Source of the DNA: Faecalibacillus intestinalis
Lineage (GTDB): Bacteria > Bacillota_I > Bacilli_A > Erysipelotrichales > Coprobacillaceae
Assembly (NCBI RefSeq): GCF_003024685.1
Contig: NZ_PYLQ01000022.1
Coordinates: 1-44,303 of the forward strand
Length of the DNA stretch: 44,303 nt
Direction: 5' to 3'
Shown one piece after another: positions 1 through 44,303 of this stretch (its first letter is position 1; every line of letters starts with the position of its first letter). Position numbers and translations under genes: made by a program. The notes beneath the pieces are model-generated. The model had not been told where the DNA came from. It ran no database searches and saw only the letters and a program-made list of their open reading frames with translations.

Positions 1-327
1 AGAAAGGAACTCAATGCAGTAATTAAAAAATTCAAACATACACATGTGGAAGAAAGTATAAGTGTTGCGGTGACGCTTGAACATTGGAAAGAAGAAATAC
101 TCAACTCTTTTACATGGATAAATGACAGACGTATATCTAATGGACCATGTGAAGGTAAAAACAATTATGTAAAGAAGATCTTATCCAATGCAAATGGTAT
201 GTCCAATTTTCAACGTGCAAGAAACAGAATCCTATATTCTCAAAACAAATATGAAACTTACACAATGAATGAACATACAGACAGAATAAAACGTATAGGC
301 AATCCTAGAGGAGCCTACAAAAAATAA
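1..327 (+). CDS. ISL3-family transposase, C-terminal fragment
   Basis: The frame is open from base 1 and runs 108 codons to TAA at 325-327. The N-terminal and central parts are outside the window. The fragment has the pattern of the end of the ISL3 DDE catalytic domain: a stretch around NGPCEGKNN, which carries the last catalytic acidic residue, followed by a basic region ending in FQRARNRILYSQ. Transposases of this family cut and rejoin the ends of their own element, with a zinc-finger N-terminus for end binding. The same family's N-terminus appears at the far right of the window. The family call rests on these motifs and is fairly secure. Whether the full copy is active cannot be judged. 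Confidence 0.8.
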   Translation, partial: RKELNAVIKKFKHTHVEESISVAVTLEHWKEEILNSFTWINDRRISNGPCEGKNNYVKKILSNANGMSNFQRARNRILYSQNKYETYTMNEHTDRIKRIGNPRGAYKK

Positions 328-496
328 AATAAAAATAGAAAACAAATAAAAGGAGGAACACCAGGACCAGACATCATCCTAATTTTCCTCTTAAAAAAGC
401 ACTGAATATTTTAGAGGGAATACTGATTCCACATCAATATCCCCCTTAATAATTTAGAGCGAATTTCGCTAAAGCACTCGATTATTTAGAGCGCCC
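1..496 (+). mobile_element. ISL3-family insertion sequence, 3' end only
   Basis: This is the downstream part of an insertion sequence whose 5' part lies outside the window. It holds the last third of the transposase and then a non-coding end. That end carries three spaced copies of TTTAGAG followed by GG or CG (410-418, 453-461, 485-493) and the 11-mer AGGACCAGACA (363-373). All of these recur inverted at 44005-44124, so this is the right end and that is the left end of the same kind of element. The outer border is inferred at about 496, only a few bases from the stop codon of prfC. I saw no target duplication, because the other side of this copy is missing. Confidence 0.75.
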
Positions 497-501
497 TACT
501 T

Positions 502-2088
502 TTAGTTCTTAGAAAATTCCAATAATTCTAAATCTTTATTTTTATCTTGAGCCCATCTTACGCCCCAATCATTAGTGAACAATAATAATGGTTGCCCTTT
601 TAAATCTTGAACTTTTCTTGTATCAGATGAAAGATTTAATGATTTTAAATCAGTTCCTTCTTTGACCCATCTTATATATTGATAAGGTAGAGGAGATTTA
701 TAAATTTCAACATTGTATTCATTCTTTAAACGATGTTCTAAAACTTCAAATTGTAAAACACCAACAACTCCTACAATAATTTCTTCCATACCGCCACCTA
801 ATTCAGTAAAGATTTGGATTGCTCCTTCTTTTGCAATTTGTTCAACCCCTTTAACAAATTGTTTTCTTTTCATCGTATCTTTATTACGAATCATTGCAAA
901 ATGCTCTGGTGCAAATGTTGGAATTCCTTCAAAAGCAAAATGCTTTTTACCTGTTGTAATAGTATCTCCAATAGAGAAAATACCTGGATCAAAAACACCA
1001 ATGACATCTCCTGCATAAGCTTCATTTACTTCACTACGTTCATCTGCCATTAATTGTTTTGACTGATTTAATTTGATTTTTTTCTTACCTTGATAATGAT
1101 AAACTTCCATTCCTTTTTCAAATTTACCAGAACAAATTCTAAAGAATGCCATTCTATCACGATGTCTAGCATTCATGTTCGCTTGAATTTTGAAAACAAA
1201 AGCTGAGAAATTTTCTTGATAAGGATCAATCACTTCACCATCTGCCATTCTAGGAGTTGGTGGGGTTGTCATATTTAAGAAATGTTTTAAAAATGGTTCA
1301 ATCCCAAAGTTAGTAAGAGCCGATCCAAAACATACAGGTGATAACGTACCAGCACGTACAGCTTCTAAACTAAATTCATTTCCTGCCATATCTAATAATT
1401 CAATATCTTCTTGTAATTTATCATAAAGTTCATCTTCCACATACTCTTTTAATTTTGGATCATCTGCTTTTAAAATTTCTGTTTCAACTTCTTTTTTTCC
1501 ACCATCTACAGGAATAAAACGAATGACTTCTTGATCATTTCTTTCATAAACTCCTGCAAAACGTTTTCCAGAACCAATTGGCCAGTTAACAGGACAAGTT
1601 TCAATTCCTAATTCTTGTTCAATTTCTTCCATTAATTCATAAGGATCTCTTGCTTCTCTATCCATCTTATTAATAAAAGTGAAAATTGGAATATGTCTCA
1701 TTGTACATACTTTAAATAACTTACGTGTTTGATCTTCGACCCCTTTACTCGCATCAATGACCATGACTGCACAATCCGCTGCCATTAAAGTACGATATGT
1801 ATCTTCTGAGAAGTCTTGATGCCCTGGAGTATCAAGAATATTAATACAATATCCTTGGTAATTAAATTGTAATACTGAAGAGGTAACTGAAATCCCTCTT
1901 TGTTTTTCAATTTCCATCCAGTCACTTGTCGCATGCTTACTATTTTTCTTTCCTTTAACAGTTCCTGCTTGTTGGATGGCTCCTCCATAGAGTAAGAACT
2001 TTTCTGTTAAAGTTGTTTTACCAGCATCCGGATGGGAAATAATCGCAAATGTTCTTCTTTTTTCTATTTGTTGTCTTAAATCTTCCAT
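502..2088 (-). CDS. prfC: Peptide chain release factor 3 (RF3 GTPase)
   Basis: RF3 is a cytoplasmic translational GTPase that removes RF1 or RF2 from the ribosome after peptide release. The 528 residues match the usual family length. The G1 loop is at residues 18-26 (SHPDAGKTT), G3 at 86-90 (DTPGH) and G4 at 140-143 (NKMD). After these come the RF3-type domain 2 and a C-terminal domain containing GGMEEIIVGVVG and LQFEVLEHRL. The start ATG at 2088 follows a good GGGAGGA ribosome site. The gene appears to be transcribed alone. The ISL3 fragment ends right behind its stop codon, so any native terminator has probably been displaced. The assignment is firm; EF-G-like proteins are longer. Confidence 0.96.
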   Translation of the reverse strand: MEDLRQQIEKRRTFAIISHPDAGKTTLTEKFLLYGGAIQQAGTVKGKKNSKHATSDWMEIEKQRGISVTSSVLQFNYQGYCINILDTPGHQDFSEDTYRTLMAADCAVMVIDASKGVEDQTRKLFKVCTMRHIPIFTFINKMDREARDPYELMEEIEQELGIETCPVNWPIGSGKRFAGVYERNDQEVIRFIPVDGGKKEVETEILKADDPKLKEYVEDELYDKLQEDIELLDMAGNEFSLEAVRAGTLSPVCFGSALTNFGIEPFLKHFLNMTTPPTPRMADGEVIDPYQENFSAFVFKIQANMNARHRDRMAFFRICSGKFEKGMEVYHYQGKKKIKLNQSKQLMADERSEVNEAYAGDVIGVFDPGIFSIGDTITTGKKHFAFEGIPTFAPEHFAMIRNKDTMKRKQFVKGVEQIAKEGAIQIFTELGGGMEEIIVGVVGVLQFEVLEHRLKNEYNVEIYKSPLPYQYIRWVKEGTDLKSLNLSSDTRKVQDLKGQPLLLFTNDWGVRWAQDKNKDLELLEFSKN

Positions 2089-2253
2089 TGCATCCTCCCA
2101 TAATTTATATTTATTTTTTTATCTTTTATTTCAACAGTACAATTATTACCACAAAATGAACAGAATTACTACTATTATTTAATAAAAAAGAAAGCCCACT
2201 CCCTATAATTACCTCTTTTAAATAATATATAATAGAAATCTTTTTTACTAATT
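2089..2253. other. Intergenic region between prfC and the aminopeptidase terminator
   Basis: This very AT-rich stretch must hold the prfC promoter on the minus strand. I could not choose a single convincing -35/-10 pair. No open frame, tRNA or repeat is visible. Confidence 0.4.
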
Positions 2254-2276
2254 AAAAAGTGGGGAGCAATCCCCAC
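2254..2276 (-). terminator. Rho-independent terminator after the M29 aminopeptidase gene
   Basis: On the minus strand the sequence reads GTGGGG, a 6-base loop, then CCCCAC and a run of five T. It lies 7 bases after the aminopeptidase stop codon and ends the three-gene operon. Confidence 0.85.
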
Positions 2277-2282
2277 AGATCA

Positions 2283-3518
2283 TTAAAATACAAAATTTCC
2301 ATTTTCAAAGATTTTTACATGACTGCCATCTTCTAAAATACCATCAATCATTAAATCTTCTGTCCCCATCATAAAATCAACATGAACTAAAGAATCATTG
2401 ACCCCTTTTTCAAACAATTCTTTTTTATCCATATCAATCCCACCTTTAATACATTCAGAAAATCCAATACCTAAAGCCATATGACATGAAGCATTTTCAT
2501 CATATAAAGTATTATAAAATAATGTTTTTAATTCATTAATTGGTGAATGATAAGGAATTAAAGCAACTTCACCTAAATGTTTACTTCCTTCATCACTATC
2601 AATAATTCCTTTTAAAACCTCATATCCTTCTTTAGCTCCAAAATCAATCACTTGACCATCTTTAAAACGTAAATAAAATTCATCAACAATATTTCCACCA
2701 TAACTTAAAGGTAAAGAACTAAAAACAATTCCTTCTACATCATCCTTATTAGGTGATGTAAAGATTTCTTCTGTTGGTATATTAGGAAAATTATAAACAC
2801 CATTTTTTAAATAACTTCCCCCACCAGCAAATAAATAATCATCATTCAAACCAATTGTAATTTCAGTCCCTTTACTATTTTTATAATAAAGTTTCTTTAA
2901 ATTTAGACCATTTAAATAATTAACACGTTTTTCAAAAGAACGACGATGTTGATTCCATAATTCGACAGGATCATGTTCATCATCAATCTTAGCTGCTTTA
3001 AAAATAGCATTCCATAAACTATCTAACGCTTCTTGATTTGACATATCAGGATAAACTTTATTCGCCCATTTTTGCGTAGCTCCACCTACGATACACCAAG
3101 CATTTGTCATATTATCGGATAAATCAAAATATGTCTTACATGCCTTTTTAACTGCTCTTTGCCAATTAGAAATCTTTTTAGGTTCAATACCTGCAAGCAT
3201 TTCAGGATCTTCATCATCAACATAAAGAAAACAAGCATTCATTAACGCATAATCATTTCTAAAAGATGAAAACCAAGTAGGTACGTGATTAAAATCTTCT
3301 ACTTCCATATTTTCATATTTCATACGTGTGACTTCTTCATCACTATAATGAACAACAACTTCTTTAGCACCTACAAGATAAGCTTGTTTAGTAACCTCTC
3401 TTACAAGTTGATAACTTTCAATAGATGCACTAATGACAACGGTTTGTTTTTCTTGAACATTCAAACCTGATTGAACAATTAATCTTGCATATTTTTCTAA
3501 TTTTGTTTCAAAACTCAT
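2283..3518 (-). CDS. M29-family aminopeptidase (AmpS/PepS type)
   Basis: This is a cytoplasmic metallo-aminopeptidase that removes N-terminal residues from peptides. Its 411 residues match the AmpS/PepS length. Recognisable M29 blocks are PTEEIFTSPNKDDVEG, LGEVALIPYHSPIN, FYNTLYDENASCHMALG and VHVDFMMGTEDLMIDG. These contain the Glu, His and Asp residues used for binding the two metals in the family. The start codon overlaps the stop of the upstream Sel1 gene as ATGA (3515-3518), so translation is probably coupled. It is the last gene of the EIIB-like/Sel1/aminopeptidase operon. The family call is firm. The exact substrate preference (Arg/Ser versus broad) is not visible in sequence. Confidence 0.93.
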   Translation of the reverse strand: MSFETKLEKYARLIVQSGLNVQEKQTVVISASIESYQLVREVTKQAYLVGAKEVVVHYSDEEVTRMKYENMEVEDFNHVPTWFSSFRNDYALMNACFLYVDDEDPEMLAGIEPKKISNWQRAVKKACKTYFDLSDNMTNAWCIVGGATQKWANKVYPDMSNQEALDSLWNAIFKAAKIDDEHDPVELWNQHRRSFEKRVNYLNGLNLKKLYYKNSKGTEITIGLNDDYLFAGGGSYLKNGVYNFPNIPTEEIFTSPNKDDVEGIVFSSLPLSYGGNIVDEFYLRFKDGQVIDFGAKEGYEVLKGIIDSDEGSKHLGEVALIPYHSPINELKTLFYNTLYDENASCHMALGIGFSECIKGGIDMDKKELFEKGVNDSLVHVDFMMGTEDLMIDGILEDGSHVKIFENGNFVF

Positions 3519-5491
3519 TTTTCCACCTCTAATTTATCTAATTCCTTTTGTGCTTCAAGATATCCTTCTTGAAGTGCTAATTGATAATATTCTTTAGCTT
3601 TTTCTAAATCTTTAGAAATACCATCACCATAATGATACATATAACCTAGCATAAAGCTTGCTTTTGAATAATGATAATGACTAGCTTGTTGATAATATTG
3701 CATTGCTTTATGCTTATCTTCTTTTTGTCCTATCCCATAAAAGAACCATCTACCTAAATGATAAAAACCTTCTCTATTTTGTTTTTGACAAGCTAATAAA
3801 TAATATTCATAAGCCATCTGATAATCTTTTTCTACATAAATTCCATTTTCTAAATAATAAGCATATTTTACAAGTGCTGGTGAATAACCTTTTTTTGCAC
3901 TTCTTAAAAGATAATCAAGCATTTCCTCTTTACTGACTTCTATTCCTTGTTCACCATAAAGTGCTAATTGATACAAAGACTGTTCCTCATCTTCTTTTAA
4001 AATTGCTAATTTAAAATGTTGAATTGCTTGTTGATCATCGTGTTTTTCTTTAAAATACTGTCCTATTAAATAAGCTGCAACAGGATACTGATCTTCTATT
4101 TTAATTAAGCCAGCAATTCCTTTTTCCTTATCCTGTAAAACACCCTTTCCTTCTAAATAACAAACACCTAAATAATAAAACGCTTCTCTTTCTCCAAGAT
4201 TGGCTGCTTTTTGATAAGCTTCAAAAGACTTCTTTTCATCTTTAACAGTTCCAATTCCTTGACCATAGTAATAAGCCACAGCCAACGTTGATTGTCCATC
4301 TCCTTGATGACTCGCTTTTAAATACCAATAAAAACTATTTTTTTCACTTTCTGGATATTCACTATGCATTTCATAAAAATACCCTAAACAAAATTGCGCA
4401 TTCATATAGCCCATATTCGCTGCTTTTAAATAATATTCTAAAGCTTTTTGACTATCTTTTTCTATCCCTCTACCAAATTCATAACAGGTTGCCATCGCTG
4501 TGATTGCTACTTCTAAACCATCTTTTGCTGCTTCTTGATACCAATGAAAAGCTTTTGGATAATTTTCATTGCAACCGTAACCCAAATCATAAAAACGTCC
4601 TAATTTATATTTAGCAAGACTATTCCCTTCATAAGCAGCTTTTTCATAATAATGTAAAGCTCTTTGATAATCCTGTCTTGTTCCTTGACCATATTCATAA
4701 CATTCACCTAGAGCACAAATCGCATCATTATGTCCTAAGGCTGCTGCTTCTTCATAACGTAAAAAAGCTTCCTCTAGATCCTGAATTACACCATACCCAT
4801 TTTGTAAAAAATAAGCCGTTGAAAATAAAGATCTTGGAAATCCTTCATCGACTCCTAAAGAATAAAGTTCAAAAGCTTTTTCATAATCTTGGTCAACATC
4901 TATCCCATATTCATAAAAATAAGCAAGATTACAAGAAGCAACAACATTACCTAAATCACTTGCTAGACGATAATATGTCATGGCCATTTGATTACTTTGT
5001 TTGACCCCTTGTCCTTTTTCATACATATAACCTAACACACATAAACAATCAGAATCTTCACATTCTTCTCCTAAATGGAAACATTCTAATGCTTGATCAT
5101 ATTTTTTTTGGTCATAATAATATAATCCTACTTGATAATATTGATCAGGTGTTAATTCTTCTAAATCTAATTCATCATAATGATGATTATAAGTAAGTGC
5201 ACATAAATCAATTCCTATCACTTGATGTTCTTCATTTTCTATCAAATATTGTTCAAATTCATGATAATCTTCATAAGTTTCCATCATCATTTGAATGGAA
5301 TCTACTTGTTGTTGTAATTCATCAATACTTGCATGATGTGAATAAATAGAAATTAATTTAATATAGGCAACTGATTGTTGATAATCATCTTTTTTTACAC
5401 GAATTAAAGTTTCTAATTCATAATCATTTAGAATTTCATCAATATAATAATGATGAAAAAAAGGTTCATATAAGTGAATTCTTTCTTTCAT
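3515..5491 (-). CDS. Sel1-repeat (TPR-like) protein, cytoplasmic
   Basis: This 658-residue protein consists almost wholly of about 14 Sel1-like repeats of some 36 residues. Each has the pattern A-x2-x-LGxxYxxGxGVxxDxxKAxxYYxxAA. It has no signal peptide or membrane segment, unlike most secreted Sel1 proteins. Such solenoids act as scaffolds or adaptors; the partner is unknown. Residues 1-100 are a helical, acidic region without clear repeats. I set the start at ATG 5491, behind a strong GGGGGTGAAGGT ribosome site. An ATG 14 codons upstream (5533) would overlap the preceding gene and has no such site. The stop overlaps the aminopeptidase start. Confident as a Sel1 protein, unknown as to role. 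Confidence 0.9.
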   Translation of the reverse strand: MKERIHLYEPFFHHYYIDEILNDYELETLIRVKKDDYQQSVAYIKLISIYSHHASIDELQQQVDSIQMMMETYEDYHEFEQYLIENEEHQVIGIDLCALTYNHHYDELDLEELTPDQYYQVGLYYYDQKKYDQALECFHLGEECEDSDCLCVLGYMYEKGQGVKQSNQMAMTYYRLASDLGNVVASCNLAYFYEYGIDVDQDYEKAFELYSLGVDEGFPRSLFSTAYFLQNGYGVIQDLEEAFLRYEEAAALGHNDAICALGECYEYGQGTRQDYQRALHYYEKAAYEGNSLAKYKLGRFYDLGYGCNENYPKAFHWYQEAAKDGLEVAITAMATCYEFGRGIEKDSQKALEYYLKAANMGYMNAQFCLGYFYEMHSEYPESEKNSFYWYLKASHQGDGQSTLAVAYYYGQGIGTVKDEKKSFEAYQKAANLGEREAFYYLGVCYLEGKGVLQDKEKGIAGLIKIEDQYPVAAYLIGQYFKEKHDDQQAIQHFKLAILKEDEEQSLYQLALYGEQGIEVSKEEMLDYLLRSAKKGYSPALVKYAYYLENGIYVEKDYQMAYEYYLLACQKQNREGFYHLGRWFFYGIGQKEDKHKAMQYYQQASHYHYSKASFMLGYMYHYGDGISKDLEKAKEYYQLALQEGYLEAQKELDKLEVEK

Positions 5492-5519
5492 ACCTTCACC
5501 CCCAATACAACTTGGAACG

Positions 5520-5867
5520 TTATTTCTTTTCATTTACTATTCTACTGATTTCATCAGAGAACTTTCCTAAAATAACAGTAACTTTGCCTGTAGCTTGAAT
5601 AACACCACTTGCACCTAATTCTTTTAAAACATTTACTTTTACTAAATCATCATTTTCTACAAAGAAACGTACTTTACTTCCTTGACTTTGGCTCTCTTTA
5701 ATATTATCAATACCCCCTAAAGCATGGATTAAAGCTTCTAAATCAATAGGAATATCTTTTAAAGTAACTTCTTTAGGTTTTTTATTTTTTAATACCTTTG
5801 CAAAAATAAACCATACTCCAACAATTACAATAATTGCAATTAAAACATAAATAAAATAATCTGACAT
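5520..5867 (-). CDS. Membrane-anchored EIIB-like protein lacking the phosphorylatable cysteine
   Basis: The 115 residues begin with one hydrophobic helix (about 5-25), then a short basic linker, then a domain of about 75 residues. That domain resembles the glucose-family EIIB domain of the sugar phosphotransferase system: IDLEALIHALGGIDNI, then VRFFV, then LKELGASGVIQATGKVTVILG. In true EIIB the motif after LGGxxNI is xxCxTRLR. Here the cysteine position is a glutamine, and the protein has no cysteine at all. It therefore cannot carry phosphate in the usual way and may instead sense or bind something. It is first in an operon with the Sel1 protein and the aminopeptidase, and its end lies 28 bases from the Sel1 start. 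Confidence 0.8.
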   Translation of the reverse strand: MSDYFIYVLIAIIVIVGVWFIFAKVLKNKKPKEVTLKDIPIDLEALIHALGGIDNIKESQSQGSKVRFFVENDDLVKVNVLKELGASGVIQATGKVTVILGKFSDEISRIVNEKK

Positions 5868-5908
5868 ATCTATTTCCTTTCTTAATAAACATTTTCTTTT
5901 ATGATATA

Positions 5909-5941
5909 TTTATAGTATACTATAAATCACTAGGGGTGACA
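5909..5941. promoter_or_regulatory. Divergent promoter region with an 18-bp perfect palindrome
   Basis: TTTATAGTATACTATAAA at 5909-5926 is a perfect palindrome. Its two halves each supply a -10 sequence TATACT (plus strand 5916-5921; minus strand 5919-5914). On the minus strand TTGTCA (5941-5936) lies 16 bases upstream of the -10, which makes a good promoter for the EIIB-like operon. On the plus strand the same palindrome would start the SEDS gene about 16 bases before its ATG, with AGGGGTG as ribosome site. The palindrome may also be an operator. Confidence 0.55.
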
Positions 5942-5943
5942 AA

Positions 5944-7137
5944 ATGAAAAAATATTTAGATTCTACAATTTGTTGGCCACTTGCCATCATTTTATTTATT
6001 CTATGTCTTATTAGTTGTTATACAATTAAATGTGCAGCTGGTTATATTACTTATCCCAATCCTACAGGCTATTGGAGTAAACAACTCCTTTATTATATGA
6101 TTGGTGTCGGTTTGATTTTTTTAATCAATCGTTTTGGAAATGATCGAATTTATTCGGGAATGTGGATTTTTTATGGAATCTTGATTGTCTTTTTAGTCGG
6201 TCTTGTTATTCAAAGATTTGCTATTTATAAATTAGGAATGCATATCATTCCCTTTGCAAAAGATCTAAATGGTGCCACATCATGGTATAACTTTCCAGGA
6301 TTTTCATTCCAACCTTCTGAATTTATGAAAGTTGTAATGATTATATGTATGTCTAAAACTGTTTCTTTACATAATGAAAAATATTTAATTCATACATTTG
6401 ATACCGATTTACAGTTAATTGGTCGTGTAGCAGCTATTTCTCTACCACCAATGATTCTAACTTATTTACAAAATGATGCTGGTGTTACTTTGATTATGGC
6501 TTTTTCAGTGGTTGTTATTTTATTTGCATCAGGAATTAATAAGAAATGGTATATTGTAGGATTTGCTTGTTTAGCAGTTGTTCTTGTGATTTTTACTTAC
6601 TTATTTATTTATCGTCAAGATATATTTTCTTCAATTATCACAGGACATAAACTTGATCGTTTTTATGGCTGGGTCGATCCTGAAGGAACTTATCAAAATC
6701 AAGGATACCAACTTTATAATGCGATGATGGCTTATGGAACAGCTGGGCTTTTTGGTCATGGATTTGACACAGTGATTATTTCTTTACAAGAAGCTCATAC
6801 AGACTTCATCTTTTCTGTTATTACTTTAGGCTTTGGATTCGTGGGAGCCATCATTACGCTCATTGCTATACTCGCGTTAGATGTTTGTATTTTGTATGTT
6901 GGTTTAAAAGCAACGCATCAAAGTGATAAATATTTTATTGCTGGTATTTTTGGATGTATGATTTTCCAACAATTTTGGAACATCGCTATGATTTTAGGAA
7001 TACTCCCTATCACTGGTATCACATTACCGTTTCTTTCATATGGTGGGTCTTCACTTTTATCTTACATGATTGCAATTGGAATGTGTTTTGATATCCATCG
7101 CCAAACAAGTATCGCTAAATATAATCAAATAGATTAA
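5944..7137 (+). CDS. SEDS-family peptidoglycan glycosyltransferase (RodA/FtsW-like)
   Basis: SEDS proteins polymerise lipid II into glycan strands in the membrane, together with a class B penicillin-binding protein. This 397-residue protein has about ten membrane segments. It shows the family signatures NGATSW...FQPSEFMK (about 115-135), QNDAGVTL, HTDFIFSV with the extracytoplasmic catalytic aspartate, and the C-terminal LPITGITLPFLSYGGSS. RodA is more likely than FtsW from the TDFIF block. The usual acidic pair just after HTDFIFxV is replaced by TLG, which is unusual. The start ATG follows AGGGGTGAC. It is a single gene, divergent from the EIIB-like operon, with its own terminator. Confidence 0.88.
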   Translation: MKKYLDSTICWPLAIILFILCLISCYTIKCAAGYITYPNPTGYWSKQLLYYMIGVGLIFLINRFGNDRIYSGMWIFYGILIVFLVGLVIQRFAIYKLGMHIIPFAKDLNGATSWYNFPGFSFQPSEFMKVVMIICMSKTVSLHNEKYLIHTFDTDLQLIGRVAAISLPPMILTYLQNDAGVTLIMAFSVVVILFASGINKKWYIVGFACLAVVLVIFTYLFIYRQDIFSSIITGHKLDRFYGWVDPEGTYQNQGYQLYNAMMAYGTAGLFGHGFDTVIISLQEAHTDFIFSVITLGFGFVGAIITLIAILALDVCILYVGLKATHQSDKYFIAGIFGCMIFQQFWNIAMILGILPITGITLPFLSYGGSSLLSYMIAIGMCFDIHRQTSIAKYNQID

Positions 7138-7165
7138 AGCTGTAACACAAAGTACAGCTTTTTTT
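7137..7165 (+). terminator. Terminator of the SEDS gene
   Basis: AAGCTGTA, an 8-base loop, TACAGCTT and seven T. The stem begins at the last base of the stop codon. Confidence 0.9.
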
Positions 7166-7224
7166 GTGCAAATATGTCAATTATGTTAAAATAAACCGAA
7201 TTGTATAAAGAAACGGAGATTAGT

Positions 7225-7859
7225 ATGACAAAAAAAAGAGATGGATCTTCATCAACAAAATCGTTTTTCAATTAAAATCAATAAAATACTTCAAGATAAA
7301 AAAGATAACCAACAATTTTTAAAATTAATTGCCCCTAAATATATGGGCGTTTATGTCGTTGACTTAAAAAAGATATCTTCCGTGATATTATAGGTCCTTC
7401 CTATTTTTTAAAACTTGGAAAAGAACAACATAATTGTTTTTCTGTAACAATGAAACTTTATAATAGTCTATATATTAGCGAAAACAATCAACAAAATGTT
7501 ACTCAATTTATTAATTACAACACTATTATCGAAAAACTTTCTAAAGATAAAAACATTGAACAAAAATACAGAAAAAAGATGGCACACTCGTTAAAATATC
7601 TAGTGAACCCTACTCATAAGATCCTAAAGATAAAGATCTTACTATTTGGATGTTTACCAATGAAAATAGTGCAGATGCTGTCTATGGTTCATTAGATGAA
7701 GCTAGATGGTCTATGGAATGTGATGAAAATGGAAATGTCCTTTCTATTTGGTGGAATGAAGGAACTTGTCATTTAATGGGCTATGACTACGATAAAGAAC
7801 ACTTTCAAACATTACCTCCATTTACCCATCTTCACGATAAGATTCAACAATTGCGATAA
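7225..7859 (+). pseudogene. Decayed gene of unknown function (about 210 codons), at least four lesions
   Basis: ATG 7225 follows a good ACGGAGAT site, but the reading frame is broken repeatedly. Pieces that fit one protein are KEMDLHQQNRFSIKIN to VYVVDLKK (7235-7371), then KDIFRDIIGPSYFLKLGKEQ to KYRKK (about 7369-7577), then DGTLVKISSEPYS (7578-7616), an in-frame TAA (7617-7619), and DPKDKDLTIWMFTNENS to HDKIQQLR (7620-7859). Each of the three frame changes falls at a run of six to eight A (7230-7237, 7366-7371, 7572-7577). The protein has no signal or membrane segment, and I do not recognise the family. VYVVDLKKDIFRDIIG recalls the linker segments of PAS/GGDEF signalling proteins, but this is weak. 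A terminator follows directly. Confidence 0.75.
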
Positions 7860-7860
7860 A

Positions 7861-7890
7861 AGAGGTATTTGGACGACCTCTATTATTTTT
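7861..7890 (+). terminator. Terminator of the decayed gene
   Basis: AGAGGT, a 9-base loop, ACCTCT, then a T-rich tail, directly after the final stop codon. Its survival supports a former working gene upstream. Confidence 0.75.
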
Positions 7891-7966
7891 TACAACTTTT
7901 ACAAACATAACATCACCATCCTATACTACACAAAAAGAAATATTAGATACTATTATAAAAAAAGGA

Positions 7967-8010
7967 TAAAAATAAAAAGACATGAACCTAAGATTATATC
8001 TTAAGTTCAT
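7967..8010 (-). terminator. Terminator of the pseudouridine synthase/NAD kinase operon
   Basis: On the minus strand ATGAAC-x-TAAGAT pairs with ATCTTA-x-GTTCAT across a 3-base loop (7982-8010). A T-rich tail follows (7967-7980). Confidence 0.8.
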
Positions 8011-8022
8011 GCCATTGGGAGA

Positions 8023-8832
8023 TTAACTCTCCTTTTTATAATGTATTTTCTGATGGGTAAAAGGATGAATAAAACTAATTTCAACACTATCCAAATAAAA
8101 TAAGTAATCTTCATTTGACCCATAAAGAAGATCTCCCACTAAAGGGTGACCAATAGAAGCCATATGTACTCTAATTTGATGGGTTCTTCCCGTTACTAAT
8201 TTGCATTCTACAAGTGTTTGATTTTTTTTATGCATTAAAGATTTATAATACGTCTTAGCATACTTACCATGATCATCAACAATTCTTTTAATAGAATCAT
8301 TACTTTTTAAAATAGGTCGATCAATAACGCCTTCCCCTTCTAAAATTCCTTCAACTAAACAATGATAAACACGTTCTACTTGTTTAATATCTTTAGAAAG
8401 CAATGCATGAGCTTGTGATGTTTTAGCAACCAACATATATCCTGATGTTTCTTTATCTAAACGATTTACTAAATGAATTGTACTTTTTAAACCAATTTGT
8501 TGATAGTAATACATTAATGCATGACATAAAGTATGGATTTGATATCTTTTAGTAGGAATACAAGGCATTTGGCTTTCTTTATCAATGATTATATAATAGT
8601 CATCTTCATAAATGATTTTTAAAGGAATATTTTCTGGTTGAATATTTGAGTTTTCTATTGGAAAAATAATTTCTAAACAGTCTCCTTTTTGAAGTAAACA
8701 TCTTACTGTTTGACTTTTTCCATTGACTAAGAAATCACCTTCCCTTTTAATCCTTTTAATCATTGCTTGACTAATTGGTAATTCTTTCAAATAATCTCTT
8801 AATAAAATCGTTTGTTCAATTTGATAACTCAT
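8023..8832 (-). CDS. RluA/RluD-family pseudouridine synthase
   Basis: This enzyme converts specific uridines of structured RNA, usually 23S rRNA, to pseudouridine. The 269 residues start with an S4-like RNA-binding region (about 8-60). The catalytic core follows, with catalytic Asp126 in NRLDKETSG and the later motif GRTHQIRVHMASIGHPLVGD. The canonical HRLD is NRLD here, so the histidine before the arginine is missing, a tolerated change in the family. The start overlaps the NAD kinase stop as ATGA (8829-8832). The same gene pair and order occurs in Bacillus subtilis (nadF-yjbO). The target uridine cannot be predicted. Confidence 0.92.
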   Translation of the reverse strand: MSYQIEQTILLRDYLKELPISQAMIKRIKREGDFLVNGKSQTVRCLLQKGDCLEIIFPIENSNIQPENIPLKIIYEDDYYIIIDKESQMPCIPTKRYQIHTLCHALMYYYQQIGLKSTIHLVNRLDKETSGYMLVAKTSQAHALLSKDIKQVERVYHCLVEGILEGEGVIDRPILKSNDSIKRIVDDHGKYAKTYYKSLMHKKNQTLVECKLVTGRTHQIRVHMASIGHPLVGDLLYGSNEDYLFYLDSVEISFIHPFTHQKIHYKKES

Positions 8833-9608
8833 GAATTAATAAATGCCCTTCTAACTCTTTTAATAAAAGACATTTCTTTATATTCAATAAAACGAACAGA
8901 CTTACGCCCAATCGTAATCTCAATACTTTCAACATCCTCTAATTCTAAATGAATATGATCGATTCCAATCAAAGAATGGTTAAAATGATTTCCAACTAAT
9001 TTAATCGTTTGACTTTCATCTAAAATCAAACTTGAACCTAAAGAACGATATGCATTATGATGAATTCCTGCAACTTCTGTAAGTTGCATCAAAGGAATAC
9101 CTGGATAAATGATAGAACCACCTAAAGATTTATTATAAGCAGTCGATCCAGAAGGAGTTGAAACACATAAACCATTCCCTCTAAAAACTTCTAATAAAAC
9201 ATTACCAATATACACATGAATAACCTGTGCTTGTAAACCTTGATCTAATCTTAATTCATTTAAAGCATAATATGTTTGAAAAGAGTCTTTTTTATTAATT
9301 TTAATTTCTAACATATATCTTTTCATCGTCTTAAATTGTCTAGAAGTCACATCTTTTATAAATTGATCCACTTCATCAATTTGGTAATCTGTATAAAATC
9401 CTAAGGTTCCTGTATGTATACCTACAAAACAACAATCAACATTTAAATATTGATGTACAGCTTCTAAAATAGTTCCATCTCCTCCAATTGAAATAACAAG
9501 ATCTGGATTTTTTTCATCATAAATAAAAAAGTTTTGTAAACTTTCTTTAATTTTCAAAGCTGTTTTTTTAGAAAGATCATCATTTCTAACCATTAATGCA
9601 TATTTCAT
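8829..9608 (-). CDS. nadK: NAD kinase
   Basis: This cytoplasmic enzyme phosphorylates NAD to NADP. The 259 residues fit the short Gram-positive form. GGDGT at residues 42-46 is the catalytic and nucleotide motif. GIHTGTLGFYTDY follows, and the NAD-binding block TPSGSTAYNKSLGGSIIYP is present. The start ATG 9608 has a GGAGGGAAGAAAG site. It is co-transcribed with the pseudouridine synthase and divergent from the CYTH gene. A 63-base gap holds both promoters. The assignment is firm. Confidence 0.95.
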   Translation of the reverse strand: MKYALMVRNDDLSKKTALKIKESLQNFFIYDEKNPDLVISIGGDGTILEAVHQYLNVDCCFVGIHTGTLGFYTDYQIDEVDQFIKDVTSRQFKTMKRYMLEIKINKKDSFQTYYALNELRLDQGLQAQVIHVYIGNVLLEVFRGNGLCVSTPSGSTAYNKSLGGSIIYPGIPLMQLTEVAGIHHNAYRSLGSSLILDESQTIKLVGNHFNHSLIGIDHIHLELEDVESIEITIGRKSVRFIEYKEMSFIKRVRRAFINS

Positions 9609-9671
9609 CTTTCTTCCCTCCGTATAGATGTATTATAATATATCTAGAGCATTTAAGCAAAGAGGTATCAT

Positions 9672-10241
9672 ATGGAACATCTAGAAATTGAATTTAAAAT
9701 GTTATTAAAAGAAAATATATTTAAAAAAATATTATCTGATTATAAAAATCAAATCAAAGACAGTTATCAACAAACCAATTATTATCTTTTTCATCCTCTA
9801 TTGGAAAAGAAAAAATACTCACTCAGAATTAGAGAAAAAAAAGGTCATTACGAACTCACATTGAAAAGACCTTCAACTATTGGTCTGAATGAATTAAATA
9901 TAGATATTAATAAAGAAATTAAAGATGCTATTTTTAATCATCAACATATCAATAATGAAATCTTTGATATTTTAGAAAAAGAAAATATTTATATCAAAGA
10001 TTTAACATGTGGATATTATTTAAAAACAACACGTCATGATATTATTTTACCCGATGGTGTTTTATCCTTAGATGAAAATGAATATAACCATCATCATGAT
10101 TATGAAATAGAATTTGAAGTGGAGGATTATGATCAAGGACTTCAAACATTCAAAAAAATCATTCAACCTTATCATTTAGAATATAAACAAAACTGTTTAA
10201 GTAAAATCAAACGAATGTTAGAAACATTAAAAAACGAATAA
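9672..10241 (+). CDS. CYTH-domain protein (YjbK-like)
   Basis: CYTH proteins form a tunnel-shaped triphosphate-binding enzyme, for example inorganic triphosphatase or adenylate cyclase of class IV. The signature ExExK is at residues 5-9 (EIEFK). It is followed by the alternating charged strands YSLRIREKKGHYELTLKRP and ending in KQNCLSKIKRML. The 189 residues match YjbK of Bacillus, which lies beside NAD kinase there too. The activity is probably triphosphatase, but this is inference. The start has a GAGGT site 5 bases upstream. Its stop codon is inside the terminator shared with the convergent GGDEF-EAL gene. Confidence 0.88.
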   Translation: MEHLEIEFKMLLKENIFKKILSDYKNQIKDSYQQTNYYLFHPLLEKKKYSLRIREKKGHYELTLKRPSTIGLNELNIDINKEIKDAIFNHQHINNEIFDILEKENIYIKDLTCGYYLKTTRHDIILPDGVLSLDENEYNHHHDYEIEFEVEDYDQGLQTFKKIIQPYHLEYKQNCLSKIKRMLETLKNE

Positions 10242-10264
10242 GTCACATACTTATTCGTTTTATA
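10231..10264. terminator. Bidirectional terminator between the CYTH and GGDEF-EAL genes
   Basis: AACGAATAAGT pairs with ACTTATTCGTT across a 5-base loop (10233-10259), with A and T runs at either side so that it works both ways. It includes the CYTH stop codon and ends at that of the GGDEF-EAL gene. Confidence 0.88.
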
Positions 10265-11909
10265 TTTCATAGCTTTCCATAAACACACTTAAAGAAACCG
10301 ACCTACCATAATAGAATCCTTGAATATAATCTGGCTTTAATAACATAATACGTTCAAGTTCTTCCTTTTCTTCTATTCCTTCAATACAAATCTTAACACC
10401 TACGCTATGAGCCATATCCACCATATGTTTTAGCAACATATTTTCATACTCATTTGAAAGTGCATTTTTCATCAATGTTCGATCTATTTTTATATAATCT
10501 GGTTTTAAATTATAAAGATAGTGGAAATTAGAATATCCTGTTCCAAAATCATCTAAAGCAAGTAAGATATTTTCTTTCTTTAAACCATTACAAAAATCAA
10601 TAAAGTTTTTATTAGATTCAATAAAACCACTTTCTGTAAGTTCTATAACCAATTGATTATTTTCTATTTTATAATTTTTTATAATATTTAAAATATCATT
10701 TAATGCTGGTGTTTTTAACACTTGAACATAAGACATATTAATTTGTACTTTAATATTTGAAAACATACTTACAGCTTTTAATGATTGATCTAAAACCCAT
10801 CTACCTACAGGAATAATCAAATCACTTTCCTCTAATAATGGAATAAATTCTAGTGGTGAAATTTTACCAAATTCATCACATTCAAATCTAAGCAATGCTT
10901 CCATACTATGAATCTTTTCTGTTTTCATATCAATAATTGGCTGAAAATAAACTTCAAATCCTTTAAATTGTTGGTTAACTGCTTTATGTAATTCTTTTGT
11001 TAATTTATTTTTTCTTAAAAACTCTTGATAAGCTTCCTGCTTAAAAATCGTATATGTATTTTTTCCATTTATTTTCGATTGATTTAAAGCAAATTCTGTC
11101 CATTGCATAATAGAATTATAACTTTTATTAGGATAATCATGAAAATCTAGAATACCTGCAGAAATCGTTAAATAAATATCATAATTAATAGATTCTACAT
11201 AACGTGTAATACTTCTACGTATTGCTTTATAAAGATCTCTTGCATCTTCTTTACTGCCAACAACATCCATCACAATAAACTCATCAGCGACAATCCTATA
11301 AAGTTGTTGATTTTTAGTTAATAACTTTTTAATACAATTTCCAACTTGTTTTAAAGCAACATCTCCATATTTTACACCGAAATTTTCATTAATATTTTTA
11401 AAATCATCAATATCAATTCTTAAAATAAAACCTTGATTAATATCTTCATGAATTGGATAAATCAAATTCTTAAAACTCATTTCACCTAACAAACCACTAT
11501 CATTATCCGCAACTTGTCTTTTTCCAATTTCATTAATACAGCCAATAATATATTTAACATTCCCATCACGATCCTTAATCGATTTACTTCGACAGTTGAT
11601 CCAAATAGGAATACCGTCTTTTCCAATCCAACGATATTGTAAATTATGAAAACTCTTTTTACCTGAAACCATTTTATTCATATCAGATAATAACATTTCT
11701 AAATCATCTTTATATACAAATTTTTTATGTGCTGGTAAAGAATCACTAAACTCATAGCTTGGTATATTAAATCTTTTCATAGCATGTGGGGAAATAAAAT
11801 AATTATCTCGATCAATATCCATCACAAATAAATAATCATCAATACATTGATCTAAAATAAGTATAATTTCTTTATACGTCTTTATAGCCTTTGCATCTAA
11901 TCTATCCAT
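10260..11909 (-). CDS. PAS-GGDEF-EAL protein, probable cyclic-di-GMP phosphodiesterase
   Basis: The 549 residues have no membrane segment. A PAS domain (about 20-135, with YRWIGKDGIPIWINCRSK) is followed by a GGDEF domain (about 150-295) and an EAL domain (about 305-545). The GGDEF signature is VADEF at 207-211, so both glycines of the active site are lost, while the metal-binding IDIDDF is kept. It should not make cyclic-di-GMP but may still bind GTP. The EAL domain keeps its key residues: Glu337 (EAL), Asn391, Glu423 (ELTE), Asp453-Asp454 (DDFGTG), Lys474, Glu510 and Gln530. Hydrolysis of cyclic-di-GMP is therefore likely. It follows the unknown membrane protein gene by 20 bases and is probably co-transcribed. 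Confidence 0.92.
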   Translation of the reverse strand: MDRLDAKAIKTYKEIILILDQCIDDYLFVMDIDRDNYFISPHAMKRFNIPSYEFSDSLPAHKKFVYKDDLEMLLSDMNKMVSGKKSFHNLQYRWIGKDGIPIWINCRSKSIKDRDGNVKYIIGCINEIGKRQVADNDSGLLGEMSFKNLIYPIHEDINQGFILRIDIDDFKNINENFGVKYGDVALKQVGNCIKKLLTKNQQLYRIVADEFIVMDVVGSKEDARDLYKAIRRSITRYVESINYDIYLTISAGILDFHDYPNKSYNSIMQWTEFALNQSKINGKNTYTIFKQEAYQEFLRKNKLTKELHKAVNQQFKGFEVYFQPIIDMKTEKIHSMEALLRFECDEFGKISPLEFIPLLEESDLIIPVGRWVLDQSLKAVSMFSNIKVQINMSYVQVLKTPALNDILNIIKNYKIENNQLVIELTESGFIESNKNFIDFCNGLKKENILLALDDFGTGYSNFHYLYNLKPDYIKIDRTLMKNALSNEYENMLLKHMVDMAHSVGVKICIEGIEEKEELERIMLLKPDYIQGFYYGRSVSLSVFMESYEI

Positions 11910-11929
11910 AAATACCCCTTCTTTTTATA

Positions 11930-12760
11930 CTAGTAATAATAATGATAATGATTTTTCTTTTTTAAAAAAGCATTTACAATTAATAAAATAATACCTACAA
12001 AGAAATAACTAGCTCCACATATATACATATATTTAATAGAAGTTAATTGAATTGTCATTGTAGAAGATGCCATTGCTGTTAATCCTAAAATTATCGTAAA
12101 AGAAATCAAGAATGTCATAATTCCACAAACCATATAACTTACTGATAAACATTTTGTAATCAATCTCTCTTGAACTGAAATAAAAATAAGATAGGCTGTA
12201 GAAATAACTAATAAAATAGCACTCACAATAATATGTGTAGAATTTTTAAAGCTATATACTTTCTTTACGATCTTATATGTTTCTCCAGATTGTTCCATCG
12301 TATTTTCTACTCGACTTAATACTTTATCTTGTAAACCTTGTAAATCCATTTGATTGATAGCTTGATCATAAAGTGTTGTAAACGTTTCTTCATTTATTGA
12401 AGGATTCAAAATAGAATATACCTCATCTTTTTTATCTTCTAAAACTTGCTTTAATAAAGTTTCATCTAGAGTAGATGATTGATTATTTAAAACAGTATCA
12501 ATATATTCATTAACAAGTTCTTGCGTTTTTTCATCTTGTTGTAAAGAAGAAACAAGTGCTTGACTTTGGCTTTCGTCCATATTCATCATACTTAAAACAT
12601 TTTGACAAGTATCTTCTAAAGCATTTGTTACAGCCGTTGATTTAACAACTGTTGGTACCATATCATTAATAATCAAATGATTCATAAATAATGAAATTGC
12701 TAGATAAAAACATGAACAAATTAAAATAAGTGTCATTATAACTTTTAATATTTTTTTCAT
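11930..12760 (-). CDS. Unknown membrane protein with a helical extracytoplasmic domain
   Basis: The 276 residues begin with a membrane helix (about 5-25). A polar, helix-rich segment of about 145 residues follows, rich in Gln, Glu and Asp and without cysteine motifs. Three or four membrane helices follow (about 175-265), and the end is basic and His/Tyr-rich. The layout predicts the polar segment outside the cell. I do not recognise a family. The gene at 22346-23122 has the same layout. It lies between spx and the GGDEF-EAL gene. A terminator separates it from spx, but only 20 bases separate it from the EAL gene, so a link with cyclic-di-GMP signalling is possible and unproven. Confidence 0.75.
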   Translation of the reverse strand: MKKILKVIMTLILICSCFYLAISLFMNHLIINDMVPTVVKSTAVTNALEDTCQNVLSMMNMDESQSQALVSSLQQDEKTQELVNEYIDTVLNNQSSTLDETLLKQVLEDKKDEVYSILNPSINEETFTTLYDQAINQMDLQGLQDKVLSRVENTMEQSGETYKIVKKVYSFKNSTHIIVSAILLVISTAYLIFISVQERLITKCLSVSYMVCGIMTFLISFTIILGLTAMASSTMTIQLTSIKYMYICGASYFFVGIILLIVNAFLKKKNHYHYYY

Positions 12761-12770
12761 ATTGTCTCCT

Positions 12771-12799
12771 AAAAAAGAATCAATCTAATGGCTTGATTC
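12771..12799 (-). terminator. Terminator of spx
   Basis: On the minus strand GAATCAA pairs with TTGATTC across 9 bases, followed by six T. The spx stop codon is inside the loop. Confidence 0.8.
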
Positions 12800-13252
12800 C
12801 TTTTCTCTATCCCTTTCATATTCTTTTTTAAAATTCAAACAATCTTTATTGCTGAATTGTGGACAACGATCCATATCATGACATTCAGCTAACTTTCTAA
12901 GTTCTTTAGGAATAAAGACTCTTATTTCTTCAGCATTGTAACCAACTTGAAATCTTCTTTCATCAATCATAATTGGTCTTTTTAAAACTGATGGATTTTC
13001 CTGTATAAACTTAATTAAATCATTGATTTTCATTGAATCAATGTCAATATCATTTTCTTTAATAATTTTGCTTCTTTTGGAAATAATATCATCCGTACCA
13101 TTTTCACTACGTTCTAATAATTCTCGAAGTTCTGATTCTTTTAATAAAGTAGAAAAAATATTCTTTTCTACATAAGGTATTTGATTTTCATTTAACCAAG
13201 ATTTTACTTTTCTACAAGAAGCACAACTTGGGGCGGTATATATACGTATCAT
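12785..13252 (-). CDS. spx: Spx-family redox regulator with a cysteine-bearing C-terminal extension
   Basis: Spx binds the alpha-subunit C-terminal domain of RNA polymerase and switches on thiol-stress genes when its CxxC motif is oxidised. Here the switch is Cys10-Ala-Ser-Cys13, at the same positions as in Bacillus. The rest follows the family (ERNIFS-like EKNIFST, GTDDIISKRSK, KRPIMIDERRFQVGYNAEEIRVFIP). The protein is 155 residues against about 131 in Bacillus. The extra tail has Cys124, His125, Cys130 and Cys138 and a charged end instead of the usual LAN end. I chose ATG 13252 because AAAGGAGTGA precedes it; an ATG 11 codons upstream has no such site. It is divergent from the trpS T-box leader. 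Confidence 0.93.
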   Translation of the reverse strand: MIRIYTAPSCASCRKVKSWLNENQIPYVEKNIFSTLLKESELRELLERSENGTDDIISKRSKIIKENDIDIDSMKINDLIKFIQENPSVLKRPIMIDERRFQVGYNAEEIRVFIPKELRKLAECHDMDRCPQFSNKDCLNFKKEYERDREKESSH

Positions 13253-13317
13253 ACAATCACTCCTTTGTAAATAATTATACAACAATTTTAAACTTTGTAT
13301 ATCTTTTTTTAAATATC

Positions 13318-13346
13318 TTGATTTTTATAGATGAGCTCATTATAAT
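13318..13346 (+). promoter_or_regulatory. Promoter of the trpS T-box transcript
   Basis: TTGATT (13318-13323) and TATAAT (13341-13346) with 17-base spacing. Transcription should start near 13353, which gives a leader of about 230 bases. Confidence 0.75.
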
Positions 13347-13352
13347 GTTTTT

Positions 13353-13567
13353 AAAGACTTTGAAGGAACATAAGTAAATTATATTAAATGTTATAGAAAG
13401 CTTATGGTTGATGGAAATAAGCCATTGGTATAATAGAAATTGGGGTTCTGGAGTTACAAAAGGCACAAGTCTTTTGTCGCTAATCGCGTTAAAATCAAGA
13501 GCGTATATTTTATACGAATTAAGGTGGTACCGCGTTTATAACGTCCTTTTTTAAGGACGTTTTTTAT
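13353..13567 (+). promoter_or_regulatory. T-box riboswitch leader controlling trpS
   Basis: A T-box leader binds uncharged tRNA and lets transcription proceed when the amino acid is scarce. The hallmark AAGGTGGTACCGCG, with TGGTACCGCG at 13525-13534, is complete. It precedes the terminator ACGTCC-loop-GGACGT with a T run (about 13540-13566); the T-box sequence would form the antiterminator. Upstream are an AGAAAGC-like stem I start (about 13393) and a specifier region with TGG, the tryptophan codon, at 13441-13443 (a second TGG is at 13449-13451). A small hairpin CGTATA-TTTT-TATACG lies at 13502-13516. The tRNA-Trp specificity agrees with the gene it controls. Confidence 0.93.
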
Positions 13568-13584
13568 TTTAAGGAGGAAAATTT

Positions 13585-14580
13585 ATGAAAAGAATGTTGA
13601 GTGGCATCAAGCCAACAGGAAGAGTAACTTTAGGAAATTATATAGGAGCTATCAAACCTTTTGTTTCTTATCAAGATGAATATGAAATGATTGTTTTTGT
13701 TGCTAACTTACACAGTATGACAATTTATCAAGAACCAAAGGATTTAAGAAAAAATACAAAAGATTTGATTTCTTTATATTTAGCAGCTGGATTAGATCCT
13801 AAAAAAGTCACACTATTTTTACAATCTGATGTTTTAGAACATGCTCAACTTGGTTGGTATTTAGGATGTATGGTGTCAATGGGTGAATTATCACGTATGA
13901 CTCAATATAAAGATAAAGCAAGCAAACTTAAAAAAGATGAATCTATTGGAGCTGGTATTTTTAATTATCCTTCATTAATGAATGCTGATATTTTAATTTA
14001 TGATCCAGATTATGTCCCAGTTGGTGAAGATCAAAAACAACATTGTGAACTTGCTAGAGATATTGCTGAAAGATTTAATAATCGTTATAGTGAAACTTTC
14101 AAATTACCTGAACCACTTGTTCCAAAAGTAGGTGGACGTATTATGGACTTACAAAATCCTACAAAGAAAATGTCTAAATCTGATGAAACAGGTAAAGGAT
14201 GTATTTATATTTTAGATGATATTAATATTTCTAAAAAGAAAATCATGTCTGCTATCACTGATAGTGATAACGCTATTTACTATGATGTTAAAAATAAACC
14301 TGGTATTTCAAACTTACTTACTATTTATTCTATTTTAAGTGGTGAATCTATTGATGCACTTGTAGAACGTTATCAAGGTGTTGGTTATGGTCAATTTAAA
14401 AAAGATCTAGCTGAAGTTGTAGGTAATGAGTTACAAAAAATCCATGATAAATATAATGAAATCAATCAAGGTAACTATATCGATACAATTTTAAATGAAG
14501 GTGCTGATAAAGCACGTTATATGGCAAGAAAAAAACTTGCGAAAGTTGAAAGAAAAATAGGAATTACAATTAAGAAATAA
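13585..14580 (+). CDS. trpS: Tryptophan--tRNA ligase
   Basis: This enzyme charges tRNA-Trp with tryptophan in the cytoplasm. It is a class I synthetase of 331 residues, the usual bacterial size. The HIGH-type signature is at residues 11-21 (TGRVTLGNYIG), the ELARDIAERFN block follows, and KMSKS is at 195-199. The start ATG has an AAGGAGG site, and the gene sits directly behind a T-box leader with the matching specifier codon. It is convergent with the DUF3603 gene, as trpS and yjbA are neighbours in Bacillus. The identification is firm. Confidence 0.97.
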   Translation: MKRMLSGIKPTGRVTLGNYIGAIKPFVSYQDEYEMIVFVANLHSMTIYQEPKDLRKNTKDLISLYLAAGLDPKKVTLFLQSDVLEHAQLGWYLGCMVSMGELSRMTQYKDKASKLKKDESIGAGIFNYPSLMNADILIYDPDYVPVGEDQKQHCELARDIAERFNNRYSETFKLPEPLVPKVGGRIMDLQNPTKKMSKSDETGKGCIYILDDINISKKKIMSAITDSDNAIYYDVKNKPGISNLLTIYSILSGESIDALVERYQGVGYGQFKKDLAEVVGNELQKIHDKYNEINQGNYIDTILNEGADKARYMARKKLAKVERKIGITIKK

Positions 14581-14600
14581 GCATTGCTTATTTCTTTTTG
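14572..14600. terminator. Bidirectional terminator between trpS and the DUF3603 gene
   Basis: AAGAAATAAGC pairs with GCTTATTTCTT across ATT (14572-14596), followed by T on the plus side. Both genes' stop codons are within the stem. Confidence 0.88.
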
Positions 14601-15172
14601 TATTCCTTTTTAGTAAATTCATAGAATAGGATTTCATGTATAAATGTATAGCCCTTAGCTATTTTATTTTTTAAATGATTATATTTTTGGATACTTTGTG
14701 CATCTTCGATATTTAACTGTCTACATAACATCAAAAAATCATCATAATTTTCCATATAAAGTTCATCAATTCTTTGTTCAATAAATTGCTTTTTTAACCT
14801 TTCCTCTCTTGTTAGACCATATTCTTTCATTTCTCCTTCATCATACATTTGATAATGAATATTAGACAGTTCTAAAGCAGCAATCTTTTTATTCATTTTA
14901 TCACGATCACAAAAATCAAAAACACTTCGATAACAAAGCTTTCCTTGATCATCTGTTTCAATCGCTAAAGCATAATGACCATCTCCTATTGCAAATACTT
15001 TTTGACACAACTTTTGATCAAAAATGTGTAAACATCCATAAATAAAATCATGGAGTGTTTTTTGATCTACTTTAAAACATGAAAGTGTTGAAATGATTTC
15101 GATATCATCACCATTTGACCATTCATATGGCTCTAATAGTTCTTCATCTTCTTTAACCCAATTAACAATCAT
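14588..15172 (-). CDS. YjbA-like protein (DUF3603)
   Basis: This protein of 194 residues has unknown function. It resembles Bacillus YjbA in its start (VNWVKEDEE...EPYEW) and mostly in the block YGLTREERLKKQFIEQRIDEL, where YjbA has a GLTRKERQIKQ block. It has no signal, no membrane helix and no catalytic motif that I can name; Bacillus YjbA is somewhat longer. A GAGGAGG site precedes the start. Its position next to trpS, as in Bacillus, supports the assignment. Family membership is fairly likely; the role is unknown. Confidence 0.75.
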   Translation of the reverse strand: MIVNWVKEDEELLEPYEWSNGDDIEIISTLSCFKVDQKTLHDFIYGCLHIFDQKLCQKVFAIGDGHYALAIETDDQGKLCYRSVFDFCDRDKMNKKIAALELSNIHYQMYDEGEMKEYGLTREERLKKQFIEQRIDELYMENYDDFLMLCRQLNIEDAQSIQKYNHLKNKIAKGYTFIHEILFYEFTKKEYKKK

Positions 15173-15273
15173 TTTCTTCCTCCTTTTTCTTTATTATATG
15201 TCATCTCCATTAAAAAAATGTTTTTGTATATTTTTATAATATTTTCATATATAATGGGTGACGAGGTGAAATT

Positions 15274-16116
15274 ATGAGTTTAATTAAAGATATTATTGTC
15301 TATGCAATCTTAGGTGCTATTCAAGGTTTTAGTGAACCTATTCCTATCTCAAGTAGTGGACATTTAGTTTTATTCCAAAGTATTTTTGAAAAACTTGGTT
15401 TAATGGTTCCACAAATGAATGATGTTACTTTTGAAGTTATTGTTAATACTGGTTCGCTCATTGCTATCATGTTTTATTATCGCCAAGATATTATTCGTTT
15501 AATCAAATCCTTTTTCGGGTATATTGCTAAACCTCAAGAAAGAGATGAACTATTACCTGATTTTAGATTTTGTATGTTATTAATTGTTGCTACAATTCCT
15601 GCAGCAATTGGTGGTGTTCTTTTTAATGATTATATTGAACATGCTTTCTCTAATCCTAAATTAGTAGGTTGTTGTTTACTTTTAACTTCTTGTTTTTTAA
15701 TGCTTATTCACAAATTTGGATATAAAGGAAAAAGAACAACAAAAAACATGAATTTATGGGATGCATTAAGAATGGGATTTTTCCAATTACTTGCTTTACT
15801 TCCTGGGGTTTCTCGTAGTGGATCAACACTTACTGGTGGAATGCTTGGTGGTCTTGATCAAAAAGCAGCAAGAGATTTCTCTTTCTTTATGTTTATGCCG
15901 GTAAGCTTTGGAGCAATCATTTTAAAACTTAAACATTTTTTAACAAGTTCAACTGTCGCTGCATTATGGCTTCCATATTTAATCAGCTTTATTGTCAGTG
16001 GAATCGTTACTTATTTAGCACTTAATTTATTGTTTAGTATTTTAAATAAAAGAAAATTGAATTATTTTTCTTACTATTGTTTTATAGTAGGAATTATTGC
16101 AATTCTTTTCTTATAA
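15274..16116 (+). CDS. uppP: Undecaprenyl-diphosphatase (BacA/UppP)
   Basis: This integral membrane enzyme removes a phosphate from undecaprenyl diphosphate, so that the lipid carrier of cell-wall synthesis can be reused. It also gives bacitracin tolerance. The 280 residues have several membrane segments and both signature regions. The first is GAIQGFSEPIPISSSGHLVL (about 13-32), where the usual EFLP is EPIP. The second is LLPGVSRSGSTLTGG (about 175-190). The start ATG follows GACGAGGTGAA, with a TATAAT at 15250-15255. It is a single gene ended by a hairpin shared with ridA. The identification is firm. Confidence 0.95.
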   Translation: MSLIKDIIVYAILGAIQGFSEPIPISSSGHLVLFQSIFEKLGLMVPQMNDVTFEVIVNTGSLIAIMFYYRQDIIRLIKSFFGYIAKPQERDELLPDFRFCMLLIVATIPAAIGGVLFNDYIEHAFSNPKLVGCCLLLTSCFLMLIHKFGYKGKRTTKNMNLWDALRMGFFQLLALLPGVSRSGSTLTGGMLGGLDQKAARDFSFFMFMPVSFGAIILKLKHFLTSSTVAALWLPYLISFIVSGIVTYLALNLLFSILNKRKLNYFSYYCFIVGIIAILFL

Positions 16117-16121
16117 TATAC

Positions 16122-16155
16122 AAAAAAGAGATTTCAAAAACGAAATCTCTTTTTT
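16122..16155. terminator. Bidirectional terminator between uppP and the RidA gene
   Basis: GAGATTTC pairs with GAAATCTC across AAAAAC, flanked by six A on the left and six T on the right, so it acts in both directions. Confidence 0.92.
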
Positions 16156-16157
16156 AA

Positions 16158-16532
16158 TTATTTTTTAGCGATAACTTCTACTTCAATTAAAGCCCCTTTA
16201 GGAAGTTTAGCAACTTCTACAGCAGATCTTGCTGGATAAGGTTCTACAAAGTATTCAGCATAAATACCATTTACTGTTGTAAAATCATCCATGTTATCTA
16301 AAAAGACAGTTGTTTTAACAACATTTGAAAATGATAATCCTTGGCTATCTAATAATCCTTTCACATTTTTTAAAGCTTGATGAGCTTGTGCTTCGATTCC
16401 TTCTGGCATTTCACCTGTACTTGGTACTAGAGGAATTTGTCCTGAGAAAAAATACATATCCCCTACTTGTATTCCTTGACTGTATGGACCAATAGCTCCT
16501 GGAGCTTGATCTGTTTTCACTACATTTTTCAT
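16158..16532 (-). CDS. RidA-family enamine/imine deaminase
   Basis: RidA proteins hydrolyse reactive enamine or imine intermediates, such as 2-aminoacrylate made by PLP enzymes, and so protect metabolism. The 124 residues span the whole family. The active-site Arg102 is in YPARSAVEVAKLPKG, and the C-terminal ALIEVEVIA contains Glu117/Glu119. The start has an AAGGAGG site. It is a single gene, divergent from the patatin-like gene. A serine pathway with a PLP enzyme (serC) lies nearby, but no operon link exists. Confidence 0.94.
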   Translation of the reverse strand: MKNVVKTDQAPGAIGPYSQGIQVGDMYFFSGQIPLVPSTGEMPEGIEAQAHQALKNVKGLLDSQGLSFSNVVKTTVFLDNMDDFTTVNGIYAEYFVEPYPARSAVEVAKLPKGALIEVEVIAKK

Positions 16533-16640
16533 TTTTTAATCCTCCTTGCCATATAATTATAACAAACTCTTCATATATTAAAATGATAAAGTTGTATTTT
16601 TTTTATGAAAAAGTATAATTATTGAAAAGGATGTGTTTTT

Positions 16641-17897
16641 ATGAAATATGGATTAGTTTTATCAGGTGGCGGTTCTAAAGGAGCTTATGAATCAGGATGC
16701 ATGAAAGCGTTACAAGAATTAGGATATCATTTTGATATTGTTACTGGTACGTCTATTGGTGCTTTAAATGGGCTACTTGTAGCTCAAGAAGATTATCAAA
16801 AGCTTTATGAATTATGGGATACTTTATCATTAGAAAAGGTTTTAAAGCATCCTATTCAATTTGATTTTTCAATTGAAAATCTAATGAACAATTCTTCTAA
16901 CATAGGTCCTTTTTTAAAGTCCTATCTTGATAAAAAAGGTGCTGATATTGAACCACTTGTTCAATTAATCAAAGGTCTTTATAATGGCAAAAAAGCGAAA
17001 AGTTCACCTATCAAATATGGTTTATGCACTGTTGCTTTTCCTTCTATGAAACCATTAGAAATCACAGTAGATGATATGAGCGAAGATAACATTGTAGAAT
17101 ATGCTATTGCTTCAGCCTCATGTTTTCCTGCATTTCCTATTCATTATATAGATAAGCAAGGATATATTGATGGCGGATATTATGATAATTTACCTATCTC
17201 TCTTGCTTTAAAAATGGGAGCACAAAAAATTATTGCAATTGAACTCAATCAAGAAGCGACCCATCCCTATTTATTACATCGTGAAAATATCACTTTTATT
17301 AGACCGTCTAAGCATTTAGGTGGCTTTCTTGATTTTAATCGAGAGCTATTGGATCAAAGAATACGCTTAGGTTATCTTGATACTTTAAAAACATTTAAAA
17401 AATTAAAAGGGCATCGTTTTGCTTTTTATCCTGAAGAAAATATTCAAGAAATAGCTTTATCTTTTCATAATCAAATTTTAAACTATGAAAATCAATACAA
17501 TCATCATTTACTTACAATTTCTAATGAAACACCTATTCTTGATTTATTAAAAGAAAATACGTATTTAGATTACTTAAAATTAGAAGATTATTTTATCTTA
17601 GGTTTAGAACTTTATATGAGTGAACATGATTACGATGATTTAAAGGTTTATCATTTTAAAGATATTATTCAAGACATCAAAAATCAAATTAAACCTGATT
17701 TAAGAGAAATAGAAAGAATTGATTTTAAAAATATCGCCCAATCTTTTAAGGATCTCACAAATCATCAAATTCTTAAAAATTACTTATCTTATTTTATAAA
17801 TAAAAAAGAAGAACACTTAAATTATGAAAATCTTTTCTTAAAAGAATTTGTCCTAGCGATGTTTATTACTTGTGTCTTAAGCTATGAAGTCTCATAG
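16641..17897 (+). CDS. Patatin-like phospholipase
   Basis: Patatin-type enzymes are lipid acyl hydrolases with a Ser-Asp dyad. The oxyanion loop GGGSKG is at residues 9-14, the nucleophile Ser38 lies in GTSIG, and Asp177 lies in DGGYYDNLP. The N-terminal 210 residues are the catalytic domain. The C-terminal 200 residues are helical, polar and not recognised, which makes the protein longer (418) than the small RssA-type bacterial patatins. There is no signal peptide. The start follows AAAAGGATGTG. The stop codon lies inside a terminator hairpin. The substrate is unknown. Confidence 0.9.
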   Translation: MKYGLVLSGGGSKGAYESGCMKALQELGYHFDIVTGTSIGALNGLLVAQEDYQKLYELWDTLSLEKVLKHPIQFDFSIENLMNNSSNIGPFLKSYLDKKGADIEPLVQLIKGLYNGKKAKSSPIKYGLCTVAFPSMKPLEITVDDMSEDNIVEYAIASASCFPAFPIHYIDKQGYIDGGYYDNLPISLALKMGAQKIIAIELNQEATHPYLLHRENITFIRPSKHLGGFLDFNRELLDQRIRLGYLDTLKTFKKLKGHRFAFYPEENIQEIALSFHNQILNYENQYNHHLLTISNETPILDLLKENTYLDYLKLEDYFILGLELYMSEHDYDDLKVYHFKDIIQDIKNQIKPDLREIERIDFKNIAQSFKDLTNHQILKNYLSYFINKKEEHLNYENLFLKEFVLAMFITCVLSYEVS

Positions 17898-17905
17898 CTT
17901 TTTTT
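17880..17905 (+). terminator. Terminator of the patatin-like gene
   Basis: AGCTATGA pairs with TCATAGCT across AGTC, followed by seven T. The hairpin begins inside the coding region and contains the TAG stop. Confidence 0.88.
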
Positions 17906-17932
17906 GACATCAATGCTGTTTTTCTATAAACT
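17904..17932 (+). promoter_or_regulatory. Probable promoter of the polysaccharide deacetylase gene
   Basis: A perfect TTGACA (17904-17909) starts inside the T run of the preceding terminator. TAAACT lies 17 bases downstream (17927-17932); TATAAA at 15 bases is an alternative. The gene's ATG follows at 17958. Confidence 0.55.
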
Positions 17933-17957
17933 AGTACTGATAGAAAGTTGGAATATT

Positions 17958-18743
17958 ATGAAAAATATATTAAAAGTCATTTTATGTGTTCTTGTTTGTT
18001 ACATAGCAATCGGACTTGGCTGGATGACAAAAGACATCATTATTCATGAAAACGGTAAAGATGGAATTGCTATCTTAGGATATCATGGTGTCGTAAGTGA
18101 ACAAGAAAAAAAAGAAAACTATGCATCAAATCCTTATTTTATGTCTATAAGTGAATTTGAAAAACAAATGAAATATTTAGCGGATAATAATTATCAATGC
18201 CTATCCATGGAAGATGTTGAAGCCTATTATCATGGAAAAAAAGAAGTATCTAAAAAAGCTGTATGTTTAACTTTTGATGATGGATATAAAAACTTTAACA
18301 CTATTGTTAAACCTATTATAAAAAAATATAATTTGCAAGCTACAAACTTTGTCATTGGTTATAAAACAAAAACCAATAACCTACTTTACTTACAAACAAA
18401 TGATTTGAAAAATGATCAATATGTTGAATACTACAGTCATTCTTATGATATGCACCATATTGGCCATTTACCCTATAAAAAGAAAATAGAAACCATGACA
18501 ACAAATGAAATAAAAAGAGACTTTGAAAAAAACAAAGGCCTTGTTTCAACAGATTACTTTGCCTTTCCATATGGTGTCAGTTGTCAAAATGCGCAAGATT
18601 ATCTCAAATCAAGTTCTGTTAAACTAGCCTTTAGTTACAATCAAAATAGACATATGACACGCAATGATAAACAATATTTGCTTCCACGTTATCTTATGTT
18701 TTCTAATATGCCCTTCCCCCTATTTAAATGGTGGATAGAATAA
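17958..18743 (+). CDS. Polysaccharide deacetylase (NodB/CE4 family), membrane-anchored
   Basis: Enzymes of this family remove acetyl groups from amino sugars in cell-wall or surface polymers outside the cell. The 261 residues start with one hydrophobic helix (about 4-27), a signal anchor. GYHGVV lies near residue 50. The metal and catalytic motif LTFDDGYKNF is present, then SHSYDMHHIGHL, which resembles the HSYDLH form of PgaB/IcaB-type enzymes, and FAFPYGVSCQNA. I chose ATG 17958; the frame is open to 17904 but has only a TTG there, inside the promoter. It is a single gene with its own terminator. The substrate is not predictable. Confidence 0.88.
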   Translation: MKNILKVILCVLVCYIAIGLGWMTKDIIIHENGKDGIAILGYHGVVSEQEKKENYASNPYFMSISEFEKQMKYLADNNYQCLSMEDVEAYYHGKKEVSKKAVCLTFDDGYKNFNTIVKPIIKKYNLQATNFVIGYKTKTNNLLYLQTNDLKNDQYVEYYSHSYDMHHIGHLPYKKKIETMTTNEIKRDFEKNKGLVSTDYFAFPYGVSCQNAQDYLKSSSVKLAFSYNQNRHMTRNDKQYLLPRYLMFSNMPFPLFKWWIE

Positions 18744-18778
18744 AAGAACTATACGAATGAATCGTATAGCTCTTTTAA
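18742..18778. terminator. Terminator after the deacetylase gene
   Basis: CTATACGA pairs with TCGTATAG across 5 bases (18749-18769), flanked by AAAAGA and TCTTTT. It can serve both convergent genes. Confidence 0.85.
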
Positions 18779-19701
18779 TTGATAATTTTTAAAACATCTT
18801 CTTCACTATTGATGTTAAAGATATTTAATGTAAGAACATTTAATTTTTCTAGCGATGTATTTGTGAGTTGTTTTTCTAAAGGACTTGATAAAGTTCCTAG
18901 TTTCACTTTAAGCAGTTCTTTTAAAGAATTGAGTTTTCCTTTTTCAAATCCAATAGTTTCTCCTTTCTCCATTCCTTGATTTTCAAATCTTTGAAATAAT
19001 TGATCCATTGCCTTACACATATTGATTTCATCTCCTTCTGGTAAATCTTCTCTTCTAATATTTGCACGTGTAAATGTTGCAGCCATCATGAAGCTTTCTG
19101 TTTCAATTTTACGATTTTCTCTTAATCCTTCATAACTTCCTGCAAACATACTTTGACTAATTTCTACGACATCTCTTTATCTTCGATTCGTAAGCTTTCT
19201 TGCATCCATTGTTTTAAGGTCGATAACAGGTAGTCTCCAATCATTGATATAAGGTTCCATCTCTGATGGTATACTTTTCAATGTTTCTTTTAATGTTTCT
19301 GGCAACTTCCATTCTTCATCTCCCGTATAGAACACAAAGCTTCCTACTGGATAGACTTCTTTTTTACTTTCAACTTGATTGATATAAGTCGTTGCATCAT
19401 AGTTGAGTATGCGAAAAATCATATTTTTATCAAAAGTGCTTTGGTGTTCAATTCCGATAATCACATAATCTCCATGGATACCTGCTTTTCTTACGACATC
19501 CCGATATCTTTTGATCTCTGTTGGATCATCTACATTTCCTATCAAGGTCGACAGATCATTTTCTCTTGAAACAAGTTCTTCGGGTTTAATAATCTGTCTT
19601 CCTTGAAAAAAAGCATAATTACAGAGATCGGCAAAGCATCCTTCATCTCTAAGTAGTTTTTTACAGGCACTATCACTGGTATTTCTTTATTTAATGCACA
19701 T
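18775..19701 (-). pseudogene. PD-(D/E)XK nuclease-family transposase/Rpn-like protein, two nonsense codons
   Basis: A single reading frame of about 308 codons runs from ATG 19701, behind a perfect AGGAGGAAAGAGG site, to 18775. It is cut by two in-frame TAA codons: at codon 5 (19687-19689) and at 19177-19179. No frameshift is present. The conceptual product has the order of the PDDEXK_2/TIGR01784 family. DSACKKLLRDEGCFADLCNY is followed by DLSTLIGNVDDPTEIKRYRDV and by the nuclease core around YVIIGIEHQSTFDKNMIFRILNYD, then WRLPVIDL and FAGSYEGLRENRK. The C-terminus is a helical Glu/Lys region. These proteins promote DNA exchange or are relics of mobile elements. Each stop could have come from a GAA codon by one change. 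Confidence 0.85.
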
Positions 19702-19904
19702 CCTCTTTCCTCCTTATATGATTTTTTATATTAAGGTTTCATACATCGCTTTTTATTTTTATTTTTTATAATATTTATAAGGAGTTTTCTGATTTAATTG
19801 TATCATATGCTTAAAGATAATTCGTCTCATATTTGTTTCATATTTGTCTCATTTCTATTATCATTTTATCTTTTTCTTTTCCTTCTTTCAATAGACAAAT
19901 AGTC
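19702..19904. other. AT-rich gap upstream of the nuclease pseudogene
   Basis: It contains the pseudogene's ribosome site and presumably its promoter. A partly repeated ATATTTGTTTCATATTTGTCTCAT stretch, split here as ATATTTGT-T-TCAT and ATATTTGTCTCAT (about 19829-19852), is the only pattern seen. No gene is evident. Confidence 0.4.
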
Positions 19905-19932
19905 TAAAAAAAGAAGTCCTTTAGGACTTCTT
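19905..19932 (-). terminator. Terminator of the serC-serA operon
   Basis: On the minus strand AAGAAGTCCT pairs with AGGACTTCTT across a 2-base loop, followed by a run of T. It lies just after the serA stop. Confidence 0.88.
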
Positions 19933-19951
19933 GAAATACGTTTATAAAGTT

Positions 19952-21112
19952 TTATTTAATCACTCTTACATTAATAATTCCTTCAGCTGCTTCGATACGT
20001 TCAATAATATCTAGACGTACATCATCATTTGTATCAATTAATGTATAAGCATAATCCCCACGAGAACGGTTCACCATATTTTCTATATTTAAGTTGTGAT
20101 CAGCAAATAATTTAGAAATACGTGCCAAGATATTTGGCATATTTTTATTGGTAATACATAGTCTTACTTTTGATTCTCTTGGTTGATTAACAGCTGGGAA
20201 ATTCACAGAATTTTTAATATTTCCATTTTCTAAGAAATCTTTTAATTCTTGAACCGCCATTTTCGCACAGTTATCTTCACTTTCAGGAGTAGAAGCTCCT
20301 AAGTGAGGTAATACAATAATATTATCTTTTCCAATTAATTCTTGTGAAGCAAAATCAGTTATATATTTACTTAATTTACCTGATTCAACTGCTTCTAATA
20401 AATCCTCGTTTACAACTAAATCCCCTCTAGCAAAGTTCAATAAACGTGCTCCGTCTTTCATTAATGCAAACTTTTCTTTATTTAACATACCCTTTGTATC
20501 TTTAGTACTTGGTACATGGACAGTAATATAGTCACATGTTTTAAATATTTCATCCATATCTTTTGCTTGACGTACATGTTTTGATAAAGCCCAAGCAGAA
20601 TTGACAGACATAAATGGATCATATCCATAAACTTCCATTCCTAGTTTATTAGCTGCATTTGCAACTAAAACTCCAATAGCACCTAGACCAATGACCCCTA
20701 ATTTTTTACCTTCGATTTCAGGCCCTACAAAGTTTGATTTTCCTTTTTCTGCTGTCTTTCCTACATTTTCATCATCCTTTAAAGTATTGGCCCATTCAAT
20801 ACTTTCAACGATCTTACGACTTGATAAAAATAAAGCACATAAAACAAGTTCTTTTACCGCATTCGCATTTGCCCCCGGTGTATTAAAAACAACAATTCCT
20901 TTTTCTGAACATTTTTCAACAGGAATGTTATTGACCCCCGCACCAGCTCTCGCAATCGCTTTAACATTTTTTGTAAATTCATATTCATGTAAAGATGCAC
21001 TTCTAAGTAAAATAGCATCTTCATTTTCTAACGTTTCCCCATATTCATAATCTTCATTAAAATAATCCAATCCTACTGAAGATATTTTATTCATCAATTT
21101 AACCTTATACAT
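19952..21112 (-). CDS. serA: D-3-phosphoglycerate dehydrogenase with ACT domain
   Basis: This enzyme oxidises 3-phosphoglycerate to 3-phosphohydroxypyruvate with NAD, the first step of serine synthesis. The 386 residues hold the substrate-binding part and the NAD fold with GVIGLGAIGVLVANAA. The conserved arginine region is LLNFARGDLVVNEDLL, and the catalytic His lies in LPHLGASTPESEDNC. A C-terminal ACT domain (about 315-386) is the usual serine-sensing part. I chose ATG 21112 because TAAGGAGTC precedes it; the ATG at 21142 would overlap serC by 20 bases. It follows serC directly, and the two form one operon. No serB is nearby. Confidence 0.95.
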   Translation of the reverse strand: MYKVKLMNKISSVGLDYFNEDYEYGETLENEDAILLRSASLHEYEFTKNVKAIARAGAGVNNIPVEKCSEKGIVVFNTPGANANAVKELVLCALFLSSRKIVESIEWANTLKDDENVGKTAEKGKSNFVGPEIEGKKLGVIGLGAIGVLVANAANKLGMEVYGYDPFMSVNSAWALSKHVRQAKDMDEIFKTCDYITVHVPSTKDTKGMLNKEKFALMKDGARLLNFARGDLVVNEDLLEAVESGKLSKYITDFASQELIGKDNIIVLPHLGASTPESEDNCAKMAVQELKDFLENGNIKNSVNFPAVNQPRESKVRLCITNKNMPNILARISKLFADHNLNIENMVNRSRGDYAYTLIDTNDDVRLDIIERIEAAEGIINVRVIK

Positions 21113-21122
21113 ACTTGACTCC

Positions 21123-22208
21123 TTATCGATTATTTTCTTCAAATTCTTTCATAAATGCGACAAGTTTTTCAACACCTTCATATGGCATTGCATTGTAAAT
21201 AGAAGCACGAATTCCCCCTACAGAACGATGACCTTTTAAATTTGTCATGCCTGCTTCGATACTTTCTTTAACAAACTTCGCATCTAAATCTTTATTTGGT
21301 GTTGTAAAAGTCACATTCATAAGTGATCTATTTTCTTTATCACTATGTGCTTTATAGAAAGTCGATTGATCTAAATAGTCATAAACTAATTTAGCTTTCT
21401 TTTCATTTCTTTCTTTCATAACTTCTAATCCACCTAAAGAATCAATCCATTCAAGAACAAGTCCTAAAACATAAATTGCATAAGCTGGTGGTGTGTTATA
21501 CATTGAATCATTTTTGATCATCAATTTATAATCTAATAAAACAGGTGTTGTTTGGGCAACATCTTGAAGTAAATCTTCACGAATAATTGCTACTCCTAAT
21601 CCAGCAATTCCCATGTTCTTTTGAGCACCCGCATAAATCATCCCATATTTACTTACATCTACTGGTTTTGATAAAATATTAGATGACATATCCGCAATAA
21701 TTGGTACGCCATTTGTTTCAGGAACATATTTCCATTCTGTTCCATAAATTGTGTTATTGGCACAGATGTGTAAGTAAGATGCATCTTTAGATAAATCTAA
21801 TTCATCTTGTGTTGGAATATGTTTAAAATCATAGCTACTACCATCATAAACAATATGAATATCCCCATATTTTTTTGCTTCTGCAGCTGCTTTTTTACTA
21901 AAAGCACCTGTAATCGCATAATCAGCTTTCCCATTCTTTAAAAGATTTAAAGGAACCATTGAAAATTGTTGAGTTGCTCCCCCTTGAATAAAAACAATTT
22001 TATAATTGTCAGGAACATTCATCACTTTCTTTAATAATCCTTTTGTTTTTTCAAAGATATCTAAGTAGGAAGAGGATCTATGACTCATCTCCATTACAGA
22101 CATACCACTGCCTTCATAATTCAACATTTGTTTTGCTGCTTTTTCAAGTACAGCAACAGGCAACATTGAAGGACCTGCTGAGAAATTGTAAACTCTTTTT
22201 TCGGTCAT
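21123..22208 (-). CDS. serC: Phosphoserine aminotransferase
   Basis: This PLP enzyme transfers an amino group from glutamate to 3-phosphohydroxypyruvate, giving phosphoserine. The 361 residues match the family. The start is YNFSAGPSMLP, and SGMSVMEMSHRSS (about 34-46) and the PLP lysine Lys197 in IYAGAQKNMGIAG are present. HRSVGGIRASIYNAMP closes the protein. The start ATG has an AAGGAAGG site. It leads the serC-serA operon, and its promoter carries two TTGTATACAA-type palindromes. The glutamate it uses would come from GOGAT, encoded later in the window. Confidence 0.96.
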   Translation of the reverse strand: MTEKRVYNFSAGPSMLPVAVLEKAAKQMLNYEGSGMSVMEMSHRSSSYLDIFEKTKGLLKKVMNVPDNYKIVFIQGGATQQFSMVPLNLLKNGKADYAITGAFSKKAAAEAKKYGDIHIVYDGSSYDFKHIPTQDELDLSKDASYLHICANNTIYGTEWKYVPETNGVPIIADMSSNILSKPVDVSKYGMIYAGAQKNMGIAGLGVAIIREDLLQDVAQTTPVLLDYKLMIKNDSMYNTPPAYAIYVLGLVLEWIDSLGGLEVMKERNEKKAKLVYDYLDQSTFYKAHSDKENRSLMNVTFTTPNKDLDAKFVKESIEAGMTNLKGHRSVGGIRASIYNAMPYEGVEKLVAFMKEFEENNR

Positions 22209-22243
22209 ATATAAAACCTTCCTTTCTTATTTGTATTGCTAAC

Positions 22244-22299
22244 ATTATATTGTATACAATTTTGTTTGTCTAGTGAAATTGTATAAAATCATACAATTT
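22244..22299 (-). promoter_or_regulatory. serC promoter with two inverted-repeat operator candidates
   Basis: On the minus strand TAGACA (22272-22267) and TATAAT (22249-22244) are 17 bases apart. The spacer contains the perfect 12-base palindrome ATTGTATACAAT (22249-22260). Just upstream, AAATTGTAT (22276-22284) and ATACAATTT (22291-22299) form a second perfect dyad with a 6-base gap. The arrangement looks like a repressor or GntR-type operator pair. The core recurs at the gltB promoter. Confidence 0.65.
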
Positions 22300-22345
22300 A
22301 TAATTTATTATCAAAGAGATAAAAAAATATAAGCAAAAAGACAGA

Positions 22346-23122
22346 TTACTCTGCCTTATATATATGCCAAACAAAAAGAATCATGCCAATCATTAAAGAT
22401 ACCATTGCCACAATCAAATAAGAATCAATACTTATAGATGAAATAGGAATATTTAACATCTTAATATAAAAAGATTTTGATATTTCAATTAATCCTATCA
22501 TCATATAATCAATCAAGCCTTTTACTAAAAGAACTATTGAAAAAACCAAAGAAAAACCTGATTTATTTAAATTATATAATCTAAAAAAACATAACAATAT
22601 CCACAATAAAATAATTATTCTAAAAAATATTGATTGCATAATCGAATAAATAAAAACAAAGATTTTTGAAAAATAACTTAACTTATTTTTCATACGATGA
22701 ATCATTTTATTCCAAAACTGATTTTGTTTTAAAATATTCATAATTTGTTTTTCTTCAATAGATATATTCAATTCATCTTTGATCATTTTTTTACATGATG
22801 TAGAAAATTTTTGTAATTCTTTTTGATCTAATTTTATTTTATTTTTATTGGTATTTCGCATAGATTGATCAAAAGCATATCTATTTAATTGATAAAGAGC
22901 ATCACTCTTTTTTATTTTATTTTGTAACTGATTTATTTGTTGAAAATTTGCATCTGTTTCTTCGTCTATAATTAAATCAATAATTTGATTGACAATAAGT
23001 GAATTAATATAATTATCACTGATTGTCTTTACACAAATTGTTTGAAATGTCATGGAAACCGTTAGTAGACACATTAAAACGACAACAACAATACAAGTTT
23101 TTAATTGTCTCTTTTTTTGCAT
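22346..23122 (-). CDS. Unknown membrane protein with a helical extracytoplasmic domain
   Basis: The 258 residues have an N-terminal membrane helix (about 8-28). A Lys/Gln/Asn-rich helical stretch of about 125 residues follows, and then three or four membrane segments to the end. I recognise no family. The layout copies that of the protein at 11930-12760, though direct sequence similarity is not obvious by eye. ATG 23122 is preceded by AAGGTGAG and a TATAAT; a frame open further upstream has no ribosome site. The gene is the last of a minus-strand row (MutY, SseB-like, YdjC-like, Tag) and seems to have its own promoter. Confidence 0.7.
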   Translation of the reverse strand: MQKKRQLKTCIVVVVLMCLLTVSMTFQTICVKTISDNYINSLIVNQIIDLIIDEETDANFQQINQLQNKIKKSDALYQLNRYAFDQSMRNTNKNKIKLDQKELQKFSTSCKKMIKDELNISIEEKQIMNILKQNQFWNKMIHRMKNKLSYFSKIFVFIYSIMQSIFFRIIILLWILLCFFRLYNLNKSGFSLVFSIVLLVKGLIDYMMIGLIEISKSFYIKMLNIPISSISIDSYLIVAMVSLMIGMILFVWHIYKAE

Positions 23123-23175
23123 TAAACTCACCTTATTTTTATTATACCTAATAATACAAAAAAAGAAACTGTTCT

Positions 23176-23715
23176 TTAAAGATGTAAAAAACAATTTCTA
23201 TCATGATGATTATAAATCCCAATTGCTTCTAAATAAGAATAGATTGTAATACTTCCTACAAATGACATGCCTTTTTTCTTTAAATCCTTAGAAATTTGAT
23301 CTGATAACGTACTCGTTGTTTCATTCTCTTTTTTTTCATAAATAATTTTATCATTTGTATAAGCCCATAAATATTTAGAAAAAGAACCATATTCTTTCTG
23401 TATTTCAATAAATATTTGTGCATTTTTAACTGCCGCTTTAATTTTTCTAGAATTACGAATGATTTTTGGATTATTCATTAACTCATTTATTTTGCAATCA
23501 TCATACATTGCTATTTTATTAACATCAAATTGATCAAAAGCCTCTTTAAAAGCTTCTCTTTTATGTAAAATAGTGATCCAAGAAAGCCCTGCTTGAAATG
23601 TTTCTAATAAAAACATTTCATACAATTTTTGATCATCATAAACAGGTTTTCCCCATTCATGATCATGATAATCAATATAAAGAGGATCATCATTGACCCA
23701 TGAACATCTATGCAT
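23176..23715 (-). CDS. tag: DNA-3-methyladenine glycosylase I
   Basis: Tag removes 3-methyladenine from alkylated DNA and starts base excision repair. The 179 residues span the family. The zinc ligands Cys4 and His17 (MHRCSW, YHDHEWG) at the start and His171 and Cys175 (HHDRNC) at the end are all present. The helical core LLETFQAGLSWITILHKREAF carries the catalytic glutamate of the family. The start ATG overlaps the end of the YdjC-type gene by 8 bases, so the two are co-translated. A second repair glycosylase, MutY, is encoded upstream in the same direction. Confidence 0.95.
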   Translation of the reverse strand: MHRCSWVNDDPLYIDYHDHEWGKPVYDDQKLYEMFLLETFQAGLSWITILHKREAFKEAFDQFDVNKIAMYDDCKINELMNNPKIIRNSRKIKAAVKNAQIFIEIQKEYGSFSKYLWAYTNDKIIYEKKENETTSTLSDQISKDLKKKGMSFVGSITIYSYLEAIGIYNHHDRNCFLHL

Positions 23716-24466
23716 TTTTAACCTTTCTAAAATCAGTTAATTCAATTTGATACTCTTTAAGCCAATCTTTTAACCATGATGAACATAGAAAATCACATTC
23801 CATTGCCCTAATAAGCGTAAAAGATGAATGTGTTAGAATATATTGATCTAAATACCCTGGATGGAAAACCATCACGGATACATCATGATTTCTAATAAAT
23901 TCTAAACTGTTTTCAATATATTCTTTTGGATCATAAAGCATTTGTTCATTAAGCTTGGCCATTGCAATACCATAAATATTATTTTCTTTTTCAAACTCTT
24001 GATCAAATAAAACATTTTCATAAAAAAGACCATATTTTTTAGCCACATTTCTTAAAGCTATAAAAAAGTTTTGTGAAATAACAGCATGACATTCAAAATA
24101 ATCAGGATCTTTTCCAGTGATTTCTTTAAAACGTAAATATTGTGCTTCAATTTCCATCTCAGCTTCTTCAATAACTACTGTATCTTCTTTTCTACTTCTA
24201 ATTTCTCTTGATGAACAAAATTCACCATTTTCTTGAACTAAAGATGGTATAAGCTTAGGATCAGTTAAGGGTCTTCCCGCACAAATATTTGTATGTTGCC
24301 CTAAAGCAATATCAAAATCTTTTACAAGTTCATACCCATGGTTTGCATGTTCCATATTTGTCATCATCCCAACACTTGTAATAACACCCTCTTTAACTGC
24401 TTTATAAATTCCTAAATTGACTGCTTCACTAAATCCTAAATCATCAGCTCTCATAATCAATTTCAT
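23708..24466 (-). CDS. YdjC/ChbG-family carbohydrate deacetylase
   Basis: Members of this family remove the acetyl group from N-acetylated oligosaccharides such as diacetylchitobiose. The 252 residues begin with the metal motif MRADDLGFSEAVNLGI. Then come GQHTNICAGRPLTDP, the histidine block YFECHAVISQNFF, and VMVFHPGYLD. There is no signal peptide, so it acts in the cytoplasm. ATG 24466 follows AAAAGGAGAC; the frame is open further upstream but overlaps the SseB-like gene. It overlaps tag at its end. No chitobiose or cellobiose phosphotransferase gene is next to it, so the substrate is open. Confidence 0.9.
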   Translation of the reverse strand: MKLIMRADDLGFSEAVNLGIYKAVKEGVITSVGMMTNMEHANHGYELVKDFDIALGQHTNICAGRPLTDPKLIPSLVQENGEFCSSREIRSRKEDTVVIEEAEMEIEAQYLRFKEITGKDPDYFECHAVISQNFFIALRNVAKKYGLFYENVLFDQEFEKENNIYGIAMAKLNEQMLYDPKEYIENSLEFIRNHDVSVMVFHPGYLDQYILTHSSFTLIRAMECDFLCSSWLKDWLKEYQIELTDFRKVKNA

Positions 24467-25208
24467 ACTTTTGTCTCCTTTTCCTATCTTTAAGATAACT
24501 TTTAGCTTTCGCATATGTTTTTATATTTTTTTCTTTAATTATTCTAATATGTTGAATAACATCTTTATTTAAAACAATACTTCTTTCTTTATGATAAGGA
24601 TTAATGATAATTCCATCAAGTTTATCTTGATTTAAACACATTCTAGAATAATCATCAAAACTATAAACTGAACCTTTTTTATTTTTACATTTTTGATCTT
24701 TATTCATTTCTAATTGACTTGTATAAATTGGATAATATTTTTTATCATTTATTTGATAAATAGGAAAATCTTGATAATCAAATACAGCTAAAAAATAAGC
24801 TCTTGTCGCAAGTTGTTCAAATAAAATATCTAAATAATCATAGTGTTGACGATTAACTTGATCTAATAAAAATTGAAGATAAGGATTATAAACTTCTTCT
24901 CGAGAAGAAGCTAAATGATTATTTTTATTCGTAAAGATATACCCTTGATCTATTTCTTCTTGAAAACGTTGATCAATCAATAATGCATAATAATTTTGCT
25001 TAGAATCTACTTCTATCCATTCTTGAATCTCTACTTTTTCTTCATAACCATAAGGACCTATCAAAAATAAAGAATCTAATTTTTGTATAATTCCATCAAC
25101 TATTCCTAAAACAAACAATTCACCATTTTTATGTTTATAAATTCCTTCAACACAAAAAGAAAAGTACTCCTCTTTTTCAATTTTACTTTCTTTCTTAAAT
25201 AATTTCAT
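24444..25208 (-). CDS. SseB-domain protein with an EF-Tu domain-2-like N-terminus
   Basis: The 254 residues fall into two parts. Residues about 15-95 (SFCVEGIYKHKNGELFVLG, then IVDGIIQKLDSLFLIG, then LLIDQRFQEEIDQGYIF) follow the beta-barrel pattern of domain 2 of EF-Tu-like GTPases. Residues about 130-225 have the SseB N-terminal domain pattern: RAYFLAVFDY, KYYPIYTSQLEMNK, VYSFDDYSRMCL, DGIIINPYHKERSIVLNKDVIQHI. The C-terminus is Lys/Arg-rich. There is no GTPase domain. The role is unknown. The start has an AAAGGGTGTG site. The gene lies 42 bases after mutY and overlaps the YdjC-type gene region. The SseB call is fairly good; the barrel is by pattern only. Confidence 0.75.
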   Translation of the reverse strand: MKLFKKESKIEKEEYFSFCVEGIYKHKNGELFVLGIVDGIIQKLDSLFLIGPYGYEEKVEIQEWIEVDSKQNYYALLIDQRFQEEIDQGYIFTNKNNHLASSREEVYNPYLQFLLDQVNRQHYDYLDILFEQLATRAYFLAVFDYQDFPIYQINDKKYYPIYTSQLEMNKDQKCKNKKGSVYSFDDYSRMCLNQDKLDGIIINPYHKERSIVLNKDVIQHIRIIKEKNIKTYAKAKSYLKDRKRRQKYEIDYES

Positions 25209-25250
25209 AGCATCACACCCTTTAACTATTATATTTATTTTATTTGTATT

Positions 25251-26267
25251 TTACATGAACTTTAGATACGCTTTTAAAACTTTTAAATGGGCAGTTGATA
25301 AAGGTAAAGCCTCTATTTCCTCTAAAGTATACATTCCTTCTATTTCATGTTCTAAAACAAAATGATAAACATGCATAAACCATGTACGATGACTAAAAAC
25401 ATGTTTAATATCTTTAATATGTGCTTGAATTATTAAATCTTGATGATACTTTTCTTGAAAAGAAGAAACAAAACTATAGGGACTTTCAACATCATATTGT
25501 ACAAAACCATAAAAATTTTCTAATAATCCTCCTGGTGGATTTTGAATAAGTAAATATTTATCTTGATAAGTGATGATTCCTGTAATATAACTTATCTCTT
25601 GTTTTTTTATTTTTTTTATATTAATAGGTAAAACATCCGTTTGTTTATTTTTAAAAGCTAAACATTCTTTTTGAATCGGACAACGAGAACAAAGTGGATG
25701 GACAGGTTTACAAATCGTTGCTCCTAAATCCATCATTCCTTGATTAAAAGCAGAAGCATCTTGATTTAAAATCAATTCTTGAACTATTTGATAGATTTTC
25801 TTTTGTACTTTTGTTTCTGCTATATTTTCTTTAAGCAAATAATAACGACTGATAATTCTTAAAACATTGCCATCTACAGCTGGAACTTGCTTTCCATAAG
25901 CAATTGAACTAATAGCACCGGCAGTATATTCTCCAATTCCTTTTAAAGATAAAATATCATTATATTCATAAGGAAATTTCCCTTGATATTTTTCAACAAT
26001 TATTTGAGCACTTTCATGTAAATGCTTCGCACGTCGATAATATCCTAAACCTTCCCACATTTTATAGACTTCTTCTAAAGAAGCACTGGCAAGTTCTTCA
26101 ATTGTAGAAAAGTTTTCTAGAAAACGCTCATAATAAGGGATAACTGTTTCTGTCGTTGTTTGTTGTAACATAATTTCACTGATCCAAATATGATATGGAT
26201 CTTGGTCTTTTCTCCAAGGAAAGTCTCTTTTATTTTGTTGATACCATTGTATTAATTGTTTTTGCAT
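25251..26267 (-). CDS. mutY: Adenine DNA glycosylase
   Basis: MutY removes adenine mispaired with 8-oxoguanine. With ATG 26267 as start (AAAGGTGAAAAGA before it) the protein has 338 residues. The catalytic Glu31 is in SEIMLQQT. The helix-hairpin-helix LKGIGEYTAGAIS lies at about 108-121, and catalytic Asp132 is in VPAVDGNVLR. The iron-sulphur ligands are Cys186, Cys193, Cys196 and Cys202 with the standard 6-2-5 spacing. The C-terminal NUDIX-like domain with FSHRTWFMHVYHF recognises 8-oxoguanine. A GTG three codons upstream (26276) is an alternative start. It is probably the first gene of the row that continues with the SseB-like gene. Confidence 0.95.
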   Translation of the reverse strand: MQKQLIQWYQQNKRDFPWRKDQDPYHIWISEIMLQQTTTETVIPYYERFLENFSTIEELASASLEEVYKMWEGLGYYRRAKHLHESAQIIVEKYQGKFPYEYNDILSLKGIGEYTAGAISSIAYGKQVPAVDGNVLRIISRYYLLKENIAETKVQKKIYQIVQELILNQDASAFNQGMMDLGATICKPVHPLCSRCPIQKECLAFKNKQTDVLPINIKKIKKQEISYITGIITYQDKYLLIQNPPGGLLENFYGFVQYDVESPYSFVSSFQEKYHQDLIIQAHIKDIKHVFSHRTWFMHVYHFVLEHEIEGMYTLEEIEALPLSTAHLKVLKAYLKFM

Positions 26268-26307
26268 TCTTTTCACCTTTATTTATTTTAAAGGATATTA
26301 TTTCTTT

Positions 26308-26338
26308 TGAAAAGAAAAATATGGCTTTCGCCATATTT
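26308..26338 (-). terminator. Terminator of a vanished small gene upstream of mutY
   Basis: On the minus strand AAATATGGC pairs with GCCATATTT across GAAA, a stable tetraloop, followed by TTTTTCTTTT. It starts at the stop codon of the short remnant at 26337-26405. Confidence 0.8.
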
Positions 26339-26405
26339 AAAGTAACATTAATAATGTTCCACCAACAAGAATCAAAAATCCAATTAATGATTTCTTATTT
26401 AATTT
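26337..26405 (-). pseudogene. C-terminal remnant of a small membrane protein, cut by the IS1595-type element
   Basis: Twenty-two in-frame codons encode KLNKKSLIGFLILVGG followed by TLLMLL and a TAA. This is a typical single membrane helix with a basic start. A terminator follows at once. The frame ends exactly where the inverted repeat of the insertion element begins (26407), and no start codon lies between. On the other side of the element there is only the terminator of the CapD-like gene and about 15 AT-rich bases. The gene was therefore probably short, with its start removed by the insertion. Low to moderate confidence. Confidence 0.45.
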
Positions 26406-26406
26406 T

Positions 26407-27524
26407 AATAAAAGACCACCTTTCTCATACTAAGCAGACAAAAATTGTTTTTCATAAGCAAGTACAGAATTTGTTATTTGTTTAAAAGTAACAGGTGTTG
26501 ACATACTAATATACTTTTTCACTTTATCCATAATTCTTTTACCTGAATATCGATGATTTATTCTCCATTCTTGTTCGGATAAGAATAATGGTAAATCACG
26601 TTTTTTAACTAATCTATATAAGTGATTGATATTTGATTGAATATTTCCTGTAAAAGTATTCAACCACTTTAATTTATGATTTTCCTTTGTATAATCTACA
26701 ACACTGTTTTCTAACTGTGCTAATTTATTTAAGCAAAAAAATGCTTTATCTCTATCACAGTTGATTACTATAGTTGGGTCAAACAAACATTTTTCTTTGA
26801 GATATTCTTCGATAGGTTCACCTTTATAGTTCGGTAAAGTATGAAGCTTAACATATTGGGGATAGTTGTTATCTTCTAAAGTAGACAATATTAAAAGCGT
26901 TGGTTGCTTATTTTCAGAGTCTTTCCCACGTTTTCCTTTATGATGTCCACCAATTTCAAGAATATCGATTTCATAAAATGAGCTTTGTAAAATCTTAGAA
27001 TTATTACTTTCAGCCATCAAAATTCTACATTTTTTACTAAATTTACGTGCAGTTTTCACATTAGCATCCATGTAATTAGCCAATTGATTTCCATTAACTC
27101 CATTATTGGAATTAAAGAAAACATATAAGCCAATAAGAATTTTAAGCAAAGATAGATTAGAATCCTGAAAAATAGTATTAGCTAATAAAGAATGTTGATG
27201 TCCACATTTTTTACAAATGAGGAGATAGCCATTCTTAACATTCTTTCTTTTGACTAAGTAATAATCATGACAATCACATTTATCGCAAGACAAGCCAGTA
27301 GGCCATTTTAAATTCAAAAAGAAATTAATTTGTCGATCTTCTTGACCAAATTGATTAATAAAGTCAACTAAAGAAATTTTTTTAGGTTTTACAGTACTCT
27401 AGTTATATCCTCAACTTTCTATTTTGATTACAAATATATTGTAGAACAAAATAGTAAATGAAGCTGCTTATTCAACTCTTTTAACACCTAAATACTGTAG
27501 TTATGAGAAAAGTGGTCTTTTATT
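26407..27524 (-). mobile_element. IS1595-family insertion sequence
   Basis: A 1118-base element is bounded by 23-base inverted repeats: AATAAAAGACCAC then CTTTCTCATA (26407-26429), and its reverse complement at 27502-27524. The two ends match at 22 of 23 positions. It contains one transposase gene on the minus strand and a non-coding stretch of about 100 bases before it. No clear 8-base target duplication is visible next to the ends, which suggests an old insertion or borders slightly different from those drawn. Confidence 0.8.
26430..27317 (-). CDS. IS1595-family (ISXO2-like) transposase
   Basis: The N-terminus has a zinc ribbon with two CxxC pairs (CDKCDCHDY, then LICKKCGHQHSLL), the family's DNA-binding part. 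A DDE core follows: YEIDILEIGGHHKGKRG, then VINCDRDKAFFCL, then the block NIQSNINHLYRLVKKRDLP with SEQEWRINHRY. Compared with the usual EVDExxxGG motif the second acidic residue is replaced. The only start codon in frame is TTG 27317. Similarity to the family (KKISLVDFINQFG) continues upstream to the in-frame TAG at 27399-27401 without any ATG, GTG or TTG. The original start is probably mutated, so the copy is likely weak or dead. Confidence 0.8.
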   Translation of the reverse strand: MNLKWPTGLSCDKCDCHDYYLVKRKNVKNGYLLICKKCGHQHSLLANTIFQDSNLSLLKILIGLYVFFNSNNGVNGNQLANYMDANVKTARKFSKKCRILMAESNNSKILQSSFYEIDILEIGGHHKGKRGKDSENKQPTLLILSTLEDNNYPQYVKLHTLPNYKGEPIEEYLKEKCLFDPTIVINCDRDKAFFCLNKLAQLENSVVDYTKENHKLKWLNTFTGNIQSNINHLYRLVKKRDLPLFLSEQEWRINHRYSGKRIMDKVKKYISMSTPVTFKQITNSVLAYEKQFLSA

Positions 27525-27539
27525 TAATATTTTAATATA

Positions 27540-27569
27540 CAAAAAAATCTAACATTTGATTGTTAGATT
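27540..27569 (-). terminator. Terminator of the CapD/EpsC-like gene
   Basis: On the minus strand AATCTAACA pairs with TGTTAGATT across 6 bases, then seven T. The stem overlaps the stop codon. Confidence 0.9.
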
Positions 27570-29130
27570 ATTTGATACCATGTGTTGTATTTTCATCATA
27601 ATGATATGTATCAACCATTTGATGAACTTCTTTTCTAATATTACTATCTTCATCATAAGCCACTTGATAAAGATGATCTAATTGATCAAAGAAATCATGA
27701 GATAACTCAATAGGTTTACCAATATGAATCATCTTATTAGGTGTTGTTTGCATACCTTCTTCTTTCATCAACATTTCTTCATACAACTTTTCACCAGGTC
27801 TTAGACCGATAAATTTAATTTCAATATCTACATCTGGCTCTAATCCCGATAATTTAATTAAGTTTTTAGCCATATCTAAAATCTTAACAGGTTTTCCCAT
27901 ATCTAAGACAAAGATTTCCCCACCATGAGCATACGCTCCTGCTTGTAATACAAGCGAAACAGCTTCAGGAATCGTCATAAAATAACGAATAATATCAGGA
28001 TGAGTAATAGTAATTGGCCCTCCATTTTGAATTTGTTTTTTAAATAATGGAATAACTGATCCATTAGATCCTAATACATTTCCAAAACGTACAGCTACAA
28101 ATTCTGTTTTTGATTTCTTATCAAATGATTGAACAATCATTTCACATAATCTTTTTGAAGCACCCATAATATTGGTTGGGTTAACAGCTTTATCTGTTGA
28201 AATTAAAATAAACTTTTTAACTCCGTATTGATCTGCAGCTTTAGCAACATTTAAAGTTCCAAAAACATTATTTTTAATTGCTTCATGTGGTGCATCTTCC
28301 ATTAAAGGTACATGCTTATGAGCTGCTGCATGATAAACAATATCTGGATGGTAATAAGCAAATAAATCATTGATCTTATTTTGATCTCTAACAGAAGCAA
28401 TCATTGTTTCTAAATTTAATTTAGGATATTTACGTTGTAATTCTAATTGAATATCATAAGCATTATTTTCATAAATATCTACAATAATTAATTGTTTAGG
28501 ATGACTCTTAGCAATTTGTCGACATAACTCACTACCAATAGATCCTCCACCACCAGTAACCATGACAACTTTATCTTGAACATATCCCATAATTTCTTCT
28601 AAGTTTACTTTAATAGGATCTCTTCCAAGTAAATCTTGAACTTCTACATCTTTTAATTTTTCTAAAGTAATTTCATCATTTAAGAATTGATAAATACCAG
28701 GTAATTTTTTTAATTTACATTTAGTTTCTTTACAAATATTTAAAATTTCAGAAACTTCTTTATCATCAATAGAAGGTAAAGCAATATAAATTTCATCTAC
28801 ATGATATTTTTCAGCTTGTTGCAAGATTTCATTTCTTCCTCCAACAACAGGTACATTATGGATTCTTCTTCCTTTTTTAGATAAATCATCATCAATAAAA
28901 CATACCACTTCTTTATTGATTTTTGGTGTAACTAATGTTTCTCTTAAAATCTTTTCACCAGCTGAACCAGCACCAATAATCATGACACGACTTTCTATAT
29001 GTTCTCCTCTACCTAATAAATGGTGTCTAGTAGCATATAATCTTAAAAAACGATATCCAAATCTAGCTCCACCAACAAGCATAAGCAAGATAAGTAAATA
29101 AAGGAACACCGTACTAATAGGTGGTGTCAC
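27568..29130 (-). CDS. CapD/EpsC-type UDP-sugar 4,6-dehydratase, N-terminally truncated frame
   Basis: These membrane enzymes convert UDP-GlcNAc to a 4-keto-6-deoxy sugar for capsule or glycan synthesis. The frame from GTG 29130 gives 520 residues: one membrane helix, a first nucleotide fold (IIGAGSAGEKILRE, about 52-63), and the dehydratase domain with VTGGGGSIGSELCRQI. The catalytic stretch ISTDKAVNPTNIMGASKR has Met in place of the usual Tyr, as in WbpM/PglF-like enzymes. RPGEKLYEEML ends the core. The family has four membrane helices before this point. They are encoded upstream in the same frame back to about 29371 but lack a start codon. GTG 29130 has no clear ribosome site. The gene is probably inactive. 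Confidence 0.75.
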   Translation of the reverse strand: MTPPISTVFLYLLILLMLVGGARFGYRFLRLYATRHHLLGRGEHIESRVMIIGAGSAGEKILRETLVTPKINKEVVCFIDDDLSKKGRRIHNVPVVGGRNEILQQAEKYHVDEIYIALPSIDDKEVSEILNICKETKCKLKKLPGIYQFLNDEITLEKLKDVEVQDLLGRDPIKVNLEEIMGYVQDKVVMVTGGGGSIGSELCRQIAKSHPKQLIIVDIYENNAYDIQLELQRKYPKLNLETMIASVRDQNKINDLFAYYHPDIVYHAAAHKHVPLMEDAPHEAIKNNVFGTLNVAKAADQYGVKKFILISTDKAVNPTNIMGASKRLCEMIVQSFDKKSKTEFVAVRFGNVLGSNGSVIPLFKKQIQNGGPITITHPDIIRYFMTIPEAVSLVLQAGAYAHGGEIFVLDMGKPVKILDMAKNLIKLSGLEPDVDIEIKFIGLRPGEKLYEEMLMKEEGMQTTPNKMIHIGKPIELSHDFFDQLDHLYQVAYDEDSNIRKEVHQMVDTYHYDENTTHGIK

Positions 29131-29441
29131 CGGACAAATCGTACATAAAATACAATAAAAAATCGTACTTAAAACTGATGCTATAATAACATTTAATAAT
29201 TCATTGACAGAAGCATATCTCCATAAACTGTCATATAATCTTAATAAGACAAAAAAGATTAAGCTACTTACAATTAAACCACTTAATAAATAATAAGAAT
29301 ATCGTAAAAAGCTTAATTCTATATGACCATTATAATGTCCAAAATAAAAATAACAATAATTATTTTGTTCTTTTTACTAAACGACATTATTTGACACTCA
29401 ACGACACTATCATTCATTTTTTTGTATTCAAATACTACCAT
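29131..29441 (-). pseudogene. Detached 5' part of the CapD/EpsC-like gene
   Basis: ATG 29441, behind AAGGAT, opens a 40-codon frame (to TAG at 29319) that ends in KKNKIIIVIFILDIIMV, the start of membrane helix 1 of the family. In the next frame, without a start codon, the sequence continues as GHIELSFLRYS, LIFFVLLRLYDSLWRYASVNELL and on into the 27568-29130 frame. LYDSLWRYAS is the family's conserved loop after helix 2. About a dozen residues of helix 1 and its loop are missing between the two pieces. A small deletion with frameshift near 29320-29340 therefore explains the break. Confidence 0.75.
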
Positions 29442-29483
29442 ATCAATATCCTTAATACAATTCATTTCTATTGATTTTTCAAA

Positions 29484-29508
29484 CTAATTGATAGATAATA
29501 TCAATTAG
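29484..29508. promoter_or_regulatory. Inverted repeat in the leader of the CpsB-like gene
   Basis: CTAATTGATA and TATCAATTAG are perfect 10-base arms around GATAA. They end 4 bases before the GGAGGAGA ribosome site of the gene at 29525. It may be an operator or an mRNA hairpin that affects translation. Confidence 0.55.
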
Positions 29509-29524
29509 TATTGGAGGAGATTTC

Positions 29525-30316
29525 ATGTCTTTTATTGATATACATGGTCATTATGCTTGGAATATTGATGATGGTATGCCATCTTATGAAGATGCAAGAA
29601 AAGCTTTAGAGCTTGCTAGAGAAAATAGAATAAGTGCAATCGTTGCTACACCACATGTAACTCCTGGTGTTCATACTAAAGATGATATTCATGATTTTAT
29701 TCAAAGAATTGATGATTTAAGAATGCTAGCAACTGAATATAATATTGATATATTAGATGGCTGTGAATTATTTCTTAATCATGATTATCAAAAAGCTCTA
29801 GATCAAAATCTTTTTATTCCTATCGAAAACACACAATATGTATTAGTAGAATTTGATGTACGAAAAGAAATAGGAAATGAACAAGAAATAGAAGAAAGAT
29901 TATATGATGTACAATTTAAAGGTTATACTCCTATTATTGCTCATGTTGAAAGATATTTTAAAAATGGACTAGATATTGAAAGAGTAAATAGTTTTATTGA
30001 AAGTGGTTGTATTATTCAAGTAAATGCTACAAGCTTTTTAGGATATCATGGTAAACAAGCTAAAAAAATAGCTTTTCAACTATTAGATGAAGGCTTGATC
30101 CATGTAATTGCTACAGATACGCATCGAGCTACTGGTTCTCGAAAACCTTGTTTAAATAAAATATTTTATTTACTTGAAAAAAAATATAATTATCATGCTA
30201 TTCATACTTTAATGTCAGAAAATCCTTTACATATTTTAAAAAATGAATGGTTAGAACCTGTCTATGCAAGAGAATCATTTTTTAAAAAATTAGCTAAAAA
30301 ACTTAAATCTAAATAA
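29525..30316 (+). CDS. CpsB/YwqE-type tyrosine-protein phosphatase (PHP family)
   Basis: These manganese-dependent phosphatases remove phosphate from tyrosine kinases that control capsule or exopolysaccharide chain length. The 263 residues start with the metal motif IDIHGHYAWNIDDGMPS (His7, His9), followed by VATPHVTPGVH, IIAHVERYF and VIATDTHRATGSRKP, all parts of the metal site. There is no signal peptide. The start has a GGAGGAGA site. It is divergent from the damaged CapD-like gene, and no BY-kinase (CpsD) or transferase gene is near. It may be an orphan from a reduced polysaccharide locus. The family call is firm. Confidence 0.92.
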   Translation: MSFIDIHGHYAWNIDDGMPSYEDARKALELARENRISAIVATPHVTPGVHTKDDIHDFIQRIDDLRMLATEYNIDILDGCELFLNHDYQKALDQNLFIPIENTQYVLVEFDVRKEIGNEQEIEERLYDVQFKGYTPIIAHVERYFKNGLDIERVNSFIESGCIIQVNATSFLGYHGKQAKKIAFQLLDEGLIHVIATDTHRATGSRKPCLNKIFYLLEKKYNYHAIHTLMSENPLHILKNEWLEPVYARESFFKKLAKKLKSK

Positions 30317-30319
30317 TTC

Positions 30320-30347
30320 AAAAGGAGTCAACAAAGACTCCTTTTAT
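30320..30347 (+). terminator. Terminator of the CpsB-like gene
   Basis: AAAAGGAGTC pairs with GACTCCTTTT across AACAAA; a T-rich tail follows. Confidence 0.9.
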
Positions 30348-30393
30348 TTATTCCTATAAAAACTTAAAAAGTAAGCGTCAATTTATAAGCATA

Positions 30394-30438
30394 GAATAAA
30401 AGAAGTTTAACAACTTTTATTGTTTAAACTTCTTTTGT
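30394..30438 (-). terminator. Terminator of the GH16 glucanase gene
   Basis: AAAAGAAGTTTAA (30398-30410) pairs with TTAAACTTCTTTT (30424-30436) across 13 bases. It lies 7 bases after the stop codon on the minus strand. Confidence 0.82.
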
Positions 30439-30444
30439 AATTTA

Positions 30445-33400
30445 TTAAAATACTTTTTTCTTTTTTAAGATAATAATTGCTAGTAATGATACCAAACATC
30501 CGATTGTAAGTAATTCAACTGGTGTTTGATCACCTGTTTTTGTACTCTTTTGAGTTGTATTTTTGACAACAGTCGTCGTAACATTATTTGTTTTATTGTT
30601 TGCATCATCTTTTTTATCAGTCGTTGGTTTTTGATTTGTATTGTCGTCTTTAGAATTATCTACTGTAAATGTTGTTTCAACATTTCCTAATGTAGAAGTA
30701 ATTTTAATAGTATATTCTCCATTATCTAATGTTTTTAAATATTCTTCACTTAAAATAATGTTTACTTTGTTAGAAACATTTTCAATTGTATAGTATTTTG
30801 TATCTAATTCTTTACCATTAACAAATACTTTTAAAACATTTTCTTTAGAAATATTCATTGTAATTTTCAATGGTTTTGAATCTTTAACATCATATTTACT
30901 ATTTTCACCAGCAATAATTTGTGCTCTTTCTTGAACATTAATTAAAGCTGTTCCAACTTTACCATCAATTTCTGAATATTTAACACTTACTTCTTTTGTA
31001 TCTTTTGTGATTTTTTCTTTTGGATTTTCAAATACCCAACCTTCAGGTAATTTAATTGTATCTAATGTATCACCAACGAAACCATTTAATTCTAATCCAG
31101 ATTTTTCTAAATCTTTTTCGAAAACTCTTTCTTCAACTGTAAGTAAAACTTCTCTTCTTGTTCTTGCCTTTGTTGTATTTCCTTTTTCATATACTGTGTA
31201 ATATAAATTATATGTTCCTGGTTTTAATGATTTTAAGGCTTCTTGATCATCTTTACCTGTACATAATAGTGATACATGTGTATTTCCACCAACATTTGTG
31301 AACATTGGTTCATCATTAATAGAGTAATCAACAACAGTTCCTTCATCAACAGTAATACCTGCTAATAAATCTGGCATGTCTCCTTCTGTCATCGTAACAT
31401 CTTTTTCACCACTAATTTTATAAGCATTTGCATAGAAAGTATCCGCATCTTTTTGTTGTTGTTCATTTCTAGCATAGCGAACATAATCTACTTCAAATTT
31501 TGTTCCTGCTAAGTTTTCACCTGCAGCACCAGGCCAAGCTCCACCTAAAGCCAAATTAAATTCAATATATTGCGGTCTATCGATACATTCTAAAGCTCTT
31601 TGATCATCACTATAATCAACTGTTCTTACAATTTGATCATCTACATACCATTCAATTTTTCCTTTTGACCAATTGATTCCAAAAACATGATAATCATCAT
31701 TAAAGATACCACTTGGTAATGTATAACAAGTACCATGTCCAGCATACTTTCCATCATCTTCACCATTAGTACCATAATGAAGTGTTTGATAAACTTGTTT
31801 ATTACCATTAACCCCACCAGCAGTTCCATTACCAATTAATTCCATGATATCTATTTCACCACTATCAGGCCATCCAATACCTTGAGCAATGTTACCATCT
31901 AAATGAAAATCAGAACCTAAGGTCCAAAACGCTGGAAATACTGCTTGACCTTTAGGTAATTTAGCTTTCATTTCAATTCTTCCATATAAGAATTCTTGTT
32001 TACCATGAGTTCTTACACTTCCTGAATCATAAATAACTTTTCTTGTTGTATCTCCTTGTGTTACTTCATATTGATCTTCTGTTTTTCTATTTGTTGCTTT
32101 AATAACTAAATTTCCATCTTCAAGATAAACATTATCTTTACTATTTGTATAATGTTGTTGTTCTAAACCACGAATATGTCCTAATTCATAACCCCAATTC
32201 TTTTTATCTAATTCACTTTCATTAAATTCATCAGCCCATACAAGATTATAATTTTCATCTTCATTTGTCACTTCCGTTAAAGAAACATTATCAACAAATA
32301 CTTTTCCTTTATATGTAGCATCATTTGTTGATTCAGTCCATTTCATAAAACAAACTGTTAAATCAGTAGAATTTTTACCATTAAAAATACTTTCTTGGTC
32401 TCCTGTATCAATATCTAATTCAATATCTTGATATTGTCCTTTATTTTCTTCTGTACATTTTACTGTAATTTCATTGTTATTTACAAGATATTGTGCATTC
32501 TTTTTTAAGTTGACAAACATTGTTTGTCCTACTTCTGTTAATTGCACTTTTGCCTTTAGTTTATATTTTGTATTTTTCTTTAAATTAACTGTTTGATAAA
32601 TATTAGCATTTCCATTATTTTCTGGTAAAAAACCACACCAGCTTCCTTCATATGAACATCCTGGCCATTTTGTAAATCTTGCATTTGTGACTTGCCATGA
32701 TGTACGACTATTTATTTCATAGCCAGATGAAGGATTTGTTCCATTTTCAAAAGAACCATTTTTAATAAGTTCTCGATCTAATTCAATTAAATCTTGTTTA
32801 CCATTAGGTAAAACAGTAAGTATAACTGCTCTTCTTGTTGATGGTTTTGTAGAATCAGTACTACTTCTAGCTGTATAGTATAAGTTATATTTACCCGGTT
32901 TTAATTTCTTTAAACTTTGTTTATCATTTTTACCTGAACAAACTAAATCAACAGAAGTAAGTCCACCTTTTGATTTAAATGAATATTCATTATCAATTGA
33001 ATAATCTAAAATACTATCCTGATCAGAAGTCACACCTTCTAATAAATTAGGTGTTTCACCTTCTGTCATTGTCACATCATGTTCACCATTGATTTTGATT
33101 GCATTTTCATAGTATTCCTTAGAATCTGCTTTTTGTTGAGCATTTTGACCATAATAAACATAATCAATTTCATATTTTTGCCCTGCAAGATTATCTCCAG
33201 CATCTCCAGCCCAGTTTCCACCAGTTGCTAGATTCATTTGAATATATTGTGGTCTGTTAAAACATCTTTTATATTCTTCATTATTGCTATAATCAATAGA
33301 TCCTACAATTTTATTATCAACATAAAATTCCATTTTATTTTTAGACCAATTAAGACCAAAAATATGATAATCATCATTAAAGATGCCTTTTGGTAATGTA

Positions 33401-34554
33401 TATGTTGAAATAGATTTTGAATGATCTACATCTGCAGCTGAACCAGCATGTAAAGTTTGATAAACTTTCTTATTGCTTTTTCCATTTAAGTCTTCATTTT
33501 CTGCACCAATCATTTCCATGATATCGATTTCACCGCAAACTGGCCACGAAGCACCTTGTTCACTGCTAATTCTACCATCTAACGTAAAATCTGAACCTAA
33601 TGTCCAAAAAGCAGGGAAAGCACCTTTTCCTTTAGGAAGTTTTGCTTTCATTTCAATTCTTCCATATAAAAATTCTCTTTTCCCATGAGTTCTAATACTT
33701 CCTGAATTATAAATAACTTGTCTATTGCCTCTAGGATTTTTATATTGATCTTCTTTATCTCTATTAGTTACTTGTAAAACTAATTGTCCATCTTTTACAT
33801 AAACATTTTCTGGATCATTTACATAATGTTCTTGTTCAACACCTCTTATTGAACCTAATTCATAATCCCAATTTGAAGTATCTAATTGACCTTTATTAAA
33901 ATCATCAGCCCAAACCATTTCATATTGATCATCTTCTGAAGCATTGCTTACTTCTTTAACGGATACATCATCGATCCACACTTCTTCTTGAATAATATCT
34001 TGGTTACCATTTTCTTCTGTCCATTTAATAAAAGCAATAGATCCAGAAGTATTTTCACCTGAATTAAAAGTAAATTCTATATCTTGATATTGACCTGCTT
34101 TATCTTCTGATGAAGAAATCGTCGTTTCAATCGTTTTTCCATTATTATCTTTTAATCCTGCACTTAATTGACCATTTTTTACTGCTAAAAATACTTGACC
34201 TTTCGCATTAGAAATTTTTACTTTTCCTTTAACAACATAATCTGTATTTTTCTTAAAACTTACTACTTGATAAACTGCTGCATTATTAGAATTTGATGAT
34301 AACTTTCCATAATAATTTCCATTATCATTTCCAAATGTACCTGTTCCTGTTTTTTTCCATGAACCACCATTATTATCAAACCCACCATTTGTAATTAAAT
34401 CACTTTTACGTTCTAATTCGATTAAATCATGTTCATGTGCAACACCGGTTTCTTGACTTGGTGTTTCAGCAAAGATCGTTGCTGAATACGAACTAAGCAT
34501 TGACATTGATGTCAATATTGATAAAACAACTTTACTTATTTTTTTGTTTTTCAT
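30445..34554 (-). CDS. Secreted, wall-anchored beta-glucanase with two CBM-GH16 modules
   Basis: This 1369-residue protein (start ATG 34554, AGGGAAAA before it) has a signal peptide (1-29). The module carbohydrate-binding domain of CBM4/9 type plus GH16 laminarinase-like domain then occurs twice: about 50-205 with 210-470, and about 600-765 with 770-1035. Each GH16 has the catalytic EIDIME motif, Glu342/Glu347 and Glu900/Glu905. Each module ends with a beta-rich linker containing DVTMTEG. An X2-like domain follows at about 1210-1300, then a Thr/Asn/Lys-rich stalk. The end is STKTG (1337-1341), a hydrophobic helix and KKKK, a sorting signal with a non-standard LPxTG box. It probably cuts beta-1,3 or mixed-linkage glucan outside the cell. 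A cre site lies in its leader. Confidence 0.93.
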   Translation of the reverse strand: MKNKKISKVVLSILTSMSMLSSYSATIFAETPSQETGVAHEHDLIELERKSDLITNGGFDNNGGSWKKTGTGTFGNDNGNYYGKLSSNSNNAAVYQVVSFKKNTDYVVKGKVKISNAKGQVFLAVKNGQLSAGLKDNNGKTIETTISSSEDKAGQYQDIEFTFNSGENTSGSIAFIKWTEENGNQDIIQEEVWIDDVSVKEVSNASEDDQYEMVWADDFNKGQLDTSNWDYELGSIRGVEQEHYVNDPENVYVKDGQLVLQVTNRDKEDQYKNPRGNRQVIYNSGSIRTHGKREFLYGRIEMKAKLPKGKGAFPAFWTLGSDFTLDGRISSEQGASWPVCGEIDIMEMIGAENEDLNGKSNKKVYQTLHAGSAADVDHSKSISTYTLPKGIFNDDYHIFGLNWSKNKMEFYVDNKIVGSIDYSNNEEYKRCFNRPQYIQMNLATGGNWAGDAGDNLAGQKYEIDYVYYGQNAQQKADSKEYYENAIKINGEHDVTMTEGETPNLLEGVTSDQDSILDYSIDNEYSFKSKGGLTSVDLVCSGKNDKQSLKKLKPGKYNLYYTARSSTDSTKPSTRRAVILTVLPNGKQDLIELDRELIKNGSFENGTNPSSGYEINSRTSWQVTNARFTKWPGCSYEGSWCGFLPENNGNANIYQTVNLKKNTKYKLKAKVQLTEVGQTMFVNLKKNAQYLVNNNEITVKCTEENKGQYQDIELDIDTGDQESIFNGKNSTDLTVCFMKWTESTNDATYKGKVFVDNVSLTEVTNEDENYNLVWADEFNESELDKKNWGYELGHIRGLEQQHYTNSKDNVYLEDGNLVIKATNRKTEDQYEVTQGDTTRKVIYDSGSVRTHGKQEFLYGRIEMKAKLPKGQAVFPAFWTLGSDFHLDGNIAQGIGWPDSGEIDIMELIGNGTAGGVNGNKQVYQTLHYGTNGEDDGKYAGHGTCYTLPSGIFNDDYHVFGINWSKGKIEWYVDDQIVRTVDYSDDQRALECIDRPQYIEFNLALGGAWPGAAGENLAGTKFEVDYVRYARNEQQQKDADTFYANAYKISGEKDVTMTEGDMPDLLAGITVDEGTVVDYSINDEPMFTNVGGNTHVSLLCTGKDDQEALKSLKPGTYNLYYTVYEKGNTTKARTRREVLLTVEERVFEKDLEKSGLELNGFVGDTLDTIKLPEGWVFENPKEKITKDTKEVSVKYSEIDGKVGTALINVQERAQIIAGENSKYDVKDSKPLKITMNISKENVLKVFVNGKELDTKYYTIENVSNKVNIILSEEYLKTLDNGEYTIKITSTLGNVETTFTVDNSKDDNTNQKPTTDKKDDANNKTNNVTTTVVKNTTQKSTKTGDQTPVELLTIGCLVSLLAIIILKKKKVF

Positions 34555-34575
34555 AAAATTTTCCCTTTCTCTTGT

Positions 34576-34590
34576 TGTTACCGCTTCCAT
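34576..34590 (-). promoter_or_regulatory. Probable cre site (CcpA binding) upstream of the glucanase
   Basis: On the minus strand ATGGAAGCGGTAACA fits the cre consensus WTGNAANCGNWNNCW at every position. It lies 22 bases upstream of the chosen start codon, where CcpA binding would block transcription when preferred sugars are present. Confidence 0.75.
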
Positions 34591-34752
34591 TAGAGTATTA
34601 TCGCATAATTTTAGTAAAAGTCAATCTATTATTTATTATTTATAACTATTTTTTTACTAAAATAAATTCTAATGGGCTATTTTATAAAATTTTATATCAA
34701 ATAAGTTCGATTGTTCTTTAGTAAATACATTATATTTTTATTTTCTTTTAGT

Positions 34753-34778
34753 AAAAAAGAACTCCCGTTTGGAAGTTC
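34753..34778 (-). terminator. Terminator of the phospho-beta-glucosidase gene
   Basis: On the minus strand GAACTTCC pairs with GGGAGTTC (one G-U pair) across AAAC, then six T. Confidence 0.85.
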
Positions 34779-34785
34779 CTCTATA

Positions 34786-36346
<1,561 letters not shown>

Positions 36347-36380
36347 CAAAAAAAGCTAGAGAATATTCTCTAACTTTTAG
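36347..36380 (-). terminator. Terminator of the gltB-gltD operon
   Basis: On the minus strand GTTAGAGAAT pairs with ATTCTCTAGC directly, then a run of seven T. It lies about 60 bases after the gltD stop. Confidence 0.78.
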
Positions 36381-36435
36381 CCCTCGAGAATATCCCAAGG
36401 TTTTCTATCAATGATTGTGAGTATATTTTGATATC

Positions 36436-37908
36436 CTATAAATTAGAATACCCCATTAAATCTTCATCAACTGCACGTGCCACTTCACGTCCTTCTCTAA
36501 TTGCCCAAACAACTAAAGATTGACCTCTACGCATATCACCAGCAACATACAATTGTTTTTGATTTGTTTGGTAATTTTCATCTGCCACATTTCCTCTTGG
36601 TGTAAGTTTTACATCAAAAGCTTTAGCAACATAATCTTCGCAGCCTACAAATCCTGCAGCAATTAAAACAATATCTGCATCTAATGTTTTTTCGCTTCCT
36701 TTAACAGGAACCATTTGCATGCGACCTTCTACTTGTTTTGATTCAAGTGAGACAATAACGACTTGTTTTACATTTCCTTTATCATCTTTAATAAACTCTT
36801 TAACAGTTGTTTGATAAAGACGAGGATCATGTCCAAAGACAGCAATAGATTCATTTTGTCCATAATCTGTCTTTTTCACACGTGGCCATTCAGGCCATGG
36901 ATTTGAATCCAAACGTTCATGAGGTGGTTCTGGCATCATTTCTAATTGAATAACTGCTTTACATCCTAAACGAATAGCTGAACCAACACAATCATTACCA
37001 GTATCTCCACCACCAATAACAAGTACATTTTTACCTTTTGTTTCAACAAAAGTTTGATCTTCTAATTGACTATTAAGTAATGATTTAGTAATTCCAGTTA
37101 AATAATCAACAGCAAAGTAAATACCTTTAGCATCTCTCCCTGGTGCTTTAATATCTCTAGCTTTTTTACTACCACAAGCAAGAATAACACGATCAAATTC
37201 TTTATATAATTGTTGAACTTGTTTTTTATTTTCAATACCGGCATTTGTTTTAAAAACAACACCTTCTTCTTCCATTAATTCAATACGACGATCAATAATA
37301 TGTTTTTCAAGTTTCATGTTAGGAATACCATACATTAATAGCCCTCCTAAACGATCTTCTCTTTCAAAGACTGTTACTTGATAACCTCTTTTATTTAATT
37401 GATCGGCTGCTGCAAGTCCTGAAGGGCCTGACCCAATAATTGCTATTTTTTTATCAATACGATGTTTAGGTGGATGGGGTTGCATCCAATTGGAAGCATA
37501 AGCTGTTTCAATAATTGCATTTTCATTTTCTCTTACGGTAACGGGATTTCCATTTAATCCACAAGTACATGCTGCTTCACATAAAGCAGGACATACTCTT
37601 GATGTGAATTCTGGAAAATTATTTGTTTTTAAAAGTCTTTTTAAAGCGGCTTTATAATTTTTATGGAAAATTAAATCATTCCATTCAGGTATCAAGTTGT
37701 TTAGTGGACAACCTGATACCATTCCTTGAATCATTTTTCCATTTTGACAGAAAGGAACTCCACAATCCATGCAGCGAGCTCCTTGGCATGATTGTTCATC
37801 ACGAGATAATGGTTTATGAAATTCATTAAAGTTCTTAATACGTTTTAATGGTTCAACTTCTGTTGATACTTGTCTTTCTATTTCTAAAAATCCTGTTGGC
37901 TTTCCCAT
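36436..37908 (-). CDS. gltD: Glutamate synthase, small subunit
   Basis: This subunit takes electrons from NADPH through FAD and iron-sulphur clusters to the large subunit. The 490 residues carry the cluster cysteines Cys41, Cys46, Cys49, Cys54 and Cys106, Cys110, Cys114, Cys116. The FAD-binding IAIIGSGPSGLAAADQL and the NADPH-binding VLVIGGGDTGNDCVGSA are present, and AGDMRRGQSLVVWAIREGR lies near the end. The start has an AAAGGAATG site and lies three bases after the gltB stop, so the two are one operon. The identification is firm. Confidence 0.97.
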   Translation of the reverse strand: MGKPTGFLEIERQVSTEVEPLKRIKNFNEFHKPLSRDEQSCQGARCMDCGVPFCQNGKMIQGMVSGCPLNNLIPEWNDLIFHKNYKAALKRLLKTNNFPEFTSRVCPALCEAACTCGLNGNPVTVRENENAIIETAYASNWMQPHPPKHRIDKKIAIIGSGPSGLAAADQLNKRGYQVTVFEREDRLGGLLMYGIPNMKLEKHIIDRRIELMEEEGVVFKTNAGIENKKQVQQLYKEFDRVILACGSKKARDIKAPGRDAKGIYFAVDYLTGITKSLLNSQLEDQTFVETKGKNVLVIGGGDTGNDCVGSAIRLGCKAVIQLEMMPEPPHERLDSNPWPEWPRVKKTDYGQNESIAVFGHDPRLYQTTVKEFIKDDKGNVKQVVIVSLESKQVEGRMQMVPVKGSEKTLDADIVLIAAGFVGCEDYVAKAFDVKLTPRGNVADENYQTNQKQLYVAGDMRRGQSLVVWAIREGREVARAVDEDLMGYSNL

Positions 37909-37911
37909 AAT

Positions 37912-40900
37912 CTACATTCCTTTCTTAAAAGCATTGAATGCTTCTACTTTTGCTTGTTCATTTGTAAGTCCTTGTTGTTCAAATGAACTAATAAGTGACA
38001 TCATACGTTTATAATCATGAGGAACAACTTTTTTGAAGTGTGCAACTTCATTTCCAAAGTCATCTAAAATCTTTTTCGCAACATTTGAATTTGTATATTG
38101 ATAATGTTTTTGAATCATTTCTTTTAATTGATCTTCATCATAACGTGATTTCACATTTTTATATTCTACAAGTTCTTTATTGACATGTTCATAGAATGTA
38201 TTATCTGGATCATAGACATAAGCAATACCTCCAGACATACCAGCAGCAAAGTTACGCCCTGTTTTTCCTAAAACAACAACCATACCACCTGTCATATATT
38301 CAAGACCATGATCTCCAATACCTTCAACAACGGCATGTGCTCCTGAGTTACGTACGGCAAATCTTTCACCAGCAACTCCATTGATATAAACTTCACCAGA
38401 TGTTGCTCCATATAAAGCAACGTTACCAATGATAATATTATCTTCTGGTTTAATTGTTGAATCTTTTGGTGGTACCACAATTAATTTACCACCTGATAGG
38501 CCTTTTCCAAAGTAGTCATTACTATCTCCATAAAGATGTAATGTTAAACCTTGAGGAATGAAAGCACCAAATGATTGACCACCTGCTCCATAGCAGTTAA
38601 CTTTGAAAGTATCTTCTTCTAATGATGTTCCATATTTCTTCGTAATTTCTGATCCAAAGAGTGTTCCAAATGAACGATCGATATTTGTAACATGGACATC
38701 AATTTCTTTACCTTGATGTTTATCTAAAGCTTCTTTAAATTGTTTATAAAGAACTGTTGTATCTTTGACTTCATTTAATTTGAAATCATATTCATTATTT
38801 TTTTCATGACGACTATGTTTATTAGATGTAAATGGATTATTTAAGATTTTTGATAAATCAATATTTTCAACATCATCCTTAGGTTCTAATAAATCACTAC
38901 GACCAACCATTTCATCAACTGTTTTGAATCCAAGCTGAGCCATATATTCTCTTAATTCTTGAGCAATGAAACGCATAAAGTTTTCAACATATTCAGGTTT
39001 GCCTTTAAAACGTTTTCTTAAAATAGGATTTTGTGTAGCAACCCCTACTGGACATGTATCTAAGTTACATACTCTCATCATAACGCAGCCCATTGTTACA
39101 AGTGGTGCTGTCGCAAAACCAAATTCTTCTGCTCCAAGTAAAGTAGCAATTGCGAGATCTCTACCTGTCATGAGTTTACCATCTGTTTCAATAACAACAC
39201 GACTTCTTAAATCATTCATGATCAATGTTTGATGAGCTTCTGCTAAACCTAATTCCCATGGAAGACCTGCATTATAAACTGAGTTTTTAGGAGCAGCCCC
39301 TGTCCCTCCATCATATCCTGAAATAAGGATAACACCAGCACCTGCTTTAGCAACACCGGCAGCAACTGTTCCAACACCAGCTTCTGATACAAGTTTAACT
39401 GAAATACGTGCTTCTTTATTAGCGTTCTTTAAGTCATAAATCAATTGTGCTAGGTCTTCAATTGAATAAATATCATGATGTGGTGGTGGTGAAATTAAGC
39501 TAACCCCTGGTGTAGAGTGTCTTGTTTTGGCAACCCATGGATAAACTTTACCACCTGGTAAGTGTCCACCTTCTCCTGGTTTTGCTCCTTGTGCCATTTT
39601 AATTTGAATTTCATTGGCACTACATAAGTATTCACTTGTTACTCCAAAACGTCCTGAGGCAACTTGTTTAATAGCTGAACATTTACTATCACCATTAGGA
39701 AGTTGTTTAAATCTTTCTGGATCTTCTCCACCTTCACCACTGTTTGACTTACCATGTAATCTATTCATTGCAATCGCCATTGTTTCATGTGCTTCTTTTG
39801 AAATTGATCCATAAGACATCGCACCTGTTTTAAATCTTCTAACAATTGATTCCACAGGTTCAACTTCTTCAATTGGAATTGATTTTGTCTTTTTAAATTG
39901 CATTAAACCTCTTAAATTAAGATGTGCACCTTCTTCATCAATCATTTTTGAATATTCTTTAAATAATTGATAATCACCTAAACGTGTTGCTTGTTGTAAT
40001 TTATGAATCGTTGCTGGATTATATAAATGTTCTTCTTTTCCTGATCTTTCTTTATGATCGCCGGCACTGTTTAATGAGATGTCTACATCTAATCCAAGTG
40101 GATCATATACTTGATCATGTCTATATTCGACATCTTTTTCAATATCTTTAATTGTTTTTCCTTCAATACGACTTACTGTTTTAGAAAAATATTTATTCAC
40201 TAAATCACTTGATAAACCGATTGCTTCAAAGTTTTGTGATCCACGATAAGATTGAATTGTACTAATTCCCATTTTAGAAGCAATTTTAACAATACCATGT
40301 AAAATACCACTATTATAATCATCAACGGCTGCATAATAATCTTTATCTAATAAACCTTGATCAATTAAATCAAAGATTGTATCTTGTGCTAAATAACCAT
40401 TGATAGCTGAAACACCATATCCAAGCAATGTCGCATAATGATGTACTTCTCTTGGTTCAGCTGATTCAAGAATTAAAGCTAAACTGTTACGTTTTTTAGT
40501 TCTTACTAAATAAGAGTTAACAGCTCCAACAGCTAATAACGAAGGAATTGGTAAATGGTTATCATCTACTGCCCTATCTGATAAAATAACAATATTACAT
40601 CCTTCATGATAACGTTTATCTACTTCTACAAAAACACGATCAATTGCTTTTTCTAATGAAGTATTTTTAATATATGTAATATTAACTTCACCTACTTTAA
40701 AGCCTTCTTTTTTCAAGTTTTTGATTTTTAAAATATCTGTATTACTTAAAATAGGGTGATTGATTTTTAATAAATGACAGTTTTCTGGTTTATCTTCCAA
40801 CATATTTCCATCTCGACCAATACAAATGCTTGTTGAAGTAATGATTTCTTCACGAATAGCATCGATTGGTGGATTGGTTACTTGTGCAAACAATTGTTTA

Positions 40901-42417
40901 AAGTAATTAAATAATGGTGGATGTTTTGTTGATAAAGCTGCAATTGGTGTATCATTTCCCATTGCTACAATATTTTCATTACCAGTTAAAGCTAAATTTT
41001 TAATATAGTTTGTATCTTCATAACTATAACCATGAATTTTTTGTAATTTAGTTAATTCTTCTCCTTCGTATCTTTCTACTCTAATACTAGGAATTCTCAT
41101 ATCTTTTAAATTAATTAAATTGCTTTCCAACCATTCTCCATAAGGTTGTTTTGTTGCATACGTTTCCTTTAAAACATCATCTTCAATAAGTTCACCTTTA
41201 ACAGTATCAACTAATAACATTTTTCCAGGTCTTAGTCTTTCTTTTAAAATAATATCTTTAGCTGGAATATCTAATGATCCTACTTCTGAAGATAATACTA
41301 AATAATGATCTTTTGTAATGTAATAACGTGATGGTCTTAAACCATTTCTATCTAAGATAGCCCCCATGATGTCTCCATCACTAAATAAGATAGATGCTGG
41401 TCCATCCCAAGGTTCCATAAGTGTAGCATTATATTCATAGAAATCTTTTTTTGCTTGTGACATGCTTTTATCATTTTCATAAGGTTCTGGAATACACATC
41501 ATGACAGCTCTTGGAAGTTCCATACCTGACATTACTAAAAATTCCAATGTATTATCTAACATAGCTGAATCGGAACCATTGACATCAACAACTGGATATA
41601 TTTTTGAAGTATCCACAACATCTGTTTGCATGTTTTCTTCTCGACAGAACATGTTATTCGCATTTCCTTTAATTGTATTGATTTCACCATTGTGAACAAT
41701 AAATCTATTAGGATGGGCTCTTTTCCATGATGGCATTGTATTTGTTGAGAAACGTGAATGAACTAAAGCAATGGCACTTTTATAACTTTTATCTTGTAAA
41801 TCTTTAAAGAATAATCGAAGTTGTTGTACTAAGAACATTCCTTTATAAACAATTGTACGACTTGAAAGTGAACATACATAAGTATCTTCAAATTGACTTT
41901 GTTCAAAAATTCTTCTCACTTGATATAATTTTCTATCAAAATCTAAACCACAATTTACGCCATGAGGTTTTTTAATAAATACTTGGACAATATATGGCAT
42001 GGCATCTAATGCTTTTTTCCCTAAAACACTAGGTACAGTTGGTACAGCACGCCAACCTAAAAATTCTAATCCTTCTTTTTTAACAACTGTTTCAAACATT
42101 TTTTTGACACGTAAACGTACTTTTTCATCTTGAGGCATAAAGAACATTCCAACTCCATAATGTCCTTTTTGAGGTAATGTAAAATCTTTAATAATCTTTT
42201 GAAAATATTCATCTGGTATTTGTGTTAAGATTCCTACACCATCTCCAGTTTCCCCTGCTGCATCCTTTCCAGCACGATGTTCTAATTGTTCAACGATTTT
42301 TAAAGCATCATCTACTGTTTTATAAGTTTTTAATCCTTTGATATTAACAACGGCCCCTATTCCGCAGTTATCATGTTCAAATGACTGATCATATAAACCT
42401 ACATTTTCTTTGTTCAT
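37912..42417 (-). CDS. gltB: Glutamate synthase, large subunit
   Basis: GOGAT makes two glutamates from glutamine and 2-oxoglutarate. The 1501 residues include a 17-residue propeptide before the nucleophile Cys18 (DNCGIGAV), exposed by processing in this family. After the glutaminase domain come the central domain and the FMN/synthase domain, with MSYGSISKEAHE, SNSGEGGEDPER and GYDGGTGAAP. The 3Fe-4S cysteines are in CVMMRVCNLDTCPVGV. The C-terminal GXGXG helix domain is present (GDHGLEYMTGG, GMSGGIAYV). I chose ATG 42417 because AAAGGAGGAACC precedes it; an upstream ATG at 42456 lacks a site. It would supply glutamate to serC. Confidence 0.97.
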   Translation of the reverse strand: MNKENVGLYDQSFEHDNCGIGAVVNIKGLKTYKTVDDALKIVEQLEHRAGKDAAGETGDGVGILTQIPDEYFQKIIKDFTLPQKGHYGVGMFFMPQDEKVRLRVKKMFETVVKKEGLEFLGWRAVPTVPSVLGKKALDAMPYIVQVFIKKPHGVNCGLDFDRKLYQVRRIFEQSQFEDTYVCSLSSRTIVYKGMFLVQQLRLFFKDLQDKSYKSAIALVHSRFSTNTMPSWKRAHPNRFIVHNGEINTIKGNANNMFCREENMQTDVVDTSKIYPVVDVNGSDSAMLDNTLEFLVMSGMELPRAVMMCIPEPYENDKSMSQAKKDFYEYNATLMEPWDGPASILFSDGDIMGAILDRNGLRPSRYYITKDHYLVLSSEVGSLDIPAKDIILKERLRPGKMLLVDTVKGELIEDDVLKETYATKQPYGEWLESNLINLKDMRIPSIRVERYEGEELTKLQKIHGYSYEDTNYIKNLALTGNENIVAMGNDTPIAALSTKHPPLFNYFKQLFAQVTNPPIDAIREEIITSTSICIGRDGNMLEDKPENCHLLKINHPILSNTDILKIKNLKKEGFKVGEVNITYIKNTSLEKAIDRVFVEVDKRYHEGCNIVILSDRAVDDNHLPIPSLLAVGAVNSYLVRTKKRNSLALILESAEPREVHHYATLLGYGVSAINGYLAQDTIFDLIDQGLLDKDYYAAVDDYNSGILHGIVKIASKMGISTIQSYRGSQNFEAIGLSSDLVNKYFSKTVSRIEGKTIKDIEKDVEYRHDQVYDPLGLDVDISLNSAGDHKERSGKEEHLYNPATIHKLQQATRLGDYQLFKEYSKMIDEEGAHLNLRGLMQFKKTKSIPIEEVEPVESIVRRFKTGAMSYGSISKEAHETMAIAMNRLHGKSNSGEGGEDPERFKQLPNGDSKCSAIKQVASGRFGVTSEYLCSANEIQIKMAQGAKPGEGGHLPGGKVYPWVAKTRHSTPGVSLISPPPHHDIYSIEDLAQLIYDLKNANKEARISVKLVSEAGVGTVAAGVAKAGAGVILISGYDGGTGAAPKNSVYNAGLPWELGLAEAHQTLIMNDLRSRVVIETDGKLMTGRDLAIATLLGAEEFGFATAPLVTMGCVMMRVCNLDTCPVGVATQNPILRKRFKGKPEYVENFMRFIAQELREYMAQLGFKTVDEMVGRSDLLEPKDDVENIDLSKILNNPFTSNKHSRHEKNNEYDFKLNEVKDTTVLYKQFKEALDKHQGKEIDVHVTNIDRSFGTLFGSEITKKYGTSLEEDTFKVNCYGAGGQSFGAFIPQGLTLHLYGDSNDYFGKGLSGGKLIVVPPKDSTIKPEDNIIIGNVALYGATSGEVYINGVAGERFAVRNSGAHAVVEGIGDHGLEYMTGGMVVVLGKTGRNFAAGMSGGIAYVYDPDNTFYEHVNKELVEYKNVKSRYDEDQLKEMIQKHYQYTNSNVAKKILDDFGNEVAHFKKVVPHDYKRMMSLISSFEQQGLTNEQAKVEAFNAFKKGM

Positions 42418-42510
42418 AAAGGTTCCTCCTTTTTTTGTACAGTTAGAATAGCACATTTAGTAATATGTGTAAAGATTAGCACTTTTTTTATGATTTTCCT
42501 AAAAAACAGT

Positions 42511-42542
42511 TATATTGTATACATTTTTTAATGTTTTATCAA
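42511..42542 (-). promoter_or_regulatory. gltB promoter with a TGTATACAATATAA element
   Basis: On the minus strand TTGATA (42542-42537) and TACAAT (42519-42514) are 17 bases apart. The sequence TGTATACAATATAA across the -10 region is identical to the serC promoter over 14 bases. The palindromic core is TGTATACA. Confidence 0.6.
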
Positions 42543-42622
42543 TGATTTGATAATCTTTTTTTAGCAAATTAATAAATTTATTTCAAAAGTGAGAAAAATT
42601 TTTTTTATTTTTTTTTAATTTA
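42543..42622. other. AT-rich spacer between the gltB and pduL promoters
   Basis: This stretch consists largely of A and T runs (for example T runs at 42599-42616). No gene is seen; it may serve as an UP-element for either promoter. Confidence 0.35.
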
Positions 42623-42651
42623 TTGGCATTAAATGATAAAAAGAGTAGAAT
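42623..42651 (+). promoter_or_regulatory. Promoter of the PduL gene
   Basis: TTGGCA (42623-42628) and TAGAAT (42646-42651) with 17-base spacing, 37 bases upstream of the ATG, preceded by T-rich DNA. Confidence 0.7.
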
Positions 42652-42687
42652 AAATGTAGTATTAATATATGGAAAGAGGAGAAAAAT

Positions 42688-43260
42688 ATGGAAGATATGT
42701 TTATTGTCGAAACTTCTGCTAGACATATTCACTTAAGTGATAAAGATTTAGCAACTTTATTTGGTGAAGGTCATCAATTAACAAATAAAAAAGATTTATC
42801 TCAACCTGGTCAATTCGCTTGTGTTGAAAGAGTAAAAGTAATTGGACCTAAAGGAGAATTAAATATGTCTGTTTTAGGACCTACAAGAAAAGAAACTCAA
42901 GTAGAAATTTCTTTAACTGACGCTAGAAGCATTGGTGTTCAAGCATTAATTAGAGAATCAGGAGATATCGAAGGAACTGCTGGATGTAAATTAGTTGGTC
43001 CTGCAGGAGAAGTTGAAATTCCTTGTGGCGTGATTGCTGCAAAAAGACATATTCACTTAACACCTGAAGATGCTGAAAAATTTGGAGTAAAAGATAAAGA
43101 AATCGTTAAAGTTGAAATTAATACAGATGGACGTTCTTTGATCTTTGGTGATGTTGTTTGTCGTGTAAGCGCTTCATATGCAACAGCTATGCATATTGAT
43201 ACTGATGAAAGTAATGCAGCAGCTTGTGGTAGAGAAGTTTACGGTAAAATCGTTAAATAA
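42688..43260 (+). CDS. PduL-type phosphotransacylase (phosphate acetyl/propanoyltransferase)
   Basis: PduL enzymes exchange CoA and phosphate on acyl groups (acyl-CoA to acyl phosphate) with two zinc ions, and are unrelated in sequence to Pta. The 190 residues contain both HxH zinc motifs, SARHIHLS (about 10-17) and AKRHIHLT (about 118-125). GPTRKETQVEISLTDAR and the C-terminal MHIDTDESNAA are also present. There is no N-terminal targeting helix for a microcompartment and no shell-protein gene nearby, so it probably serves general acetate/ATP metabolism in the cytoplasm. The start has an AGAGGAG site. It is a single gene with its own promoter and terminator. Confidence 0.93.
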   Translation: MEDMFIVETSARHIHLSDKDLATLFGEGHQLTNKKDLSQPGQFACVERVKVIGPKGELNMSVLGPTRKETQVEISLTDARSIGVQALIRESGDIEGTAGCKLVGPAGEVEIPCGVIAAKRHIHLTPEDAEKFGVKDKEIVKVEINTDGRSLIFGDVVCRVSASYATAMHIDTDESNAAACGREVYGKIVK

Positions 43261-43261
43261 G

Positions 43262-43307
43262 AAAAAGAATGGTTTTAGATATAATTTCTAAAATCATTCT
43301 TTTTTTA
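43262..43307 (+). terminator. Terminator of the PduL gene
   Basis: GAATGGTTTTAGA pairs with TCTAAAATCATTC (one G-U pair) across 7 bases, followed by eight T. Confidence 0.9.
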
Positions 43308-43336
43308 TACCTATAATATCTTACTTCGACAAATTA

Positions 43337-43345
43337 TGATATAAT
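43337..43345 (+). promoter_or_regulatory. Extended -10 promoter of the DUF4230 gene
   Basis: TGATATAAT combines a TG motif with TATAAT (43340-43345), 16 bases before the start codon. No convincing -35 sequence is seen. Confidence 0.5.
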
Positions 43346-43361
43346 CTTCGTGGGTGATGAC

Positions 43362-43997
43362 ATGAAAATATTAGATACTCTTGGAAAGTCAAAAAAGGCT
43401 ATTGGTGGTGTTATAGCAATTATAGTTTTAGTTATTGCAATCTTTTTTGCAGGTGTTCATTATGCAAGTGGTAGTAACAATGATAAAATTACTTCAACAA
43501 CCATTAAAAATCAATTAACTGAAATTAATGAGCTTGCACTTTATTCATATGATTATAGCAAAGTAGGAAAATTTTCTAATAAATTATCTTTTAATGGTTG
43601 GAAAATTCCTTTAACACAAAAAACTTTTATTATTACATATGATGGATCTATTAAAGCAGGGATTGATTTAAAACAGGCTAAAATAAGTATCGATAATGAG
43701 CAATTAAATATTACTTTACCTGCTGCAAAAATTTTAAGTCATGAAATTGATGAAAACTCTATTGAAGTATATGATGAATCATCAAATATTTTTAATCAGA
43801 TAAGTATTAACGATTATAAATCTTTTGCGACTAAAGAAAAGAAAAAAAATGAAAAAGAAGCTATTTCTAATGGTATTTTAGAAAAGTCTAAAACAAAAGC
43901 TGAACAAACCTTAACCACATATCTACAGGCTATTCCAGAAATTAAAGATCATTATAAATTAAATATTACAATTGAAGATGCAAAAACCGATGAGTAA
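43362..43997 (+). CDS. DUF4230 membrane-anchored protein
   Basis: The 211 residues have one N-terminal membrane helix (about 10-32), and then an extracytoplasmic domain with the DUF4230 pattern. TEINELALYSYDYSKVGKF is followed by IPLTQKTFIITYDGSIKAGIDLKQAKISID and by ITLPAAKILSHEID. A long charged helix forms the C-terminus. The function of the family is unknown. I chose ATG 43362; a GTG four codons upstream (43350) is an alternative, and GGTGATG is the likely ribosome site. The ISL3-type element begins about 8 bases after the stop, so the original downstream sequence has been displaced. Confidence 0.85.
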   Translation: MKILDTLGKSKKAIGGVIAIIVLVIAIFFAGVHYASGSNNDKITSTTIKNQLTEINELALYSYDYSKVGKFSNKLSFNGWKIPLTQKTFIITYDGSIKAGIDLKQAKISIDNEQLNITLPAAKILSHEIDENSIEVYDESSNIFNQISINDYKSFATKEKKKNEKEAISNGILEKSKTKAEQTLTTYLQAIPEIKDHYKLNITIEDAKTDE

Positions 43998-44075
43998 CAA
44001 ACTCGGTATATTAAATTATCCGGTGCTTAGAGGTTCACTCTAAATTATTAGGCGGAGTACCCTCTAAATTCTCGC

Positions 44076-44100
44076 GGGGATGTGAATCATCCCCTTTTTT
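44076..44100 (+). terminator. Terminator inside the ISL3-type left end
   Basis: GGGGATG pairs with CATCCCC across TGAAT, then six T. It faces incoming transcription and would keep outside promoters from driving the transposase. It also now ends transcription from the DUF4230 gene. Confidence 0.85.
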
Positions 44101-44139
44101 GATACAATTTTACTGTCTGGTCCTGATTAAATTATTATT

Positions 44140-44303
44140 ATGAACAACGAATTATTAAAACTATTTGATATCAAGGATGATGTTGTTGAAACATTTACTG
44201 TAGATCATAAAGAATCTAATTATGAAATCGATATTAGATTCAAGCCATCTAGATTTTCATGTCCTACATGTGGCAGCACTCATTTCATTAGTAAAGGCAA
44301 TAA
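44140..44303 (+). CDS. ISL3-family transposase, N-terminal fragment
   Basis: The frame from ATG 44140 is open to the end of the window (54 codons). The start region MNNELLKLFDIKDD and the zinc-finger half CPTCGS near residue 43 match the N-terminal domain of ISL3 transposases. No strong ribosome site precedes the ATG, as is usual for insertion sequences. Together with the C-terminal piece at 1-327 it represents the two ends of one element type; the middle part is not in the window. Confidence 0.75.
   Translation, partial: MNNELLKLFDIKDDVVETFTVDHKESNYEIDIRFKPSRFSCPTCGSTHFISKGN

Follow-up and report, generated by a model that had tools for sequence, protein, structure and literature searches.

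The Spx protein encoded in a stretch of Faecalibacillus intestinalis DNA (44,303 nucleotides, hereafter the window) carries a C-terminal tail whose cysteines are conserved across about 20 families of its class. In low-GC Gram-positive bacteria, the main regulator of thiol stress is Spx. Nearly all that is known of it comes from Bacilli, in which YjbH and ClpXP set the Spx level. The explanation that we favor, tentatively, is that the tail holds a metal or redox centre, specific to the lineage, that has replaced the YjbH/ClpXP degradation signal and would tune Spx stability or activity in cis.

The window Spx and its tail

The spx gene begins at an ATG at 13252 with AGGAG just 5′ of it. A TTG at 13285, given as the start in the list of open reading frames, is disfavored; the ATG is the likelier start codon. 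The features of the gene are given below, with residues numbered from this ATG. Counts refer to alignment A1, which consists of 91 tail-bearing proteins selected for at least two tail cysteines and is biased for cysteine counts.

12788–13252, minus strand: spx coding sequence, 155 amino acids, matching NCBIfam PRK01655 Spx (E 6e-50) over residues 1–121; stop codon at 12785–12787
13214–13225, minus strand: N-terminal CxxC redox switch, Cys10-Ala-Ser-Cys13, invariant in A1
12788–12889, minus strand: C-terminal tail, residues 122–155, with no counterpart in Spx of Bacilli proper
12881–12883, minus strand: codon of Cys124, the first tail cysteine, Cys in 89 of 91 A1 sequences
12863–12865, minus strand: codon of Cys130, the second tail cysteine, within CPQF, Cys in 90 of 91 A1 sequences
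12839–12841, minus strand: codon of Cys138, the third tail cysteine, at a position that varies in the window's family
12794–12847, minus strand: predicted tail helix, residues 136–153, with pLDDT of about 60–71 in an AlphaFold2 model (about 59–71 for the tail)

By every core feature checked, the window protein is a true Spx. Its Pfam profile match is ArsC, the subfamily model NF002459 scores 168.6 bits against a curated cut-off of 123, and the SpxA/Spx equivalog models score under their cut-offs. Two features listed for Spx (PMC12822559), the alpha-CTD contact residue Gly52 and the RPI motif, are both present; in A1, Gly52, Arg92 and Pro93 are invariant and Ile94 is found in at least 90% of sequences. 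The core is modeled confidently by AlphaFold2, and a fold comparison of residues 1–125, which leaves the fold of the tail aside, gave 3gfk_A as the best match (Z 20.4, rmsd 1.2 Å, 118 residues). Among solved structures, Spx proteins from B. subtilis and others are the closest relatives, matched over residues 1–121, and the NCBIfam Spx models (131–132 positions) cover residues 1–121 or 1–123 and no further. Because curated models and solved chains alike stop matching at residues 120–123, the approximately 34 residues from 122 to 155 are extra.

The cysteines and histidines of the protein are C10, C13, C124, H125, C130, C138 and H155. An earlier note on this DNA had placed Cys124, His125, Cys130 and Cys138 in an extra tail past the normal end of Spx, and the residues are exactly as it described. 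AlphaFold2 models the tail with moderate confidence; in a second model, of an Spx from a relative (f7), the core is the same and the tail uncertain. A Pfam scan of isolated tails gave no match above cut-off, and the sub-threshold matches were weak, such as zf-CCCH_4 at E 0.02 in the tail of one relative. The spacing of the tail cysteines recalls CCCH zinc fingers and presumably also resembles the C-x2-C-x5-C part of SPASM Fe-S domains; either likeness may be taken as a lead only.

Conservation of the tail cysteines

Of 98 relative genomes, 95 gave an Spx match, a count that takes in distant ArsC-family matches, and Spx was also read in 61 named or metagenome loci. The window's family, judged by named loci, has Faecalibacillus, Thomasclavelia, Massilimicrobiota, Longibaculum, Sharpea and Kandleria among its members. 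All 35 family loci read contain C-x3-6-C-[PQ]-x-F, with C124 and C130 kept throughout; a third tail cysteine is present in 22 of them at varying placement, and the other 13 have only two. The condition that the earlier note named as refuting its idea, a lack of conservation in close relatives, is thus not seen: C124 and C130 are kept, although Cys138 is movable. The arrangement C-H-x4-C-x7-C of the earlier note has to be given up as a ligand set, since His follows the first tail cysteine in just 2 of the 35 loci and the third cysteine shifts position. The terminal His, also mentioned there, is present (H155) and is not conserved.

The wider class was represented by 80 Spx sequences, sampled evenly across families and picked regardless of the tail. 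At least three tail cysteines occur in 62 of these, two in 5, one in 4 and none in 9, so that 67 sequences, spread over about 20 families, have at least two. The usual spacing is C-x2-4-C-x5-C, mostly as C-x3-C-x5-C or C-x2-C-x5-C, and is often followed by Asp or Glu and then Tyr or His. In this sample 8.0% of tail residues are cysteine, more than chance would give, compared with 0.11% in the Spx core when the CxxC is set aside. In A1, with its cysteine-based selection, C124 and C130 are conserved at the level of core residues (>97%), and the class-wide third cysteine (71 of 91 sequences) aligns with Lys136 of the window Spx, two residues before Cys138. Outside the cysteines, the sequence of the tail and its last residues are poorly conserved. 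A heme CP-motif reading of Cys130-Pro was rejected, as Pro follows this cysteine in only 45 of the 91 sequences.

Spx of the sister class, Bacilli proper, ends differently. In a sister-class sample built around G414, a genome whose Spx is canonical, matches mostly stop at residue 120–121, and no tail cysteine occurs in any of the 26 distinct C-termini read; these proteins have 131–133 residues and end in EAQRLVN or a related sequence. A tree of the 118-residue core splits tail-bearing from canonical Spx with 100% SH-aLRT. Many of its inner forks lack resolution, and it is compatible with either a gain of the tail or its loss in Bacilli. Taken together, the split of the core tree and the tail-less ends of the sister class indicate that the tail marks one of two Spx branches.

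Concerted loss and the CxxC switch

Among the 75 tails of at least 20 residues, at least three cysteines are found in 62, two in 5, one in 3 and none in 5. Independent loss predicts about 20 tails with two cysteines, 2.7 with one and 0.1 with none; counted as sequences and not as loss events, tails without cysteines are therefore far above and two-cysteine tails far below expectation. L140, L151 (f11) and L156 (f14) have a full-length tail with zero cysteines, and their near relatives have three. The placement of these proteins among three-cysteine relatives implies that at least some complete losses were separate. The tail cysteines tend to vanish together, which suggests that they act as a unit.

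The CxxC is intact in every sequence with at least two tail cysteines apart from L168, a frameshift-like paralog. The second Spx paralogs of the window's family (L160–L167) are tail-less and have a degraded CxxC as well (for example, GSQSC, GSQSS or GSRSG); such paralogs may compete with Spx at RNA polymerase while being blind to redox state. The association fails in the reverse direction, as L109, L118, L170 and L203 have a CxxC and no tail cysteines. The tail is absent from several lineages in the class, the one named tail-less locus of note being that of the aerotolerant genus Erysipelothrix (L086/L203). This single case would fit an oxygen-labile centre.

YjbH, ClpX and the gene neighborhood

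Degradation of B. subtilis Spx by ClpXP depends on the C-terminal end of the protein, with YjbH promoting the recognition; YjbH and the ClpX zinc domain are the sites at which oxidation acts (PMC8957991, PMC5506225). A search for YjbH (PF13743) gave no match in the window's genome (G000), and the same search finds YjbH in B. subtilis and in most sister-class genomes with canonical Spx. Within the class, PF13743 is above cut-off in 10 of 296 genomes and gives a strong match (E<1e-20) in three, all of them in f22; most of the others are weak. Three candidates, L094, L095 and L183, were rejected as YjbH because they look like DsbA/FrnE-type proteins. The sister class has YjbH in 40 of 43 listed genomes with canonical Spx (genomes that are not independent of one another), and in 34 of those 40 the gene lies 4.6–9.2 kb from spx. 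Strict replacement of YjbH by the tail is rejected as a rule, since YjbH coexists with a cysteine-tailed Spx in the three f22 genomes. The YjbH-like proteins of f22 (L180–L182) carry a CSHCWAL motif and offer a natural case in which both systems are present.

The ClpX zinc domain was searched with PF06689, a profile that covers this domain and not the AAA core. It gave no match in the window's genome and was found in 1 of 40 relatives, with the controls B. subtilis and L. lactis positive. The lone ClpX with a zinc domain (L236 in G012, 1489–2679) adjoins a gene for a DeoR-type regulator; it may be a recent acquisition, or ClpX may have been lost in the order.

The canonical C-terminal end, of the EAQRLVN or LAN type, is absent from the window Spx, and the tail stands in its place. 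By the features checked, the window Spx is not an Spx under YjbH/ClpXP control. With neither YjbH nor the ClpX zinc domain detected in this genome, the YjbH/ClpXP end seems to have been replaced by the tail and not modified, which goes beyond the altered degradation that the earlier note had proposed. The protein is the Spx ortholog of its lineage, with a class-wide cysteine cluster in place of the end that ClpXP and YjbH normally recognize; that this tail binds metal is a possible account, still short of probable.

The genes around the window's spx (trpS, CYTH, NadK and RluD) recur in many related loci. We take this neighborhood to be shared with B. subtilis and to correspond to its trpS-spx-yjbH-yjbK-ppnK region, minus the segment from mecA to yjbH. 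No YjbH gene lies between spx and the CYTH and NadK genes at the window locus. The expected place of YjbH is occupied by a gene for a PAS-GGDEF-EAL protein (10263–11909, minus strand), which is found near spx in just a few loci. Divergent to spx, a T-box leader (13351–13551, plus strand, 119.5 bits) lies upstream of trpS and has a terminator-like hairpin at 13540–13561. The gene adjoining trpS (14591–15172, minus strand) encodes a 194-residue protein that has no Pfam match and is conserved in 18 loci; its place is presumably that of YjbA in B. subtilis.

Possible functions of the tail

A metal site or a second redox switch in the tail is plausible from the sequence comparisons, and the concerted loss of cysteines supports it. 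In the preferred reading, the tail cysteines would bind a thiol-ligated metal, either zinc or an Fe-S cluster, with the C-x2-4-C-x5-C cysteines as ligands in the class and two invariant cysteines plus a movable third in the window's family. Upon oxidation or metal loss, the tail would fold differently, which may alter Spx stability or the contact of Spx with RNA polymerase. The tail would thereby be a second sensor on the same chain as the CxxC switch; in Bacilli proper, stability sensing resides in separate proteins, YjbH and the ClpX zinc domain, both of them largely absent here. In 13 of the 35 family loci, the two tail cysteines could not by themselves complete a Zn(Cys)4 or Fe-S site; further ligands would have to come from other residues, from Cys10/Cys13 or from a second subunit. 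A more sweeping version, which we consider doubtful, would extend the idea to the whole branch: a metal or Fe-S sensor in the Spx tail, stability sensing in cis and not in trans via YjbH and ClpX, and loss of the tail in aerotolerant or reduced lineages such as Erysipelothrix.

The main rival to a metal or redox centre is a metal-free thiol switch, in which C124 and C130 would form a disulfide or exchange with Cys10/Cys13 under oxidative stress. It is unlikely, but it accounts well for the window's own family, whose invariant tail cysteines are C124 and C130 alone, with a third that may be missing, as a disulfide needs just two cysteines; the company that tail cysteines keep with an intact CxxC also agrees with it. 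However, most of the class has three or four cysteines at fixed spacing, often C-x2-C-x5-C-[DE]-[YH], a pattern more like metal ligands than like a disulfide pair.

The link with the CxxC can also be read as a mixed four-cysteine metal site, built from the tail and Cys10/Cys13, that would lock the redox switch until the metal is lost. Family members with two tail cysteines keep Cys10/Cys13, which makes four, and the tail-less paralogs are without the CxxC as well, yet L109, L118, L170 and L203 retain the CxxC with no tail cysteines, and a mixed site appears rather improbable. A similarly poor prospect, and a distinctly improbable one, is a tail that a different protease or adaptor (ClpC/McsB or Lon) would use as degron or docking peptide, with the cysteines in a structural role. 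The canonical degron end, YjbH and the ClpX zinc domain are all gone, and a related Erysipelotrichales genome is reported to encode ClpC (PMC12786226), but the poor conservation of the non-cysteine tail sequence and of the final residues is unlike a docking peptide. A neutral lineage-specific extension, suggested by the variable length and residues of the tail and by the lineages without it, is very hard to reconcile with C124 and C130 being conserved like core residues across about 20 families and lost together.

Relation to known Spx systems

Spx of Bacilli (B. subtilis; PDB 3GFK, 1Z3E, 6GHO and 7F75) shares with the window Spx the ArsC-like core, the CxxC at 10–13, Gly52 and the RPI motif at 92–94. 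The window Spx is about 24 residues longer, with a cysteine-cluster tail in place of the EAQRLVN end. Control by YjbH and ClpXP is comparable only in how it works: it too is a thiol- and metal-sensitive control of Spx level, located in YjbH and the ClpX zinc domain (PMC5506225, PMC8957991), whereas here Spx itself carries the cysteines, with the partner proteins mostly absent. The OseR/YusI-type Spx relatives of Clostridia (PMC11481553) are likewise ArsC-family regulators of anaerobes linked to the O2 response. OseR has CXXV and no Gly52, unlike the window Spx with its CxxC and Gly52, and the part of the source consulted mentions no cysteine tail on OseR. A literature search, confined to open-access papers, turned up no account of an Spx with a cysteine tail.

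A sister branch of Bacilli that includes many gut anaerobes keeps Spx mostly without YjbH and, in the relatives searched, without the ClpX zinc domain too. In that branch, a conserved cysteine cluster sits where the degradation signal would be. The cysteine tail suggests that Spx has a further, as yet undescribed element for sensing redox state or metal, and the sensing and survival of oxidants by these anaerobes thereby become directly testable with a few point mutants.
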